Origin: a virus
Direction: 5' to 3' (one strand)
Length of the DNA: 64,000 bases
IMG/VR virus record: IMGVR_UViG_3300009151_000043
Location: 1-64,000 of that record
The notes below the pieces were generated by a model that did not search any database, was not told the origin of the DNA, and worked only from the letters and a program-made list of their open reading frames with translations. Each line of letters starts with the position of its first letter. Position 1 is the stretch's first letter. A program made the position numbers and the translations under genes. Below are positions 1 through 64,000 of the stretch, piece by piece.

Positions 1-595
1 ACAGACAACTGTCCATATAGCTTGAAGCTTCGCCTGGGCTAGTTGTCAACGCTTGATGATAAACAACACCCTTCCGAGGATGGTCTACTCCAAGCACGTC
101 AGTTATCTCACTGAGACTATCAGGATGGCTCAAGCTTCCGCAGGCCCATACCCTGGCTAGATCTAGATGTGTTCCCTCCCCCAGTGAAGCGGTGTGGAAC
201 ACGTCTTTGAAGAAGTTCATCTCACTGTATCGTGCAGCTCGCCTAGCTATAAAAGGGTACACAAACCGGCAGCCACGAAACGTGACTGTGCGTGCACCTT
301 CAATAGTTTTTAGCTTATTATACAGCCAGCGAAGTATAGTCTCCTCTACACAGGTAAGTGAAGTCTTTGTCTCTATCTTTCCAGTCTCTATATCTAGCAA
401 ACCTACCGCACATACGTATCCTGTAATTTCGCTATAGGCAGCATCTTCAAAATACTTATTTTTCTTTTTCTCTATATCCTCAGCAATCTTAACCGCATCT
501 TTGAGGTTTGCGGCGGCTCTGAATACAGGAGCTTTCAGCACCAACTCGGCTTTAGATAATGGTGCTGTCTCTATGTGTAATATGTATTGGTTCAT
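1..595 (-). CDS. Degenerate RNase H-fold 3'-5' exonuclease-like protein (partial, runs off left edge)
   Basis: An open frame starts at ATG 595, overlaps the upstream stop as ATGA and runs off the window start, giving 198 visible codons. The N-terminus ILHIETAPL matches the Exo I strand of phage and PolB-type 3'-5' exonucleases, which normally read DIET. The later TFRGCRFVYPFIARRA matches the Exo II segment, normally with N and D in place of R and V. A THLDLARVW segment follows, as in the family. The expected catalytic Asp of Exo I is His and that of Exo II is Val, so the visible part looks catalytically impaired. It sits last in a minus-strand operon of replication genes. The fold assignment is by motif resemblance only, and the missing 3' part could change the reading. 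Confidence 0.6.
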   Translation of the reverse strand, partial: MNQYILHIETAPLSKAELVLKAPVFRAAANLKDAVKIAEDIEKKKNKYFEDAAYSEITGYVCAVGLLDIETGKIETKTSLTCVEETILRWLYNKLKTIEGARTVTFRGCRFVYPFIARRAARYSEMNFFKDVFHTASLGEGTHLDLARVWACGSLSHPDSLSEITDVLGVDHPRKGVVYHQALTTSPGEASSYMDSCL

Positions 596-2697
596 ACTGT
601 TGTCAATGCATTGTCTACCAAGGCTGCGACCCCTTCAGCAGTGTTTTCTCGCTCTGGGTGATAATTGTGTGCATTTTCAGCGCCTGGTTGTCCTGTTGCG
701 CTTGCGAGCGTAGTGATGTTCTGTTGCATTACTCCGTCGTTTTTCAACGCAAGAAGTCTTGCTGCGATATCGTCATATCCTGCACCTGCGTAGTGCCGGT
801 CATTTACAATACAGCGATACTGCTTTGTTTCGAAATCGTACACTTTAGCAGTTTTAATAATTACCGCATACGTTCTGAGTGAGCCGTGGACTTTATAGGC
901 TTTTTCACCCATAAATTCAATTTGCTCAGCTTTCGTCAGCTTTACGGCTGTGGCGAGAAACTCTTTAGACTTCTCTACAGCCGCCTTCTTTGCTTCGTTG
1001 GCAGCAGACAATAGTTTAACAATATCTTCTTTAGTTAACAGTACCTGTTTGGTTTCTGTAGGCTTTCCCTCAGCATCCACACCTTTGACAGTAAACGTAG
1101 AGGCTTCAACAAGAAGTTTGGTCAACTCGTACTGACTCCACTCATATGACCTGTAGCCGAACGGACACGTCCAATCGCGCCTACGCATCCAACCGTTGTC
1201 TGTCTTTTTATTCAGTGTTTCTATACGCTTAACAAGTTTAGCCAGACTGACCTTGACTTTACGCTCTTTATCTATATGAATCTTTATGCATTTCTCTGCT
1301 TTATCAATACTGAACTGTAGCGCAGGCGCGTCCGGACCTGCTGTTTCATCGTTGTACTCGCGGTTTGTTATCGAGCTATGAATTTTTACTGGCAGTCCGT
1401 TAGCGATTACATCGTGCCACTTGATACTCATCCTACAAACGCTTTTCAGAAACAACTTATAGTCCTCCGCGTCGTGATAGCAAGAAGCTCTATGGATAGC
1501 TTTACTGATTTCTTCTCGATTAATCCTGACTTTGTTAAGATACCGTTGATATGTGTCAGAAACAGCAGGAGTGATGCTGATACCGTTCACACTGAAGGTA
1601 GGTAGCTCTTTTAATACCGCTGTGTCAACTTCCTCAGCTTCTGGTTGTGCGTTAGGCTCATCTAGATTTACAACCGCAACCAGAGCCTCGGGAGCGTTCT
1701 CTTTAACAAGCAGTCTTTCCACATGCTTCGCATACACATCCACGATAGTGTAGATATCAAACTCTAGGTTGAAGTTTAGACTTTTGAACAAAACATCCAG
1801 CAGATCTTCAGCTTCTAGCGATACCTGCGCGTAGGTGGCTGATGTTTTTGTCAAAACCACGTTATTAATAGTAGTTTTTTCTATTTCATCATTCATCAAT
1901 TTACTCACGACAAGAAGAGTTGTATTTTTCTTATAGTCGTCGTCGATGTGCTTGCTGAGAGTGTTATAGGCTGACTTCGTATCAGTATCCATTTTCTTGT
2001 GCATCTTCAAACGAAGAAGCTCGGCCTCGTAAACATTAATGAAGCAACCGTCACGCAGCATCTCAACAAGGCTTGGCTGCATGATACACATCATGAAGAT
2101 ATGTGCCGTGTTTACGTCATACTCATTAGCTACAACATAGTGTGTAGTGATTTCTCCTTTTTTATCTTTTTGTTCTATAGCTTTAAAATAGAACCCGGCA
2201 TCCAGGTAGTCATAGATAGGCTCGTCATTCCTAGCCATCAGAATGACGTGATTCATATGACGATTATCGTAATCTGTGATAATCCTATATGTGAAGTCTC
2301 CTTGCGTCGTTTCCGCAGGAGCATTTTTGATGACCTTTGGTCTGTACCCCGTACCGATACTTTCAGGCACAAGCTTCAAAGTCTTAAATAGCTTTGCCGT
2401 GTTGTGCTGGATATCGCTCAGTGTACGTTCCGGCTCATTACGTATTTTACACAGCTCGCTCCACCAGAATGGGGAATCTGTGAGCATGGTACTGTTCAAC
2501 GGAATTTGTTTAAACTTGGAAAAGCCATACAGGTCTTCCAAAGAAGAGAATCTGAGCTTGTGATAATTCGCAGTGTATACTGGCTGATATTGTGCGTCGT
2601 AGCCATAGCTTAGATCCATGTCGCCAGCTTCAGCAAACTTGAATAGCTGATTGATTTCTTTATTTAATTTTTTAAGTTCTGTGTAAGGAATATTCAT
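592..2697 (-). CDS. Conserved hypothetical protein, 701 aa
   Basis: Long minus-strand frame. The ATG at 2697 (MNIPYTELKK) is preferred over an upstream in-frame Met at 2739, because the latter would put the start inside a terminator hairpin. The C-terminus overlaps the next gene by 4 nt (ATGA). No signal peptide, membrane segment or recognisable catalytic motif is seen. There are scattered charged helical stretches, and an Ala/Lys-rich helix at about residues 570-595. It lies between the replication genes and the exonuclease-like fragment, so an accessory role in DNA metabolism is possible but is only inferred from position. I do not recognise the family. No promoter fits between the terminator and the ATG, so expression probably depends on read-through. 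Confidence 0.75.
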   Translation of the reverse strand: MNIPYTELKKLNKEINQLFKFAEAGDMDLSYGYDAQYQPVYTANYHKLRFSSLEDLYGFSKFKQIPLNSTMLTDSPFWWSELCKIRNEPERTLSDIQHNTAKLFKTLKLVPESIGTGYRPKVIKNAPAETTQGDFTYRIITDYDNRHMNHVILMARNDEPIYDYLDAGFYFKAIEQKDKKGEITTHYVVANEYDVNTAHIFMMCIMQPSLVEMLRDGCFINVYEAELLRLKMHKKMDTDTKSAYNTLSKHIDDDYKKNTTLLVVSKLMNDEIEKTTINNVVLTKTSATYAQVSLEAEDLLDVLFKSLNFNLEFDIYTIVDVYAKHVERLLVKENAPEALVAVVNLDEPNAQPEAEEVDTAVLKELPTFSVNGISITPAVSDTYQRYLNKVRINREEISKAIHRASCYHDAEDYKLFLKSVCRMSIKWHDVIANGLPVKIHSSITNREYNDETAGPDAPALQFSIDKAEKCIKIHIDKERKVKVSLAKLVKRIETLNKKTDNGWMRRRDWTCPFGYRSYEWSQYELTKLLVEASTFTVKGVDAEGKPTETKQVLLTKEDIVKLLSAANEAKKAAVEKSKEFLATAVKLTKAEQIEFMGEKAYKVHGSLRTYAVIIKTAKVYDFETKQYRCIVNDRHYAGAGYDDIAARLLALKNDGVMQQNITTLASATGQPGAENAHNYHPERENTAEGVAALVDNALTTV

Positions 2698-2719
2698 TTT
2701 TAAATATATGTAGGTACGC

Positions 2720-2754
2720 AAAAAAGCCCCCTGGCACACTGTGTACCAGGGGGC
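2720..2754 (-). terminator. Strong intrinsic terminator
   Basis: Nine-bp perfect stem GCCCCCTGG/CCAGGGGGC (2726-2734 with 2746-2754). It is extended inside by ACAC/GTGT around a one-base apex, and is followed on the minus strand by six T (2725-2720). It ends the transcript of the 105-aa gene just upstream and lies only 22 nt before the next start. Confidence 0.9.
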
Positions 2755-2780
2755 ATGAACTGGGGCTGGAGAGGCTGCGC

Positions 2781-3098
2781 TTACTTCACACCGCCGACAA
2801 GAATACCGGTAAGAAGAACTGCAGGATCATCCATTGCCTGCAACTGTGCTTGCAGTTTCTGGATGTTGCTTTCTGTGCGATAGTCTGTGCCTTTGAACTC
2901 AAACTTTTCGCCGTTGATGAACACCCAGCGGGCGTTATTTTCAGCGTTTTCAAGAATGCACTCAGTTGCTGCTTCAAGGGTCAATCCTGCGCGGGTGTCG
3001 TGGCCCTTCGTGCTTGCGATGTCGATGTTGTATGTTTTCATGGTAGTTACTTCGTTGCTGACTTCTGCGTTAACTGCTGTGCTGTTGTTGTTTGACAT
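2781..3098 (-). CDS. Small hypothetical protein, 105 aa, own transcription unit
   Basis: Starts at ATG 3098 (MSNNNSTAV) and ends at TAA 2781. It is acidic and soluble, with no membrane segment. A disordered Ser/Asn/Val-rich N-terminus precedes a compact domain (about residues 21-75) containing GLTLEAATECILENAENN and ARWVFINGEKFEF, then a short C-terminal helix with LQAQLQAMDD. The gene has its own consensus-like promoter upstream and a strong terminator downstream, which is rare in this densely packed genome and suggests high or separately timed expression. Function unknown. Confidence 0.8.
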   Translation of the reverse strand: MSNNNSTAVNAEVSNEVTTMKTYNIDIASTKGHDTRAGLTLEAATECILENAENNARWVFINGEKFEFKGTDYRTESNIQKLQAQLQAMDDPAVLLTGILVGGVK

Positions 3099-3123
3099 AA
3101 TATGATTTTTTGTTGTTACTGCA

Positions 3124-3152
3124 ATTATAACCGATTTTTAACCTACGGTCGA
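3124..3152 (-). promoter_or_regulatory. Sigma-70-type promoter for the 105-aa gene
   Basis: On the minus strand TCGACC (3152-3147), a 17-bp spacer and a perfect TATAAT (3129-3124), 25 nt before the ATG at 3098. The hairpin GGTTGTTC/GAACAGCC just downstream of the preceding gene overlaps the -35 side, so upstream transcripts may be slowed here. Confidence 0.65.
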
Positions 3153-3183
3153 GGCTGTTCTGGGGGGAACAACCAAGACTTTA

Positions 3184-3978
3184 TTAGGCGTAGAGCTCCA
3201 CCGCTTTCTCTCTCAAAGCAGGAAGCAGTCCAGCGTTCTCGATGGCTGCTGTATATGTGACGTTGGAGCTTTTGCTGTAGTAGTTACACAGCCCCCAATC
3301 TTTAATCTGCTGCAACGGGAACTTTTTCTTCAATTCTTTATCAAATTCCTTGTAAAGGAAGCTGTAGGCCTCTCCTGTCAAAGGAGATACTAGGATTTCT
3401 TCGAAAGTCATGCCTTTCTCAAAACCGATTTTCTGTCCATTGCAGACGCACAGATTCCAGATTTCCGCTTTCAAAGATATCTGTTTAGCTTGCAATGGTT
3501 TATCTGCAGCCTTCTTGGGAGAAGCAGAGATTTCATAGCGTTTAACTTCTGGGAGGGCAGTTACCGGCTGCGGTGCTGCGCTCTCGGCATTAACAAAATC
3601 CATAGGGATGTCGTCAGTGGTGGGCTCGCTGAAAGGTAGATCCAGCTCCATTTGAGGCGCCTCCACATACGCAGCTGTAGCTTTTACTGCTACAGGCTTC
3701 CTTACAGGGTATGGCATACTGTTTCTCTTGAGCTTCTGGCTTTTTGTCAGCGCCTCTTTAAAATCTGCGCTACTCACAAGATAGCGATAGCGCACATCGT
3801 GACCTTCTCCTGTGCAAACGTGGATAGGGTTGCTGGGGAGGTTTTTCCTGAAGCCTCCACCATAAATTTTAATCAGGTCGTTTAAATAATAATATTTTTT
3901 CTTATTGATATCTACGCTACGGAGATCGACGCCGTCTACAGTGATTTTTTCAATTTTGTTTTGGATAACAGTGGTCAT
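3184..3978 (-). CDS. Hypothetical protein, 264 aa, weak BRO/KilA-N-like N-terminus
   Basis: Starts ATG 3978 (MTTVIQNKIEK), stop TAA 3184. The N-terminal DGVDLRSVDINKKKYYYLND followed by LIKIYG resembles the opening of phage BRO-N/KilA-N DNA-binding domains, but the match is short. Residues about 95-160 are a low-complexity Pro/Ala linker. The C-terminal 85 residues form a second folded domain with a short Lys-rich stretch (ELKKKFPLQQIKDW) and end in ELYA. A two-domain DNA-associated or regulatory protein is possible. It lies between a GP88-like gene and the separately transcribed 105-aa gene. Confidence 0.7.
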   Translation of the reverse strand: MTTVIQNKIEKITVDGVDLRSVDINKKKYYYLNDLIKIYGGGFRKNLPSNPIHVCTGEGHDVRYRYLVSSADFKEALTKSQKLKRNSMPYPVRKPVAVKATAAYVEAPQMELDLPFSEPTTDDIPMDFVNAESAAPQPVTALPEVKRYEISASPKKAADKPLQAKQISLKAEIWNLCVCNGQKIGFEKGMTFEEILVSPLTGEAYSFLYKEFDKELKKKFPLQQIKDWGLCNYYSKSSNVTYTAAIENAGLLPALREKAVELYA

Positions 3979-4016
3979 TTGTATTGTTGTTTAGGTTTTT
4001 ACGTGCAGCCACCAGA

Positions 4017-4763
4017 TTATCTGTGGATGGGAAACTGCACATGACGGATTTTTCCACTCTTTAAAGGACGATCAACGCAAACTCTGCACCTAGCGCAGGC
4101 TCCCTTATCCTTTAGTTTTTTAGTTTTACCAGAGACTTCAGGGCAGATCAGCACTGGCCTGTCCTTGGGTATGTCAGCTGGCAGAGTATCACCCATCCAG
4201 GCTAGCGCCACGTTAGGGTAATTCTTGTACTCTTCATATATGGCAAATACTTTATCTCTGTTCACTGGGTCGCAGCTCAGCATCAGTGTGAGGTTTTTAA
4301 GCTCAGCCAGTATAGGTACAGCGAACATGGCTCGTGTATACGCCCAGAAATGCACAGCTGGGTGTTTCTCTATGGCTTTAGCCCAAGCGGCTGTGTAGGT
4401 GAGGTTGAAGAACTCTCCTCCAGTATGTATCCTGAAGAAGGGTTCCTGTCCACCACCATTTAACAACCATTTATCTATACTGTTCTCTATAATGCAGAGC
4501 TGCTCCTCAAAGCTCTTACTCCAAACTAGTGAAGTATTATAGTCTTCGTTAGCTGCATAATTCTTGCGCAGCTTACGAAGATTAACATCGTAGCACTTAC
4601 CAACACAGCCGCCCTCTCCCTCTGTAGCCGCCACACACGTTCCTCCGTGTGCTGGCAAGCCAGAAGCTAGGCTGAATGTGTTCCCGTGAGCTTTTTTAAA
4701 CCGTACTTTGCTATTGTCTGTCAGCTTAAAGCTACGGTAATCGTCTATTGTTTCCATTCCCAT
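4017..4763 (-). CDS. GP88-family phage protein
   Basis: Cys-rich 248-aa protein. It shows the arrangement I associate with phage 'gene product 88' proteins: LPAHGGTCVAATEG, then GGCVGKCYD near residues 35-58, a central FFRIHTGGEFFNLTYTAAW and FWAYTRAMF, LSCDPVN, and a C-terminal Cys cluster (CPEVSG, then CARCRVCVD). The conserved Cys residues suggest metal or Fe-S binding; the activity of this family is unknown to me. The start at 4763 overlaps the polymerase stop by 19 nt; an internal ATG at 4757 is also possible. Translational coupling to the polymerase is likely. Confidence 0.75.
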   Translation of the reverse strand: MGMETIDDYRSFKLTDNSKVRFKKAHGNTFSLASGLPAHGGTCVAATEGEGGCVGKCYDVNLRKLRKNYAANEDYNTSLVWSKSFEEQLCIIENSIDKWLLNGGGQEPFFRIHTGGEFFNLTYTAAWAKAIEKHPAVHFWAYTRAMFAVPILAELKNLTLMLSCDPVNRDKVFAIYEEYKNYPNVALAWMGDTLPADIPKDRPVLICPEVSGKTKKLKDKGACARCRVCVDRPLKSGKIRHVQFPIHR

Positions 4764-7450
4764 AAGTTCTTTTCAAAATTCCATGCAGTTTCTTTCGCAA
4801 ACACTTTTTCTTTACCCTTCCATCTATCCATGATCTCCAGCTCACAGCCTACATTATCGCCTGTAGCAAGTTTTGTTTGGTGGCAAAACACATCTTTTAA
4901 TACTTCCTGGATATAGTTGTCCTTGCACAGATCTTTGTGTACAGCCCAGTAGCCTGCATCATGCACGGTATTTACAGGATATATGTACTTCATCCAAAGA
5001 CCTTCTTTCTTTAGCCTGTTCTTGAGGTTCACTGACGCTTCCCACATGAACCAGGCCAATTCACTAGCCACAGGGAACGCAAGACTCTCGTTCATCCATC
5101 CGGCAAGAATACCGAAGTTGTCTGTAGCTTCATACTGGAGTATGAGCCCTCGCGCATTAGTGATCCTTTTATAATCTTGTACTTCATTCGTGCAACGATC
5201 TCTGTAGGCCATATATTTTGTGTACCTTCTCCAGGTATCCAAAGCATACTCAAGTGTCTTCAAACCCACATGCAGCCCGTTCTCAGCATAGATGTCAGCT
5301 TGAATAGGTACTGCAGCGAACTTTAAGCCTGCAGTATACGACACACGGAATGTGATACTTTTAGCGATAACGTACTTACTCACATCTTTTTTTGTGAGTG
5401 TATGGTCATTAAAGTATTCACGCATCTTGGTCTGATGGAAATTACCAGATCTGATGTCATGGATGAAGTTTTCATCCTGACTCAGAAAGGCCATAATTGC
5501 CAAGTCAGCTCCGGCAACGTCAAGCTCACACCAGTAGTAGTCAGGGTCACCAGGATAAAATATATTACGTATATTTTTAGGCAATTGCTCACTGTACTCT
5601 TTCTGCTCATCACTGTTGAGATTACTGTAACCAGGCACAAAGATGTCCGGTATATACGCCAACACCTTTGATGCAGGATTTTGAACATTAGGGCTGCTGC
5701 TGGCCCTAAAATTCTTCAAGCACTCAAAGAAACTAGCGTGTATCTTTCCATCGCCACAGATAGCTGACCAGTAGCTTTGTTTGAGAGGCTCTTCATCATC
5801 CTCACTTTCAATTTCACCGTCCATCAATACGCCTTTCCTGGACAGAAACTTGTTGGCAAATACACTTATCCTCCCAACGCTGAGTAGCAGGGTTATAGCT
5901 TTGTGTGTGGCGTTCAGCTTTTCAAGATTCTCTTCCGTCTCTTCCAGTCCTTTAGCCTGCAACTCCTCAAGCTGAAATTTTATAGTAGACAGACTTTTGC
6001 CGTTCGTGCTTGGCTCGTAGAGCTTTTTTGTTTCAGGCTTCTGCTTGTCGTACCATACTTTGCTTTTGGGGCTCTTCCCTGACTTTGTGTAGTATGCTGG
6101 CTGAACTTTGAGTGTGTCGAACAAAAGCTCTTTTTTCTGAAGCGAACTGTTAGGATTGAATTCATCTATACCGAACCTTTCTTTTAAGAATTCTGTAAGT
6201 TCCTTTTTTAGTTCATCATATTTTCTACTGTATTTGTCAGATATGTCTTCTAGTACAGCCTTGTCTATACCTATACCAGTGAGTTCCATATCTGTGAAAT
6301 ATGTAGTCAAAGGAAGATAAATATCATAATAAGCAGATTTTAGCTCTTCAGGGAACAGGTGCATCATACGTAAACAAGCTTCACGATGACTCACAGCGTC
6401 CCCAGCACAATAATCGTAGTATATTTCTGGCTCAAGAAATTTCATCTTCGCCATTTCAGCCTTAGCTAGCTTGTGCTCTTTCATCTTGCGATTAAGTGCC
6501 GTGTAGTATGGCCGATACTTGGTGAACATCTTGATACCTGTCTCCAAGCCTTTAGGTAGTCTAGAGTCAAAGAACGCCACAGCTTTCATACCGTCAAACG
6601 CCAGGGTCTCATCAGGTAGATCAAACCCTCTATGGCGCAAACGTAGATCGTCAGCTCGTATATTCCAGCCAAGCCTTTTAGCTTCTGGATGCTCGAGCAT
6701 GATTTTCATCGTGTCCAAGAGTTCTCTATTCTCGGTTGCGCCATCGTTGCTAATATTCAACACTATGGCTATGTCTTTTTCACAAGAGTACTGGAACTCA
6801 TACATTACCTCGTCATCGGTAAATTTACTACCGAACCACTCAGCATCATAACCTATGGTGAACATACCTTTGCGTACGTACCTTTCAAGAATACGCCTAT
6901 TCTCTGCAGGGTCGTCAATCACGAAGTATGTGTAGTCTTGGTATTTAAGATTATCGTCAAGCGACCTTTTGGCCAGTTCGAATATCTCTTTGAACTCTGG
7001 ACGCTTTGTAGGGTCCATCATAACAATCATGCCTGGAGCATAATTGGCTAGAATTTTCCCATAAGCATTTTCAGTAATCTCCCCAATATAGTCCCCCATT
7101 TTAATGTTGGACTTCATGACGCGCTTGAATGCCTCGGCACCCAGCGGCATGATTAGCTTAGGCTTGATGGCCTCTATCTCTTTATCAAGGCTTTCTCGCC
7201 ACTCTTCAATATCCTCAGCACTAGGTTTACTTTTTACACCTATGCCGTGTTTTACCGTAGCTGTAAAATGTACTTTCTCTAAGGGAATATCTGCAGCACT
7301 CAAAGCAGCCAAAACTTCAGCTGCCGCATACCCTCGCTTACCGAAAGCTTCAGCCTCCAAGTCGTCTTTGTTTGGGTGAGAGAAGACAATCAGTAGCTCT
7401 GGAGCAGTACCTTCTGTTATTGTAGTATCTATCGTTATTCTGTCTGACAT
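4745..7450 (-). CDS. DNA polymerase, family A, with N-terminal UDG-like domain
   Basis: 901-aa replicative polymerase. Residues about 15-150 look like a uracil-DNA-glycosylase fold (PELLIVFSHPNKDDL, PKLIMPLGAEAFKRVM). A 3'-5' proofreading domain follows with intact acids: YDAEW (about 201), GWNIRADDLRL and YCAGDAV. The polymerase domain has motif A LDVAGADLAIMAFLS (about 645), O-helix KYVIAKSITFRVSYTAG (about 695) and motif C NTVHDAGYW (about 829). Departures from the usual family A pattern are Asp for Glu in motif A, VHDA instead of VHDE, and YT instead of YG in motif B. The metal-binding aspartates remain. SPO1-type phage polymerases are, from memory, another case of a UDG-like N-terminus. 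The 3' end overlaps the GP88-like gene and the 5' end overlaps the sigma gene. Confidence 0.92.
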   Translation of the reverse strand: MSDRITIDTTITEGTAPELLIVFSHPNKDDLEAEAFGKRGYAAAEVLAALSAADIPLEKVHFTATVKHGIGVKSKPSAEDIEEWRESLDKEIEAIKPKLIMPLGAEAFKRVMKSNIKMGDYIGEITENAYGKILANYAPGMIVMMDPTKRPEFKEIFELAKRSLDDNLKYQDYTYFVIDDPAENRRILERYVRKGMFTIGYDAEWFGSKFTDDEVMYEFQYSCEKDIAIVLNISNDGATENRELLDTMKIMLEHPEAKRLGWNIRADDLRLRHRGFDLPDETLAFDGMKAVAFFDSRLPKGLETGIKMFTKYRPYYTALNRKMKEHKLAKAEMAKMKFLEPEIYYDYCAGDAVSHREACLRMMHLFPEELKSAYYDIYLPLTTYFTDMELTGIGIDKAVLEDISDKYSRKYDELKKELTEFLKERFGIDEFNPNSSLQKKELLFDTLKVQPAYYTKSGKSPKSKVWYDKQKPETKKLYEPSTNGKSLSTIKFQLEELQAKGLEETEENLEKLNATHKAITLLLSVGRISVFANKFLSRKGVLMDGEIESEDDEEPLKQSYWSAICGDGKIHASFFECLKNFRASSSPNVQNPASKVLAYIPDIFVPGYSNLNSDEQKEYSEQLPKNIRNIFYPGDPDYYWCELDVAGADLAIMAFLSQDENFIHDIRSGNFHQTKMREYFNDHTLTKKDVSKYVIAKSITFRVSYTAGLKFAAVPIQADIYAENGLHVGLKTLEYALDTWRRYTKYMAYRDRCTNEVQDYKRITNARGLILQYEATDNFGILAGWMNESLAFPVASELAWFMWEASVNLKNRLKKEGLWMKYIYPVNTVHDAGYWAVHKDLCKDNYIQEVLKDVFCHQTKLATGDNVGCELEIMDRWKGKEKVFAKETAWNFEKNLWEWKQ

Positions 7451-8010
7451 CTTATACTTAAGGTTACCGTGTTATAGTTTTTCCTGAGCTTCTTTTTGGC
7501 TACGTTTATCATGAACCCCACATTACCGGGTGTGGTGCGAAGCTTCTTGGCTATCTCGATATAACTCATGTCGCAGAAATATCTTAGGTACATTACAGCT
7601 TTTAACTTAACCGGAAGCATACTCATAACCTCTCCCACAAGAGACTCAACCCTCCCAGCTTCGTCTTTTTCTACTAACAGCTCTAAGGGCGAGTTGTCGC
7701 ACTCGCACGCCAGAGCCAAAGCACCTGACGGCATATCGGCTTCGTCAACAAAGCTATAGGCAAAGCATTCACCGAATAACAATCTTTTATCTTTTTTTAT
7801 TATTTTAAAAGATATGTTCCTACTCACTGCAAACAGCCAAGGAGCAGGATCTTCGCCGGTTGCAGTATATTTCGTCATCAGCCTGACAAAAGTCTCCTGC
7901 ACCACTTCATGAGATCTATCCAAGTCTTTTAATATGCTGTAGACAAATTTTCTCAAACTTGCGTAATTTTTTTCATATGCCTCTTCTACTTCCTTGGTGG
8001 TGAGTTTCAT
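7435..8010 (-). CDS. ECF-like RNA polymerase sigma factor
   Basis: 191-aa protein with sigma-70 region 2 (about residues 10-70: LRKFVYSILKDLDRSHEVVQ, ETFVRLM, PWLFAVSRNISFKIIKK) and region 4 (about 125-180: MLPVKLKAVMYLRYFCDMSY followed by IEIAKKLRTTPGNVGFMINV). Region 3 is missing, as in ECF sigma factors. It would direct host RNA polymerase to phage promoters, perhaps middle or late ones. It lies inside the replication operon; its stop overlaps the polymerase start by 16 nt, and its ATG shares a TAATG junction with the helicase stop. No anti-sigma gene is visible next to it. Confidence 0.88.
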   Translation of the reverse strand: MKLTTKEVEEAYEKNYASLRKFVYSILKDLDRSHEVVQETFVRLMTKYTATGEDPAPWLFAVSRNISFKIIKKDKRLLFGECFAYSFVDEADMPSGALALACECDNSPLELLVEKDEAGRVESLVGEVMSMLPVKLKAVMYLRYFCDMSYIEIAKKLRTTPGNVGFMINVAKKKLRKNYNTVTLSIRCQTE

Positions 8011-9422
8011 TATACAGGGGAATGAAAGCCGGTGTTGGCGGCAGGCAACATGGCTGTTCTGGGGGGTATATTTGTGAAATTACCTTTCTGTCGCTGCTTC
8101 TTTTTATCCTTATCCTCTTCTTTGGCTCTGTCTTCAGCTGCCCTGTCTTGCTGCTCAAAGTTCATGAATTCAAGCTCTGCCAAATAATCGAATTGGAAAT
8201 TTTTGGCGTGCCGAGATTTCAATGAGAATATACTGACAATACTGTCCTGAGAGCTGTCTCTACCTATAGCTAGCACCATATCTGCAGGTTTTAATATTCC
8301 TTTAAATCCGCTGATTTCTGCATTGCTAAACTTCCTTGTCATCTTGCCACCTGCCTGGTGCAATAGCCACACACTGAACATGTGTTCACCACCTATAAGG
8401 TGGTTTGATAGATCATCTATCTCGAACGCTACTTTCGAGTACTTCTGCCAGTCAGCATCGTATTTATCGTTGGTTGTGAGATAGTCCATCTGGTCTATAT
8501 ACACCAAGTCAGGATGATAGCCTGTCTGTTCGTATAGTTTATCCAGATAGTTCTGTATGTACTTGCCAGTCACTGGAGAAGCGTCACGCAGGTCATGTAT
8601 CTTTAGGTTGTTCATGGCTTCCTTGTCTCTGGAAGACATGCTGCGCCAGGCTTCGCGCAGATCATGTTGAGCAAATGTATTACCCTTGTGCAAGTCTGTG
8701 TAAGGTATTCTAAAAATATTACTATACACGCGGTTGCATATGTTTTCAGCAGGCTCCTCAAGACTCAGATATAAGACTTTCCTAAACTGCTTGGCGTTCT
8801 GCACCGCGCTATATGCAGCCATGGCTGTTTTACCTGAACCACTATGCCCAAGTATCAAGCCAAACTCTTGATAGTTTAACCCTTTGGCGGCCATGTCTAT
8901 TGCAGGGAAGCCCGTCATCAAGCTCTCCTTGTGCTCTACCAAGATAAGCTTTTTGAACGGATCAAATTCTCTGATGTTCCCGACACTGTTTTTGAGCTCA
9001 ATATCCCCCAGCAGCTTATGGGCTTCGTTTACAAGCTGCTCAGGAGTATTCATGCCTCCTATTTTAATTGCCTGGTATCTCCTGAATTTAATGAAGTCTG
9101 CTAAATGCTTCGTTATATGGTCAGCGTTAAGAGGGCCATCATTATACACAAACTCCCAGAACTCTAGCGCTGACGCTGCAGACGCTCCTTCTATATCACG
9201 AATCTTTAACTCACCTTTCAATTTGGCTAGGCAAAGCTGAGGATTAACAGGAGCCACACCAATACTCAATGCCGTGGCTACAAAAGCATGGTATATGTTT
9301 ATCGCCCCGAAATCTCCAGGAACAATCCTTAAATCTATAGCCTTTTGCAGTGTATTTTTATCTCTGAACAGACACTTGATGGTCAGCTCAATATAGTCCG
9401 AGTCGTTGTATATATCATTCAT
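8010..9422 (-). CDS. DnaB-like replicative DNA helicase
   Basis: 470-aa RecA-fold helicase of the DnaB/gp41 class. The N-terminal domain (residues 1-150) matches the helical DnaB-N type that contacts primase. The C-terminal motor has Walker A LGHSGSGKTAMAAY near residue 194, LYLSLEEP (H1a-like) and Walker B LVYIDQMDYLT near 311, with arginine-rich segments after it. The last 40 residues are Lys/Arg/Asp-rich and probably disordered. It unwinds the fork 5'-3' as a hexamer. It is next to the primase and polymerase genes; its start overlaps the upstream small gene by 4 nt (ATGA-type). Confidence 0.92.
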   Translation of the reverse strand: MNDIYNDSDYIELTIKCLFRDKNTLQKAIDLRIVPGDFGAINIYHAFVATALSIGVAPVNPQLCLAKLKGELKIRDIEGASAASALEFWEFVYNDGPLNADHITKHLADFIKFRRYQAIKIGGMNTPEQLVNEAHKLLGDIELKNSVGNIREFDPFKKLILVEHKESLMTGFPAIDMAAKGLNYQEFGLILGHSGSGKTAMAAYSAVQNAKQFRKVLYLSLEEPAENICNRVYSNIFRIPYTDLHKGNTFAQHDLREAWRSMSSRDKEAMNNLKIHDLRDASPVTGKYIQNYLDKLYEQTGYHPDLVYIDQMDYLTTNDKYDADWQKYSKVAFEIDDLSNHLIGGEHMFSVWLLHQAGGKMTRKFSNAEISGFKGILKPADMVLAIGRDSSQDSIVSIFSLKSRHAKNFQFDYLAELEFMNFEQQDRAAEDRAKEEDKDKKKQRQKGNFTNIPPRTAMLPAANTGFHSPV

Positions 9423-9985
9423 AGTATTCTTTCAAGATCCAGGTTTTCGCTTTTACAAAAAGCGTTAAGTCTAGGGGTCATTTCTTTTTTTGCGATATGC
9501 TTATACTTGTCAATTATCTCGGGTACCCTGTTAGGGGTAGCGAGTATTCTATACCATGCAAAAAACTTCAAACTAGAATCCAACAGCACGCTCTCTACAG
9601 TATCTCCTCTACGGATATACATCATGGCTAGCTTGTGCTGGAAAGCCCACATATCTGCAGGGGCCAGGTTAGCGTTGTTAATCTCTACCTGTGTGCTGTT
9701 AGACTCTGAGGTTTCACGCTCAGCAAGCATGTGTTTAACTTTGGTTCCCTGCATGTGCTTCGGAGAGAACAAGGCTTTATGCTCACCCATACGATCATAC
9801 ATCATTTGGACGTAAGTGGAAGCATCTAGGTGATTAGCCACGCACAAGCTGCCTGCTTCTCGCAGATATGCGTCGTCTTTAACTGTCGAAATGTATCTAA
9901 AATTTTTATTCGTGAGTCTTTTCTTCTCAGTATAGTGATGTATCAAATCATCGACCAATCTTTGATCAACCTCTTTGTTTTGCAT
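9419..9985 (-). CDS. Hypothetical protein between helicase and primase
   Basis: 188 aa, helical, no membrane segments. Its 5' end overlaps the primase stop by 20 nt and its 3' end overlaps the helicase start by 4 nt, so it is translationally coupled to both. Position suggests a replisome accessory, such as a helicase loader, but no loader motif (Walker A, zinc finger) is visible. An ERETSESN-rich linker near the middle separates two helical halves. Function is inference from context only. Confidence 0.75.
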   Translation of the reverse strand: MQNKEVDQRLVDDLIHHYTEKKRLTNKNFRYISTVKDDAYLREAGSLCVANHLDASTYVQMMYDRMGEHKALFSPKHMQGTKVKHMLAERETSESNSTQVEINNANLAPADMWAFQHKLAMMYIRRGDTVESVLLDSSLKFFAWYRILATPNRVPEIIDKYKHIAKKEMTPRLNAFCKSENLDLERIL

Positions 9986-10883
9986 GTTCTTGTCTAATTA
10001 TATGTTGTAACTGCGCTGTCGTAGTGTCGTCAGGAGACTCGAAGCCATAAACACGTAAATCTATATTTACACACCTACGTCCATTCTGCCTGAACTCTGT
10101 CTGGATCTCCTTTGCCAGCTCTTGTGTAGAGTCTTCTCCGTCCAGTATGATCGTAATCGTCTTCCACTCTTGTATCAGCTGCTTTTGTTTAAGTGATATA
10201 CCTTTACCTAGTGTAGCCACAGCGTTAGCCAGCTTTAGAGCTTTTTTAACTCCTTCCACAACCACAACATCTTTGTATTGCTTTGCGAAATGGTAGTTAA
10301 ACAGATATTCTCCCTTTGGGAAAAGGTGCATGTATCTCATGAACTGGAATCTGTCTCCGTTCCATGTACCGGGCACAAATCTAAGCTGCCAGCCTACATA
10401 CTCGCCATTAGCTCCAAATACAGGGAAAAACAAGCTTTCCGCAGTATTAACTGTAAAGCCGCTATCGAAACTGAGGTTGCTTCCACAACCTGTAGGTATA
10501 TATCTTATACCCAAACTGTCGTAATAAGGCAAGTTAGCCAGATGATCTTTAAGTATGAACTGGATAACTGCAGAATTCTGTGGAAGCTCGCTAAGTTTTA
10601 CCGCATTAGCGTAGGGAAGTATTTTAGCATATTTATACTCTTCTTCTACACCCTCATTGTGCTCACGCTCAAAGACGGTGCCTTCCCCTAGTAGCTCGGC
10701 TATAGGTATTGTTTCCTCACATATAAAACATCTGCTGCCACTCCAGCCTGGGCTGATGTAGCGCTTCATTTTTTTACTGTTTTTGGGGTCACAGGTCGGG
10801 CAGGGGATTCTATAACCCCCACCCGACGCAGTTTTGACTTTGCCAAATTTATTCTTTAGCAGAGCTAGAACCTTCTGATTCAT
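9966..10883 (-). CDS. DNA primase, zinc-finger plus Toprim
   Basis: 305 aa. The N-terminal zinc-binding domain has IPCPTCDP (about residues 27-31) and RCFICEE (about 53), and a GWSGSRCF element typical of CHC2-like primase fingers. The Toprim fold follows: VVVVEGVKKALKLAN (Glu near 208) and TIILDGEDSTQ (DxD near 249). The enzyme makes RNA primers for lagging-strand synthesis. It is short compared with DnaG, as phage primases often are, and no helicase domain is fused. It sits next to the DnaB-like helicase and overlaps genes on both sides. Confidence 0.9.
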   Translation of the reverse strand: MNQKVLALLKNKFGKVKTASGGGYRIPCPTCDPKNSKKMKRYISPGWSGSRCFICEETIPIAELLGEGTVFEREHNEGVEEEYKYAKILPYANAVKLSELPQNSAVIQFILKDHLANLPYYDSLGIRYIPTGCGSNLSFDSGFTVNTAESLFFPVFGANGEYVGWQLRFVPGTWNGDRFQFMRYMHLFPKGEYLFNYHFAKQYKDVVVVEGVKKALKLANAVATLGKGISLKQKQLIQEWKTITIILDGEDSTQELAKEIQTEFRQNGRRCVNIDLRVYGFESPDDTTTAQLQHIIRQEHAKQRG

Positions 10884-11100
10884 TTTTAGCTGAGGCTTCT
10901 AAACTTTCCAAGAATTTACTATCTGTGAAATAGAATACGTCTTGGATATCTGGTTCAGGATTTTTCTTATAATCCGGGTGGCTGCGCCAAGCGTTACTCA
11001 CTATCTGTGCCAGTCTCAGATAAGGCCTAGCGTACCAGTATTCGCCAAGGGTATCAAGTAGCTTGGCTATGTATATTTGCCGCTCGTCATTATTTATCAT
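10849..11100 (-). CDS. Small phage protein with LRLxQIVSN and FYFTD motifs
   Basis: 83 aa. IAKLLDTLGEYWYARPYLRL, then AQIVSNAW, then DVFYFTDSKFLESLE match a widespread small phage protein pattern (helix, LRLGQLI-type core, FYxxD, C-terminal helix). The tail is Ser/Glu-rich. It overlaps the primase start by 35 nt and the SF2 helicase stop by 11 nt. Function unknown. Confidence 0.7.
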   Translation of the reverse strand: MINNDERQIYIAKLLDTLGEYWYARPYLRLAQIVSNAWRSHPDYKKNPEPDIQDVFYFTDSKFLESLEASAKNESEGSSSAKE

Positions 11101-12550
11101 AGCTTTGCCAGTCTATTTGTTGCGGGTTGTCCACCACCTTCACCGTCCAGCCTTGCTCTTCGTAGTACTTCATACGCTTTTTTGCCATACCTTCCAAAGT
11201 AGAGTCATGGTTATCCATGAAATCCACAAGCACAAAATGCGTTTTAGGTGTCAAATCGAAGCGTTTCATCTGCTCATCAGTGAGAATACGGCTCCCTCGA
11301 TAGGCTTCCTGAAGCACTTCTACTTTACTGCTGCCACCACTAGCTTGCACTACTACACGACAGTTAGGAATATCCACCCCAGCACGGAAAGCGTCAGAAG
11401 CTATGAGAATTTGAAATTCGTTGTTGCTGAATTCTTCAATAGTCTTTGTCTGCTGCTTGGGTGTTAGGGCAAAAGCTCCTACGTTTTTCTTGCTAGACTC
11501 TCGATGGAGGAATCTGGCGGTTTTTGGCATATACTTGTACATAGGCACCAGGTGATCTTTCACATGGTCAATGAACACAATCGTCTGCCACTCTTTCGGT
11601 ATCAAAGAACAGGCCTTGCCGATCAGCTCATTACGCTTATCACATTTTTTAATGCCGTGTTTAAACTTATTTTCAATATTAGTGTAGTTATCAATAATCA
11701 ACTCATCCGGTAGCCTTATCATGTATACCATGCCTGGTACTACTGCCCCGGCAGCTTCAGCATCTTCGTAGGGGAAGTATACCAGATCTTCCCCAAACAA
11801 ACCCTTCAAAAGCTTGTCTGTGTTATTGAAGATGCCTTCTGTGGTGGCTGAGTAACCAAACAACCTGTAAGGCTTCATCTGTTTCAAGCACTGCTGGAAA
11901 GTTTCCTGACCTGCAGACTGCATCTCATCCACCAAGAGCAGCTGGCATTTTTCTAATGCACAGCTCTTTAAGGATTTAAACGTAGTTATGGTGATGTCTG
12001 TACTTATGTCGTTCTTACCGTCACCCACCAAACCTATATGCTTGTCTGGGAAGAACTGCTTAAACTTCTCATATGTCTGTAACACCACCTGCTTTAATGG
12101 GATAGCTAGAATTGTGTTCAGCTTGTTCCATGCCGCGTAAGTGACTGCCTGTATGTGGGTTTTGCCGAATCCCCCCGTGGCATTGATTACGCCGCTATCA
12201 TCCATTCCTTTAAACAGCAAATCTATGACTGGTTGCTGCTGATAGTCGCGAAGCTTAATTTGTTTAACTGCAGCCCAGTCAGGTTCAGGCATTTTAGTGC
12301 GCACATCCTGCAAGTCTGCAACATCAAGGTTTTTATGCACAAGCTTCAGCACATCAGTATAAAACCCAGGAAGTGTATATATCGAGCCGTCAGTATCTGT
12401 GGCGTAGAGTAATCGCTCGGTAAATACACACTCTCTCCTGAATTGTATACTTTTCATCTCTCTGTGGTGGTATCTCAAAAACTTGCTCAAGTATACCGGA
12501 CACGGAGTTATTTTCAGCCCACCATCAAACCTGGTTATTTGTATTTTCAT
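11090..12550 (-). CDS. SF2 DNA helicase (UvsW-like)
   Basis: 486 aa. Motifs in order: Q/Ia region DYQQQPVIDLL, Walker A NATGGFGKTHIQA near residue 130, DExx box LLVDEMQSAGQ near 208, motif III YSATTEG near 231, motif V-like DAFRAGVDIPNC and motif VI EVLQEAYRGSRIL near 416. The layout fits UvsW-type helicases that process branched DNA and control origin-dependent versus recombination-dependent replication. DEMQ replaces the more common DEAH or DECH. It overlaps small genes on both sides. Confidence 0.88.
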   Translation of the reverse strand: MKIQITRFDGGLKITPCPVYLSKFLRYHHREMKSIQFRRECVFTERLLYATDTDGSIYTLPGFYTDVLKLVHKNLDVADLQDVRTKMPEPDWAAVKQIKLRDYQQQPVIDLLFKGMDDSGVINATGGFGKTHIQAVTYAAWNKLNTILAIPLKQVVLQTYEKFKQFFPDKHIGLVGDGKNDISTDITITTFKSLKSCALEKCQLLLVDEMQSAGQETFQQCLKQMKPYRLFGYSATTEGIFNNTDKLLKGLFGEDLVYFPYEDAEAAGAVVPGMVYMIRLPDELIIDNYTNIENKFKHGIKKCDKRNELIGKACSLIPKEWQTIVFIDHVKDHLVPMYKYMPKTARFLHRESSKKNVGAFALTPKQQTKTIEEFSNNEFQILIASDAFRAGVDIPNCRVVVQASGGSSKVEVLQEAYRGSRILTDEQMKRFDLTPKTHFVLVDFMDNHDSTLEGMAKKRMKYYEEQGWTVKVVDNPQQIDWQSYDK

Positions 12551-12800
12551 TATTTACCTTGAGAACTATTTGCCGAGGATGCCTACGGCGGTATCTGATT
12601 CTTTTTTTCTTAACATCGGTTAACTCCAATACAGTAGGCTTCTTTGCGTTTTTCTTGTTTGTCTGGTCATTAATGACCCTACCTACAGCTTCTTTTGCCA
12701 AATCGCCTATGGCTGTACCTTTCTTCTCAAAACTAAAATAGGCGGCTGCAGCAGCCAGCAGCGCCGGAATAACTAGGTTTGTACTTTTTTCTTCACCCAT
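12525..12800 (-). CDS. Small basic protein with N-terminal hydrophobic helix
   Basis: 91 aa. A possible membrane helix (LVIPALLAAAAAYFSF, residues 9-24) is followed by a Lys/Arg-rich domain (VKKKRIRYRRRHPRQIVLKV). It could be a membrane-anchored nucleic-acid-binding protein. It overlaps the SF2 helicase start by 26 nt. Family not recognised. Confidence 0.6.
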   Translation of the reverse strand: MGEEKSTNLVIPALLAAAAAYFSFEKKGTAIGDLAKEAVGRVINDQTNKKNAKKPTVLELTDVKKKRIRYRRRHPRQIVLKVNNENTNNQV

Positions 12801-12801
12801 A

Positions 12802-13014
12802 CTAATAACCTCCTACTACTGACTTGGTTAAGACCTTTCCTTCACTGTCTTTTAAAATGAACATAGTGTAGTCATCTCCATCGTCTTTAAATGAAGAGTT
12901 CACTATATCCATTGTTGCAGCCTCATCAGCCTGGGCTTGAGTGAATCCAGGCCCTGACGGAGGCTGCGCCGTCATTTGCTTTTTGTCCGTGATGCCTTTA
13001 CTTGCGTAGTACAT
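12802..13014 (-). CDS. Small hypothetical protein, 70 aa
   Basis: Starts ATG 13014 (MYYASKGITD). Pro/Gln-rich N-terminus, then an acidic patch (FKDDGDDYTMF) and a C-terminal strand KVLTKSVVGGY. Overlaps the next upstream gene by 43 nt. Unknown function. Confidence 0.55.
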   Translation of the reverse strand: MYYASKGITDKKQMTAQPPSGPGFTQAQADEAATMDIVNSSFKDDGDDYTMFILKDSEGKVLTKSVVGGY

Positions 13015-13190
13015 ACTTTTTTATTTTTTTTCTTTTTGAATGCCTCTGCTCGGAGTTCATCCATCTCATATTGAAGCTGCAGCGCCAGTTTAAAATCCTC
13101 TTCAGGAACGTCCACTTTGGGGTGCGCTGCAAAGTAATCATACCACTTAAGCAGTATGTAGAGCCTTTTCATCTTCTCCGGGGTTGTCAC
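12972..13190 (-). CDS. Small helical protein, 72 aa
   Basis: Predicted helical (MKRLYILLKWYDYFAAHP, FKLALQLQYEMDELRAEAF) with a Lys-rich tail. Its start overlaps the gp46 stop by 4 nt. Unknown function. Confidence 0.6.
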   Translation of the reverse strand: MTTPEKMKRLYILLKWYDYFAAHPKVDVPEEDFKLALQLQYEMDELRAEAFKKKKNKKVCTTQVKASRTKSK

Positions 13191-15238
13191 AGATTAATTG
13201 TATTATCTACATACTCACTTAGCTCACTATGATGGTCGATCACAATGACCTGTTTGAACTTGCTGCTCTTCCCGAGAGTTTTAATAATCTCGAAATACTT
13301 CTTACTATTTTCGTTGTTTAGCCCATAGCTTCCCTCGTCCACGATCATGAACGGGAAGGCCCCTACAAACATATTATGTAGCGCCAGACGTAAGCTAAAG
13401 CCGACCATAACCTGCTGACCGCCTGATATAGCAGGCAATTGCAGACCGTCTTCATTAAAGATGTCTATACCGAAGCTTTCATTCACCTGTGCTTTATAAG
13501 GGAAGTCAAAGCTGGTTAGCACCTCATTCATGTATTCTGACACTGTGCTGGCATAGGTATGAATCAAGGCCCTGGGAAACTTAGTTGTATGGAACAGCTC
13601 GTAAACACTGTTCAATACACCTGTATATTCCTTTCGCTTACTGTTCTTTTCCTTGTAGCTTTCGTTGTCTTGAAGCTCCTGCTTTGCACTCTTAAGCTCT
13701 TGCTTCTTTGTGGCTATGGAAACTTCCAGGGCTTTAGCGTTTTCTCTGCGCTGCTGGAACGCCTGCATGTTTGAATCTACCGCTATTTTTTCAGATGTGA
13801 GCTCTATAGGATCCTTATCGTATTTGGGTGCAGAAGCCAGCTTTAGCTTCATACCTGTTAACTCATTCTCAGCCTGTTTGAGGGAGGCCTCCACAGTATT
13901 CAGCTTACCTTCAAGCGCAGCGTATTTCTGTATAACTCCAGAACACAAGTCATATTCTTCCTGATCGAAAGAAGCATTCTTGTATAGGTCTAGAGCATAA
14001 TCAATATCAGCCAGCTGCCTCTTGTATTTTGTACTCAGGTCGTAGTCAAATTGCTTTTGACCTAGCTGCTTTGAAGCTTCTTCAAGACTTCTTAACTGCC
14101 CGTTATAAGCTACAATCAAAGGCTGTTGTTCAGTCTGCAGGTGCTCAATCATCTTTGCCACATCTGTGACTTCTGAGCCGCAAGTTGGGCAAGTTCCTCC
14201 CACCAGCCCGGAGGCTTTGTGTTCAGCAATCTTTTTATCTATAGCAGCTATCGACAAACCTGTGCTTGTCTTCAGTCCTTTAAGGTCATGATACTTGGTT
14301 TCCAGTCCCTTGAGCTGAAGCTCTTCATCATCTCCAAACACTACAGCAGGAGGCTGCAGAGAGGCTTTCTTGAGTTGATATTCCAGCTTCTTCTCGTAAT
14401 TAGGCTTCGCTGCCTTGAGCTCTGCTAGAGTTGTTCGATATTCGTCGATAGGGATAAACGCCACTTTGTTCAATAGTGGATTTTTCTCAAGCTCTAACTC
14501 GTTTACTCTAGCCTCTGCCTTATCAAGCGAGTCTAGCAACACCGCATTAGCTTTCTCGGCATCCTGTACAGACTTGAGGAAAGCCTGGCGGGCAACTAGC
14601 GCAGTGTACTCTTCCTCATCTACAGCCAGACTATTTAAATCCTCTGTCTCCATCTTGATCATCTGCTCTAGGCACTGCATGTTGCTTTCCAGCTCTACAG
14701 TGTCTTTTACAGGATACTCAGGAGGGGCAGTTTTAATATAACTATTCCAGATAGTATCTCTAAGTTTCGCGGTATTAGGAACCATGAAGATCTTCTGAAA
14801 TAGTTTCTCACGAGTAGCGTTATCACCGTTGAACAGTAGGGTGATCTCTCCCTGGCTGGAAACAATAACATTTTGTACAATGTTTTTATCTATCTGAAAG
14901 AGCCCGTCCCAGATTTCATTTACTTCAGAAGACTTTTTATAGGTCTTTCCGTCATACATGAAGTTTACCTTGGCTGTATCTACGTGCCTCTCAAGAATGG
15001 CTTCCTTGCCATTGATGATGAGGTGGCCGATGACATAACCACTCGCCTGCCCGACAGTAAGCATGTCAGCCTTTGTCTTGCCATAACCTTCTCCTGTAAG
15101 AAGAAAGATAATAGCCTCAACAATACTGCTTTTGCCGCTACCGTTCCCTCCAATGATGCCTGTGACACCTTCGGTAAATTCGAAGAGTGCGCTCCGGTGA
15201 GATCGGAAGTTTTTAAGGATTAGTTTTGTGATTTCCAT
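13187..15238 (-). CDS. Recombination nuclease ATPase subunit (gp46/SbcC/Rad50-like)
   Basis: 683-aa SMC-type ATPase. MEITKLILKNFRSHRSA opens the typical N-terminal lobe; Walker A is IIGGNGSGKSSIVEA near residue 32. A long coiled coil is split by a zinc hook CPTCGSEV near 353. The C-terminal lobe has the ABC signature AISGGQQVMVGFS near 604 and Walker B FPFMIVDEG near 631. It is expected to pair with the gp47 nuclease encoded at 18436-19527 in double-strand-break resection and host DNA degradation. The two genes are about 3.2 kb apart here rather than adjacent. The start overlaps the upstream small gene by 26 nt. Confidence 0.93.
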   Translation of the reverse strand: MEITKLILKNFRSHRSALFEFTEGVTGIIGGNGSGKSSIVEAIIFLLTGEGYGKTKADMLTVGQASGYVIGHLIINGKEAILERHVDTAKVNFMYDGKTYKKSSEVNEIWDGLFQIDKNIVQNVIVSSQGEITLLFNGDNATREKLFQKIFMVPNTAKLRDTIWNSYIKTAPPEYPVKDTVELESNMQCLEQMIKMETEDLNSLAVDEEEYTALVARQAFLKSVQDAEKANAVLLDSLDKAEARVNELELEKNPLLNKVAFIPIDEYRTTLAELKAAKPNYEKKLEYQLKKASLQPPAVVFGDDEELQLKGLETKYHDLKGLKTSTGLSIAAIDKKIAEHKASGLVGGTCPTCGSEVTDVAKMIEHLQTEQQPLIVAYNGQLRSLEEASKQLGQKQFDYDLSTKYKRQLADIDYALDLYKNASFDQEEYDLCSGVIQKYAALEGKLNTVEASLKQAENELTGMKLKLASAPKYDKDPIELTSEKIAVDSNMQAFQQRRENAKALEVSIATKKQELKSAKQELQDNESYKEKNSKRKEYTGVLNSVYELFHTTKFPRALIHTYASTVSEYMNEVLTSFDFPYKAQVNESFGIDIFNEDGLQLPAISGGQQVMVGFSLRLALHNMFVGAFPFMIVDEGSYGLNNENSKKYFEIIKTLGKSSKFKQVIVIDHHSELSEYVDNTINL

Positions 15239-15524
15239 CTTCTAGGAGCTCTTTGATTGATTTGTTTACAAGATCTTCAGGAATGCTAATATAAGGATAG
15301 TTTGAATACGGCAAACAGCTAGGATCCCATCCTGGGGGCAGCGAATCTAGATCCTTAAGTTCTTCTGCAATCACATGCGTCAACCCATCGCTGCGCATAC
15401 TACTTTCGTGTATGCACATGATGTTCTCGACGCTCTTTTCTACAGCGTCCACAGTCATCTGTAGGGGCGCAGCCACCACGAATTCTTTTTCTACTCTTAC
15501 TGTATATAATTGATAATTTTTCAT
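15213..15524 (-). CDS. Small hypothetical protein, paralogue of next gene
   Basis: 103 aa. Begins KNYQLYTVRVEKEFVVAAP and contains LPPGWDPSCLPYS and NKSIKELLEDG. The pattern (short N-terminal strand, helix, IP/LPxGW..., SI(E/K)E(I/L)LE) is shared with the product of 15521-15859, so the two look like diverged duplicates. Overlaps the gp46 start. Unknown function. Confidence 0.65.
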   Translation of the reverse strand: MKNYQLYTVRVEKEFVVAAPLQMTVDAVEKSVENIMCIHESSMRSDGLTHVIAEELKDLDSLPPGWDPSCLPYSNYPYISIPEDLVNKSIKELLEDGNHKTNP

Positions 15525-15859
15525 AGTTTCTCCTCAAGTTTCGCTAGCCTTTTCTCCAACTCCCTATATTTAAGCAGCATCTCTGTATGGGTCACAGTCT
15601 TAGCCACCTCATTCTCCAGTTCTTCGAGGATTTCTTCGATGGATAGGTCGTGCCATGGGTCTTTGAAGCTTTTTTCCGCGTCTAGTGGACACATCGCTTC
15701 TGACCAGCCCCAGGGAATCTCACCTCTGCAGGAGATTTCAGATATCGCCTGAAAAGCTAGGTGGTCGATCTTGTCGTTGTCGGCAATATACCTCTTAGCC
15801 TCGTACTCGTCTTCGGCGCAAACCACAGTAACTAACGCAAGTTTATATAATTTTTTCAT
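15521..15859 (-). CDS. Small hypothetical protein, paralogue of previous gene
   Basis: 112 aa. KLYKLALVTVVCAEDEYEAK, then EIPWGWSEAMCPLDAEKS and LSIEEILEELENE, followed by a coiled-coil C-terminus (YRELEKRLAKLEEKL). The IPWGW...SIEEILE block parallels LPPGW...SIKELLE in 15213-15524. Overlaps neighbours by 4 nt on both sides. Unknown function. Confidence 0.65.
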   Translation of the reverse strand: MKKLYKLALVTVVCAEDEYEAKRYIADNDKIDHLAFQAISEISCRGEIPWGWSEAMCPLDAEKSFKDPWHDLSIEEILEELENEVAKTVTHTEMLLKYRELEKRLAKLEEKL

Positions 15860-16125
15860 ACGTCTTCGGTAATTTTAATTTCTCTAACTTTTACAATTTT
15901 GTATTCGACCTTGTGTTCCATAGCTAGATCGTCTTGTTCCTTCAGTAATTTGTTAATTCTTTTCTGCATTTGCGCGATTACAGGATCGAGGTTACCTTCC
16001 TCGTACTTGTAGGCTAGGTTGGGGCTGGCTGGATACCAGTTCCCCCATTCGCCAGGAGTATTCCAGCCTCGCCAATATCTATGGTGTATCTCGAGCCTGA
16101 CGTTCTCTATTATTTTTTGATTCAC
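15856..16125 (-). CDS. Small hypothetical protein, 89 aa
   Basis: Trp/Tyr-rich N-terminal half (RYWRGWNTPGEWGNWYP), helical middle (IAQMQKRINKLLKEQDDL) and a basic strand at the end (YKIVKVREIKI). Starts within 4 nt of the uvdE stop. Unknown function. Confidence 0.65.
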   Translation of the reverse strand: MNQKIIENVRLEIHHRYWRGWNTPGEWGNWYPASPNLAYKYEEGNLDPVIAQMQKRINKLLKEQDDLAMEHKVEYKIVKVREIKITEDV

Positions 16126-17036
16126 GGTAGGTGTTCAAATGATTTTTCTTTCATCTTGAACTCGAAGTCCAAGTCGATTGTTGTGTTGTATGTATTTGGC
16201 AGCCTGGAGGCATAATCTGCATGCTTTCGCGGGTTCTTGTCTCCAGGTATACTTTCGCTATAGTGAAATAGTGGCGTATACTTTCCCCAGGAATGTACAG
16301 CCATGTCAAACGCCTCTTCTTCATTTACACCACCATTGTTATGGCATTTGTGATGAAGATAGTCGAAAGTTACTGGAGTGTCGCCGTCGCCATAGAATCT
16401 AGTGTATAGATCCCATACTGACCACCCTGCTGCCTTGTCATCATTCTCGAGTACGAGCCTCTTTTTTACACCGTCGGTCAATTTATGAAAATTCTCATAA
16501 AAAAGATCTTTGATTTCAAAGTGATCTCCTCCTCTCAACGATCTATTAACATGTATGTTTATAGGAGCATTATAATCTTCAGGACAGCCGATCCTAGTCA
16601 TGAACCAGCCTTGAAAGTCTAGTTCACGTATTGTACGACGCACAGCATCTTCGTTTAAGCTAGCTAGTACATTGAATTGGTCAGGATGACTACTCAGCCT
16701 GACGTTGTATAGTTCCCTAACCAATTTGACCTTGTCGAGCTGACCCATGATATCGTCGATCTGTGGGAAGTCTTCGAAAACGATCCTGGCCTTATCATAG
16801 GTCATCAATGGAAATATATTGCTGCTTAACCTATAGTTATGCTTTCTAAATCCGCAATATGCTATAGCCTTCTCTGTGACCAGGAGATTGTTTAAAATGA
16901 CATCTCCTAGCTTGACCAAAGCTTCAGCCCTATCCAAAGAGCTGAAGCGTTTGTAGGTCATTGTCTTGAACTTGAGTGGAGGGTCATTGTCCTCGAGCCC
17001 TAGTACAATACAGCAGACACCTTTGTTTCTAATCAT
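16122..17036 (-). CDS. uvdE: UV damage endonuclease (UvdE)
   Basis: 304-aa TIM-barrel repair endonuclease. Family motifs in order: YRLSSNIFPL, LSSHPDQF (about 112), PINIHVN (about 162), KRLVLENDD (about 195), VTFDYLHHKCHNNG and LFHYSES with a following HADYAS. The conserved His, Asp and Glu metal ligands expected of UvdE are present. It nicks 5' of UV photoproducts and some abasic sites, so it would protect phage DNA from light damage. Length is close to bacterial UvdE. It lies in a string of small accessory genes between gp46 and gp47. Confidence 0.9.
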   Translation of the reverse strand: MIRNKGVCCIVLGLEDNDPPLKFKTMTYKRFSSLDRAEALVKLGDVILNNLLVTEKAIAYCGFRKHNYRLSSNIFPLMTYDKARIVFEDFPQIDDIMGQLDKVKLVRELYNVRLSSHPDQFNVLASLNEDAVRRTIRELDFQGWFMTRIGCPEDYNAPINIHVNRSLRGGDHFEIKDLFYENFHKLTDGVKKRLVLENDDKAAGWSVWDLYTRFYGDGDTPVTFDYLHHKCHNNGGVNEEEAFDMAVHSWGKYTPLFHYSESIPGDKNPRKHADYASRLPNTYNTTIDLDFEFKMKEKSFEHLP

Positions 17037-17047
17037 ATTATTAACAG

Positions 17048-17341
17048 CTAATCATGAAAACTCGGTATGTCTAGCTGTTGCCCAATAAAATCCATATCAT
17101 CCTCGTGTATATCCAAAGTCTGTTCAACTACAAGCCTACTAATTAGTCGTGTACTATAACCTCGCAATTCAGGAGGTTCTCCTTGATAAATTTGATCGGT
17201 GAGCTGTACAGCCTCCAGCACACTGCGACATTTTATGTAATCTACCCACTTATATCTACGACGCGGCGTATCTATTTTATTTATTTTACGCTGTATGATA
17301 AAAGTTGCTTTTTTAGTTATTTTTTCAAGCATATCAATCAT
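17048..17341 (-). CDS. Small basic hypothetical protein, 97 aa
   Basis: Starts MIDMLEKITKK. Central WVDYIKCRSVLEAVQLTDQI reads like the single helical module of other short proteins in this cluster. Ends with an acidic helix. Overlaps the upstream gene by 8 nt. Unknown. Confidence 0.6.
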   Translation of the reverse strand: MIDMLEKITKKATFIIQRKINKIDTPRRRYKWVDYIKCRSVLEAVQLTDQIYQGEPPELRGYSTRLISRLVVEQTLDIHEDDMDFIGQQLDIPSFHD

Positions 17342-17531
17342 CTTCGCTATATCTGACTTCTTCGCCTTCTTCTAGCTTTCTACAAATGTAGATCTTCTTA
17401 AGCTTCTTGGCTCGGTCGCTCCAGGGCTTTGGACCTAGCGCATCAAGCCATGCCGCTTCCTCTGTGCTTCCTGATCCTATGGTGCAACGTTTAAACTGAT
17501 TTATTCCTGATTGTCCGTCAATTACGTACAT
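17334..17531 (-). CDS. Small hypothetical protein, 65 aa
   Basis: Contains TIGSGSTEEAAWLDALGPKP and KKIYICRKLEEGEEV. The 'xxEAAWxxA...IYICRKL' layout (helix then strand) recalls the neighbouring small proteins. Overlaps both neighbours. Unknown function. Confidence 0.55.
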   Translation of the reverse strand: MYVIDGQSGINQFKRCTIGSGSTEEAAWLDALGPKPWSDRAKKLKKIYICRKLEEGEEVRYSEDD

Positions 17532-17737
17532 ATATTTTCGTCAGTAAATGTGTGCGTTCTTTTAACTAATTTAAAATCACCGTATGGTTTATTTTTTTTT
17601 GCATCTGCTAGATGAGCTTCTGCGTCCTTTCGATATCTGAACTCTACGCTGAAAACACTATCTCCGTAGTCTAGCCAATAGTCTTGCACTCGTATTTGTA
17701 CGACGTATTTGTACGATGTATTCAATTCTGGATCCAT
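17522..17737 (-). CDS. Small hypothetical protein, 71 aa
   Basis: ATG 17737 (MDPELNTSYKYVV) is preferred over 17788, which would overlap the upstream gene by 46 nt. FRYRKDAEAHLADAKKN and FKLVKRTHTFTDE show the same helix-then-strand layout as nearby small genes. Unknown function. Confidence 0.55.
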   Translation of the reverse strand: MDPELNTSYKYVVQIRVQDYWLDYGDSVFSVEFRYRKDAEAHLADAKKNKPYGDFKLVKRTHTFTDENICT

Positions 17738-17742
17738 GCATA

Positions 17743-17964
17743 TTATTCTACTACATACTCGATTGTTTCTCTGAATATCACCCGCCACTCTCTTTTATTG
17801 TTATAGTCTATGTCTGCATGGGCTCCGCCAGGCTTTCTTTTAATCAACTCCCAGCGAGCACTATCTAGTGCAGTTATTTCATTTATTTGTGCACTATAAC
17901 GCATAAAATCTTTCCAGGGACAGCCCATCCTCTTGCGTCTTTCTTGAAGTACGATTTGTCTCAT
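17743..17964 (-). CDS. Small basic hypothetical protein, 73 aa
   Basis: Arg-rich N-terminus (QERRKRMGCPW), then ALDSARWELIKRKPGG and WRVIFRETIEYVVE. Start overlaps the upstream stop by 4 nt. Possibly related to the other short proteins in this run (A...LI/K...RVIFR). Unknown function. Confidence 0.55.
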   Translation of the reverse strand: MRQIVLQERRKRMGCPWKDFMRYSAQINEITALDSARWELIKRKPGGAHADIDYNNKREWRVIFRETIEYVVE

Positions 17965-18227
17965 CGGTGTTTTAATATATCTTGAATAGAGTTCTCGGGG
18001 GACTTTTTGGATATTACTATATCGAAATCAGCATTTTCAATATAGCTATAGCCGTGGAGCTTACAGGCTTTTTCAATGTTTACCTGACAAAGGCAGCTTT
18101 CAGGTATAAGCTGCCCAAGAGCATTATCCACAGGAAGATCTTTTGCAGATATCCCCAGCATATCTGCAAACCCTGTAGGGGTGTCAGTATCTTCCTTTGT
18201 GTCTTTGTTGTATACACGTACACACAT
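17961..18227 (-). CDS. Small hypothetical protein, 88 aa
   Basis: MCVRVYNKDTKEDTDTP start. Three Cys (one near the N-terminus and CLCQVNIEKAC in the middle) without a clear metal-site spacing. FDIVISKKSPENS near the C-terminus. It follows the upstream stop directly. Unknown function. Confidence 0.6.
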   Translation of the reverse strand: MCVRVYNKDTKEDTDTPTGFADMLGISAKDLPVDNALGQLIPESCLCQVNIEKACKLHGYSYIENADFDIVISKKSPENSIQDILKHR

Positions 18228-18428
18228 TTACTCTTCGTAAGTTTTGTCGTTGTGATCATCTTGACAGAGTTCGCACCGCCAGACTGACTTTGTTGGATCT
18301 GTGGGGTACTCTTTAACTACATACAGGTACTCGCCATCGAGCACCTGTTGTCCTGTAATTACATCATTGCAGTCTCCGCATGTGAACTGCATTTCAGGGG
18401 TTACACCTTTTTTGCCTAGTATGCTCAT
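18228..18428 (-). CDS. Small zinc-ribbon-like protein, 66 aa
   Basis: Two CxxC pairs, FTCGDCNDV and WRCELCQDD, separated by about 33 residues: a zinc-ribbon-like arrangement. An acidic tail follows. It could bind nucleic acid or protein. The metal-site reading is by spacing only. Confidence 0.65.
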   Translation of the reverse strand: MSILGKKGVTPEMQFTCGDCNDVITGQQVLDGEYLYVVKEYPTDPTKSVWRCELCQDDHNDKTYEE

Positions 18429-18435
18429 AGTATGT

Positions 18436-19527
18436 TTATGCTGAGTATATGCTTTCTTTGAACTGGTCTAATGTTGTTTTAGGATCACCTTCAGTCAGTA
18501 ACTTATACGCTAGATTGTATACTGCCTCGCTATTTTCAACTCCTCTTGTAAGCTCGCGAAGAACACCACAGAACCTGTCGGCTGTTTTGATCTCTGAGCG
18601 AATATTAACCAACTCTTCTTTACCGTCTTTGTCTTGCTTTACCTTACTGGTCTTCACGAAACCAATCTCATGCAAGAAATCTAATTTGTTTCCAACATCC
18701 ACACCGTCGTGTAGTTTAACAAGGAATACAGGACGCTTTGGACCTAGCTTGTAGGTGGCGTACTGGGTATCTTTTGTCTGAGCTTCAAGGTTATCAGGTG
18801 TGACGTCTAGTGTGACATACTGCCTAGGAAGGGCATATTTAATATTCTTCAGCTTCTCGCCGTCGAAGAAATATAAGCCTTCTTTAACAGTCTCATTGGC
18901 TGCAGTCACACCTAGGCTGCCGCAATACCCGCAGAACAACTCTTTATCGCAGGAGATATCATGAAAGCGCATCTGCCTTCTGATATGAATATCGCCCAGG
19001 AATACTCCACGAATACTTTCGCACTGATTGGAGAGATCCAGATCCTTGAGACTGATCTTTTTCTTCTCTTCGCAGAACGGCCACAACTCAGGTACCTGTT
19101 GATGTAGGAATATACTCACTACAGTATTCGGAGCTTTTCTATTAAGTTCAATATTCAAGAGCTCGATAACGTCACTAGGATTATCACTATAGTCTACGCC
19201 GGCGAACTCAGGAACACTGTTAATAGGTTTAAACCCACATACACTCTCCCATGTACTTCCGTTGATAGGTTTGCTGTGATCTCCTGCAATAGCTACAGGA
19301 ATTACCTTTCCTTCTAGTCTTCTTAGCTCTGCTGTAACGAATCTGATGGTGTCGCTACTAGGTTTATTATTATCGAATAAATCACCAACGCTGACGAGGT
19401 AATCCACCTCATACTCAAGAGCCTTATCGATAACCATAGAGAATAATTCTCGGTTATCTTGCTCTAGTTCTGGAATGTTATAAAGTTTGCTTTCTAGATG
19501 TTGGTCGCTAAATGCTATGAACTTCAT
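18436..19527 (-). CDS. Recombination nuclease subunit (gp47/SbcD/Mre11-like)
   Basis: About 363-aa calcineurin-type metallophosphoesterase. The start at ATG 19527 (MKFIAFSDQHLES) is chosen because it forms an ATGA junction with the upstream stop; the longer open frame to 19746 only reads through the overlapping phosphatase gene. Motifs: SDQHLES (D-x-H), VGDLFDNN, AIAGDHSKP (GNHD-like, with Asp for Asn), IFLHQQVP and LGDIHIRRQM. Mre11-type nuclease activity is expected in complex with the gp46 ATPase (13187-15238). The GDH variant in place of GNH is worth noting but occurs in phosphoesterases. Confidence 0.88.
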   Translation of the reverse strand: MKFIAFSDQHLESKLYNIPELEQDNRELFSMVIDKALEYEVDYLVSVGDLFDNNKPSSDTIRFVTAELRRLEGKVIPVAIAGDHSKPINGSTWESVCGFKPINSVPEFAGVDYSDNPSDVIELLNIELNRKAPNTVVSIFLHQQVPELWPFCEEKKKISLKDLDLSNQCESIRGVFLGDIHIRRQMRFHDISCDKELFCGYCGSLGVTAANETVKEGLYFFDGEKLKNIKYALPRQYVTLDVTPDNLEAQTKDTQYATYKLGPKRPVFLVKLHDGVDVGNKLDFLHEIGFVKTSKVKQDKDGKEELVNIRSEIKTADRFCGVLRELTRGVENSEAVYNLAYKLLTEGDPKTTLDQFKESIYSA

Positions 19528-20063
19528 GTTGTGTGGAATCTGTTGATAGGTTCTGATTTCCATTTTTTCATAGGTGTAAAGATATCCACACCTAGCCGCT
19601 TGCTGGCGAATCCGAGCATTCTCAGATTCGGCCAGGCTTGTGGACGAACATCGAGAGTAAGTCTCAATGCTTCTTCCGGAGTCTTTCCCTGCATTACCCA
19701 AGCAATGATACCCACTGCCGTACTGCGCGATATGCCTGCAAAGCAATTAACCCCCAGATTATAAACGGCAGGGCTATCGACAAAAGGATCCAAAAAACTG
19801 ATGATGTTGTTGACGTGTTGCTCTTGAGGTCCTTGTTCATTTAGGTTTTGTTGAATAAATGGTTCTGTGTCTTCGTCACTCCAGTCTCTGAAATATTGAC
19901 TGAAATGTGCTATTCCTTTCCTGGATAGCCTATTCTTTAATTTTAAAACTTTATCTCTATCTTCAGGATCTACTGTGGTGATCCATACGTTTTGCTCTAA
20001 ATTTTCCTTGTATGGGATATCCAAGGCTTTGTTCAGCGCGGTAATAATTACACTGTTTATCAT
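19524..20063 (-). CDS. Dual-specificity/tyrosine phosphatase-like protein
   Basis: 179 aa. The core VNCFAGISRSTAVGIIAWVM near residue 107 has the C(X)5R P-loop of cysteine phosphatases, with Asn in place of the usual His before the Cys. GKTPEEALRLTLDVRPQAWP follows, matching the 'R.A.PN' helix of dual-specificity phosphatases. An upstream FRDWSDED segment may supply the general-acid Asp. It would dephosphorylate protein Ser/Thr/Tyr or another phosphate. It overlaps gp47 by 4 nt and the upstream gene by 4 nt. Substrate unknown. Confidence 0.8.
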   Translation of the reverse strand: MINSVIITALNKALDIPYKENLEQNVWITTVDPEDRDKVLKLKNRLSRKGIAHFSQYFRDWSDEDTEPFIQQNLNEQGPQEQHVNNIISFLDPFVDSPAVYNLGVNCFAGISRSTAVGIIAWVMQGKTPEEALRLTLDVRPQAWPNLRMLGFASKRLGVDIFTPMKKWKSEPINRFHTT

Positions 20064-20455
20064 AATTGTAGTTTTCTGTGCTCAATTTGTTTTGGGGTTT
20101 TAACAGCGACAACTTTAGTAGCCGGTTTGGGCTTAAGCACACTTAGAATAGCTCTAGAGGTCAGCCCTTCGCCATTTTTGAGAAGTCTGAATTTTTTTTC
20201 GCTTAGCTTCTCCTTGAGTTTAGATTTAAAGGCTACCAAAGCAATATCTATGTGCTCTGTAGATAAATCTAGCTTTTTTGTAAGCTCGGCATCACCATTG
20301 TAACCATAATACCTATAAAGCCTATAAATTCCGGCGTCGTCCTCCACCAACTCAATCAACCACAGTCGATAATCATACAAGACACTTTCCTCGTCACAGA
20401 CATATATACAAAAGGATTTGAGTATCTCAAGGGTTATTCTTTGCATTTTGTTCAA
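20060..20455 (-). CDS. Possible WGR-like domain protein
   Basis: 131 aa. YDYRLWLIELVEDDAGIYRL, then YRYYGYNG and an AF..KLKEKL helix follow the order of WGR domains (strand, xWGRxG turn, helix), but the signature reads YGY. The C-terminal 40 residues are Lys/Pro-rich. The start may be TTG 20455 (TTGA overlap) or ATG 20446; a 17-bp direct repeat crosses this region. A DNA-end- or nucleic-acid-binding role is only a guess. Confidence 0.4.
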   Translation of the reverse strand: MNKMQRITLEILKSFCIYVCDEESVLYDYRLWLIELVEDDAGIYRLYRYYGYNGDAELTKKLDLSTEHIDIALVAFKSKLKEKLSEKKFRLLKNGEGLTSRAILSVLKPKPATKVVAVKTPKQIEHRKLQL

Positions 20456-20475
20456 GGTTTATTCTTTGCATTTTG
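20434..20475 (-). repeat. 17-bp direct repeat at a gene junction
   Basis: TTATTCTTTGCATTTTG occurs at 20434-20450 and 20459-20475 (period 25). One copy covers the 3' end of the coiled-coil gene and the other covers the start of the WGR-like gene. Probably a small duplication. Confidence 0.85.
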
Positions 20476-20763
20476 CTCTTGGCGGCCTTTAAGCGCAGCC
20501 AGCTTCTGTTCGAGTTCGTTTATTTCGTCCTCCAAAGGGTCATATTCTTCAAAAAGCGCGGAAATGTTGTCTATACACTCGTTGTGATAGTCCGCTATTC
20601 CTTCTGAACCTGCTTCTCTCACCATACGATTTATACCTCGCAACTGCTCAAAAATGAGTGTTTTTATTATTTCGAAATGTACGAACGCTCCTGTGGGAGA
20701 AGAGCGTAGATTTCTTGAGGATCCGTCGGGCGTATGATATCTTATTAAATCTCGTCTATGCAT
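20452..20763 (-). CDS. Coiled-coil hypothetical protein, 103 aa
   Basis: Basic N-terminus MHRRDLIRYHTPDG, then helices LIFEQLRGINRMVREA and a C-terminal coiled coil ending LEQKLAALKGRQEQ. The last codons (QNAKNKP) are part of a 17-bp direct repeat shared with the next gene's start. It has its own promoter and a 5' leader hairpin. Unknown function. Confidence 0.65.
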   Translation of the reverse strand: MHRRDLIRYHTPDGSSRNLRSSPTGAFVHFEIIKTLIFEQLRGINRMVREAGSEGIADYHNECIDNISALFEEYDPLEDEINELEQKLAALKGRQEQNAKNKP

Positions 20764-20780
20764 ATATGGTAAAAGTAGTC

Positions 20781-20805
20781 CTTGCAGAGGATCGGACTCT
20801 GCAAG
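20781..20805 (-). promoter_or_regulatory. 5' leader hairpin
   Basis: Perfect 9-bp stem CTTGCAGAG/CTCTGCAAG (20781-20789 with 20797-20805), placed a few nt after the predicted transcription start of the 20763 gene. It may stabilise the mRNA or end the preceding transcript; there is no clean U-tract. Confidence 0.6.
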
Positions 20806-20808
20806 TAT

Positions 20809-20837
20809 ATTATACTACAAATTTACCGCAGCATCAA
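20809..20837 (-). promoter_or_regulatory. Sigma-70-type promoter
   Basis: Minus strand TTGATG (20837-20832), 17-bp spacer and perfect TATAAT (20814-20809), overlapping the 3' end of the upstream gene. Predicted start about 20802, giving a leader of about 40 nt to ATG 20763. Confidence 0.6.
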
Positions 20838-21081
20838 AGGCATCTTCAATAGATTTATTGAGATACTTTCTTTCTGCAGCTATAACTTCGCTGCGTACTG
20901 GGTGCTCAGCTATGACTGCTCCCTGTAGGTCTGTAGCCACCCAACACTGCTGCGTGTGGTTAAACTCTACATTTGATACCCTGGCTACCTTCTTTTCGCC
21001 AAGGGAGCATAGTCTGTCGATTACATCATCTGCCAAGCCACTAACGTTACCCTCTTTATCTATATAGAGCTGGGTAGTCAT
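20815..21081 (-). CDS. Small hypothetical protein, 88 aa
   Basis: MTTQLYIDKEGNVSGLADDV opening, then a VARVSNVEFN strand block and a C-terminal helix (SIEDAFDAAVNL). The C-terminal codons overlap a promoter for the next gene. The ATG shares one base with the upstream stop. It belongs to the string that includes DUF2997. Unknown function. Confidence 0.65.
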   Translation of the reverse strand: MTTQLYIDKEGNVSGLADDVIDRLCSLGEKKVARVSNVEFNHTQQCWVATDLQGAVIAEHPVRSEVIAAERKYLNKSIEDAFDAAVNL

Positions 21082-21281
21082 TAATGCTGTATCTTTTCAG
21101 ACTGAGCTAGGCACTGAGGTTCGTTATACTCGTCAGTCATCATTCTGGAAGACTCGTCAGCCTTACCCAAGGACTTCTCCAGGAATTTAGTGACATCCAG
21201 GCAGCCTTCACCGTAGCCTTCTAGCTTATCTAGGCTAACATTACCGTCTTTACTGATCTTGAACTGAATTTTCTTAGACAT
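21081..21281 (-). CDS. DUF2997 family protein
   Basis: 66 aa. MSKKIQFKISKDGNVSLDKL and YGEGCLDVTKFLEKSLG match the DUF2997 core (short two-strand start, G.GC...T..LE..LG). The family is known mainly as a small partner encoded with DUF1257 (Ycf35) and a Ycf46-type ATPase; all three are present within 5 kb here. Function is unknown. The gene starts 8 nt inside the upstream gene. Confidence 0.82.
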   Translation of the reverse strand: MSKKIQFKISKDGNVSLDKLEGYGEGCLDVTKFLEKSLGKADESSRMMTDEYNEPQCLAQSEKIQH

Positions 21282-21561
21282 AGCTCAATGAGTCGTTTAC
21301 GATTTTACCTAGCTTATTGTATTTGAACTTGACCATGACAGTGTGCTTCTTTTCTGTAGGGCAATGTACAGTGTATGTCACAACTGCTTTGGCAGTGTTT
21401 TCCTCGTCGTCATCCATATGCATAGCATGCGCAGGCACACAGATATCATAGTCAACAGGCCGCTCGCCAGGAGGGGTGGCTTCCTTTAGCAATACTTCCT
21501 TAACAGCTTTTAAGAGCGTTGGTTTGACTGCCTCGAACTGCTCGTATTTCGCGTTTGACAT
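21274..21561 (-). CDS. Hypothetical protein in Ycf35/DUF2997 cluster
   Basis: 95 aa. An N-terminal helix (FEAVKPTLLKAVKEVLLKEA) is followed by strands with a His/Met/Asp-rich loop (AHAMHMDDDEEN) and KKHTVMVKFKYN. Lies between DUF2997 and DUF1257 with almost no spacing. Unknown function. Confidence 0.68.
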   Translation of the reverse strand: MSNAKYEQFEAVKPTLLKAVKEVLLKEATPPGERPVDYDICVPAHAMHMDDDEENTAKAVVTYTVHCPTEKKHTVMVKFKYNKLGKIVNDSLSYV

Positions 21562-21562
21562 A

Positions 21563-21952
21563 TTATTTCTCAGCTGTAACTACAAGCTCGCCAGTAGCAA
21601 GCTCTTCGACTTTATACTCAAGATCTTCCTCCTGCATGAATTTCTTGATTTCGTCCAGAGCGTACCCCTGCTTGATATCTTTGAGATTGCTTCCCAGCTG
21701 CTTCTCGATACTGCGGTCAAAGAAGTCGCATACGAAATAAGCGTTTCCTTCAGCATCAATGTTGATACCTATGTCGTAACCACTCGGTGAGGGGTTCCTA
21801 GCCACATACTTGTGGATTTCATCCCTGCGAGGATCACTAGGATAGGTATTGCATTTCATACCGCTAGCGATGCTCCAGCCTTTTTTCTTAAACTGACCTA
21901 ATAGGTTCTCTATGCTTTTGAACTGTGTTTTGATATTTACGCTGTGGCTCAT
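21563..21952 (-). CDS. DUF1257 (Ycf35-like) protein
   Basis: 129 aa. MSHSVNIKTQFKSIENLLGQ opens like DUF1257 proteins (MSHFTTIKTxIKDxExL), which include plastid Ycf35; GYDIGINIDAEGNAYFVCDF is the second conserved block. A small soluble alpha/beta protein of unknown function, usually found with DUF2997 and a Ycf46-like AAA ATPase. The start overlaps the upstream stop by 4 nt. Presence of the partner set here supports the call. Confidence 0.82.
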   Translation of the reverse strand: MSHSVNIKTQFKSIENLLGQFKKKGWSIASGMKCNTYPSDPRRDEIHKYVARNPSPSGYDIGINIDAEGNAYFVCDFFDRSIEKQLGSNLKDIKQGYALDEIKKFMQEEDLEYKVEELATGELVVTAEK

Positions 21953-22257
21953 AGTATTGATATGTTGTCGTAACTGTCCGCCATTTGCAACGAAAGTTGC
22001 ACTATTTCTTTAATATCGAAGGTTTGCTCGATAAGTTTTACAAAATCCGCAAATAACATTTCTACAGCTTGCGGGTGTTCGTTTTCGTTTGCAGGGATGG
22101 CAATATTTACTTTACCGTCAGCTATGGAGGAGATATCTCCATTCGCAACTTCACAATATGGTAGCGCGATGGTGTAATTATCCCCGCGAAACTTGACAGT
22201 TAACATGTCAAATCTTGGCGGCTCCAATACTCCTTGGTCGTCTTCGTCTTCGTACAT
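21949..22257 (-). CDS. Acidic hypothetical protein, 102 aa
   Basis: MYEDEDDQGVLEPP start, MLTVKFRGDNYTIALPYCEV strand block and a C-terminal helix EMLFADFVKLIEQTFDI. Overlaps DUF1257 by 4 nt and shares one base with the upstream stop. It lies inside the Ycf46/Ycf35 module and probably belongs to it. Unknown function. Confidence 0.65.
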   Translation of the reverse strand: MYEDEDDQGVLEPPRFDMLTVKFRGDNYTIALPYCEVANGDISSIADGKVNIAIPANENEHPQAVEMLFADFVKLIEQTFDIKEIVQLSLQMADSYDNISIL

Positions 22258-23261
22258 TAGATGCTTAGTTTACGGAAGTACTCGCCAGAAATATTTGCAA
22301 CGTCTGAAAGAGACTTTGCTTCTGCGACTACACTGTTCAAATGCTGCTGGAGAAGACCCATAGCGTCCTTATCTTTGGAGAAATCATGGTCTCCTACCAA
22401 CAATTTTTCAACTTTAGCTAGCTCAGCTTCAACATTTCGATCATCTACAAAATTCATATCCCGGAATTCCTGGATATGCTTCAATAGCGTTCTGACGCTT
22501 GCGTCACTTACCACTTCCTTCTTATTGATCTTGCTTAGTGCGACTGTGCAGTGCTCTACAATCTTGGAGCGTAATGTAGCTGTCACATCACTCACAAAAT
22601 CATTAATTTTGCTCATATGTGTATTCAGCTGGCGGTTGTACTCTTCTCGATACTTGCTTTTTGCTCCCTGCCTTTCCTCAGACTCAACAACTTCGCGTTG
22701 AATCTCGTCCTGTAGATTAAGCTCAGAAAAGGCTGCAGGCAGGGCAATTTCAAACGATACGATATCTAGATAGAATTTGTTTCGTACGTTCGCTACTGCA
22801 GGGTAATAAGACTCAAGGTTATCTACGTCTACAGTAGCTTTATGCTCCTGGTAGTATTCGATGGCCTCTTTCTTGTAATCTTCGTACTTTTCCAGGAACT
22901 CTGCTGTGAGCGCCAGGTATTCGTCGCGCATCTCGTCAAGTTTCTTGTATACCTCAAGATACTTTGTCTTCGGTACAAAGTGCGCCTGAGATACGAGAGG
23001 GAAGTCAAATGAGTTGGTATAAAGATATTTACGGATCTTTTGCTCCAGGCTCTTGAATTTATTGTATACTGCGGGTTTGATAAGCATCTTCTTGCCGAGC
23101 TTGATGGTGTCTGGAAGTTTGTTGTCCAGCTTGATATCCTCCTCTACAAGATTGTAGCTCATCCCCCACATACCGATGTGTATGTTGACAAGCTTTCCGT
23201 CTTGGAAAACTTTGTCATAGTACTTCTGAAGTGTGTCTGTGATTTTGTATTCTTGGCTCAT
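22257..23261 (-). CDS. DUF3150-like coiled-coil protein
   Basis: 334 aa. GKLVNIHIGMWGMSYNLVEE, then LGKKMLIKP and FLEKYEDYKKEAIEYY follow the order of DUF3150 proteins (LVxvxIxxWg, LGkKxl, FlxxY). Long helices fill the rest, with a coiled-coil-like end (SLSDVANISGEYFRKL). DUF3150-type genes often sit next to AAA ATPases, which holds here: the Ycf46-like gene is 19 bp upstream. It may be an adaptor or substrate of that ATPase. The family call is moderate and the role is inferred. Confidence 0.5.
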   Translation of the reverse strand: MSQEYKITDTLQKYYDKVFQDGKLVNIHIGMWGMSYNLVEEDIKLDNKLPDTIKLGKKMLIKPAVYNKFKSLEQKIRKYLYTNSFDFPLVSQAHFVPKTKYLEVYKKLDEMRDEYLALTAEFLEKYEDYKKEAIEYYQEHKATVDVDNLESYYPAVANVRNKFYLDIVSFEIALPAAFSELNLQDEIQREVVESEERQGAKSKYREEYNRQLNTHMSKINDFVSDVTATLRSKIVEHCTVALSKINKKEVVSDASVRTLLKHIQEFRDMNFVDDRNVEAELAKVEKLLVGDHDFSKDKDAMGLLQQHLNSVVAEAKSLSDVANISGEYFRKLSI

Positions 23262-23280
23262 GATATTTTAGTGTTTTTAA

Positions 23281-23853
23281 TTATTCTTCGTCGTTACCGA
23301 TGGCTATACTGAGTTTACGCATGTTCTTTTGTACATCTGCGACAGGGTCGCCTTTACTAGTCACCATGACCAATTTACCCTGTGCTTGTCTACGCATACC
23401 CTTCAAGTCGTCTTCATGACTTACTGCGAATGGAATGAACTCTGCCAATACTTCCATCACATGACTGTCGCTGACTTCTTCTCCCTGGTCAAATGCCTTG
23501 TATAGTGCATCTTTGAACACCTCCTCAATTTCCGCACCTGTGAAGTTCTCTGCTCCGGTCACAAGTGTTTTGAGACTGAAGTCCTTCGGATCTCTTTTGT
23601 ACTTCTTGATAACCACGGTGAAGATTTCTTTTCTTTCTTCTGCTGTGGGCAAATCTACCCAGAACAGCTGGTCAAACCTACCCTTACGGATAAGTGCGGC
23701 TGGGAGGAGAGTGTGATTGTTTGTGGTAGCTACAATAAACGCAGGGTTTTTGCGGTCGTTGAGCCAGCTGAGAAATGTTCCGAAAATGCGGCTACTGACA
23801 CCGCTATCTCCTGACCCGCTAACCGCACTGTTACTGAGTGCTTTTTCAATTTC
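23281..23853 (-). CDS. Ycf46-like AAA ATPase, exon 2
   Basis: C-terminal 190 codons of an intron-split AAA ATPase. From 23853 the frame reads EIEKALSNS, directly completing the Walker B ID|EIEKAL begun in exon 1. GDSGVSSRIFGTFLSWL, sensor 1 FIVATTNN, RKGRFDQLFWVDLP (arginine finger) and ENFTGAEIEEVFKDALY match the Ycf46 pattern in order. An in-frame Met at 23895 lies inside the intron, so translation from there is unlikely to be meaningful. Splicing with 24692-25705 gives a protein of about 528 aa. Confidence 0.88.
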   Translation of the reverse strand, partial: EIEKALSNSAVSGSGDSGVSSRIFGTFLSWLNDRKNPAFIVATTNNHTLLPAALIRKGRFDQLFWVDLPTAEERKEIFTVVIKKYKRDPKDFSLKTLVTGAENFTGAEIEEVFKDALYKAFDQGEEVSDSHVMEVLAEFIPFAVSHEDDLKGMRRQAQGKLVMVTSKGDPVADVQKNMRKLSIAIGNDEE

Positions 23854-24691
23854 CAATAATGTTACGAATATACCGCTTCCGTATATCCTCTGCATGTCTC
23901 CATACAGTTCAGATCATATCTTAGCTTCTCTTCTAATTTTTGCAACGCACCTAGCGCAACGACCTGCCGAATTATGCTTGCTATCAGCCTTGTTACATAA
24001 CACACAGACAGTATGATTTTTAGCCCAGCCGTCTCTGCCGGGTTTAAACCTACTGGAAAGTAGCTGCGCCCTGTGTTCGGTGGAGTGACAAGACCTACAT
24101 AAAGTTATAAGATTATCCAGTCGATTATTCGGTGTTTTGCTGTTGCGCCCATTACCATCAATATGATGTATAATATTTCCTGAGTTAAAACAGCGCTGAC
24201 ACTTATTATCGTCACGGACAAGCACAGCTTGCCTATTGCCTGAAAAATAACGTTGTTCACGTTTTTCTTTGGCGCTAGGCTTCTGCTTCGTTATGTAGTG
24301 CTTATTCTTTTGAGCTTTTACTTTAGCTATATTAGCTACATCACTGTGATGCCGCTTGAGATAGCAGTAATTACATAGCCCTTTGGCTATATGTCTGCGC
24401 TCTGTGGTGTTGCATTCGATGCACTTATCTGCCTTTTTACTCCAAGGTTTCATAGTTATAATCTACCTAGAGTTGAAAAGTTTTTCAAGAGAAACTTTCA
24501 GTTTTTCGAAGTTGCTAACTTCTACGTCTTACGACTGATCGTTGAACCTTCCTCCGCTGGAGGCTCGGCTGCTGATTGCCCAATCCTGTATGTTTTCAAA
24601 CATTCACGCTTACAATTACTTGTTACGTTGTAGTCATGCAGGCTCTAAGGGTATCCCAGCAATTAACTGAATTTTAGATCAACCAAATTTA
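23854..24691 (-). ncRNA. Group I intron in the Ycf46-like AAA gene
   Basis: 838-nt insertion between the ID and EI codons of Walker B. On the minus strand the 5' exon end GATCGAT (24698-24692) pairs with GTTGATC (24683-24677), putting the conserved U-G wobble at the splice site (P1). P AATTGCTGGGATA (24664-24652) and Q AATCAGCAGCC (24577-24567) give P4 GCUG/CAGC. R GTTCAACGATCAG (24547-24535) and S AAGATATGATC (23922-23912) give P7 GAUCA/UGAUC. The P9-like hairpin CTGTATG-GAGA-CATGCAG (23907-23890) has a GNRA loop. The last intron base is G (23854). The HNH gene lies between R and S and its stop codon sits inside S. Removing the intron restores the frame. Confidence 0.92.
23914..24453 (-). 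CDS. Intron-encoded HNH homing endonuclease
   Basis: 179 aa. The central HNH domain has VLVRDDNKCQRC, IIHHIDGNG, NNRLDNLITL and CRSCHSTEH, giving the H, N and H residues and a CxxC pair. Cys-x-x-Cys pairs flank it on both sides (CIECNTTE, CNYCYLKRHH and CVLCNKADS, CARCVAKIRR), so it may carry zinc ribbons at both ends. It would cleave intronless alleles of the ATPase gene and spread the intron. The stop codon (23914-23916) overlaps the P7 S strand of the intron core. Confidence 0.92.
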   Translation of the reverse strand: MKPWSKKADKCIECNTTERRHIAKGLCNYCYLKRHHSDVANIAKVKAQKNKHYITKQKPSAKEKREQRYFSGNRQAVLVRDDNKCQRCFNSGNIIHHIDGNGRNSKTPNNRLDNLITLCRSCHSTEHRAQLLSSRFKPGRDGWAKNHTVCVLCNKADSKHNSAGRCARCVAKIRREAKI

Positions 24692-25705
24692 ATCGATCAA
24701 AATTACGCATTTACCAATACTCTCCACAGTCTTGATCATCTCGCGCATATTCTTTTCAGAATTACCCACCAGCGAGTCAAAAATACTGCCAATATCCAGG
24801 GCGAATAAAGGGCAGTCAAACTCTTTAGCGATAGCTTTACAAATCAAAGACTTACCTGTACCTGGAACACTCGCCAGCAACATACCTTTAGGCATCGGTA
24901 AATTATAATCTCGGGCATCTTTACTGTAGGCCTTTTTGCGGGCAGTAAGCCAGTTTTTAAGCCCCTGCATGCCGCCAACATTCTCAAAAGAGATGTTAGG
25001 CTCCATGTAAGTCAGCAACCCGTTTTTCCTGAGCTGGGCAATTTTTTCCTGAAAAACTGCCTCCACAAAGGCTGTGTTAAATTTACGTACGGCTACCAGA
25101 GCTACAGAGAAGGCGTTCTCGACCTCCACGTTAGTCATGCCCTTGGCTGCCTCAACTGCACCATCAAGGATATACTCATCGATCTGCATCAACGGCTTGT
25201 TATTAGCTTCCCTATCTTTGTTTACTGAGCTCTGTACAAAGAGCAACCTTTCTTTGATCGCTGCGGAATCTGGCAGATCATAATCAACAAGCTGAATTTC
25301 TTTCTGAAGCTCGGCAGGCACTGCAAACTTCTGCCCTACCATGATAATCATGTTCGCGCGGCTCTTTAGCATATTCCAAGCATTACGCAGCATGCGGATA
25401 TTCAACACCTTGTCGAAGTGCAAATGGAAGTCTTTAAGAATAAAGATATTTTGCTCCTGCTTGTAGCTTTGAATATAACGAAGCAACTCCGTAGTTACCT
25501 TGGTGTCGTCAGGATGATTTACATCTATTTCAGCACTTCTGCAAATAAGCCCGTTCTGCGCATCCCATTCATGGATAGCTACAGCTGGGTTATTTTTACG
25601 GATTTCCAGTAGCTCTTTAGCTAGCCGTCCTTCCTCGTGGGTGAGGACGAAAAGACCTGAGTAACCTGCTTTGTGATAATTTTCGATTTTAGTAATGAAG
25701 TTCAT
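24692..25705 (-). CDS. Ycf46-like AAA ATPase, exon 1
   Basis: N-terminal 338 codons. The N-terminal domain (residues 1-230: GLFVLTHEEGRLAKELLEIR, NIFILKDFHLHFD) and the following GLLTYMEP, VGGMQGLKNWLTARKK and KGMLLASVPGTGKSLICKAI (Walker A near 278) match Ycf46-type AAA ATPases. The exon ends in VILID, the first half of Walker B; a stop codon follows in the unspliced message. With exon 2 the protein is about 528 aa. Ycf46 proteins are conserved in cyanobacteria and plastids with unknown function. The start overlaps the AT-hook gene by 17 nt. Confidence 0.88.
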
Positions 25706-26375
25706 TTGATATGTTGGCTATGAAGTTGTTTTTCTTGATATGCTTTAACTCTTCGGTTTCTTTTATGTTGAAGAAGCCTAATATGTCTGCGGCTATTGCT
25801 TGCTGCATGGTTGTTTCGTTACGACTTGCTCTACTTCTGTAATATTGCACCTGCATAGGATGCATATTTTTTTCTATCCATTCCAATAATGAAAATATTG
25901 GATGCTCTTTTTTCTCCTGAGTAGGTGTTGACTCCTCAGGTTTTTCTTTAGGCTTCCTGCCTCTTTTCTTCGGCTCTTGCGCCACGATCTGCGGTGTGGG
26001 AGCGCTGAGCTTGTTTTTATTTTTAGCTCCTTTTGGGCGACCTCTGCGTCTGGGTGCAGCGTCAGCGGGATGTTCAACCTTTATGGGTTTGGCTTTGTTC
26101 TTTGCTCCCTTAGGTCTTCCTCTACGTTTAACTGGCTCCGCAGCTATGAAAACTACGTTATCCTCTTTTGGCTTATTTTTAGCTCCCTTAGGTCGGCCTC
26201 TTCTTGGTTTATCTAGGTCTTGAATAACGGGACCTGCCACCAAACTTCTTGGTTTGTTCTTTGCCCCTTTGGGGCGGCCTCTTTTCTTTACAATATCCGG
26301 AGATATATTACTCGTAAGACTCTTCGTCAGGGTCTCTTTCCTCTCGCAATCCTTTTTTTCTGATTTTTCGCTCAT
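25689..26375 (-). CDS. AT-hook protein with repeated RGRPKGAKNK motifs
   Basis: 228 aa. Four copies of (K/R)RGRPKGAKN(K) near residues 32, 58, 85 and 111, then a variant KKRGRKPKEKP near 140: a dense AT-hook array. RGRP cores bind the minor groove of A/T-rich DNA. The linkers are Pro/Ala-rich. A C-terminal 75-residue domain (HPIFSLLEWIEKNMHPMQVQ, ILGFFNIKETEELKH) looks helical and is not recognised. It lies directly upstream of the Ycf46-like ATPase, so a role in DNA organisation or in tethering that ATPase is possible. Confidence 0.82.
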   Translation of the reverse strand: MSEKSEKKDCERKETLTKSLTSNISPDIVKKRGRPKGAKNKPRSLVAGPVIQDLDKPRRGRPKGAKNKPKEDNVVFIAAEPVKRRGRPKGAKNKAKPIKVEHPADAAPRRRGRPKGAKNKNKLSAPTPQIVAQEPKKRGRKPKEKPEESTPTQEKKEHPIFSLLEWIEKNMHPMQVQYYRSRASRNETTMQQAIAADILGFFNIKETEELKHIKKNNFIANISNELHY

Positions 26376-26484
26376 GCGATTTTGATACGTCCGTATAATA
26401 CTTACCTTGAAGCTCCTGCTTCTCGGCGCGCTTATACTGGTTGCGCTTATCCCTTATCTGGTATTTACGTATAGTTCTACTCAT
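26308..26484 (-). CDS. Small basic hypothetical protein, 58 aa
   Basis: ATG 26484 (MSRTIRKYQIRDKRN) preferred: an extended -10 promoter ends 10 nt before it. The longer frame from 26598 would put that promoter inside the gene. Highly basic, with an acidic end (EERDPDEESYE). The 3' end overlaps the AT-hook start by 68 nt. Unknown function; perhaps DNA-binding. Confidence 0.5.
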   Translation of the reverse strand: MSRTIRKYQIRDKRNQYKRAEKQELQGKYYTDVSKSHERKIRKKGLREERDPDEESYE

Positions 26485-26494
26485 ATCAGCTATG

Positions 26495-26523
26495 ATTATA
26501 TCATGGCTGTTTTCTTTTGTAGA
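26495..26523 (-). promoter_or_regulatory. Extended -10 promoter
   Basis: Minus strand TCTACA (26523-26518), 17-bp spacer and TGATATAAT with a perfect -10 (26500-26495). The predicted start is about 4 nt before ATG 26484, so the message would be nearly leaderless. It likely drives the AT-hook and Ycf46/Ycf35 module. Confidence 0.55.
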
Positions 26524-26665
26524 CTCTATAGTGTTTTTTTCTCTTGTTTGAATTACTGCTATCGAAGATACTGAATAGTGCGCTAGCTGCTCCGTCAAAG
26601 AAGCTGAACAGTCCCTCTATAGGTGATTCTTGCGTGGGTTTTTGGCTAAATTTTTTTCGCTTATT

Positions 26666-28393
26666 ATGATGGGTCATGACAAAATTAAGGACACCGTGGA
26701 GAAACTACTTCGGAAGAAAAATCCGAGGTCGATGTTTCTCGCACGCCAACTTATGTTTTCGGTACTACCTCCCTCTTATTTTGTCGAAAATTACTTATAC
26801 GACAATGAAGGAAGGCTGCAAAAATTAGATGCGTTCCCGATGCTGAAGCATATCTATGATAATATGCCTCAGAAACTGATTCTTAAATGCAGTCGTAAAA
26901 CATTAAAGTCTACACTGCTGAGTAATTTTATATGTCTTAATTTAATTCGCTGGAACTACTTTAAAATGATGTATGTGGGCCCCCAGGAGTCGACTACGAA
27001 GTATTTTTCAAGCAACTACATCCCCCCTAGGTTTGAAAGTCCAAAAATAAAAGAGCTCCTTGTGAAAGGTTGGTTTAAAAATGATGTGTTTGAAAAGATA
27101 TTGGATGATACGCGTAGTAGTGTGTTATTTAGATATGTTAGTGATGATGCAACCAGAACTCGTGGGCCTGCTATAGACTGTGTGGTGTACGATGAGGTAC
27201 AGGATATTCAGCACGACCAGCTTCCTATTATTCAGGAAACTATGGCTATGTCTCCGTATAAAAGAGAGATATTTGCAGGTACACCGTTAGACTCAACCAA
27301 CACCATACAAAGGATATGGCAAACATCCAATCAGCTAGAATGGATGATGAAGTGCCCTGGTTGCAACCATTGGAATTCACTTACAGAAGGTAATGAGCCT
27401 CTCAAGATGATTATGCCTCACGGGTTGAGCTGTAGTAGGTGTAGCAAAAAGCTAGACTCCAGGTTTGGAGAATGGGTTAGTACAAATCCTACAGAAGCTC
27501 TACTGACAGGCTATCATCTTGCGCAGCCCATTCTACCACACTTCAATAGTGACCCCAAAGAATGGAAAGAAATTCACGAAAAGGTACATAGTGGTAAGAA
27601 TGAGTTAAGAGTAGTGATGAATGAGACGTTTGGTTTGACCTATGACATAGGCTCAAAACCGATTACTAGAGAAGAGTTGATAAAGTTGTGTATTTTAGGT
27701 AAGCAGTTTACTGGTGATGATGAGAAGCACATGGCTATTTATGCCAAGAATAAGGGTAATTATTGTGTGTATACAATGGGAGTTGATTGGGGTGTTAGTA
27801 TGGCTCAGTCTAGGACTGTAGCCACTTTGGGCGCTATGCGCAAAGATGGAATATTCGAAGTATTCTTTGCAAAAATATATCGAGGCTTAGACCACGAGGC
27901 GCATATCAAGGATATCGCTGCCAGAGCTAACGCTGTGGGAGCTTTTTGTGTATCTGACTCAGGACCTGACCCTATACGAGGTATCAAGCTCTGTGAACTT
28001 ACAAGCACAGCTAGATCACAGCTAGCAGCCTATCGCAGAACCAAAATGATTCAACATTTTGAGCCTGGTGTGTACGACTGGCGGCAGAACAGATGGGTGC
28101 TTCATCGTTCTGATGTCATCAGTTTGGTTATACGTCAACTTAAAGCAGGTAAAATACTTTTTCCTGAATGGGGAGATGTATCTGAGTATATGCAGGACAT
28201 ACTAAACGTCTTTATTGAAGTTAAGGACGGCTTGTATGGACAAGAACTCATGTACGGCCACCACCCCAAACAGCCAGATGACGCACTACACAGTCTGGTA
28301 TTCTGTGTGTGCGCCGCCTATATGGCTATCGGGGATGCTTCTTTGGCTGGACCCAGCTCATCATCAGCTGACGAATCAGGTACAAGCTACTAA
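26666..28393 (+). CDS. terL: Terminase large subunit (TerL)
   Basis: About 575 aa; the packaging motor ATPase and nuclease. ATG 26666 is chosen; the frame extends upstream to a TTG at 26630. ATPase: LILKCSRKTLKSTLLSNF (classical RKT-type Walker A near residue 80), VVYDEVQDIQ (Walker B near 172) and IFAGTPLDST (coupling motif). A Cys pair CPGCNHW with CSRCSKK forms a zinc-ribbon-like insert. Nuclease: YTMGVDWGVS (Asp near 372), CVSDSG (near 430) and KQPDDALHSL (near 537). It is one of only two plus-strand protein genes in the window. Its stop overlaps the stop of the convergent AAA gene by 4 nt. Confidence 0.93.
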   Translation: MMGHDKIKDTVEKLLRKKNPRSMFLARQLMFSVLPPSYFVENYLYDNEGRLQKLDAFPMLKHIYDNMPQKLILKCSRKTLKSTLLSNFICLNLIRWNYFKMMYVGPQESTTKYFSSNYIPPRFESPKIKELLVKGWFKNDVFEKILDDTRSSVLFRYVSDDATRTRGPAIDCVVYDEVQDIQHDQLPIIQETMAMSPYKREIFAGTPLDSTNTIQRIWQTSNQLEWMMKCPGCNHWNSLTEGNEPLKMIMPHGLSCSRCSKKLDSRFGEWVSTNPTEALLTGYHLAQPILPHFNSDPKEWKEIHEKVHSGKNELRVVMNETFGLTYDIGSKPITREELIKLCILGKQFTGDDEKHMAIYAKNKGNYCVYTMGVDWGVSMAQSRTVATLGAMRKDGIFEVFFAKIYRGLDHEAHIKDIAARANAVGAFCVSDSGPDPIRGIKLCELTSTARSQLAAYRRTKMIQHFEPGVYDWRQNRWVLHRSDVISLVIRQLKAGKILFPEWGDVSEYMQDILNVFIEVKDGLYGQELMYGHHPKQPDDALHSLVFCVCAAYMAIGDASLAGPSSSSADESGTSY

Positions 28394-29535
28394 CGGAAGC
28401 CTACACGCTTCTGCTCAGGCTCCTCGTAACCTGTGTTATCTTCGAAATTGTAGATATCTGCTAGAGACATCTCTTCACGTATTTTAGTCGGGTCGACACC
28501 CAAGGATGACGCTAAGGCTTTACTGTCTTTAAGGTTCAGCTTGTTAAACTCGTAACTCATACGTAATCTGCCTTTGCGCAGCAAAGCTTCATCGATCTTT
28601 TCTTTAGCTGTATTAAACGTAGCGATGATCGTTATATTTAATGCTTGTCCAATGAATCCGTCGGTAAGATTTAGTATGGTAGAAACGATTGCTGAATTCT
28701 CTGCAATGTCTCTAGACACTAAAGCTTTCTCAGCATCTTCCAAAACAAGAACGATATTTTTATTTTCTGTCAGCAAAGGAAGCATTTCAGGAGCTACGAG
28801 CTGATTAATCATACTCACAGGGATATAGGCAATTTTTCTTTTTATCTCTCCTGTCAGCAAATGCTTGATGTAAGATGATTTGCCTGTTCCTGGAGGGCCA
28901 TAGAACAGATAGAGCCCTGACTGCTTGTCGTTGATGCTGGTGACGAGCTCCTCATGAAATTTGGGGAAATCAGCTCCGTAGTTCAAGGACAGGTTTGTAT
29001 TTAAATCTGGCAGAGGCATCGCATTGAAAGTTAGCTCGCCATAGCTACTAGCCAGCATGTAGATTTTACCTTTCTTCTCAATTTTATGTGGGCGAAGGAG
29101 ATCAATAATAACCTGAGCCTTTTCGCGTTCACCAAAAACAGCGTACGTTGAAATCTGCATGTCTAGTTTTTGCTTTTCGTGTATAACTGCTTCTCTAAGT
29201 GTTGCTAGCTCTCCTCCTGAATAGATATACTGCCCGTCAGAACCGCTTTGACTCAACGATAGGAATATTCCTTCGTACTGGGTACCTGTTTTGCCTGTCC
29301 ATACCCCTTCCTGGAGCAGCTTGTCATCCACACTCGTCAACTGAGTACAGAGCGCATCAAAGTTTGCGTGTATATCGTCTACGCAAGACACACTAAACGG
29401 AGCGGCCCATTTTAATGTGACAGGAATTACTCCATAAATCTTATTATACAATGCATCTAATCTAATCTGACTTACACTGGCTGGCCTACCGAACAAATCG
29501 TGTGTTATTGTTGTTGGGTTGTTTAGTGGGTGCAT
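28390..29535 (-). CDS. AAA ATPase, second copy in window
   Basis: 381 aa. The N-terminal 190 residues are not recognised. AAA module: LYLFYGPPGTGKSSYIKHL (Walker A near residue 215), NIVLVLEDAEKAL (Walker B near 262), IIATFNTAKEKID (sensor 1) and LLRKGRLRMSYEF (arginine finger region). This type often acts as a protein-remodelling ATPase. It is distinct from the Ycf46-like ATPase. It faces TerL tail to tail with a 4-nt overlap, and its start overlaps the upstream gene. Close to TerL and probable head genes, it may act in assembly or packaging, but this is inference. Confidence 0.82.
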   Translation of the reverse strand: MHPLNNPTTITHDLFGRPASVSQIRLDALYNKIYGVIPVTLKWAAPFSVSCVDDIHANFDALCTQLTSVDDKLLQEGVWTGKTGTQYEGIFLSLSQSGSDGQYIYSGGELATLREAVIHEKQKLDMQISTYAVFGEREKAQVIIDLLRPHKIEKKGKIYMLASSYGELTFNAMPLPDLNTNLSLNYGADFPKFHEELVTSINDKQSGLYLFYGPPGTGKSSYIKHLLTGEIKRKIAYIPVSMINQLVAPEMLPLLTENKNIVLVLEDAEKALVSRDIAENSAIVSTILNLTDGFIGQALNITIIATFNTAKEKIDEALLRKGRLRMSYEFNKLNLKDSKALASSLGVDPTKIREEMSLADIYNFEDNTGYEEPEQKRVGFR

Positions 29536-30104
29536 TCTTTTAAATATTCTACAGTTATTTTAATTTTCTCGTTAAAGATCTCCTGCAGGGCCTCGTTCTT
29601 TTCATCGTCATTACCTTCTTTCTCCCGCATCAAAGCCTGAGGAAATAGTGTTGGAGGTTTATGCATACCATAATCATAGAATATCTGGCCAGCGTATGTT
29701 CGTACCTCTGGAGAAAAATGCAGAGGTTCGCTTCTGATTATGTACGCTTCTGTTAAACCACAAATCAGCTCCTCAGCTTCTAGAGGGTTGAGTTCTTCAA
29801 GGCTATCTGGCTGATGGTTTAACAAGTAGTTTAACGTCTCAAACACAACAATATTATTCTCATACATGTCTGTAGTAAGAATTGTTATTGCTGCTTGCAG
29901 CTTATCGGACTGTAGATCAGATAGCTCACAATCAAAATCTTCCTGCAACTGCGCTTTAAGTACGGTAGGATCCCACTCATAACACTCGTTACCGTATTTT
30001 TTAGTGACTAGCCACAATAGCGCTGTGGCCGGAGCTTTATCGTCTGTAAGTATTTGTTTAGCTGCTTTCATACATAGATACAAAGAACCTCCCTTGGTGC
30101 GCAT
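29523..30104 (-). CDS. Hypothetical protein, probable virion-related
   Basis: 193 aa from ATG 30104; ATG 30071 (MKAAKQILTDDK) is an alternative start. Helical, with LLWLVTKKYGNECYEWDP, LQAAITILTTD and FSPEVRTYAGQIFYDYG blocks. Overlaps the AAA gene by 13 nt. I do not recognise the family; its place between head-type genes and an AAA ATPase makes a morphogenesis role possible. Confidence 0.7.
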   Translation of the reverse strand: MRTKGGSLYLCMKAAKQILTDDKAPATALLWLVTKKYGNECYEWDPTVLKAQLQEDFDCELSDLQSDKLQAAITILTTDMYENNIVVFETLNYLLNHQPDSLEELNPLEAEELICGLTEAYIIRSEPLHFSPEVRTYAGQIFYDYGMHKPPTLFPQALMREKEGNDDEKNEALQEIFNEKIKITVEYLKECTH

Positions 30105-30135
30105 CGTGGAGAGGCGTGGGAGGTGTTGTTTGATT

Positions 30136-30162
30136 GGTTTGAGTTTGGTTTGAGTTTGGTTT
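30136..30162 (-). repeat. 11-bp short tandem repeat
   Basis: GGTTTGAGTTT repeated 2.5 times just downstream of the 30161-30901 stop codon. Short, no clear role. Confidence 0.6.
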
Positions 30163-30901
30163 AGCCTTGCACCATTCTGTTTCCTGCTTCAAATTTTTTA
30201 TTTGCTTCTGTGCGTAAATTCATGGCCCGCACTTGTTGCCTAACCTGATCGGCGCCATCCACGACTACGGCACCCAGAGGACCTACCACTGGGATAGTAC
30301 CTATGGCTCCACCTATAGCCTTGAGCCGCGCTCCACCCCAATCACCTTCCGCAGCGTAATTACCTGCAGAAGCCAGATCGTCCATAAGGTATCCTCCGGG
30401 TATGATTCTTCTTGCTTGCTCCTTGACGAAAGACTTGGCAGCACCTAAAACATTGCCTTGCATAAGTTTGCCTAGAGGGCTGTAATATTTCCCCATGGTT
30501 CTTCCCCCCATAAGGCTAAAACCTGCCGGCGTTCTGAGGTTGGGTGGAGCGTTTTCTTCTGGTAATGGCTGATAGCTTGGTGTGCTGTTTCGCTGGGTTG
30601 GTGCACCCGCCTGAAAGTCTACAATACCTGCGTGCCCAGTACTGGTAGGCCCAATTGACCTGGGTTGGGTTGCAGGGTTGGCTCTAGTTACGTTAAGCTC
30701 AGCGTTTATGGTTGGGTTGCTCCTAGGTGTTATGGTTGGGTTGCTCCTGGGTGTTATGGTTGGGTTGCTCCTAGGTGGCGTGATTGGTGTGATTGGTGCC
30801 GCAGCCTGTTTAAGTAAGCGTATAGCTGAGTCGCTATCGATACCGTGCTCCGAGGCCCTTTTTAAGTAGCCTCCCAAAAAAGAATGTTCGTAAGGCGTCA
30901 T
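30161..30901 (-). CDS. Probable virion protein with TPRSNPTI repeats
   Basis: 246 aa. MTPYEHSFLGGYLKRASEHG, then DSAIRLLKQA, is an N-terminal helical pair of the sort seen in phage virion-associated proteins. Residues 38-66 carry a Pro/Ser/Asn/Thr-rich linker with repeated NPTITPRS units. The C-terminal half has a glycine-rich hydrophobic stretch (AIGGAIGTIPVVGPLGAVVV, about 200-220) that could cross or perturb membranes, so an internal or ejected protein is possible. Immediately downstream (transcription order) of the 30913-31968 gene. No family recognised. Confidence 0.65.
   Translation of the reverse strand: MTPYEHSFLGGYLKRASEHGIDSDSAIRLLKQAAAPITPITPPRSNPTITPRSNPTITPRSNPTINAELNVTRANPATQPRSIGPTSTGHAGIVDFQAGAPTQRNSTPSYQPLPEENAPPNLRTPAGFSLMGGRTMGKYYSPLGKLMQGNVLGAAKSFVKEQARRIIPGGYLMDDLASAGNYAAEGDWGGARLKAIGGAIGTIPVVGPLGAVVVDGADQVRQQVRAMNLRTEANKKFEAGNRMVQG
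30707..30778 (-). repeat. Three tandem 24-bp repeats in coding sequence
   Basis: Unit TATGGTTGGGTTGCTCCTAG plus four more bases (24 bp), three copies at 30707-30730, 30731-30754 and 30755-30778, in frame, encoding eight-residue repeats. Copies differ by one or two bases. Confidence 0.9.
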
Positions 30902-30912
30902 AGTAAATTAGA

Positions 30913-31968
30913 TTACATGGGGCGAAGTCCAGTGATTTCTTCAAGAAGTTTCACATCGCTTCTAGGCATTGTAGGTAGAATTTCTGCAATTTTCTCAGGA
31001 TCGGCTGGGTCAATTCCGCTGTCACCGAAGGCTTCTTCGTAGTGGTCTTTGCTGATCTTTGTCAGATCAGTCAGCTTGTATTTGTCTCCATGCACTTCCA
31101 CATAGTTAAGGTCGCTAGCGATCTTTTCAATCTGTTCTGTGAAAATACAGTCTACAGGATCACCGAGGATCTGAGCGATTTTAGGCTTATCATACAAGCC
31201 TTCCATGTTCTCGATGTTAAAGCAGACTTCCGCCACTTTTAAGACTTCTTCCACAGAGGTCATATTTTCGAGATCGTTGGCGATCTTATTGTAGCTTTCT
31301 TTGTGTTCTTCGCTGGCGAGCTTGGTACTTCTTCTCCAAAGCTCGTGCTTGAGATTGGCTAGGTCAGGGTAATACATGCCTGCATACTTCATCAGCAGGT
31401 CAGGCAGTTCATCCACACCGAGGTCTTCTGCAGCTTTTACAAAATTCTCAGCAGAGTCTACCCGCACATTGAATGGAAAGTTGTTGATATTCCTTGTGAA
31501 GCTTTCAGCGGAAGAAACTAGGTCTGCTGCAGTTTTAACAGGGTATAGCTGCACAGAAGCCATTCCATCAACATGAAAGTCGACCATGTGCTGCTCTTCG
31601 TAATCCGATGCTTGCTTGATGTTCAAGCTACTATTGTAATCCCGGATATCTTCCGTGATTTCAAAAATATCTGCAGCCTTCTCGATAGCTGATTCAAGTT
31701 GACTAGAGTAGCTTTCTCCGTATAGTTTGGAGATATCAGCCTTTTTATTTATAAAGTAGGCATTAGATGTATAAACACGCGCAGGAGTATTAATGGGATA
31801 TATCATCCGATCAGGATCAGCAAAAGCAGCCTTGGGCAACTTGCGTAATTCGCTAGAGTCGTCCACCTCAGCTGTTTTAACATATTCAGGAAGTTCCACA
31901 TCCCTGAACATACGGTGCATTTCCTTGCCTGAATAGTCTGTACTGGCGTCAAAGTTATAAATACTCAT
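30913..31968 (-). CDS. Conserved phage protein, probable head or assembly
   Basis: 351 aa from ATG 31968 (MSIYNFDAS); a TTG at 31977 gives a 3-residue longer frame but would collide with the promoter -10. LPKAAFADPDRMIYPINTPA and YTSNAYFINKK resemble the 'FADP.R.YPI..... S..YF' block of phage head-region proteins. The rest is helical with repeated Ala/Glu helices. It follows a strong TATAAT promoter. Close to TerL and the virion-like genes. Function unknown; structural or assembly role inferred. Confidence 0.7.
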   Translation of the reverse strand: MSIYNFDASTDYSGKEMHRMFRDVELPEYVKTAEVDDSSELRKLPKAAFADPDRMIYPINTPARVYTSNAYFINKKADISKLYGESYSSQLESAIEKAADIFEITEDIRDYNSSLNIKQASDYEEQHMVDFHVDGMASVQLYPVKTAADLVSSAESFTRNINNFPFNVRVDSAENFVKAAEDLGVDELPDLLMKYAGMYYPDLANLKHELWRRSTKLASEEHKESYNKIANDLENMTSVEEVLKVAEVCFNIENMEGLYDKPKIAQILGDPVDCIFTEQIEKIASDLNYVEVHGDKYKLTDLTKISKDHYEEAFGDSGIDPADPEKIAEILPTMPRSDVKLLEEITGLRPM

Positions 31969-31976
31969 ATTTTTCA

Positions 31977-32004
31977 ATTATACTATGTTATTAAACAGCT
32001 TCAA
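31977..32004 (-). promoter_or_regulatory. Sigma-70-type promoter in divergent gap
   Basis: Minus strand TTGAAG (32004-31999), 16-bp spacer and perfect TATAAT (31982-31977). Predicted start about 31970, only about 2 nt before ATG 31968. The -35 lies inside the 5' end of the divergent plus-strand gene, which starts at 31985. Confidence 0.65.
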
Positions 32005-33265
32005 CAGTAAAATCAATCTACCTAGTGTAGTATCCAAACTCGGAGTTAACACTTCTGAATATGACTTTGTGAGGCTGCCTATTTTTGGTTGGTATGCCCG
32101 CTCAAAATCAAATGACTTTGTAGGCAACATATTCGACTTCTTCCATATAAACGACTGGCGCAGGCTGTATGGCACAATTTGCAGAGATTTTAGTGACTGC
32201 TTTGATTTTAAGCTACCATACAGTGAGCATGCTGAAAAGAACCTTTTTAAGGATCAAACTAAAATCATGCAATGGCAGTCTGTATGGCTACTCAGTCAGC
32301 AAGAAGCTGAGAGTGCACGGGCCAGGTATCAAGACAAGATTGTGTACTTTACAGATATACTGAATGACGCCGGTATGCCTGAGCTTGTCACTAACGGTTT
32401 TGGCTACCTTACCGACAAGGTACTCAAAAGCTTTCCTAAGCTAGAGTTGGACAATAAATACAAATATAAGAAGACTGTGGTTATTCCCTCGTTCTGCTCA
32501 CCCAAGCATATCTGCTCACTAGAGGTGGCCAGGCTGACAGATATCACTCAAAGAGAGACTGTTTTTCTTAATAGCGAGTATGGCTGGTATGGAAAACAGG
32601 GCGTGGAAGTTGTCAGAGATATCAGTGAGCTAAAAATAAAGGTAGGCAATACTTGGAACTATAAAAACGATTATTGGAACAAGACCACTATCAAGTTGTC
32701 TGAGGCGCTAGGCGCTAGTCAGCTTATCAAGATATGGAGCGAGTCCCGTAACACGACGTTTTCTGAAAAGATAATGGAAAGTATCATCGGTAAGCAGGGG
32801 AATGATGATCTTAAGAACCATGTACCTATGCTCAAGTATGCGCAGGTGCAGGAGCTTGAGAAAGTCAGTGGGCAGCCCCTGTTAGAGTACTGGATGAAGA
32901 GCCGAGAAGAACAATTCAATGTACACGGCAAAACCTACGTCAAAAAAGATAAATCTTATTTCCTGGTTAAAAAGAATGAAGAAGAGCAACTAACCAACTT
33001 CACACTAGATATAAAGGAGATACGTAAAAAAAATGAAGACGAGTTTATTTGGTGCGGAATGATCTACTTTGAAGAGCACGCTGTTCCTTTTGAGATGGAG
33101 GACAGATACTTCATGTCCTGTCACCTGTTTACAAAAGGCATACGTAAAATGTTCCTCAATCTAGGGCTAGGTATCCCGTTCATTAACGAGAAGTATGTAA
33201 GGCAGCTTATCACCATGATTCAGCTCACCTGCAGCAACATCAAGGTTGTTTCTGACAATAGCTAA
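31985..33265 (+). CDS. Plus-strand hypothetical protein, 426 aa
   Basis: Starts ATG 31985 (MLLNSFNSKIN). It is only 16 bp from the divergent minus-strand ATG at 31968, so its promoter must lie inside that gene. Soluble, mixed charged protein with a central block KKTVVIPSFCSPKHICSLEV and ETVFLNSEYGWYG that recalls folds of nucleotide- or nucleic-acid-handling proteins, but without a catalytic motif I can name. The C-terminus GIPFINEKYVRQLITMIQ is helical. It is isolated between divergent and convergent neighbours, and a strong hairpin lies just past its stop. Not recognised. Confidence 0.75.
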   Translation: MLLNSFNSKINLPSVVSKLGVNTSEYDFVRLPIFGWYARSKSNDFVGNIFDFFHINDWRRLYGTICRDFSDCFDFKLPYSEHAEKNLFKDQTKIMQWQSVWLLSQQEAESARARYQDKIVYFTDILNDAGMPELVTNGFGYLTDKVLKSFPKLELDNKYKYKKTVVIPSFCSPKHICSLEVARLTDITQRETVFLNSEYGWYGKQGVEVVRDISELKIKVGNTWNYKNDYWNKTTIKLSEALGASQLIKIWSESRNTTFSEKIMESIIGKQGNDDLKNHVPMLKYAQVQELEKVSGQPLLEYWMKSREEQFNVHGKTYVKKDKSYFLVKKNEEEQLTNFTLDIKEIRKKNEDEFIWCGMIYFEEHAVPFEMEDRYFMSCHLFTKGIRKMFLNLGLGIPFINEKYVRQLITMIQLTCSNIKVVSDNS

Positions 33266-33278
33266 AAGAAAGATCGCT

Positions 33279-33331
33279 GGGTAAACCTTCTCGCCGTGCA
33301 TGCAAACACAGCGAGAAGGCAACCTTTACCC
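33279..33331. terminator. Long hairpin, probable shared terminator
   Basis: GGGTAAA-CCTTCTCGC (33279-33294) pairs with GCGAGAAGG and TTTACCC (33311-33319, 33325-33331), with a 5-nt bulge and more pairing in the apex. It stands just past the stop of the plus-strand gene (33265) and at the 3' end of the minus-strand RNA island. On the minus strand TTTCTTTT follows about 8 nt later. It may serve both strands. Confidence 0.6.
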
Positions 33332-33612
33332 CAACCCGAAAGGGTCCAGGGTATTTATAGACGCCTGGCCGTCTTAGGGCGCAAATTTCTTTGCACCTCC
33401 ACCAGTCCTTGCGGACAATTTATACCTACGGACAAAGCCACCGCAATTCCAGTTTTGGTTTCTTGTTTACTGTAGGTATAAAAGTAAAAAGTGTTCTCCT
33501 TCGTGGTTAGGCGGGCTGCTGGAGAATACAGCCTATGACACAGGATGCCAACAAACCTGTGCACCAAGACACTCACGACTTGTCTTTTTCTTTGCAAAAA
33601 CCAACAAAGAAA
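33279..33612 (-). ncRNA. Candidate structured non-coding RNA downstream of tmRNA
   Basis: No gene fits here, yet the minus strand is full of perfect stems. In order: TTTCTTTG/CAAAGAAA (33612-33605 with 33594-33587); AAGACA/TGTCTT (33586-33581 with 33571-33566); CACAGG/CCTGTG (33561-33556 with 33544-33539); TAGGC/GCCTA (33535-33531 with 33512-33508), its loop holding TTCTCC that matches GGAGAA downstream; an 11-bp TTTATACCTAC/GTAGGTATAAA (33482-33472 with 33429-33419), its loop holding TTGCGG that matches CCGCAA; GGTGCAAA-GAAA-TTTGCGCC (33397-33378, GNRA loop); AGACG/CGTCT (33374-33359), its loop holding CCAGG that matches CCTGG; then a long end hairpin. The three loop matches would be H-type pseudoknots. 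A U-G pair and the GNRA loops fit the minus strand better than the plus. Confidence 0.6.
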
Positions 33613-33615
33613 GGG

Positions 33616-34051
33616 GGTGGACCCGAGGGGAGTTGAACCCCTGTCTCTAATACTTTTACAATCAATCACTTACAGCTTATCCGGTTGTTATATATTTCCT
33701 TCTACGGTAAACGGAAAACCTAGAGAAGAATCAAGTAAGCTTTAACTCTGCCTACTACAGCGAGTGGTCTATATCCCACCATTTTTTACAGGAGCTTGCA
33801 GTGTTTTGCAACTGCCCAGTTACCTGAGTCTGGGGTCCGGTACCTGCGAGCAAAGCTCGCTGCGGTTAGGCAGCGAGTGCTTCAGCGTCTTCAAACTCAA
33901 AAGAGTTCAAGATCGCGTCTGCTTCTGCAACGCTAGGCGCATACATGTTAGTGTTTGCGTTTAGGGTTTGTCCAGATTTTTAACGAGGCCAACCAGACTT
34001 CCTCGGCTGAGACTAATTACAACTATACTAGATCGAAACCAGTACGGGCCC
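33616..34051 (-). ncRNA. ssrA: tmRNA (transfer-messenger RNA)
   Basis: About 436 nt. Acceptor GGGCCCG (34051-34045) pairs with CGGGTCC (33625-33619), including the G3-U70 pair that alanyl-tRNA synthetase reads. It has the tmRNA D-arm TACTGGTTTCGAT, T-arm AGGGG-TTCAACT-CCCCT, and P2 TCTAGTAT/GTATTAGA. The resume codon GCA at 33958 follows CTAAAC. The tag frame (33958-33866) is 30 codons plus TAA, starting ANTNMYAPSV and ending EDAEALAA. A GCGAGC-TTT-GCTCGC hairpin follows the tag. The final CCA is not fully encoded (A-CC then C), so host CCA addition is expected. tmRNA frees stalled ribosomes and tags their products for proteolysis. Confidence 0.93.
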
Positions 34052-34083
34052 GAAAGCTACAGAATAGTATTTCTATTCAAATT

Positions 34084-34113
34084 ATTATACCATTAAAACA
34101 GAGGAATATTCAA
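34084..34113 (-). promoter_or_regulatory. Promoter for the tmRNA
   Basis: Minus strand TTGAAT (34113-34108), 18-bp spacer and extended -10 TGGTATAAT (TATAAT at 34089-34084). Start predicted about 26 nt before the mature tmRNA 5' end, leaving a leader for RNase P to remove. Confidence 0.7.
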
Positions 34114-34141
34114 CTAGGTGCGAAAAACTCCATAGCAAAGA

Positions 34142-34150
34142 ATTATACCA
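34142..34150 (-). promoter_or_regulatory. Possible second extended -10 upstream of tmRNA
   Basis: TGGTATAAT again (34150-34142) 58 bp upstream of the first. No good -35 was seen; an extended -10 alone may suffice. Tandem promoters would fit a highly expressed tmRNA. Confidence 0.45.
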
Positions 34151-34167
34151 GGAACAGCCAATATAAG

Positions 34168-34854
34168 CTAGGATGAGAAAAACACAGCGTCGTTAGTTGC
34201 TGGTGTCTTGCCTACTGTGTTCGGCTTATTGGGCCACGTCTCTTCCACAGTTGACCTGTTGGGAGAAGTACCAATCTGTGAAACCGACTCAGGGTTAGGT
34301 GAAAAGTTGCCATATTCTATATTAAAGCATTGGTTCAACACTACATATTTTCTATCAAACCTACCCTTGCCTTCTCCTACGCGCTCTTGAATAAGGACGG
34401 TGATATAGTAGGTGCCGGCAAAGAAAGTGCTTGTAGCTGCTGAGGGAATCCACACCTCATAATAGCCTGCATCTCCAGACATCTTGTATATGCCAGTCTC
34501 CAGACGCCCTTCCCACAATACTGTAGCTGCCCTGGGGCTGGTCTTTACAAAGACTTTAACTTCGTAATGTGTGGAATCTACAGGAGCACCGTCATGAAAC
34601 AGAAAAACATCATAAACGATATCTTCGCCCTGATAGAACATGTCTGGGTTCGTATTGCTTCCCTGCTCAAAGGGTATTCCTGGGATACCGTCCAAAATAA
34701 TGGTGTAGGGCTCAGGAGGACTGTTCTGCTCTTTCCTGGCACGCATTTGAGACGACTGTAATGCTGCAAGATTGTCTATAGCGGCCTTATAGACACTTTG
34801 TGAATCTCCCCCAGCATCCTGGGTAAAAAACTGAGGTATTACATCGTCCTGCAT
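34168..34854 (-). CDS. Probable baseplate/fibre protein (Ig-like)
   Basis: 228 aa from ATG 34854 (MQDDVIPQFF). The fold-like core (PYTIILDGIPGIPFEQG, FYQGEDIVYDVFLF, YYEVWIPSAATS, TYYITVLIQERV) is beta-rich and recalls Ig-like or BppU-type upper-baseplate domains. A disordered Ser/Asn/Thr tail ends it. It is the last gene of the tail cluster before the RNA island. Family not certain. Confidence 0.6.
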   Translation of the reverse strand: MQDDVIPQFFTQDAGGDSQSVYKAAIDNLAALQSSQMRARKEQNSPPEPYTIILDGIPGIPFEQGSNTNPDMFYQGEDIVYDVFLFHDGAPVDSTHYEVKVFVKTSPRAATVLWEGRLETGIYKMSGDAGYYEVWIPSAATSTFFAGTYYITVLIQERVGEGKGRFDRKYVVLNQCFNIEYGNFSPNPESVSQIGTSPNRSTVEETWPNKPNTVGKTPATNDAVFFSS

Positions 34855-34855
34855 A

Positions 34856-35179
34856 TTATACACAAACTAGAGCCAACCTATTATCTTCTCTTTTATAATA
34901 GCACAATTCGTCCAAGTTTAAAACGCTTTTAATCTTTTTAAACTCTTCGTCTGTAAGTGACGATAAAATATTTTCTGCAGTCTGCTTGTTAGCATCAGGT
35001 GTAGTGATATTTTGCTTAGCCCCACAATTGCATGATTTTTTGGGCGTACTGCTCATAGGTGCGTCCAGTAAGCTTGAAAACTTTGGCAGGCTGGTCGCCA
35101 ATTCTGGGTTTTGCTTAAGAAGGATTAGGAACTGATTAACACTAGTCAAAATTAGTTTTTTTTGATTGGGTGGAAGCAT
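34856..35179 (-). CDS. Small hypothetical protein, 107 aa
   Basis: Helical N-terminus (LILTSVNQFLILLKQNPEL), a CNCGAK pair in the middle and a charged C-terminal helix (SLTDEEFKKIKSVLNLDEL). It lies 3 bp after the upstream gene. Unknown function; a tail accessory is possible. Confidence 0.6.
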   Translation of the reverse strand: MLPPNQKKLILTSVNQFLILLKQNPELATSLPKFSSLLDAPMSSTPKKSCNCGAKQNITTPDANKQTAENILSSLTDEEFKKIKSVLNLDELCYYKREDNRLALVCV

Positions 35180-35182
35180 AAC

Positions 35183-36115
35183 TTATACTGTTGGGGTTAA
35201 ATTAACTGGCGCACACAAGTCTGTTGATTGGAAGGATAATCCCACAAACAAAGAGTGTGTATTTGCAGACTCTACATAGTTGTCATCGAACGAGGCTAGC
35301 GTCTTTCCTGAAGATATAACTATATTGGATCCCGCATTCAACTTAAAATTTCCTGAAGCATCTGGAGCTATCCCGTTGATGTACGATACCAATTCGTCAC
35401 AGTCCAGATATCTGGAGGGTATGAACGAGGCGGTACAATTCATCTTTAAACCATAAGAAGTACTGATCTCCAAGTCAATAAGTTCATTGTAAATATTTAC
35501 TCTAAAGTTATATCCCTCAAGGAAAGTTACATCTCCGCTCAGAACACTCACCATAGGCGCATCCTCCAAAGGGAGCAGCGGCTCTTGCGTTACGTTTTCC
35601 TGCTGTTTGCTTATTTTTTCGGGAGAGGCGCTTACGGTATGTACACCTAGCCAAGCATCACTAAACTGAGTAACAGTGGATGGCTCTACAGGTATATTCA
35701 GCGAAACCACTTGATCTTGCGTGTAGTTGTTTAAGAAGTCTTTGACTCCTTCTCCAAAGACAGCTAGGCAGCCTTGAGAATTACGCACATACGCTGGGTA
35801 GCTCGCAGCATCAGCATGACTTAGACTGAATATGGCTAGTGTCTGCGTGGCTGTACCGAAGGTGACAGTGACTGTGTTGGTTGAATTGCTCGTGGCTGAG
35901 AGTAATTTCACTGGCACACTCACCTGTAGGGTGTGTCCGCTAGGGGCTGTTATTTCAGCCATGAGAGGCTCCACGGTCACTAGCTGCAGGTCCAGTAAAA
36001 AATTATCTGGTAACGTCCAGGATGAACCGTAAGCGGTTACAGTCTTGTTTGCGCTATCCAATAAAGGGTAGGCTCGTAGCTCATTCTCGTTAAGCCAGTC
36101 TAGTACCTGTTCCAT
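35183..36115 (-). CDS. Tail/fibre protein, shared N-terminal module
   Basis: 310 aa. WLNENELRAYPLLDSANK and LPDNFLLDLQLV form an N-terminal module shared with four other genes here. The middle is beta-rich. YINGIAPDASGNFKLNAGSN (about 245-265) is the loop-and-strand element typical of phage fibre proteins. It is probably a small fibre subunit attached to the baseplate by the N-terminal module. Confidence 0.65.
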   Translation of the reverse strand: MEQVLDWLNENELRAYPLLDSANKTVTAYGSSWTLPDNFLLDLQLVTVEPLMAEITAPSGHTLQVSVPVKLLSATSNSTNTVTVTFGTATQTLAIFSLSHADAASYPAYVRNSQGCLAVFGEGVKDFLNNYTQDQVVSLNIPVEPSTVTQFSDAWLGVHTVSASPEKISKQQENVTQEPLLPLEDAPMVSVLSGDVTFLEGYNFRVNIYNELIDLEISTSYGLKMNCTASFIPSRYLDCDELVSYINGIAPDASGNFKLNAGSNIVISSGKTLASFDDNYVESANTHSLFVGLSFQSTDLCAPVNLTPTV

Positions 36116-36118
36116 AAG

Positions 36119-36856
36119 TTAAGATATAAGTGTTGGTAGCAAAAAGCTTGTGCTTGGTGTACCCGCCACGAGGTCTACATATAGTGACGCCGCGTTACGT
36201 GAAGTTATCTTTATCACGTCGTTTGAGGCTAGATTAATATTATTATTGATAGGTCTCACCAAATTTATCTGCCGCAACCCATTAACTGGAGGACCATCAC
36301 CACCAGGGGAGCTTGTTGAGATTGCATGACCATAGACAGCATTAAAGGTCAGTGCGTTTAGTTCTGTGGAAACATTATAGAATATTGCTTTGTCCTCTAG
36401 GGTTCTGCTTAATTGTACGTCTCCGTAATTTGAGTCTAGTGTGTAGACGGCGTCCTTGGATGGAATGGAGCTCGTGGTGTTGGCTGCAAAGGGAGCATTA
36501 TAGATTAACTCGCGACCTACATAGTTATCCCACAAAATATTAACCCCCGAACCGAAAGTCACAACACCCATATATCGGCTAGCGTCATCATTATAGAGTC
36601 TGAGACTACGATACTCGTCACCAAGCTCGTAGACTTCTTTATAGAGTGTGGCTGGCAGGCTTGCACCATAGTCAAATGTGAGTGTGATGATTATATTGTC
36701 AGCGTTAACTTTCACTTTGTTCAGTACTGGAGTAAACCCGTCAAACTGTACGAACTTGGCATCGACCAGAAAGTCTTGAACGTCTAGATCAAATGCGAAT
36801 GGATAGCTTGTTAGCCCGTTTTCATTTTGCCAGCTTAATGGGTTGTATAATGCCAT
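36119..36856 (-). CDS. Tail/fibre protein, shared N-terminal module
   Basis: 245 aa. WQNENGLTSYPFAFDLDV, then DFLVDAKFVQFDGF, carries the shared module. The remainder is beta-rich (GSGVNILWDNYVGREL, DSNYGDVQLSRTLED) with a Gly/Pro linker near residue 190. A small fibre or adaptor is likely. Next gene upstream is 6 bp away. Confidence 0.62.
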   Translation of the reverse strand: MALYNPLSWQNENGLTSYPFAFDLDVQDFLVDAKFVQFDGFTPVLNKVKVNADNIIITLTFDYGASLPATLYKEVYELGDEYRSLRLYNDDASRYMGVVTFGSGVNILWDNYVGRELIYNAPFAANTTSSIPSKDAVYTLDSNYGDVQLSRTLEDKAIFYNVSTELNALTFNAVYGHAISTSSPGGDGPPVNGLRQINLVRPINNNINLASNDVIKITSRNAASLYVDLVAGTPSTSFLLPTLIS

Positions 36857-36862
36857 AGTATA

Positions 36863-38182
36863 TTAGGTTACGCTGTAGTACATTATTACTGTCTCCGCCC
36901 CTGCCTGCCCTGCCGAGTTAACTGCCCTTATTTTTATACCGTAGACGCCGCTAGGCACATGCCTGAGGATGATTGGGCTTTTATCTGTCCCTGAGCTTAG
37001 AAACGCAGTGAACTCTTCCCCAGGAGGGCTGATAGCATACTCATAGTCAGTGATAGTGTGCGCACCATCATTCACAGGAGGAACAAAAGAAATGACTAGC
37101 TCTCCGGGTGCAGGAGCTCCGGCGTTTGTCGAAGGTAAAACTGTAGGTACTGAAGGTGCCGTGAGCCGCCAATAAGCATAATACTCACTTTTTACAAATT
37201 GCGGCCAGTAATAAAACTCAGGTTTTTCTGTGGTATTAAAGTTGCCTGATAGTCTTGGAGGTATTGCGTAAGGGTAGCTACTCAACTCCTGGGTGGTTAG
37301 AAGCTCAGGTTTGCTATAGTACAGGTCCTGTGTTCCTGTGGAAGCTACGGTAAACCCTCGAATATCTTGAGGCGGAATCAATTTATGTTTCTGCGTACAC
37401 AAGCTAGCCAAGGATATCCCCTCAGTAGCTAGCGCTACCACTCCGGCTTGCCCAGGTATGCCGTAAAACACTACAGGTTTTACCCCCACTAAATATATGT
37501 TTGCATCATTTGCGTCATGGGCGTCTTCTGCGCTAGATGACGGATATACGCCATTGATATTAGTGATGGTGGGTGTGCTGCAATTACTCAGATACGTGGA
37601 CTTATCTACCAGGTTTTTAACTGCAGACGGAGTCAAAGCGTAAAGACGCGTACTACCTATTTGCGTTGTTTTTGCTACATTTGTAAGTATTCCAAAGTTT
37701 ACTCGCCCTCTCAGCTCGCTACCTTTCTTGTCACGTATGCTTGTTACGGCAGGATGGGTATAGCAAAATATTGTAGACTCTTCAAACTCTGTACTTTCTT
37801 TAGGGAAGTTGAGTACCCTACTCACTGAACTCAGCGATTCTAGTGTGCCTAGTGTTAGACTGCCTGACACAAAACGTATGAAGGGTGTGAGCTGCAGTGT
37901 GCTGTATGCTGTGGCCGCCTTGGTAGCAAAAATACCAACGACCTGATCATCCTGTTGAGGGTCTGAGGATATAGTAGCTACAGCTATTCTAAGTACTGGA
38001 GCACTATAAAATATCTGCTTTATATACAGTCTGTGTTTTCCTAGCTGCGAGGTTAACGAGCAGTCTACTATCAACTCATCAGAGAGTAAGTATCCGTCGT
38101 CAGATAGTGATGCTGCCCCCTGCTTAAAGGGATACTTCCTAAACTGATTTTTATTTAATCTTTGAAGACTGAGGATACTCAT
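36863..38182 (-). CDS. Fibre protein with N-terminal module and C-terminal FN3 domain
   Basis: 439 aa. LQRLNKNQFRKYPFKQGAAS and LLSDELIVDCSL form the shared N-terminal module. A middle region includes NINGVYPSSSAEDA, the fibre-type element, as in its siblings. The last 90 residues (VPTVLPSTNAGAPAPGELVI, ISFVPPVNDG, YEYAISPPGEEFTA, IKIRAVNSAGQ) form one FN3-like domain of the same kind that is repeated many times in the giant gene next door. Confidence 0.7.
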   Translation of the reverse strand: MSILSLQRLNKNQFRKYPFKQGAASLSDDGYLLSDELIVDCSLTSQLGKHRLYIKQIFYSAPVLRIAVATISSDPQQDDQVVGIFATKAATAYSTLQLTPFIRFVSGSLTLGTLESLSSVSRVLNFPKESTEFEESTIFCYTHPAVTSIRDKKGSELRGRVNFGILTNVAKTTQIGSTRLYALTPSAVKNLVDKSTYLSNCSTPTITNINGVYPSSSAEDAHDANDANIYLVGVKPVVFYGIPGQAGVVALATEGISLASLCTQKHKLIPPQDIRGFTVASTGTQDLYYSKPELLTTQELSSYPYAIPPRLSGNFNTTEKPEFYYWPQFVKSEYYAYWRLTAPSVPTVLPSTNAGAPAPGELVISFVPPVNDGAHTITDYEYAISPPGEEFTAFLSSGTDKSPIILRHVPSGVYGIKIRAVNSAGQAGAETVIMYYSVT

Positions 38183-38197
38183 TATATTATTGCGCTA

Positions 38198-41100
38198 CTA
38201 CACGCTAAAATAGCCTACTAAGTTTTGTACACCCATTACAAGCCCTTTTGAAAGGTAGAAATCTGTATAGTATTGTAGAGAGCTGCTCGCAGTTACTCCG
38301 TAAACAGTCATAGATGTGTTGGGTCCCCAAACACTATAGTAGTCGTTGAAATTCTCTGTGTCTGTCTTGTCTACAAAGCTGATAGGGGTGTACTGGTTGA
38401 GTGCGGCGCCGTCCCACGTCCAGAATTTAGGTCTGTCGCCAGGTAAATCAAGTTTGTAGAGCGAAGAGGCCCCGTACAAATAGTCATACTTATCGTATGA
38501 CATGTCAGGACCAGGTATATTTATGCGCTTCGTGAGCGCTGGTCCCTCGTCACAGGTGGCAACCATTATAAACTCAGGTGACGCCGGATCATTCCATAAC
38601 CAAATGTACTCGTTACGACAACGTATATTGGTTGGGCGGCGCAGCAATTGGACAATACCTACTTTGTTAATATCCGAATTAACGTTGTGTATGGATAGTA
38701 CGTGGTCGTCATGGTCCGGGACTGACTGTTTGGTTGGTCCCCAGGAACACCAAGGGTCAAGTGGATACTTATCACAACCACCCAGAACCATTGTGTAATT
38801 GGGGTCCATCATGTTCCCTCTTGAAGCTTGCATATAACTATAACGACCTATCTTATAAGTATAAAGAGGTACGTTATACCTCGCGTACGGACTACTCAGA
38901 TTAATGCCGCTTGCAATTGATGAGTGATACGTTAACAATCCGTAAGTGGTAGGCCCTGACAAGTAACCCACGGAGTACGATGTGGCTGTAGCGAGAGCTA
39001 GTCTAAGCTCAATACTTATGCTTGAATAATTATCGGCATTTGCTATCGGGATGGTATAGCTGTCTACTGCAGTAGCTGTGACAACATACTTTTTAGCGTT
39101 GTCTGTAGCATTTCTGTCCCATTCGGGGCTGCTGGGCGATCTAAACTCATTTCTGTAGTTTTCTATTGCTGGCCACGGTACAAACGACAGGTCAGCTTCA
39201 GCTGAAACAGAGTGTGTGCCTGCTTTATCCCAAAAGTGCAACCTATAATAATACTTGGAGTTATAAGAGTCCCAGTCGGGGCTTTCTTTGAAAAAATTCA
39301 TGTTGAGCCGGGACAGCTGGAATTTAATACTTGCTCTGTCATCCCCTAGGCCTAGTGCTCGCACAAATGGCGGTGCAGGTATTGGCGGAGCAAGCAATTT
39401 GATGGCGCTAGTCGCAGTTATGGTTCTTCCAACATATGTAATCTGTCCGTTATATATCTGCCCTCCATACATCGTCCTTATCTCCTTGGATGGAAGAATG
39501 CCTGGAGTACGGTGCGCCTTATAAGATGCTGCGTATACCTCACGGTAAGAACGATTACTTAATACTGTCTCAGGTTGTAATTGCGCTTTGGTGAACACGC
39601 CTGTAGATATTTCCCCAAAAAGATATAGTGTTATATCCTCCCCAGACTCATAAACTCCAGGCAATACGTAATTGTTGAGGTTAGTTGCAACTACCGTTGT
39701 AAAACTACCTGCTGGTGCCTTAGCGTTTACTATTTTTACTTTTGTACCTGCAGGGTCATTCACAGCCAGCCATATAGCGGTATCCTCGTAATATGTAATA
39801 TGTAAGTTTACAGTGATTGTCATTTTACACCCTTGCGGATGGTAAATAAACGATGGGCTGCCTGCTGATGTAACACCTGCACTTACGGCAACGATAGTGG
39901 CCTCGCAAAGCGGTATTGCGTTAGGGTTTTTGATATAAGCTGCCTGAGAATTTCCTACTGAGCTGGTCGTGTACACCTTATATATGCTCGGGAACGCATA
40001 ACCTAGAGTTGAGTCTACCTCTAGCCTGTTAGGCTGCAGATAATCGTAATCGCTTCTGTCTGCGTATTTTCTCACAAGGTAAGTCGTGGTTACCGGCGGA
40101 GACACGCTATTATCGGTTTTCGTCGCAGTGTCTATCGAAAAAGTGTAATCCGAATACACGAAGGTATAGCTGTAGCGCAATTCATAAGTATCGGTGTTTA
40201 AAAGCGAAGGCACATACGTGGAGGGTCCGGTGCCCCCAGTTATATAGTTTATTTGTATACTGCAACCGGCGTCAATCGTTAGAGCTCCCTTTGACCCAGG
40301 CAAAGAGACATACCCCTCTATCACATGGCTGTAGTCTTCGCCTTCGCCTATAGCGTAACCTGTCTTACCCACCACTTCTCCCTTTTTCCATACTCCCCAT
40401 CCAGTATCTTTGGCTCCATTGTCGAGGCCTGGAATTATGCTTATGTGTGCGGGGCTATTTGTGAAACTGTCGAACGCCGGATTATTGGTGAATGATAGGC
40501 TTGGTGCGCTGGGAGGAAGAGGTATCCTTACGTTGTTAAATGATGGTGTATGTGTGAAGTCGCCTCCGCTAGCAAGCAAGTCTATTTTATGATTAGTGTG
40601 ATCAGAAGTAGGCAAATTAATCACACCAACTAGCTTAAATAACTCTGCTCCTGGAGGATTGGCTCCTACGCTGGCCGGTTTATTTACAGTAGGCAGATTA
40701 CTGACGAGAGTTATCGAGCTGTCTTGAGTTAACGGTAAAAATGGTCCGTTATCTATGCTGTAGCTTCTAGATGAAATTTGCGTAATCAGCGCGGCTTCCT
40801 CGTTATATGAAAAATATTTGTAAGAGTAGGCATACACACCAAGCTTGCCAGGTGCGACAGGAATTATACGGTAGCTCTCTATTGCAAGAGAGCGTAGAGC
40901 TAAAGGACTCTTTGGTGATGCTGCAGACTTGCCTACTGAGTTATAGGCTTGAATACTCACTCCAGCTGTTTTTGAATTATTATATAGCCCGTGGGACCCT
41001 GCGTCATCGAAGGGTAAGACATATACTGTTTGATTTGGGTCAGTTATATTTACATCGAAACCAGGGAAGTTAATAGTGTACCCGGTAGCTCCCCGTACTT

Positions 41101-44100
41101 TGCTCCAGGATACAGTTAGTATACTTACAAAACTTCCTGGCAAACCGTACCATTTCCACTCATCAAAAACGTTTACTGGTCCTGGGTTACCTGGAGCGTA
41201 TGTGAGTGTCGGGGCTGTTGGTTGGGCTGGGATTACTGATAGCATTATGCTTTTAACGCCAGACGATAATGACCCTGTAGTATTTTCTGCAAAAACCTGT
41301 ATGTCGTAGTTTCCAGAGTAGAATGGTTCTCCGTTATTGTCTTTTATAACACAGGATAAAGAGGTAACAGGACTACCCTCGTACGAGGACGGTATCATGA
41401 ATCTGTTCGGGGCGCTGTCGCTGGGTGTTATGTAGACACCATATGGCTTCGCTATGGTCTGTATAGAGACTGCGCTAGCATGATTTGCGAGACTTTGCGG
41501 AGGGCCGCCATTAATTGTGTAGTAGTGTAGTGCTGGGGTGTTTCCGCCAGCGGAACTAGGAGGAACCAAGCGTAAGACTACCCCTATAAACCCCCATACA
41601 TTATTCTGCCAGTCAATCCACCCATCTAGCTGGTACACAGACCCTCTCCACCAGGTGGTGTCAAAAAATTGTGTAGCTAAATTTCCGTAGGGCCTTACTG
41701 CATTAGATATTACTGAGCGCCCTGAAGTGTGGTCAATAAATGGGTACTCGGCTGTGGGGTTACCTGCTGTAGCTAGCTGTACAGTCACCACGTAATCTTC
41801 GCTCTCGGATAGCTGTGTAGAGTTATCATAAACCGGGAAAGCTGGATTGACGCTGTATATAAACGCTCGTGTAGTGATGGGTGCGCCAGAATACGTAGCG
41901 TCAGCCACAACAGCGCTCGGACCAAACCCGTGAGCGTCTCCGTCGTAACTAAATGGGTACTCTGAATTGCTGTATGTGCCAGGGGCGTAGCTAGCGCGAT
42001 AAACTTTATAATTGATTGCGAGATTGCCTGCCCCTCCATCACTCCCAGGGCCACTAAGTGTGAGGCATAGTGCGCCATGTCCTGCAGGAGTAGCGCATCT
42101 AGCTATTATGGGTACGGTGGATGGAGGGTTAACTACATATTTAAATTTCCTTAAAGGTAGCCCGTGATCTGGTAATGGTCTGGAATATTTTGGGTCATTG
42201 AGATTAAATGCGTATGTCCAGTCTCCCCAGCCATTTAAGCTATTTTCAGCTCTGCAATAAGTCTGTAGGTTAGAACCTGCAGGGGGTAGCGCTGCCGTGA
42301 AATCCAAATATTTATCGTGTCCTCCTGCCGCAGGAGGTATTACGCTGCTAGCAGGAAAGGTTTGCACATACTCATCAAATGTTTGTGAGGAGTAATTTAC
42401 CAGCTTGACAGCATAATTGATTACTGAGGATCCTCCTGAAGAGAGGGCGGTCCCTATAGTTCCAGGTTCAAATGGGATGCGGATGCCGTCACTGCCTACA
42501 GAAATCGGTAGTGTTTGTGCGGATAGTTGCGGCGGAACAGGCTTACTGTTGGCTGTTATGGCTGCGGCGGATGCTGTGGCTGTAGGTCCGGACCCAGAAA
42601 GATTGGTAGCTCTGGCTTTTATGGCGTAGGTTTTCCCTGCCACTAGTGAACCAGAAGCAGGAAATTTAAAGCTTACATGTTTTGCAGTATACTCACCTGC
42701 CTGCAAACTTGTAAGGAATACGTAGCCCTGCTCAATAAATATGTTATCTTCAGTCAGCCAACCAGTATTAAAATCTTCAAAACTGAATGCTATTGCAGAG
42801 TCATCACTAGAGTTGTAGGTTATATCGACTTGCAGAGCCCCTGGTAGCGGTGTGAGTAAGAGTGTTGGTGCTCCAGGTAGCGGTTCTTTGGGTGTTGCAT
42901 ATAGGGTTGGACCTACTGAGCTTTGACCATACTTATTGGTCATGTAAACATTCACAGAATAGTTTATGGTGTTATTCCAAAGTGGATCGCTAGTGTAATT
43001 GATGTCGAATAACCCATCAACATGTAAAAGGTCGTCAGGTACTCTTATACGGTTTGCAGCTATGGCTGAAGGTTTCACAGGTCGGGGCCCCCAGTCGTCG
43101 ACTTCTACATAATAATTAAGTACAGGAATCAGAGAATCTGTGGGATTTGGAGCTATACACAAATCAAAGTTATGGTCACCTTCCGCGCAGACCCTGTATA
43201 CTGGAGGCTGAGGTGGTGCGTGCATCTCTACAGTAATAGCCTTTGGTGTGGCTGGACCATCCCCAGCTGCTGTACTTGCTCTAAATTTAAGCAGAATCAC
43301 CCCTAGCGGTAACCCGCTAACGGTGAAGGTCCGCTGTGTGCTTTGGGCCACGTAGGCTCCGCCGTTAATAGACATCTTGTATGTTACTCCCACTCCTGTT
43401 GGGTGAGATGCTGGGGGAGCGACTGTAACAGTTATCGTTCCTGCCCCAGTGACCTCTGCTGTCACACTAGGTAGTGACGTCGGTAGGGTGTCCTGTGCCC
43501 TTACCACTAAAGCTAGCGGCTTCCCTTTACCTTCAGCGCATTCTGCCACAATGTCTATAGGGTAGTCCACAGCTTCAGCTAGGTTGATTAACACAACTGG
43601 TGCTGTGGCGGAAATAATTCTTGTGTATGTGTCTCCTCCGTTCCTGGTGTAATAATACCCTGTTACTGGCGAACTTCTGGATGTAGCATCGCGGTTAAAA
43701 GAAATCGTTACCTTCTTAATCCCGCGTAATATAGATATAAGTGATGGGGCACCTGGGAGCTCCTTAGCAGTAAATGTCAGGCTTTCGGAGGCGGGGCTCA
43801 CAAACCCATACTCGTTCACAGCTTTTAGTTGAATTGTGTACTGCTCACCTATAGTGAGCGCGTAAAGATAGGTACCTATTCTGAAATGCATTAATGGGTT
43901 ACCAGCAAGCAAGGCACCTATAAAAGTGTTCACATAGTTGATACTCTCTCCTTCGAAGACGCTCGTTATACCTACCACATCGTTGCGTACAGAAACCCAG
44001 TCATCAGATATGGGGGGATTGTACGGGTTGGTACTGGTCAGTAGCATTTCAAAGTCTATTAAACGTCCTCCTCCGTCGTTCAGAGGTTTATGTAGCTGTA

Positions 44101-47100
44101 TCATTGGTCGGCTACCGTTCGGAGCTATCGATACTCCTGGAGCTATGAAGTCTTCCCAATCCCAGTTAGCTAGGTCTGTGGGTGTGATATATGGTGCTGT
44201 TGGCGCACCTATCACTTTGGTGGTTAATTGCGCTGAAGTGGCGGAACGCCCTCCAGGGTTGACTGCCCGTAATACAACACTATATGTGACACCGTTTGTT
44301 AAACCGGATAGTGTTAATGGGCTAGCTGTGCTATTTATCCTTAGGAATTCTGTGGGTGCGGTTCCGTCTGTGGTGTATGCCCACTCATAATACGTAGGAG
44401 CCTCGAGAGCTAACCCTCCTGGAGGTAACATAAAGTAGGCTTTTAGCGAAGATTCTGCACTCAGTAAGTTAGGCATTACCACATCTCGTGGAGGGCGTAT
44501 GGTTCTGCAGGTGTAGGGAGCTGTTGCAAGACCGAATCCGTGGAGGCTGTTCGCTGCCTTCAATCTTACGTTATATAGGGTATCTCCGTTCAGACCTGTC
44601 ACGGAGATATGCCACCCAGGAAAACCTGACGCACTCCAATGCAGTCCTGAAGACACGTATACAGGTGTAGCGTCACCTATCGAGACAGCGTATTGTACGT
44701 CTGAAATGTTTGTTTCTCCACTACTTATGCCGTCGCCATCTAGGAATGCGAAGAATATGTCTAATGCCCCTGTATCAGCTACATAATTGTTGCCTCCTGC
44801 ACCGTCGGGTTGTGCATAACCTTGCACATAATTTATTGTTGGTGCTGCAGGAGCGCCTACAGGAGTAGCTGTAGCCACTAGGGACTCGTCACCATCGCTT
44901 ACAGCTCCTACCGCTTTAAGCTTTACGGCGTATTTTATACCATTGCTTAGGTTACTGACGACTATAGGGCTAGCTATCGAATTAACTAGCACGTACTCAG
45001 CGGACAAAGGGGGCGTGTCAGTATACGCAGAAAATCTATATATTATATATTTGTATGCCGTGATAGCTGCTGCCGCACTATTTGCTGGCGGTGTGAAATT
45101 GATGCTTACACTTTCCGGTGTGGCCTCTACCGACGTAATGGTTGGTGCGGTTGGTTTAGCTAATAGTCCGCCAGTTACAGCTGATGATGCGAGGCCGGCA
45201 CCCTTAGAATTAATTGCTCTAATACGTATCGGATACGCTGTACCTCTAGTTAATCCTGAGGAAATAACTATAGGTGATGCTGTTGATGGTGGGGAAACGT
45301 TGGTGTAACTAGCTCCATCATTAATGCTGTAAGCATAATTTGTAACAGCATTAATTCCTTCCGTATCGGGAGGTGTGAAATTCACCGCAACAGATGATAA
45401 CGCTGGGGTAATGCTAGTTATTGTGGGCTCTTGCGGTACACTCCCATAGCCTACAGATACAGCAGCTGATTCTTGTCCTCTGCCTAGCGCGTTGATAGCT
45501 GCCACCCGGACAACATACGTGGTTCCATAGGTTAAATTAGATACGACTATGGGTATTGTTGTAGTTGGTGGGTAGAGCGTCACATACGTCGCTCCGTCAT
45601 CTAAACTAAAAGCGTAATTTATTACTGGGCTGCCGTTGTTGTTTTCAGGTGGGGAAAAGTTGAGTGTTAGTGTTGAGACTGTAGGTGTGACTGTCAGTCG
45701 CAATGGTGCGCTAGGAGTTCCTGCAGGTGCGGCAGACACTGAGGCGGAGGGCTCGCTCTCTCCATTCACATTAACAGCTTTGAGTTTTATACTATATGTT
45801 ACTCCTGAGGCCAAGGGAGTCACACCGTCAGCTAATGTGGATACATATATAGGAGTGTCTATTTTACCTGCATAAACATAGACTCCATTATTTATAGAAT
45901 ATTTGTAGTTTGTTATGCTGGACCCTCCGTTATTCGTTGGTGGAATAAAACGAACGATGAGCTTTTCTCTAGCACTATCTACAGAGGTGATTGTGGGCGC
46001 GGTAGGTACAGATGCAGGCGTAGCAAAAACTGCTGAAGATTGCGGGCCCGAACCTACACCATTAACTGCACGTAATCTTACTTTGTATGTGACCCCATTA
46101 ATTAAATCTGATAAGTCTGCAGGTGATTGTGTGATGTCAATACCGTCCACGTAGTCTGTTACTGTCTCACTCCATGCGGTGCCGCCATCTACGCTATATT
46201 GATAGCCTACTATAGTGTCTCCTCCGTCGCTAGCTGGTGGTGTGAATGCCACAGTTAACTTCTCACTGTACGGGAGAATGCTGGTTATTTTGGGGGAATC
46301 TGGTGCGCTAGAGTATTTTCCTACAAAATTGACGTCAGTCAAATTTGCTGTATCTGTGGTGAGTATTATATTTTGAGGTGTGAAGGCATATCTCGTAGAC
46401 GATGGTGTCAGCAGCACAGAGCTGTGTTGATAGACAAATATAGAATAAAAGCCAAAAATGTCTGTCGTAGCTGTGTGTCCTTTACCATCAGTCAGCACTA
46501 TGTCTGCCAGCGGAGCATTGTCTGTGTCCGCTATTGTACCACTAGCTAGCACTAAGGGTCCTTCTGTCTTAAAGTTTGCGGCAGCTACGGAAGCATTGGA
46601 TATAACTACTGCTTTAAACCTCGGGGTTATACTATAACCTGCCTTATGGGCGACAAGGTTGTATACCCCTTTTCCGAAGCCGTTAAAAATAAAGTTGCCC
46701 TGATCATCTGTCGTGGTCTTGTATATGCTTCCATTCACGTCGATAGTTACACCTGCGGTAGGGAAGCCTGTTGCCTGGTCGGTTATTTGTCCTGCCAAGG
46801 AATACACGTTTTCCAATACTTGAACTATAATGGTTAGCGTGTCATAACCGTGATGCAGCGTCGTTGCGACGATTTTTACAGTATATGTTCCTAGCGTTGT
46901 ACCTGTCCCACTAAGCACGTTATCAACTAAAGATAATCCTGCTGGTAAAGCCGTAGCGGAAAAACTGATGGTGTCTCCAGCCTCCACGTCACACACGACA
47001 ATTGCGAGAGAGCTGCTGGCTGTAGTGAGAAACGAGGTTGTGCTATTGATTTCTGGGGACAATATACTGACAGGTACAGCTACAACGCAATTAACCGGAG

Positions 47101-50100
47101 AAGATACACCTACAGTATTAACAGCAGTTAGTGTGACTGCGTAATTTTTTGCTAAACTTTCCGCAGGTACCGTACCTATTATCTCTCCTGTTGCTGTAAT
47201 AGATAACCCGTCTGGCAACCCTTCTGCGTTAAAGTCAGCCGGTGAGTTTAACGCAGCTACCTTAAACAAAGGAGTATCTTGGGTGTAAACTCTGTCCTTC
47301 ACCAGATACAGTACTCTGGAATCATTTATGTTGTTTATGGTTGGTACTCCTGGGCGGTACGCAACTAGAGATATTGCTTTAGAGTCACTTCCTGCAGGGT
47401 TTGTCGCAGTTATAACTACAGGGTAGCTGCGTAGGTTTACTCCGAAAGGCAGCAATACGCCTCCGTACAATTTTCCAGAATATAGGTCGAGAGTAATCCC
47501 GGGTGGTAGGCCAGCAGCATTGTAGCTGTTTCTGGAAAAGTCTGTTAATCCTGGGGCATAATTATCTGTGTCTCCGTAACCTTGTGAGGCTACAACCGTT
47601 AGGCTAGGTTCTGCAAGGGTGGATGCTTCTGACGAGTTGATGTTTAACTCTAACCCGTCTGTCGGATAACTTATAGCTGGAGCAAAATACGCTGTGTAAT
47701 TTAACGTAAAGTTCAAAACAGCAGACTCGCCATAGCTATTGATGGCGCGGATACCTAGACTAACCAGCATGTCTGCTGTTTCAGTTATCTTACCTGTTAT
47801 TTGTCCTGTGGCTGGAGAAAAAGTTAGCCCTCTAGGCAGAGTACCAGTTAGAGCGTACCCTCGTATCGGAGGATTTGTGGTCAGTAAGGAGTACAGTGCG
47901 TATTGCTCAGAAAAAGTTGTGAAGTTATCCACACCAAATAAATTATCTTCGGGAGGGGAGATGAAAGATATTTCAGGAGCATCCTCCGAGGCCACGACTA
48001 GATTAATAGTTTGTGGATTAGTCGCGTTTCCTGCTGGGTTTGTGGCACCAAAGATTAACTGCAGTGTTTGTCCTGCAGAAAAATTCTCTAACGAACCGTA
48101 AAGCTGTCCAGTTTTCTCGTCAAAATGCAGCCCATTAGGTAACCCTCCTGCAACCTCTATGCTATAAGTAAAAGAACTAGCGTCTTCTGGGAAGTCACTG
48201 GACAAGCTATTCATGTTTGTTGCAACCACATCTAGAATAGGATTATCCTGGGTGTAGGTCGCATTACTAACCACCTGTAGCGGAGAACCTAGAGTATACT
48301 TTGAACCTAGCGGAGACGTGATGACAGGTTTCGCTACATAGTCTAGCGTCAGTTGCGCTACGGCGCCAGGTATTGTTCCTCCCTGGCTACACACATACAT
48401 AGAGTAGCGTTTGCTTGTGTCAGGATAAACTCCAAAGGCACTTGCAGTGAAGCTGATGTCGTGCGCTGTGTAGTTCGGTGTGAAAACCAACCAGCTTGGT
48501 ATGTCTCCCTGTAGCTGTGTCGAGGTTATTTGAGAGTCTAACGTTACAGTTTGACTAAAAGCTGCTCCCAGTGTCTCTGTCTGTCTAAATATTAATCCTG
48601 AAGCTATGACGGTGCCGGGGCATTCTGCTGCATCTATATTAAGCAGGTTAAACACATCCCCTATCTGTGTGCTTACCTCTCCCTCAACCAGCAATACAGA
48701 AATGTCTACACTCCCTCCTTTTTCTCCACAACCTATATAATACACACTTTCAATAAAAGCGTACTCTCTGCAGCCGAGGTGTACTAGTGGAGAGTCTACT
48801 TCAGTTATTCCTGAAGTCTTCCTTATCTTGTAGTGCCCCTGATGCGTTAATTTTGTGGGCGAAAACAACGCACGTATATCTACCGTTTGCGGAGAGGGAT
48901 TAAATATAGCTATGACAACAGAAAGGTAAGTAACATACTTGCCCAGAGAGTTGTACGACTCGGAAGTGGTGTACTTTACTTTAAAGTATGGCTGGGTATA
49001 TGCTGCCGCATCCAGATTATAGCCTGAAGCTGCGCAATTCATGTTACTGATTACGCCGGTATCCTCTACCTTAAACCAGAGTGTTCCTTCACTAGCTGTA
49101 GGCGGAATATCCAGCCTTACACGGTTATCATCAAAAACCTCCAGTATGGTATAGCTTCTTATTGTAAGGGGATCGTAGTATATCTTAAGCGTGCGCCCTT
49201 CATGATAATACTTGGTGAATGTGCTTCCACAAACTATGTATCCAGCTGCCGCAGGATCACTGCAGCGAATAAATGGATTTTTTTCCTGGTTGTGTGTTTC
49301 TTCGCAAAAAGCAAGGACATTGAATACTGATGGGTCTTGCTCGTCAGGCTCGCCTCTACCTCTGGTCTCAACGCCGCGTGTAGCGATACTACTTAATTCC
49401 TTAACACCATCAGTCACCCTATTTAAATAATGAGCAAAAGCGTTCATGCTCTCTGGAGGGCATTTTGGGCTGCAAAAATTTTCTATAAATAACGTGTTAC
49501 CTACGAGCACAGGAGCGTCAAGCAGAGGAACTGTAGGATCTGTTGCCTGGTGCGTCAGAACATCGAAGAGAGGCTTGTCTACTCTGTTGGTGCTGAACGA
49601 GCGGTACTTGTAAAGATACCCGCTAGTAATGTTACTGCCGTAGACGGTTGCGTCGTTTGATGTGAGCGTATTGAGTGCATAGCAGCCTGAGGTCTTTAAA
49701 AAAAGCGCTCCACTAGTGTTTGGTGTTACAGTGGCTACACTATAGACATCTGTGATTTTATCTCCTGGCTTGTAACATGGGTCGTAAAGCCCTGCACCTA
49801 TCCCTGGAAAAACATCTAATATCCCGGCCTGTGTGTTAGTTTGATAAAAATCAGTATTGTGGTTAGTTTTAACCGAAGGTACTTCTGGGAAAGAATAATC
49901 TTTAATCACAGAGAGCTCTGGAGAATAGGCCTGGAAAATAAGATGGTCTATCCTTGGCGAAGACATGACGATCGCTGCGGAAGCTAGCTCAGCTTCTCCT
50001 GCTATGTATGTCTGTGTGAAAGGGGGTTTGCTTACTAGTCCTGGGCCAAAAACTATTTTAACACTGAAAAACGGGGTAGAGACTCCGGCAAAGCTTTTAG

Positions 50101-50386
50101 CGAGGTTATTGCGGTGATCTACTAGCTCAGATGCAGCTATGTTTACAGGAATAAAAATTACATCACCTGTCTCAAAATTATTGAACCAGACGTTAAGCTC
50201 TCCCTGACCAGTTTTCTCTATCTTTGATATGTATACGCTGCGTATCTCCGGAGTGATAGATACAAACAGAATATCATAAAACCAATCGTCCTGAATAGGG
50301 TTGGGATTATTGGAGTATATAGCCTTCCACGTTTTAAACGGATACGCGGTCAGACTATTCTGCGTTAAATACTCCAAAGCTAACAT
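38198..50386 (-). CDS. Giant fibre/adhesin protein, 4062 aa, with Ig-like and FN3 repeats
   Basis: The largest gene in the window. N-terminus LEYLTQNSLTAYPFKTW with DDWFYDILFVSI is the shared module. From about residue 600 to 1180 come at least five Ig-like repeats with the 'GLPxGLxFdxxTGxlxG' pattern (e.g. GLPNGLHFDEKTGQLYG). Residues about 1185-1355 hold two carboxypeptidase-regulatory-like domains (GQITDQATGFPTAGVTIDVN). From about 1360 to 2900 at least ten FN3-like domains repeat a 'P.aPtITS...YkYSiNdG...Y.vrLRAVN..G' pattern. The last 900 residues have fewer clear repeats and may be receptor-binding. It likely forms a long beta-rich fibre for attachment. Such repeats are prone to length change by recombination. 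Confidence 0.85.
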   Translation of the reverse strand: MLALEYLTQNSLTAYPFKTWKAIYSNNPNPIQDDWFYDILFVSITPEIRSVYISKIEKTGQGELNVWFNNFETGDVIFIPVNIAASELVDHRNNLAKSFAGVSTPFFSVKIVFGPGLVSKPPFTQTYIAGEAELASAAIVMSSPRIDHLIFQAYSPELSVIKDYSFPEVPSVKTNHNTDFYQTNTQAGILDVFPGIGAGLYDPCYKPGDKITDVYSVATVTPNTSGALFLKTSGCYALNTLTSNDATVYGSNITSGYLYKYRSFSTNRVDKPLFDVLTHQATDPTVPLLDAPVLVGNTLFIENFCSPKCPPESMNAFAHYLNRVTDGVKELSSIATRGVETRGRGEPDEQDPSVFNVLAFCEETHNQEKNPFIRCSDPAAAGYIVCGSTFTKYYHEGRTLKIYYDPLTIRSYTILEVFDDNRVRLDIPPTASEGTLWFKVEDTGVISNMNCAASGYNLDAAAYTQPYFKVKYTTSESYNSLGKYVTYLSVVIAIFNPSPQTVDIRALFSPTKLTHQGHYKIRKTSGITEVDSPLVHLGCREYAFIESVYYIGCGEKGGSVDISVLLVEGEVSTQIGDVFNLLNIDAAECPGTVIASGLIFRQTETLGAAFSQTVTLDSQITSTQLQGDIPSWLVFTPNYTAHDISFTASAFGVYPDTSKRYSMYVCSQGGTIPGAVAQLTLDYVAKPVITSPLGSKYTLGSPLQVVSNATYTQDNPILDVVATNMNSLSSDFPEDASSFTYSIEVAGGLPNGLHFDEKTGQLYGSLENFSAGQTLQLIFGATNPAGNATNPQTINLVVASEDAPEISFISPPEDNLFGVDNFTTFSEQYALYSLLTTNPPIRGYALTGTLPRGLTFSPATGQITGKITETADMLVSLGIRAINSYGESAVLNFTLNYTAYFAPAISYPTDGLELNINSSEASTLAEPSLTVVASQGYGDTDNYAPGLTDFSRNSYNAAGLPPGITLDLYSGKLYGGVLLPFGVNLRSYPVVITATNPAGSDSKAISLVAYRPGVPTINNINDSRVLYLVKDRVYTQDTPLFKVAALNSPADFNAEGLPDGLSITATGEIIGTVPAESLAKNYAVTLTAVNTVGVSSPVNCVVAVPVSILSPEINSTTSFLTTASSSLAIVVCDVEAGDTISFSATALPAGLSLVDNVLSGTGTTLGTYTVKIVATTLHHGYDTLTIIVQVLENVYSLAGQITDQATGFPTAGVTIDVNGSIYKTTTDDQGNFIFNGFGKGVYNLVAHKAGYSITPRFKAVVISNASVAAANFKTEGPLVLASGTIADTDNAPLADIVLTDGKGHTATTDIFGFYSIFVYQHSSVLLTPSSTRYAFTPQNIILTTDTANLTDVNFVGKYSSAPDSPKITSILPYSEKLTVAFTPPASDGGDTIVGYQYSVDGGTAWSETVTDYVDGIDITQSPADLSDLINGVTYKVRLRAVNGVGSGPQSSAVFATPASVPTAPTITSVDSAREKLIVRFIPPTNNGGSSITNYKYSINNGVYVYAGKIDTPIYVSTLADGVTPLASGVTYSIKLKAVNVNGESEPSASVSAAPAGTPSAPLRLTVTPTVSTLTLNFSPPENNNGSPVINYAFSLDDGATYVTLYPPTTTIPIVVSNLTYGTTYVVRVAAINALGRGQESAAVSVGYGSVPQEPTITSITPALSSVAVNFTPPDTEGINAVTNYAYSINDGASYTNVSPPSTASPIVISSGLTRGTAYPIRIRAINSKGAGLASSAVTGGLLAKPTAPTITSVEATPESVSINFTPPANSAAAAITAYKYIIYRFSAYTDTPPLSAEYVLVNSIASPIVVSNLSNGIKYAVKLKAVGAVSDGDESLVATATPVGAPAAPTINYVQGYAQPDGAGGNNYVADTGALDIFFAFLDGDGISSGETNISDVQYAVSIGDATPVYVSSGLHWSASGFPGWHISVTGLNGDTLYNVRLKAANSLHGFGLATAPYTCRTIRPPRDVVMPNLLSAESSLKAYFMLPPGGLALEAPTYYEWAYTTDGTAPTEFLRINSTASPLTLSGLTNGVTYSVVLRAVNPGGRSATSAQLTTKVIGAPTAPYITPTDLANWDWEDFIAPGVSIAPNGSRPMIQLHKPLNDGGGRLIDFEMLLTSTNPYNPPISDDWVSVRNDVVGITSVFEGESINYVNTFIGALLAGNPLMHFRIGTYLYALTIGEQYTIQLKAVNEYGFVSPASESLTFTAKELPGAPSLISILRGIKKVTISFNRDATSRSSPVTGYYYTRNGGDTYTRIISATAPVVLINLAEAVDYPIDIVAECAEGKGKPLALVVRAQDTLPTSLPSVTAEVTGAGTITVTVAPPASHPTGVGVTYKMSINGGAYVAQSTQRTFTVSGLPLGVILLKFRASTAAGDGPATPKAITVEMHAPPQPPVYRVCAEGDHNFDLCIAPNPTDSLIPVLNYYVEVDDWGPRPVKPSAIAANRIRVPDDLLHVDGLFDINYTSDPLWNNTINYSVNVYMTNKYGQSSVGPTLYATPKEPLPGAPTLLLTPLPGALQVDITYNSSDDSAIAFSFEDFNTGWLTEDNIFIEQGYVFLTSLQAGEYTAKHVSFKFPASGSLVAGKTYAIKARATNLSGSGPTATASAAAITANSKPVPPQLSAQTLPISVGSDGIRIPFEPGTIGTALSSGGSSVINYAVKLVNYSSQTFDEYVQTFPASSVIPPAAGGHDKYLDFTAALPPAGSNLQTYCRAENSLNGWGDWTYAFNLNDPKYSRPLPDHGLPLRKFKYVVNPPSTVPIIARCATPAGHGALCLTLSGPGSDGGAGNLAINYKVYRASYAPGTYSNSEYPFSYDGDAHGFGPSAVVADATYSGAPITTRAFIYSVNPAFPVYDNSTQLSESEDYVVTVQLATAGNPTAEYPFIDHTSGRSVISNAVRPYGNLATQFFDTTWWRGSVYQLDGWIDWQNNVWGFIGVVLRLVPPSSAGGNTPALHYYTINGGPPQSLANHASAVSIQTIAKPYGVYITPSDSAPNRFMIPSSYEGSPVTSLSCVIKDNNGEPFYSGNYDIQVFAENTTGSLSSGVKSIMLSVIPAQPTAPTLTYAPGNPGPVNVFDEWKWYGLPGSFVSILTVSWSKVRGATGYTINFPGFDVNITDPNQTVYVLPFDDAGSHGLYNNSKTAGVSIQAYNSVGKSAASPKSPLALRSLAIESYRIIPVAPGKLGVYAYSYKYFSYNEEAALITQISSRSYSIDNGPFLPLTQDSSITLVSNLPTVNKPASVGANPPGAELFKLVGVINLPTSDHTNHKIDLLASGGDFTHTPSFNNVRIPLPPSAPSLSFTNNPAFDSFTNSPAHISIIPGLDNGAKDTGWGVWKKGEVVGKTGYAIGEGEDYSHVIEGYVSLPGSKGALTIDAGCSIQINYITGGTGPSTYVPSLLNTDTYELRYSYTFVYSDYTFSIDTATKTDNSVSPPVTTTYLVRKYADRSDYDYLQPNRLEVDSTLGYAFPSIYKVYTTSSVGNSQAAYIKNPNAIPLCEATIVAVSAGVTSAGSPSFIYHPQGCKMTITVNLHITYYEDTAIWLAVNDPAGTKVKIVNAKAPAGSFTTVVATNLNNYVLPGVYESGEDITLYLFGEISTGVFTKAQLQPETVLSNRSYREVYAASYKAHRTPGILPSKEIRTMYGGQIYNGQITYVGRTITATSAIKLLAPPIPAPPFVRALGLGDDRASIKFQLSRLNMNFFKESPDWDSYNSKYYYRLHFWDKAGTHSVSAEADLSFVPWPAIENYRNEFRSPSSPEWDRNATDNAKKYVVTATAVDSYTIPIANADNYSSISIELRLALATATSYSVGYLSGPTTYGLLTYHSSIASGINLSSPYARYNVPLYTYKIGRYSYMQASRGNMMDPNYTMVLGGCDKYPLDPWCSWGPTKQSVPDHDDHVLSIHNVNSDINKVGIVQLLRRPTNIRCRNEYIWLWNDPASPEFIMVATCDEGPALTKRINIPGPDMSYDKYDYLYGASSLYKLDLPGDRPKFWTWDGAALNQYTPISFVDKTDTENFNDYYSVWGPNTSMTVYGVTASSSLQYYTDFYLSKGLVMGVQNLVGYFSV

Positions 50387-50404
50387 ATTGACCTATTGTA
50401 GCAA

Positions 50405-51292
50405 CTACGCAGGGCATGCGCAATTGGAGTTTATTGTAGATAAATAATTATTTAGCTGGCTGTTGACACTGTTATAATTATCTTTTAAATTTAAAAAGTT
50501 ATTTTCTAGTGAGGTTAATCGCGCTGTCAGGGCCTCCAAGTCGTTGCATCCAGAACAGGGGGTACAGCATGTGTCTTCTAAATTCAATGTGTAGGCTTCT
50601 GTACTTGATACCTGCAAACAACTGATGCCTAGCAAGCCTATGTCTCCAGACGCTGGGTCTGGAACAACACCATTGATACTCTTGACGCAATTCGTCACTG
50701 CACAAATTTTGCTTAAGCCTAGGTTATCTCCAGCATCAAATAAGACATTATCCCCAGCGTAAGAAAATCTTAAGTTGTTCCTGGAGGTGAGTCGCACATT
50801 CCCTGATAGTGTACGTATACCGTGAGCTGAGTCCTCGAAAGCTATACGATCTATTCCTTGCAGCCCTGGAACTATGGTCCTAGGCTCGAATTCTGTGGCT
50901 GCCAGATTAAACTGAAATGTTCCTGCAGGCTGATAGGCTAGATCTTGGAATTTGCCTATGGTGATTTTACCGTTTGTTCCGGTGTAGTTATCTGTAACAC
51001 TCAAATAATAGTCTGAGTCCTCAATATGGTCTGCTTGGGTTATCTCAAAAGTACCTACAGTAACACCGTGGGTATCACTAATCTCTATAGTTAGAGATGT
51101 AATCTTATTAAAGATTTTAGATATAAAAAACCTATCTGTTACGTTTGAGGATGCGCATAGGGTGAAGTCTACTATGAATGTGTCAGGTATACTGAAGTTA
51201 TTGTCGGTGCTTGTGACACTGGCTCCCTCTCTGATCGGATATCTCCGGAGAGCATTCAAAGACAACCAATCTAGACTATCTATCCATGGCAT
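50405..51292 (-). CDS. Tail/fibre protein, shared N-terminal module
   Basis: 295 aa. WLSLNALRRYPIREGASV and IPDTFIVDFTLCA are the clearest copy of the shared module. CVKSINGVVPDPASGDIGLL is the fibre-type element. A CCTPCSGC cluster near residue 240 is followed by a coiled coil (LEALTARLTSLENNFLNLKD), which suggests trimerisation. It lies immediately upstream of the giant fibre gene in transcription order. Confidence 0.68.
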   Translation of the reverse strand: MPWIDSLDWLSLNALRRYPIREGASVTSTDNNFSIPDTFIVDFTLCASSNVTDRFFISKIFNKITSLTIEISDTHGVTVGTFEITQADHIEDSDYYLSVTDNYTGTNGKITIGKFQDLAYQPAGTFQFNLAATEFEPRTIVPGLQGIDRIAFEDSAHGIRTLSGNVRLTSRNNLRFSYAGDNVLFDAGDNLGLSKICAVTNCVKSINGVVPDPASGDIGLLGISCLQVSSTEAYTLNLEDTCCTPCSGCNDLEALTARLTSLENNFLNLKDNYNSVNSQLNNYLSTINSNCACPA

Positions 51293-51304
51293 ATATTTAT
51301 AGCG

Positions 51305-53707
51305 TTATGTTGTCATTTCCCAATAGGTGGCCAATAAGCCTATATTTCCAGCATAGCTATTATTCAGGTTGGCTGTACCTACGCGCAGTATTTTAAAATT
51401 AACAACGCAGTCTGCACTTATAAACTCTGCAGGTATTGATAGCATTGGGTGAGTTAATTTTATAGCTGTGTACCCAGCGTATGTTGCCCCGGAGGGTTGT
51501 AGCGCAAATTCTACAGGGTTAACTGCCGGGGTACGTTTTGTTAAATCAACCAGGTTATAATTCGTAGGCAGCTCCCCGTTAACGGCAGATACTGCAGAGT
51601 ATTGAAATTGGAATGCTACATTTCTTCGCGCTGTTGCATTATCCAAGGAACTGTCACCAAATAAATGAAATACTATATTCATCTTTTTGTTGTTCGCGTA
51701 ACCTCTAGGTAAAACAATTTTACCTATGATCCCGTAAGGGGTCGCTGAAGGTGCAGGCAGCTTAATGAATGACGTTAATTCTCTAAACTCTAGTCTGGCG
51801 TTGATAGGCTCGATCGAGTCTAGCTGACCTGTTAGTCCCTGAGACAAGTAACCGATTTCCCATACTCCAGGGTTGTCCTGCTGCTCAGTTGCAGAAATGC
51901 CTCCTACCCCCAGAACTTTCGCAACCACAGGAGTGACCACGGCTTTAAATGCACCATCAGGCTTAGAATAGGTTAGCGCAGCTATGGCCCTGTTAGCTGT
52001 ATATGTTGAGGTGAGCTCTGCAGGATACTCAAAAGGTATAGCTGTGTAGCCAGACGCAATGAACTGCGGATCAACATCTACAAAGACATCTCCAGTATGT
52101 CCTGGCGTGTAGGTGGACCCATCTATGTTATAAAATTTTATAAAGTTTGCTGCTCGGTTACTCTGCAGGTTAAGTGCAGACAATGAGCTCACTAACTGCG
52201 TCCTTAACGCTGGATTGAATTTTGCAAAAGAGGCGAATATACGCTTACGACTCCCAGCTGTCGTGGTGGGTTTGATTGTTGTTCTCCAGGAGTCCAATGC
52301 TGCGGGAGAAGCGGGGTCGTGAGGATAGTCTGGTGACCAGGGCTGTTCTCCGTCAGCGTCCGCGTGCCACCATAAGCCATACTCATTGAGTGAGTAGGTA
52401 CCGGTACCGTCGTAAACGTCATTGTATCTAACTAGCGCACCATTGAGATACAGCTGAATGAAGTTTGCCGGCACTGGAGGCAGGTATTTCCTTAGCTCAT
52501 TAGCTTCATCAAGCTCAAAATTTACTCGACGAGCCGCTGCTCCAGGGACAGGTACAAGAGTATAGTCTAGTCCTGTGTCCTCCACCAAGATAGATGGGTT
52601 TGGAATATTATAATAAAATACTGCTCCTGCGGGTGCGGCTACACCTGCGTCAGCAGCCTGTATCCACCCTAGTCTTACAGTATGGTTGTAAACACTCAAT
52701 GTCGCGGTGTCTCCTATGGAAAACGATGTGGACCCTGTAAGGTCCAGCTTGACTAGATTGTCGTCAGCAAGATCTAGATTCAGTATATTTCCAGAAGATA
52801 ACGGGACAGCTGTTCTCAGGCTAAACGCGCTTGCGGCAGACTGTACTGAAAATCTTACATCAGCTAATGTGCCTCCCGTAGTGACTGTAGCTGTGTATGT
52901 GTCTTTATCTATTCTGACGCGAGAATCTGTAGCCGGATGACCAACGTACCTGGTGGTGATGTTAGAGGCTGTTACAGTTTGCGAAGAAGAGACGGGGCTA
53001 GCGTCTCCAGCCAGGTACTTTTGAGACGATATTGTCCAAGTACCGTCAGATAACCTAGGGTAGCCTGCCACACGATCAAGAATATGATAGCGGTAATTTA
53101 TAAAAAACTGCGAGAATTCATCTACGTTAGTGTGTAGCAAAAATTGTCTCTTACTTATAGCGTACCCAACATAAACAGGTATTCCTGAAGGGTCTTTGGT
53201 AATCTTTCCAGGAGACTTATTTGAGAGATAGTACGGACCTACCTCAAAAGTCTCGGCTTGGTTTGCTGAGTTTTTTTGTAGCAGCCCTCGGATCGGGTCG
53301 TCTATGTTTACTGACAGCTCGCATAAGCCTTCAGTATACACGTCTGCTGTCATGGTCTGCGTATATATTCTTTTCAACAACCCGAACGTGTAGTTTGAGT
53401 TGTTTGGTGTGAACATCGAAGATGTGGTGCTGGATGAAAACCCTGTGACACCTCTTGCCAGCCCCACGCCATCTGTGTCGCTTTTAAAATACACCAGATT
53501 TAATTCATCACTAACAAGCGCCTCTTTTGGATGTATGGGCTGGTTGAAGCTGGTCAGGACAGATTTGCCTAAGAGCTCTTCAAATTTCTCATATAGATGC
53601 TGCTCACGTTGAGTCAGCTGCTCGATAGGTACATTAACGGTAGCCTGCTCAACAGTTTCACCATCTCTTATTTTTCTAACCGTAGGTAGCCAAGGAGTGA
53701 TACTCAT
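51305..53707 (-). CDS. Tail or baseplate structural protein, 800 aa
   Basis: The N-terminus VRKIRDGETVEQATVNVPIE, then QLTQREQHLYEKFEELLG, resembles the 'G..V....vN.PI..L..R...L' opening of some phage tail and baseplate proteins. The rest is mostly beta-rich with Thr/Ser-rich loops and several Gly-Asn turns, such as YHILDRVAGYPRLSDGTWTI. It lies between the 54 kb tail gene and the fibre cluster. A baseplate or proximal fibre role is likely. Confidence 0.65.
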   Translation of the reverse strand: MSITPWLPTVRKIRDGETVEQATVNVPIEQLTQREQHLYEKFEELLGKSVLTSFNQPIHPKEALVSDELNLVYFKSDTDGVGLARGVTGFSSSTTSSMFTPNNSNYTFGLLKRIYTQTMTADVYTEGLCELSVNIDDPIRGLLQKNSANQAETFEVGPYYLSNKSPGKITKDPSGIPVYVGYAISKRQFLLHTNVDEFSQFFINYRYHILDRVAGYPRLSDGTWTISSQKYLAGDASPVSSSQTVTASNITTRYVGHPATDSRVRIDKDTYTATVTTGGTLADVRFSVQSAASAFSLRTAVPLSSGNILNLDLADDNLVKLDLTGSTSFSIGDTATLSVYNHTVRLGWIQAADAGVAAPAGAVFYYNIPNPSILVEDTGLDYTLVPVPGAAARRVNFELDEANELRKYLPPVPANFIQLYLNGALVRYNDVYDGTGTYSLNEYGLWWHADADGEQPWSPDYPHDPASPAALDSWRTTIKPTTTAGSRKRIFASFAKFNPALRTQLVSSLSALNLQSNRAANFIKFYNIDGSTYTPGHTGDVFVDVDPQFIASGYTAIPFEYPAELTSTYTANRAIAALTYSKPDGAFKAVVTPVVAKVLGVGGISATEQQDNPGVWEIGYLSQGLTGQLDSIEPINARLEFRELTSFIKLPAPSATPYGIIGKIVLPRGYANNKKMNIVFHLFGDSSLDNATARRNVAFQFQYSAVSAVNGELPTNYNLVDLTKRTPAVNPVEFALQPSGATYAGYTAIKLTHPMLSIPAEFISADCVVNFKILRVGTANLNNSYAGNIGLLATYWEMTT

Positions 53708-53711
53708 AACA

Positions 53712-54296
53712 TTATGCGGATGGCACTAAAATTCTAACTCCCCAAGTAATGGTGAAATTATAGTTCGAGTTATACAACACAGGATTAAAGTTAGTTCTAG
53801 AAAACACCGTGTCTTTGCCTGGGTTGGCTAAGTCCGGCACTGAGACCAGCGCTACCTCGTAGATTTGGCTGCTCTCATTGAAATCTGCTCCTCCTGCTTT
53901 GGTGGCTGTGGTGACCATTGTGGAAAAAAGCACCGTGTTCTCGCTGTTCTCGTAGCCTGCAGAATACAGATAGTTGGGATTAAAGGTTAGAGGTTCTCTC
54001 AAATAACCAAAGTCCCCGACGTAATTAATGAATGGCGAGCTGTAGTCTATGTCTATGCTAGGTTTTTGAAAATCTCCTGGCGCATTACAATAACCTATAT
54101 ACATTCCCCAGATTTTAGCTAGTGGGTCGCCTCCCAAGGCTCTGGCGATTATATTTGCTCCTCCTTTGAGGATCATGTTGGGTTTATCTACAAGCAACGT
54201 ACTTTCTCCCGAAATCGAGTCTGTCTTCCATACTTTAATGAAGCCTGATAGTGCCTTGTCTGTTGCTAAAGTTTCTAATGTAGCCATAGAGTACAT
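53712..54296 (-). CDS. Tail structural protein, 194 aa
   Basis: ATG 54296, with ATG 54287 (MATLETLATDK) as a good alternative. Beta-rich, with GANIIARALGGDPLAKIWGM, then YIGYCNA, FNPNYLYSAGYE and NYNFTITWGVRILVP. Typical size of a fibre or tail-adaptor subunit. Family not recognised. Confidence 0.62.
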   Translation of the reverse strand: MYSMATLETLATDKALSGFIKVWKTDSISGESTLLVDKPNMILKGGANIIARALGGDPLAKIWGMYIGYCNAPGDFQKPSIDIDYSSPFINYVGDFGYLREPLTFNPNYLYSAGYENSENTVLFSTMVTTATKAGGADFNESSQIYEVALVSVPDLANPGKDTVFSRTNFNPVLYNSNYNFTITWGVRILVPSA

Positions 54297-54311
54297 TATA
54301 TTGATTTTTGA

Positions 54312-56177
54312 TTAAAAGTCTATTAATAAGATACTCGGAACCTCTCTGGTGGTGGGCCTCCTGTACACGTCTTCGCCAGGAGATAATACGCTCTCCGGTA
54401 TCTCGGTACGCATGACTCCGCATTTAATACCTGGAGAGGAGTCTTTACCTGAGGAGTTGTTGGCAGAGAGCTCCGCGAGGTTACCAGCTACATGCAGAGG
54501 AGCTTTTGTACTAGTGTCTCCTTCGGTCAATTCTTTATATGGTCCTACAGATATGCAAAATATTCTGTTTCTGTAGTCCTTATAATATTCAGGGTCACTA
54601 ACAACATCTCCAGGGCGTGCTCCAGTAGCTGGAGATGATCCGTCACAGCTAAACGCTAGCGGGTAATAACCAGGGATCGTTAAGCTGTTATTCAAGTTAT
54701 CTAGACTATCAATAGCTAGTTTGAAATTAACGTACACAAGCACATACACATGAGGAGGCAAATACTTGTCTAGTGTCGGGAAAACTTCCAAAAAGGTAAG
54801 CATTTGCTCCTCACTCGTGAAAGACATCTTCAACAACAAAGTGTTGTTTTTTAAGAAATTGCTAAGTATGAAGTTCAGTGGGTTTACTGGAGCCCTAGAG
54901 CTTGCATCTTTTAAAAGCCCTAAAGCATATAACAGTTTATCCTTTGTAGTATTCTCTTTATTGATGTATGCGTGAAACGCGTCCACATCTTCTCGTCTAC
55001 CTGTAACAGGGAAGGTTATGGTTCTTTTCAAGCTGCCTGCAGAACCTGTGATATCACATGTCACAAAAGTGTCGGTATTTTCAAAGAATAATTGTGCTTT
55101 AATCTCTGCATTAAATACATAAGAAGCAAACGCCAGCTTGCGAGTCTCTATCTTGCTTAGCCACCACACAGGGTCAATCACACTATCAATAAGAAGAACG
55201 TCGTTGGTTAATATGTCTCCGGCTTGCAGCACAGCGTTCACCTGTACAAAATCAGCAATTTCTTGAGCTAGGTTTATCCTGTATACATTTTTATCTGTAA
55301 TCACATATTTAAACCGGGTGTCCTCGTAGATGTCTTCGACCGTCTCAGTAACTCCCAAGATAGTTGGACATCCTGCCAATACAGCGAAAATCTTGTTTAG
55401 TGCAGAAATCGTGGGACCCTCTACATAAAGGTTCATTAAAGAAATTAAGATATCTTTATATGCTTGCGACGAATCCATCTTTACATCAAGCAGTGTGCCG
55501 AAGTTCGTATATAACGCGTCCTCGTCCAGCTCGGCATTATACAACCACAAAATTACAAACTCGTCCTCTACCAATGCACCATTGTCGTCTTTGAAAAAAG
55601 ATGGAGCACCTTCTGAAGTAATGATCTTGGTTCGCGCAAGTGACGGATCGTTGAAGATATCTTTGTTAAAGAATAGTACGTTATTTTTGAGAATAACATC
55701 AACACCACTAATCAGCATTACCTGGGGAGCAATAATTCTGTCAGCGATCACATTAAATTTCTTAACTTTATTGGTTAGAGAAAAGCTGTAGACTGTGGAA
55801 CCATCCGTATGTTTAGCCTCACCAAATCGAAATAATTGTCCTCCGTAAAACAAGTCGGTTACGGGCTGACTACCAAAGACTGCTCCATCCTTCTCAAAAA
55901 CAAAAGGAGCCTTGTTATATTCTGACTTTTTAATCACCAAAGGAAGCCACTTTTCCTTGTGCAGTACACCTATATCTTTAATAGAGTATTTTTGAATATT
56001 CTCTACCAGATTATAGTACGCTTGTATGGCTTCCTCGGCCATACCGGTAGTGTATCCCTTCAGCTCGTTTTTGCTTGTGAATAGCTGAGTCCAAAACGAA
56101 CCTAGTGAGCGGTAAAGATATTGACCATCAGTGATATCCTCTGCCGGGAATTTAGCTGACAGGAAATCGATATTCAT
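54312..56177 (-). CDS. Baseplate or tail protein, 621 aa
   Basis: The N-terminal FPAEDITDGQYLYRSLGSFW and EEAIQAYYNLVENIQKYS are helical. The middle is beta-rich, with a repeated 'D.N.Y.INLAQEIADFV' style. The C-terminal 60 residues are Ser/Pro/Gly-rich. It lies directly after the baseplate J-like gene, where contractile phages carry large baseplate proteins. Specific family not recognised. Confidence 0.68.
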   Translation of the reverse strand: MNIDFLSAKFPAEDITDGQYLYRSLGSFWTQLFTSKNELKGYTTGMAEEAIQAYYNLVENIQKYSIKDIGVLHKEKWLPLVIKKSEYNKAPFVFEKDGAVFGSQPVTDLFYGGQLFRFGEAKHTDGSTVYSFSLTNKVKKFNVIADRIIAPQVMLISGVDVILKNNVLFFNKDIFNDPSLARTKIITSEGAPSFFKDDNGALVEDEFVILWLYNAELDEDALYTNFGTLLDVKMDSSQAYKDILISLMNLYVEGPTISALNKIFAVLAGCPTILGVTETVEDIYEDTRFKYVITDKNVYRINLAQEIADFVQVNAVLQAGDILTNDVLLIDSVIDPVWWLSKIETRKLAFASYVFNAEIKAQLFFENTDTFVTCDITGSAGSLKRTITFPVTGRREDVDAFHAYINKENTTKDKLLYALGLLKDASSRAPVNPLNFILSNFLKNNTLLLKMSFTSEEQMLTFLEVFPTLDKYLPPHVYVLVYVNFKLAIDSLDNLNNSLTIPGYYPLAFSCDGSSPATGARPGDVVSDPEYYKDYRNRIFCISVGPYKELTEGDTSTKAPLHVAGNLAELSANNSSGKDSSPGIKCGVMRTEIPESVLSPGEDVYRRPTTREVPSILLIDF

Positions 56178-56179
56178 AA

Positions 56180-57784
56180 TTAAGCGATACTCAAAGCTAT
56201 GTTGTCGATAGGCTGCACCACGCCAGCTTCAAACCTATAATAATCTATGAAATAGAGCGTTGTTTTCTTGGTCACCCCTTTAGCTAGATTCTCAGGTATA
56301 GTTAACACAGCTGAGTCAGCTAGTGGGATTATTGTTCCATCGGAACAGAAAACATTACCACTCATCTTTATTGGTAGGTCTACGCGCTTGATGTCATAGT
56401 TATGACATATATCGATTATCGACGAAGCCTGCAATTCCTCGCCAAAAGGTATGGAATTCACATAAGAGAATATGTCTTTTTTAAGCTTCTGCAAGTTAAG
56501 CGAAGTGTAAGTGTCGCTTGTTCTTTTTTTGATTAAATTGATTTCTAAAGAAACAAAACAAGGTACCACGGCTTTGACCAAATAGTCTGCGCAAGCTAAT
56601 CTCTGACTGTCCAGCAGCAGCATGTCCTGCATCTCGAGAATATTCGGCTGCACAACAAGCTGCAGCACAAAGTCCATTTTATCTAGTGAGTTGTTGGTGT
56701 ATTTAAACCTTAGTCTAGCTGTTTGGTATTTTGTGAAACGTGCTTCGTCGTCGTTGTTCAGCTCGTTATGCCTCTGAAATGGGTAGTATCCAGTGCCGTA
56801 ATGTGTGTCTACCACCACCAGGGTACCTGTTAAATCTGCCTCCGTGGTTAGAGGTATTATAGACTTCACGTAATAGAAGCCTGGCGCGTCATCATTGGCT
56901 ATATCTAGCTCCCACAAGCCATCAGCTACTCGCTTACCTGTCTTGGTTATTGTTACTGTCTCTGGTCCTAGACTGCTACGCACATAAACATCCGCCTTCC
57001 CAAAAGTCGATATGCCTAGGGCGTTTTGCTTAGCCCTTGTCAGCTCTGGGTCATTCGCACCACAAATGGATAGCGTTTTAAACCCTGAGAATGTACTGCT
57101 GAACTGTTTAAATATTCCTGCCTCTGACTCAAAGCGTGAGTTACCTAGGTTGTTTTTTATTTTAGCTACTAGCTGCTTATCATTTTCTTTAGCTGCTCCA
57201 GATGAAAAATTACCGTACGCTTCAATAGATACCAGGTTAGTTATGAAAAACTTTGGTGGAAGTGTGAATCTAGTGCCTGAAGCAACCTGATATTCTGGGC
57301 CCTCTGCGGAAGCTTCCACATCGAGTAAAAAATAATAGCCTGCAGTATCTGCGTACATCTGCTTCTCAGTAGTTACTCTGGAGGGGTTCATACTGAATCT
57401 GATGTTTGCAGGGATCGTATATGTTAGGTTCAGTAAAGGCTGCACAAACTGATAGCCTTTCCTGAACAAATAGTCATCCGCAGCAGACACAGTTACTTTC
57501 AGCTTTCCTCGTACTTTTACTCCTGAGCTTCTTTCAGTGTTGTAGTTTGAAGCAATCAGATCCATTAGCGGCGAATATGTGGTCTCTGCGGAGTCAGTGA
57601 TTTGCTTTATTGTACTGCCCTGGTTTAAGGTCTGTATTGTATTGTACTGCTCGTTCTGGATAGCTGCAGCCAACTTGATCAGAAGCTCGCTGATAACTGA
57701 CCCTGGACCAGTCTCAATATCTGTGTAGTTCTGGGCTATAAAAGCGGTTAATCTCTCTGCGGTATTGTAGGTTGTTTCAGCCAT
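56180..57784 (-). CDS. Baseplate J-like protein
   Basis: 534 aa. The N-terminal helix TAERLTAFIAQNYTDIETGP, then GSVISELLIKLAAAI, matches baseplate J / gp6-type proteins. Beta-barrel-like repeats follow (VSAADDYLFRKGYQFVQP, EGPEYQVASGTRFTLPP, FTKYQTARLRFKYTNN). The C-terminal region (INLIKKRTSDTY, FSYNSI-type VNSIPFGEELQASSIIDICH) resembles the J C-terminal part. Baseplate wedges hold the sheath-tube junction. Adjacent to the gp25/GPW-like gene, as in contractile tails. Confidence 0.82.
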   Translation of the reverse strand: MAETTYNTAERLTAFIAQNYTDIETGPGSVISELLIKLAAAIQNEQYNTIQTLNQGSTIKQITDSAETTYSPLMDLIASNYNTERSSGVKVRGKLKVTVSAADDYLFRKGYQFVQPLLNLTYTIPANIRFSMNPSRVTTEKQMYADTAGYYFLLDVEASAEGPEYQVASGTRFTLPPKFFITNLVSIEAYGNFSSGAAKENDKQLVAKIKNNLGNSRFESEAGIFKQFSSTFSGFKTLSICGANDPELTRAKQNALGISTFGKADVYVRSSLGPETVTITKTGKRVADGLWELDIANDDAPGFYYVKSIIPLTTEADLTGTLVVVDTHYGTGYYPFQRHNELNNDDEARFTKYQTARLRFKYTNNSLDKMDFVLQLVVQPNILEMQDMLLLDSQRLACADYLVKAVVPCFVSLEINLIKKRTSDTYTSLNLQKLKKDIFSYVNSIPFGEELQASSIIDICHNYDIKRVDLPIKMSGNVFCSDGTIIPLADSAVLTIPENLAKGVTKKTTLYFIDYYRFEAGVVQPIDNIALSIA

Positions 57785-57787
57785 AAA

Positions 57788-58267
57788 TTATTTAGGTAAT
57801 GGAACCAAGAAGTCTAGAACACTTTCAGCTTCTGTTTTAATACTTACACTAAAACTTACTGCTCCCCCTTGCAAAACAATATCTATCAGGTCTGCAGAAA
57901 CAATTCTCTCGTCGGGAGGAGTAACTGCGACTCTTTGTGCTTTTTTAAATTCAACAACTACATCAAAGCTAGCCAAACGAAAAAGTTGCGCTGCAGCCAG
58001 CTTGTCGGTCGGTGAGACTCCTGTTTGTAAGCTGAAAAGCAAGGAAGTCCCGAAGTCGCTGTAGAAGGGTTGCGACCCTATGTTGGTCATCAGCATAATC
58101 GCGTAGCGCTGCACTAGCTTTTGTACACCTGAACAAAATCGTGGGCGCGCCCCAAAAGAAACATCCACGTTCTGCGGTCCTTCGAGCGTAGCGTCAGGAT
58201 ATTGGAATATACTGATATCTTTCTGGCGTCCCGAATAATCTGTGGAGGCTGTGTTAGCTATACCCAT
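57788..58267 (-). CDS. Baseplate wedge protein, gp25/GPW-like
   Basis: 159 aa. SGVQKLVQRYAIMLMTNIGS and PFYSDFGTSLLFSLQ fit the gp25/GPW wedge pattern (helix, 'T..Ge....p.fGt.L'). Acidic N-terminal extension. It is 3 bp from the J-like gene; together they mark a contractile-tail baseplate. Confidence 0.78.
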   Translation of the reverse strand: MGIANTASTDYSGRQKDISIFQYPDATLEGPQNVDVSFGARPRFCSGVQKLVQRYAIMLMTNIGSQPFYSDFGTSLLFSLQTGVSPTDKLAAAQLFRLASFDVVVEFKKAQRVAVTPPDERIVSADLIDIVLQGGAVSFSVSIKTEAESVLDFLVPLPK

Positions 58268-58270
58268 AGG

Positions 58271-58693
58271 TTAATCTAGATTGCTTTTGAATGTTGAGAA
58301 AAGCCCTAGGCCTGTACCTACCGAGGCGGAATTACGCGAGCCTTTCTGGATGAGATCATCTCTGTAAAAATGCATCCTTCCCTTGTAGCGTTGCACAAAG
58401 CATTTATTAAAACTATACAGAGCAGATATCTCTACCTTCAGGGCACTGACTCCTTTTCTGCTTTTGGGTGACGTATTTTTATATCTCTCAACGTACTCAC
58501 TGTTAAGCTCTCCCCTGTCGGTAACTGCTCGTAGATCTTTGAGTTTAAATGTTCCGGTGTACTCTATACCTTGCGTGAACCATACACGCCCAGGTCTATC
58601 ATTGGATAACCTCGCATAAGGAATATACGACGTTAGCCATCCAGATATGGATCCTAACAAATCTGATAATTTTTTAAAAGGAGGCTTTGCCAT
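58271..58693 (-). CDS. Hypothetical tail-cluster protein, 140 aa
   Basis: MAKPPFKKLSDLLGSISGWL start. It is basic (SPKSRKGVSALKVEISALYS, VQRYKGRMHFYRD), with a hydrophobic N-terminal helix. A SD-like GGATGG lies 6 nt before the ATG. Unknown; probably structural by position. Confidence 0.62.
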   Translation of the reverse strand: MAKPPFKKLSDLLGSISGWLTSYIPYARLSNDRPGRVWFTQGIEYTGTFKLKDLRAVTDRGELNSEYVERYKNTSPKSRKGVSALKVEISALYSFNKCFVQRYKGRMHFYRDDLIQKGSRNSASVGTGLGLFSTFKSNLD

Positions 58694-59326
58694 CTATTTC
58701 CATCCTTTGGCTAGTGTTGTGTTCATTAGCTTTATTCTATTATTTAATGTGCTATTAGACAAATTCAATTTACTAGCAATTTCAGCATTACCTAATATCT
58801 TTTTACCGCCAAACCCTGTTTTGTGTTCAAAGATAAGTTTATCTTTGTCCGAAAGATCATGATATACAAAATGTACCCACTCGTCATTCGTACTATCGAA
58901 TAGCGCCGGGGACTCGAACAAAGAAGACATGCCTGTACTTATTTTTTTGCTGTTAAGCATATTGTTTGTAGCTTTCAGACTAAATCCTGAGTGATGAGCT
59001 ATTTCTTCAACTGTAGGAGATCTTCCTAGGGTGTGCTCAAGATCTTTTTCCACTTTCTGTATTTTGTTTATACCAAACTGTGTGTTTTCAGGTATGCGTA
59101 CAACGCCGCCATATTGCGTAGACATTCTGGATAATTTTTTAAGGCTATTTACCAGGTGTGTGCTGAACTTATATCCAGAGCCGGCGTCGTAGGTTCTTGC
59201 TGCCTCTCGAGCCAACCTATAGGCCTCTATCTGTACAGAGATCAACGGAAGATTTGTCGCGTGACGCGCAGCCTCCAGCTCGATCAGCTTTTTATTATCT
59301 TTAATGAGTTTCTCGATGTCGTTCAT
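58694..59326 (-). CDS. RNA polymerase sigma-70-family factor
   Basis: 210 aa. Region 2: YRLAREAARTYDAGSGYKFS, then THLVNSLKKLSRMS and VVRIPEN, matching the 'YDp..GykFsT....i.R...vRiP' signature. Region 3: LEHTLGRSPTVEEIAHHSGFS. Region 4: HDLSDKDKLIFEHKTGFGGK, then IASKLNLSNSTLNNRIKLMN. Longer than the ECF-like factor at 7435 and of a different type. It sits among tail genes, 6 bp downstream of the hub-like gene, so it is co-expressed late. It might drive late transcription or a later switch. Confidence 0.85.
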   Translation of the reverse strand: MNDIEKLIKDNKKLIELEAARHATNLPLISVQIEAYRLAREAARTYDAGSGYKFSTHLVNSLKKLSRMSTQYGGVVRIPENTQFGINKIQKVEKDLEHTLGRSPTVEEIAHHSGFSLKATNNMLNSKKISTGMSSLFESPALFDSTNDEWVHFVYHDLSDKDKLIFEHKTGFGGKKILGNAEIASKLNLSNSTLNNRIKLMNTTLAKGWK

Positions 59327-59332
59327 ATGTTG

Positions 59333-60934
59333 TTATGAGCAATCGTTTACAAATGCGCTGGCTACCTTCGCGTCTGTTCCTCCGTCTGCTCCTAAAAATT
59401 TATCTCCCTCCACACCTGAGGGACCGCTACTTATTCTTCCTGAAGTATAAGTTATTGTGGTCATAGCTTGGCCTGAAGACGGGGCAACAAGGTCCACTTT
59501 ATGTGTTACTGATGTAACAAAAAAAGAAATACATACTCCTGTCTCTGTGTACAAAACGCCTCCCACCCCAGGAGCCCAGTTAGGGTTAAAATCAGTTGTT
59601 AATGATCCTTGTCTATCGAAGTATTTAAATTGATGATACTTGCACTCAGCGTAACTATTTGCCACCTCTTTCAACGTGCTCTTATAGGCATTGCGCGCGG
59701 TATCTGCAGCTTCCTTGTGCCCTTGTGAGGCCTTTTTAGCGGCGTCTCCCAACGACTCTTTCTCGCTATACATGGATTCGCTTTCTTTATCATACTTGTC
59801 TGACCCTTCAGGAGAGTCAGAGGCGCTAGCGCCGAACGGGTTGACGCCCATCCATGGGTGTATGTTGAGGACTAGCACTCCTGAGGCGTTAGTTTGTTCA
59901 GCTGAATAGCATCCTATCACCGAGGTATCAAAAGTTTCATCTCCCAGATTCCCTCCTCCTCCTTCTCCTCCATCGGAGCATACAACCACATGTCCCAAGT
60001 CTTTAAACCCTCCATCATTGTATGAATAACTTACAATGTCTATAGGTTTTGCTATATTGACCTCTGAGGCTTGAGGTTTAAACACAGAGTTGGCTGGCAC
60101 TACCCAAGCTTTTGAATTTCCAAAAAGCATAGAGCACCCTATGGAACTCAGGAACTGCATGTAGTTTTCTAAAAGCCCTGGAGGACCGTGTTTAAATACA
60201 TATTCCATCCCTGTCAACACATCCTCACTTTCCGCTGTGAGGTTCGCTAATGCTCCTTTAGTCACTGAAGAGAGATCCAAGTTTTCAAAAATATCTCTAG
60301 CTATACCTAAGTTTTTTTTATAGGGACCACTCGAGTATACATTTTCAAAAGGAAAGGCTCCGTCCACACAAGTCTCGTCCTGGAGGTATTCGCGCCAACC
60401 GCCTTCTTGTTTTTTCAAAATTACTTTCATTAATTCTGTATAGAATTCCACAGGGTTGAGTTCTGTGGCTACCTCTTGCTCAAGGTTTGTCCAGGCTTCT
60501 ACTTTTGCGTCCTCGCCCTGGGCAGAGGTTACTGTGTCATAATTAGACGGCTTAAATATGTTTATACTTCCTGGATACAGCCCAGGCGTGAGGGTTGTCA
60601 GCTCTAACGCAGCTTGCGCCTTATTTTTGATTACAGCCTGATAGGATACGTTACCTGCGACGTTTGAAATGGACATGCCGTCCAGCAGCCCTGTGAAGTG
60701 TACCTTTCGTGTTACCTTTTCACCATTAATAGCTATCTTTACACTAATACTGACACTGGCTTCGCTGCGTTTACTTCCTTCTATATCTCCAAAACTTGCT
60801 TTTTTACTGATCTTCTCTCCGTTTCCTGGGCACAGATCCACATAAGCGGTAGGTATGCTTCCCGCCTGATGAACAATCGTAGCACCTATTGGTGTACCTG
60901 GAACACCCTGGGCTTCTATTGATACATCTCCCAT
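59333..60934 (-). CDS. Tail hub-like protein, 533 aa
   Basis: MGDVSIEAQGVPGTPIGATI opening, with beta-rich segments (VSISVKIAINGEKVTRKVHF). A Ser/Asp/Lys-rich low-complexity region (SDSPEGSDKYDKESESM) and a following helix are inserted at about 390-440. A Gly-rich SDGGEGGGGNLGD loop lies near residue 325. The late region VGGVLYTETGVCISFFVTSV and the position after a tape-measure-like gene suggest a hub/baseplate component (gp27-like position). The overlap with the upstream gene is 19 nt. Not certain. Confidence 0.6.
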   Translation of the reverse strand: MGDVSIEAQGVPGTPIGATIVHQAGSIPTAYVDLCPGNGEKISKKASFGDIEGSKRSEASVSISVKIAINGEKVTRKVHFTGLLDGMSISNVAGNVSYQAVIKNKAQAALELTTLTPGLYPGSINIFKPSNYDTVTSAQGEDAKVEAWTNLEQEVATELNPVEFYTELMKVILKKQEGGWREYLQDETCVDGAFPFENVYSSGPYKKNLGIARDIFENLDLSSVTKGALANLTAESEDVLTGMEYVFKHGPPGLLENYMQFLSSIGCSMLFGNSKAWVVPANSVFKPQASEVNIAKPIDIVSYSYNDGGFKDLGHVVVCSDGGEGGGGNLGDETFDTSVIGCYSAEQTNASGVLVLNIHPWMGVNPFGASASDSPEGSDKYDKESESMYSEKESLGDAAKKASQGHKEAADTARNAYKSTLKEVANSYAECKYHQFKYFDRQGSLTTDFNPNWAPGVGGVLYTETGVCISFFVTSVTHKVDLVAPSSGQAMTTITYTSGRISSGPSGVEGDKFLGADGGTDAKVASAFVNDCS

Positions 60935-61866
60935 ACAATATTCACCCTTTCTACGTAAGCATGCAAAAGTCCAGCCAACTTATGTATAGTGTTATAATGC
61001 ATATGCCAGAGGTGCTCGTAGGACAAGTTGCACTCATCCTGGTGGTAATGAAGCATATCTTCAACAATTGCGTAGCGGGACTCTAATTCTTTAACTTTAG
61101 CAAAAGTATCCAATATAAAAGGAGCCTCAACATTAAAAGTCCATAACTTACCTGCGGTATTTGTCAACTGACTCATATCGCCCTCTATAAAAAAATACAA
61201 GCCTAGATCGCCTATAGCTATCTTAGTTGAAGACTTCCCAGAAGGTGCGGTGGTTATGGGTATAACGTTACTCTTGTACTCTTTTGAGGCTTGCCCTGCA
61301 GGCCTATAATACAATCCTTGAGTCACGTTCTTAACTGTTACCGCAGAAGAGCTACCCATCTGTGCTATCAAGAAAAAATTGCTACTGTCGAGCATTTCTT
61401 CGTAAGACTTCATTTCCCCATATACGTACAATCGGAAGCCTGGATCAGAACTATAGACTGAAGTAATTCTAGAGAACTTAAAATAATCCTGCAGGCTGTC
61501 CAACTCGTAGGTAATTCTACTATCATACTTTTTAATGTCTTCAGCTCTATCTGTAGACGCTACGAGCCGCAAGTAGCAATATAACAGAAACTCTTTATAG
61601 AAAGCTGAAGTATTTGGCGGAAACAGCAAATCATAAAATTTTTGCAGCTCTTGAGGTAGCGCTATTTGAGAAAAATCTTTATTTATCAGCGGACTGAGCC
61701 CTCTTGCCTTGGTGTAACTAGTGCTATATGTGCCAGACCAAAACAAGTCACTGTCTTGTGTTGCTAGTATCTCGCCAAATGTATCTCCGATAACGTCTTT
61801 GCCTCGCACATAATCCATCTCCCAGAGATTCAAATTACCAAGCAGAGATGCAAAATGATTTAACAT
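60916..61866 (-). CDS. Tail/baseplate protein, 316 aa
   Basis: MLNHFASLLGNLNLWEMDYV start. A helical middle (LQKFYDLLFPPNTSAFYKEF, LLYCYLRLV) and a C-terminal His-rich helix (EHLWHMHYNTIHKLAGLLHA). Between a small tail protein and the hub-like gene. No family recognised. Confidence 0.6.
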   Translation of the reverse strand: MLNHFASLLGNLNLWEMDYVRGKDVIGDTFGEILATQDSDLFWSGTYSTSYTKARGLSPLINKDFSQIALPQELQKFYDLLFPPNTSAFYKEFLLYCYLRLVASTDRAEDIKKYDSRITYELDSLQDYFKFSRITSVYSSDPGFRLYVYGEMKSYEEMLDSSNFFLIAQMGSSSAVTVKNVTQGLYYRPAGQASKEYKSNVIPITTAPSGKSSTKIAIGDLGLYFFIEGDMSQLTNTAGKLWTFNVEAPFILDTFAKVKELESRYAIVEDMLHYHQDECNLSYEHLWHMHYNTIHKLAGLLHAYVERVNIVWEMYQ

Positions 61867-61889
61867 AAAATAATTTAACTCTGTGTTGT

Positions 61890-62327
61890 TTAGCCGTTAT
61901 GGATCACGGCAAATGTGAATGTAAAATGTCCCATAATATCCATCTCACTAACTATACTCAGCTGAGCACTGGTAATCACAGCTCTAACTGTGGCGCCACC
62001 CACACTTATTTTTGTAGCCTTCCCTACAAGCCCCTTATAAACACCACCGAATTTTCCTGCACCGGGCATATCTCCACGACTTGAGCAGTACGCTGTTCCC
62101 TGTACTTGTACCGAACCTATTGCCTGCCCGAAATGGATAAATTTCGTGGCGTCATCAAACGTAAGAAAAAACTGCATAGTCTCCCCCATTTGAACACTGA
62201 CGCTGTCGTAGATGGTGATGCCTTGAACCATAGAGTCTATACCGCTAATACTAACCAGCCCAGAGCCACCTCCGGTACCGTTTTGGAATATGTCTTTTCC
62301 TCCTGATGTGATTAATGCTGCACCCAT
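61890..62327 (-). CDS. Small tail protein, 145 aa
   Basis: MGAALITSGGKDIFQNGTGG start and a mainly beta, Gly-rich chain (VQMGETMQFFLTFDD, GSVQVQGTAYCSSRGD, ISVGGATVRAVITSAQLSIV). Size and position right after a tape-measure-like gene suit a tail-tip or tube-adaptor protein. Family not certain. Confidence 0.6.
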   Translation of the reverse strand: MGAALITSGGKDIFQNGTGGGSGLVSISGIDSMVQGITIYDSVSVQMGETMQFFLTFDDATKFIHFGQAIGSVQVQGTAYCSSRGDMPGAGKFGGVYKGLVGKATKISVGGATVRAVITSAQLSIVSEMDIMGHFTFTFAVIHNG

Positions 62328-62336
62328 AATATATTT

Positions 62337-64000
62337 TTAATTTAATGCGGTAGCTAAGTCGCTTAAAGCTCGTGTTAATGCTCCTGTGTTTAATGCCTGA
62401 ATCAGACCCTCAAAAAGTTTGGATATATCTCCACCACCGCCACTAGTCAGAAGACCTGTGCTCCCTCCGGAGGATACGGACTGCCCTTTGGCTGCAGCCT
62501 TTTCTTTGTCGCTGTTGATATAGTCTTTCGTTCTGCTCATTTCCTTGTCCAGCCTGCTGAACTTCTCTGATTTCGCTTTTGAGTCCATGCCTTCAAAACG
62601 ACTGAAATAGTTATTTTCTTTGTTTTTAGACGGGTCCGCGCGGTCTTTCATCATCTGCTTAACGCCGCCTTTATCTTTATAGAAGTCTAGAGCTTCTTTT
62701 ATAGTTTCTCCTCCTGACTGCTTGGCATGAGTCTGCAGCCGCTTGTCTAACCCAACCATTCTTTTTTCTTCCAGCGCTGAACGCTTGGCTTCTATGTTCG
62801 AGGTTGCTTGCGCTTGTACCGTGCTTGCCGCCTGCGAGCGTACGGTACCTTCCTTGGCCAGAGCCCAGGATTTTTCATCTGCCATGGCTCCGGTGCTTTC
62901 GTTTAGTTCAAGCCCTTCCATCTCTTCTTTTTCGTCAGCTTTCAAATCTTTAGTATCTCTCAAGGTCTCTAGTCTTTGTCTAGCCTCTAACGCTGTTCCT
63001 CCTTTGATCTTGGCTGCTTTGCGCGCTTTCTCATACTGTTCATCGGTAAGTCCCTTTTTAGATAAAGTGGCTAGGGTCTTTGTTGCTGCAGCCTTGTCTC
63101 CCTCTGAGGCTGAGTCGCTCTTGAGTGTCTCTTCTGCGCTCGTTCGACGATCAGCTATGATCTTATTCATCTCCTTACCCATACCTTTTTCCATGAGCTT
63201 TTTGTCACCATGTTCTGTGCCGCTAAGCTCAGCTATCTTGCCCCCTGCCTCTCTCGCGTCCTGCATAGCTTTCTTGCTCTCGGTAGACATTTTGTCGTCT
63301 GTCGAGAAGACCTTTGCGAGATTCTCGGCAGCCCCTTCTACCCCTTTACCAGACGCTATCGCGCTAGTCATCTGTGTAATTAAAGGAGAATTCGCGGAGT
63401 CAAATTCTTTTGCTGTTACGGCCTCGTCTTTAGCTTGTTCCTGTACGGTGGTTTTAAACTCATTTTTTTCCGCCTCGGTTTTGCCGGACATGAGCAAATG
63501 GTTTTGAATCATCCTCCTCGACTGTCTATACTCTTGCTGCTGCCGTGGTGTGCGGAGCTTTGTCATAATTTCTCTTTTTTCAAAGTCAGCATAGCTTTCT
63601 CCCTTTGCTTCAGACTCTTTATACTTTTTAGTCAATGCCTCGTCACTAAGTCCCTTAACCCTTCTGTTATGTGCGAAGAAACTTTTAACTACTGAGTTCT
63701 CTGCCGCCTCACCAGTTGTTGAGCTGGCTATATCCTCATCTTCAAACCCCTCTTGCTGCAGCATCTTGTTGTTTCCTATGTTCAAGACTTCCATAGCTGT
63801 CTTGCCTCCCATCAATTTACCTATCTCCGAGGCTCCGCCAGTACTAAATTCGTGGGCAGTCATTCCTTGAGCAAACCTTTTTTTAATACCTTCATAACCC
63901 TCTGTTCCTTTAGATGCAGCTAATATTGCTGACTGGAAGCCGCCCATACCTGTCTGCGCGAAATTTAGAGATTCTTTGACGTGCTCTGCTGCCAGCCCTT
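62337..64000 (-). CDS. Tail tape-measure-like protein, C-terminal part (5' end beyond window)
   Basis: The frame is open through the right edge, reading GLAAEHVKESLNFAQTGMGG before the Met at 63947, so the gene begins outside the window. At least 554 residues are visible. The protein is rich in Lys, Glu, Ala and Ser, with long predicted helices (KAMQDAREAGGKIAELS, KRMVGLDKRLQTHAKQ) and repeated 'Ser/Thr-Glu-Glu' turns. It ends with a Gly/Ser linker and a hydrophobic helix (ALTRALSDLATALN). The position before the hub-type genes fits a tape measure, but the N-terminal transmembrane part cannot be seen. Confidence 0.55.
   Translation of the reverse strand, partial: GLAAEHVKESLNFAQTGMGGFQSAILAASKGTEGYEGIKKRFAQGMTAHEFSTGGASEIGKLMGGKTAMEVLNIGNNKMLQQEGFEDEDIASSTTGEAAENSVVKSFFAHNRRVKGLSDEALTKKYKESEAKGESYADFEKREIMTKLRTPRQQQEYRQSRRMIQNHLLMSGKTEAEKNEFKTTVQEQAKDEAVTAKEFDSANSPLITQMTSAIASGKGVEGAAENLAKVFSTDDKMSTESKKAMQDAREAGGKIAELSGTEHGDKKLMEKGMGKEMNKIIADRRTSAEETLKSDSASEGDKAAATKTLATLSKKGLTDEQYEKARKAAKIKGGTALEARQRLETLRDTKDLKADEKEEMEGLELNESTGAMADEKSWALAKEGTVRSQAASTVQAQATSNIEAKRSALEEKRMVGLDKRLQTHAKQSGGETIKEALDFYKDKGGVKQMMKDRADPSKNKENNYFSRFEGMDSKAKSEKFSRLDKEMSRTKDYINSDKEKAAAKGQSVSSGGSTGLLTSGGGGDISKLFEGLIQALNTGALTRALSDLATALN

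Follow-up and report, generated by a model that had tools for sequence, protein, structure and literature searches.

The structures of the large phage RNAs GOLLD and ROOL have been solved, and to our knowledge no function is known for either. Type III antitoxins are usually tandem repeats accompanied by a toxin gene, and the HDV fold is a nested double pseudoknot (P1-P2-P3) with a catalytic C in J4/2. The definition of the Pistol ribozyme includes P2, P3, a two-nucleotide P3/P2 junction and ten highly conserved nucleotides (PMC4604425), and theta ribozymes sit directly behind phage tRNAs (PMC10879173). ToxI units are pseudoknots of 36 nt (PMC12373285, PMC5449768); the pseudo-ToxI of phage PhiTE (PMC3475682; cited in PMC5449768) provides a precedent for RNA mimicry by a phage.

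The locus described here, 33279-33612 on the minus strand, lies in a window (the whole stretch of DNA that was analyzed, 64,000 nt) contained in a 95,418-base virus record. The phage RNA encoded there is real, built of modules and pseudoknotted, and Rfam 15 has no family that it matches. A preliminary description had regarded it as a single structured RNA; the structured RNA stands, whereas its unity does not, as the locus is a mosaic of independently inherited modules (A, X, B and C).

Setting and overall fold of the locus

The locus is bounded by a tmRNA on one side and by a convergent 426-aa gene of unassigned family on the other (Table 1). In IMG/VR, the window phage has relatives among contigs of uncultured phages, the longest of 204 kb; INPHARED contains no GenBank phage matching the RNA or the 426-aa gene, and no RNA related to the stretch. 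The tmRNA, which the preliminary description had placed next to the locus, is detected there by RF00023; this model is complete at 33615, and the stretch is not part of the tmRNA itself. The tmRNA is not called by ARAGORN, has a long tag of 30 residues (ANTNMYAPSVAEADAILNSFEFEDAEALAA) and does not encode its 3' CCA. Similar long tags are also seen in related phages. The motif TTTNNNGGTATAATA of the likely promoter occurs once in the 64 kb, and TGGTATAAT also precedes the tmRNA in two relatives (L002 and L005). No terminator-like site was found between this promoter and the downstream RNA. The transcript 3' end is probably the long hairpin ahead of the convergent gene; most relatives have a hairpin at the equivalent place.

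The fold energy of the stretch is -133.3 kcal/mol (z = -5.2), and 0 of 100 shuffled sequences are equally stable. Because the complement also folds well (z = -4.4), the fold alone is no proof of strand, and the decisive evidence must therefore come from homologues. All the stems and loops listed in the preliminary description are present in the sequence, and its view that no coding frame fits agrees with our result: the sole long frame on the minus strand (33355-33669, 104 aa) overlaps with the tmRNA, and neither Pfam nor PHROG has a match for it. The RNA had not been recognized, and an Infernal search of Rfam 15, including ROOL and all other families, likewise gave nothing reaching a gathering cut-off over the stretch; the best sub-threshold match is Pistol (33374-33329, 19.9 bits). 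GOLLD, for which the gathering cut-off is 150 bits, has no match in the window record (G000) even at E 10. A group I intron was also considered and has no match in the window; a true one sits instead in a tRNA of a relative (see below).

Table 1. Features of the locus and of related loci; positions are those of the window unless a contig is named.
Feature	Position	Strand	Remarks
Likely promoter of tmRNA and RNA behind it	34084..34113	-	TTGAAT, 18 nt, TG-TATAAT; 10/12, extended -10
tmRNA	33615..34051	-	RF00023, 118 bits
Module A	33494..33612	-	double loop-tail pseudoknot RNA; compensatory changes, 7 distinct copies
Hairpin U	33587..33612	-	TTTCTTTG/CAAAGAAA
Hairpin S0	33566..33586	-	AAGACA/TGTCTT; loop carries S1 5' strand GTCGTG (33574-33579)
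Hairpin S2	33514..33533	-	GGCTGT/GCAGCC; loop carries PK 5' strand TTCTCC (33521-33526)
3' strand of A	33494..33510	-	CTAAC; S1 3' CACGAA (33500-33505); PK 3' GGAGAA (33494-33499)
Module X, 11-bp hairpin	33419..33482	-	TTTATACCTAC (33472-33482)/GTAGGTATAAA (33419-33429); in no relative
Module B	33378..33416	-	hp1 GTCC-GCAA-GGAC; UGGUGGA (33398-33404); hp2 GGTGCAAA-GAAA-TTTGCGCC
Module C, H-type pseudoknot	33346..33374	-	P1 AGACG/CGTCT; PK CCAGG/CCTGG; A-rich linker ATAAATAC; AGACGGCCAGG at 33364-33374
Long hairpin	33279..33331	-	GGGTAAA..CCTTCTCGC/GCGAGAAGG..TTTACCC; ahead of convergent gene; without classical T run
Large 3' domain	L035 ~16340-15980; L047 ~5790-5420	-	continues A+B+C
GOLLD-Pistol loci	L252 890-1374 (G016:17289-17773); L253 989-1470 (G018:78588-79069)

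Module A: a mobile double loop-tail pseudoknot

Module A was compared in seven distinct copies (the window, L035, L047, L017, L013, L244 (= L247) and L246). Its strands are ordered as hairpin U, hairpin S0 with the S1 5' strand in its loop, a variable hairpin, hairpin S2 with the PK 5' strand in its loop, CTAAC, and the 3' strands of S1 and PK. The loops of S0 and S2 both pair with one contiguous 3' strand (CACGAA-GGAGAA).

In the aligned blocks of the seven copies, which were verified against the sequences, 155 of 168 cells are paired; swapping of 3' strands among the copies gives a mean of 134, and none of 20,000 trials reaches 155. In alignment A2, 93% of cells are paired, vs. 82% in shuffles and 31-58% in slid alignments, and the covariation score is 0.36 vs. 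0.14 in shuffles. As the copies are related sequences, all these shuffles somewhat overstate the significance. Hairpin U, the strands of which were picked by eye, pairs in all seven homologues, where its outer six pairs are formed in 42/42 cells and it adjoins S0; 2 of 5040 strand permutations do equally well. For S2, 40 of 42 cells are paired, a value reached by 4 of 5040 permutations. TTCTCC/GGAGAA (PK) is paired in 39 of 42 cells, with UA, AU, CG and GC all found at one position; four pair types at a single position are hard to explain without true pairing. As the pattern used for new copies of A fixed only GTGAGT, CAGCA and CTAACCACG, the strands of U, S0, outer S2 and the PK 3' strand were unselected for pairing. 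Single-copy energy z-scores were rejected as proof of A: those of L013, L244 and L246 are near 0, because the folding program cannot model pseudoknots, and the case for A thus rests on covariation.

These many compensatory changes bear out the pseudoknotted RNA that had been proposed, and redraw its first pseudoknot. TTCTCC/GGAGAA is retained, whereas TAGGC/GCCTA is unsupported because CTAAC is invariant in seven of seven homologues while its supposed partner varies; GGCTGT/GCAGCC covaries there. The S0 hairpin and the S1 pseudoknot GTCGTG/CACGA(A) had been overlooked.

Five copies of A are at the tmRNA site or its equivalent (window, L035, L047, L017 and L013), and those of L244 and L246 are at another site. 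The module starts 0-15 nt behind the tmRNA (window), a tRNA (L035, L047 and L244) or a stop codon (L013, L017 and L246). In L246 and L244, A is located between a gene for a PNKP-type kinase/phosphatase and one of unknown function. G006 and G009, which belong to the phage group of the window, have the same genes (90-94% identical), and there only one T separates the stop codon from the start codon. This empty site indicates that A has been gained or lost as a unit, and, together with the positions of A behind tmRNA, tRNAs and protein genes, that A is not tied to one host gene. A covariance model of A run on 22 records found only the known copies, one per record, and a 15-bit match (E 0.02). The A pattern has a single match, judged to be chance, in 84,980 bacterial and archaeal species genomes; its matches in L248 and L249 were also rejected as chance, S0 being unpaired and the surroundings different. 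A literature search with module A strings gave unrelated matches only, among the matches listed.

Modules X, B and C and the contents of the interval in relatives

The 11-bp stem of the preliminary description (X) is real, and is private to the window phage, so that TTGCGG/CCGCAA stays a putative pseudoknot. B has a plan common to L002, L003, L005, L035 and L047, with CCAC/GTGG pairs, read by eye, in hp1 of L047. Modules B and C together (33346-33416) recur behind the tmRNA in relatives.

Both helices of C had been proposed, and both show compensatory changes. P1 occurs as AGACG/CGTCT, GACTG/CAGTC, AGCTG/CAGCT, AGGTG/CATCT and CACTG/CAGTG, and the pseudoknot as CCAGG/CCTGG, CCGAG/CTCGG, CCAGA/TCTGG and CCCAG/CTGGG. 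The pairing of 40/40 is partly by construction, because several copies were listed by a rule demanding pairing; independent support is provided by position, shared letters and density in the sequence that follows the upstream gene (5 in 5.0 kb vs. 0.62 expected from unrelated contigs). Other matches to this rule in the phage group's own sequence are without the shared letters, and the window minus strand has one C only. In L035 and L047, reading by eye gives a C-like pairing in which P1 is shorter and the linker longer. The L007 interval, which has no tmRNA, keeps C about 45 nt behind a TGGTATAATACTAT promoter (TGGTATAAT) of the type preceding the tmRNA in relatives. In G006, the tmRNA is elsewhere in the genome, inside a tRNA cluster (G006:134682-135900, L264), and C there is therefore not tied to the tmRNA. 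Two tRNAs there flank a stretch that contains CTGGTGG and GAGACCAGGC and thereby recalls B/C. A loose B+C pattern scan of IMG/VR was too unspecific, with at least 119 matches; only L051, L052 and L105 were recognized as the element, all being copies of known loci.

Between the same flanking genes, contents vary among relatives, with tRNA-Met in some and modules A/B/C in others. The tmRNA is kept with no module in L010, L018 and L011, and the interval of the first two has a terminator-like hairpin only. In L004 (7279-7544; the same in L038), a tRNA(CAU) split by a group I intron (68.7 bits) is directly behind the tmRNA, and the L002 slot is occupied by a tRNA with an enlarged anticodon loop. 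The tRNA-like genes of L002 (7236-7334) and L172 (5597-5499, minus strand) have a common region of about 33 nt (TCCCTCAyGGTkAAGGrCC...) replacing the anticodon loop, and are tRNAs by Rfam, not by ARAGORN.

The preliminary description had mentioned GOLLD as known near tRNA genes, an apt remark, as two relatives carry it in this genome part (Table 1). In L046 (= L189, G016), GOLLD (150 bits) is between the tmRNA and the 426-aa gene, and Pistol (40.9 bits) follows about 10 nt later. In G018, GOLLD (141 bits, below the cut-off) and Pistol (47.4 bits) have the same spacing, and the 426-aa gene of this relative is some kilobases away. This order suggests that the GOLLD 3' end would be set by Pistol self-cleavage in G016 and G018; if general, the arrangement would explain the origin of the GOLLD 3' end. 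When IMG/VR was scanned with a pattern for this particular junction, only these two loci were found, and among the papers searched none names both GOLLD and Pistol.

In L035 (= L172) and L047, C continues into a 3' domain of about 350 nt, and the 20-22-bp stem that closes this domain differs at many pairs between the two; A+B+C plus this domain amount to an RNA of about 600-700 nt. The searched part of the large L035 RNA has no Rfam or INPHARED match. A TTAAGTGCCGCAATG scan gave 51 matches, which, apart from two known loci, have no wider similarity and were taken as chance.

Possible roles and comparison with known RNA systems

We regard it as close to an even chance that the stretch is a co-transcribed, processed, trans-acting structural RNA. 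Transcription would proceed from the tmRNA promoter through the tmRNA into A-X-B-C and end at the long hairpin. Host processing would free the 3' end of the tmRNA, whose gene does not encode the CCA, and a separate RNA of about 300 nt, or smaller pieces of it, would remain. The covariation demonstrates that in each pseudoknot a 3' tail pairs with the loop of a hairpin upstream, and the tied tails may produce compact modules with sheltered 3' ends. The modules move between phages as discrete cargo, inserted behind genes for tmRNA, tRNA or mRNA. The likeliest function would be that of a stable RNA which the phage uses in trans during infection, because free-standing GOLLD occupies this genome part in two relatives. 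Against this reading, GOLLD has a promoter-like sequence of its own and is unrelated in sequence, the A model does not score on it, and C in G006 is not tied to the tmRNA.

The main rival, which we consider unlikely, is a cis role in which the modules would shield the 3' end of the preceding tmRNA, tRNA or mRNA or take part in its processing, the pseudoknots blocking 3' exonucleases or marking a processing site. The short distance of A from the gene before it is consistent with such a role, as are the last paired strand being the 3' end of A and the U-rich sequence coming next in A and C. No promoter of A's own was found in any of the seven copies, each of which directly follows another transcribed gene, and this fits a cis role equally well. 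However, many relatives have a tmRNA without any module (L010, L018 and L011), the PNKP gene is kept without A in close relatives, and C stays in L007 without an upstream RNA gene.

A counter-defence role, in which the pseudoknots mimic an antitoxin RNA or another RNA partner of host defence and silence a toxin or sensor, seems improbable. The C pseudoknot, at 29-36 nt, is of ToxI unit size, the modules behave as gained and lost cargo, phage RNA mimicry has the precedent described above, and an abiF antitoxin-like motif (RF03085) is present at another gene in the same phage group. On the other side, neither tandem repeats nor a toxin gene is seen at the stretch, and no Rfam antitoxin matches it. 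We know of no toxin or defence RNA of such structure. Assignment as a type III toxin-antitoxin RNA was also rejected: there is one A per record and one C on the window minus strand, and none of the neighboring proteins matches a toxin family. The RNA may act as a decoy against abortive infection, but nothing links A or C to a defence system. The abiF motif in the window (30087-30123, minus strand; 47.2 bits, over the cut-off) is across the start of a conserved 193-aa gene, whose protein has no Pfam or PHROG match; in G012 it also exceeds the cut-off, five other relatives have weaker matches, and it is possibly a leader element or a decoy aimed at an AbiF system.

A self-cleaving role, with C Pistol-derived or A HDV/theta-like and cleavage separating the tmRNA or maturing a 3' end, is very improbable: C is the best sub-threshold Pistol match in the window record and in the L005 record (18.4 bits in the latter; E about 0.01 per record in both), it is outscored in 22 records by two true Pistols only, it resembles Pistol in the size of P1, the loop of six bases and the AUAAAUA linker, GOLLD ends in a true Pistol in two relatives, and theta ribozymes have a comparable position, but C is without most Pistol consensus nucleotides outside P1 and the linker and has no conserved P2/P3 (PMC4604425), and A has no P3 hairpin between pseudoknot strand and S1' and no room for a catalytic junction.

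Small modular RNAs in a slot that holds GOLLD in a relative lend themselves, being compact, to structure determination, the search for binding partners and knockouts. The behavior of module A is that of a transferable RNA gene, for which the empty site serves as a comparison.

Compared with described systems, the locus resembles theta (HDV-like) ribozymes as a small pseudoknotted RNA directly behind phage tRNAs, but differs in topology and in that A is also behind protein genes; an HDV-like/theta identity of A was rejected because the strand order of the aligned copies lacks the HDV topology. ToxI and pseudo-ToxI share pseudoknots of about 36 nt and, as decoys, carriage by phages, whereas repeats, a toxin gene and a sequence match are absent here. 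C is like Pistol (RF02679) in its 5-bp P1, its six-base loop forming a pseudoknot and the A-rich linker in the window. P1 and the P1-loop pseudoknot are present and both covary, but the score of 19.9 bits is below the cut-off of 34.5; identity with Pistol was rejected as the core is deleted in the covariance-model alignment and P2, P3, the junction and the conserved nucleotides were not found. ROOL is similarly an ornate phage RNA, often near tRNA islands (PMC12286853), but no Rfam match to it exists in the window or in the searched part of the large L035 RNA. GOLLD (RF02032) is a structured phage RNA near tRNA/tmRNA genes, located in the same interval in L046 and close by in G018; A and C are unrelated to it in sequence, A uses loop-tail pairing vs. 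loop-loop in GOLLD, and the sizes are about 300 vs. 800 nt. An initial likeness of A to the GOLLD 5' domain (GUGUGC/GCACAC) was dismissed, as the A model gives at most 5.1 bits on both GOLLD loci with filters off and the pairing there is loop-loop. Tentatively, and with somewhat less than even confidence, we propose that A is the first of a new class of mobile phage RNAs to be described, characterized by the double loop-tail pseudoknot, and that the RNA of L035 and L047 represents a further large ornate class beside GOLLD and ROOL, of which the window would carry a compact form.
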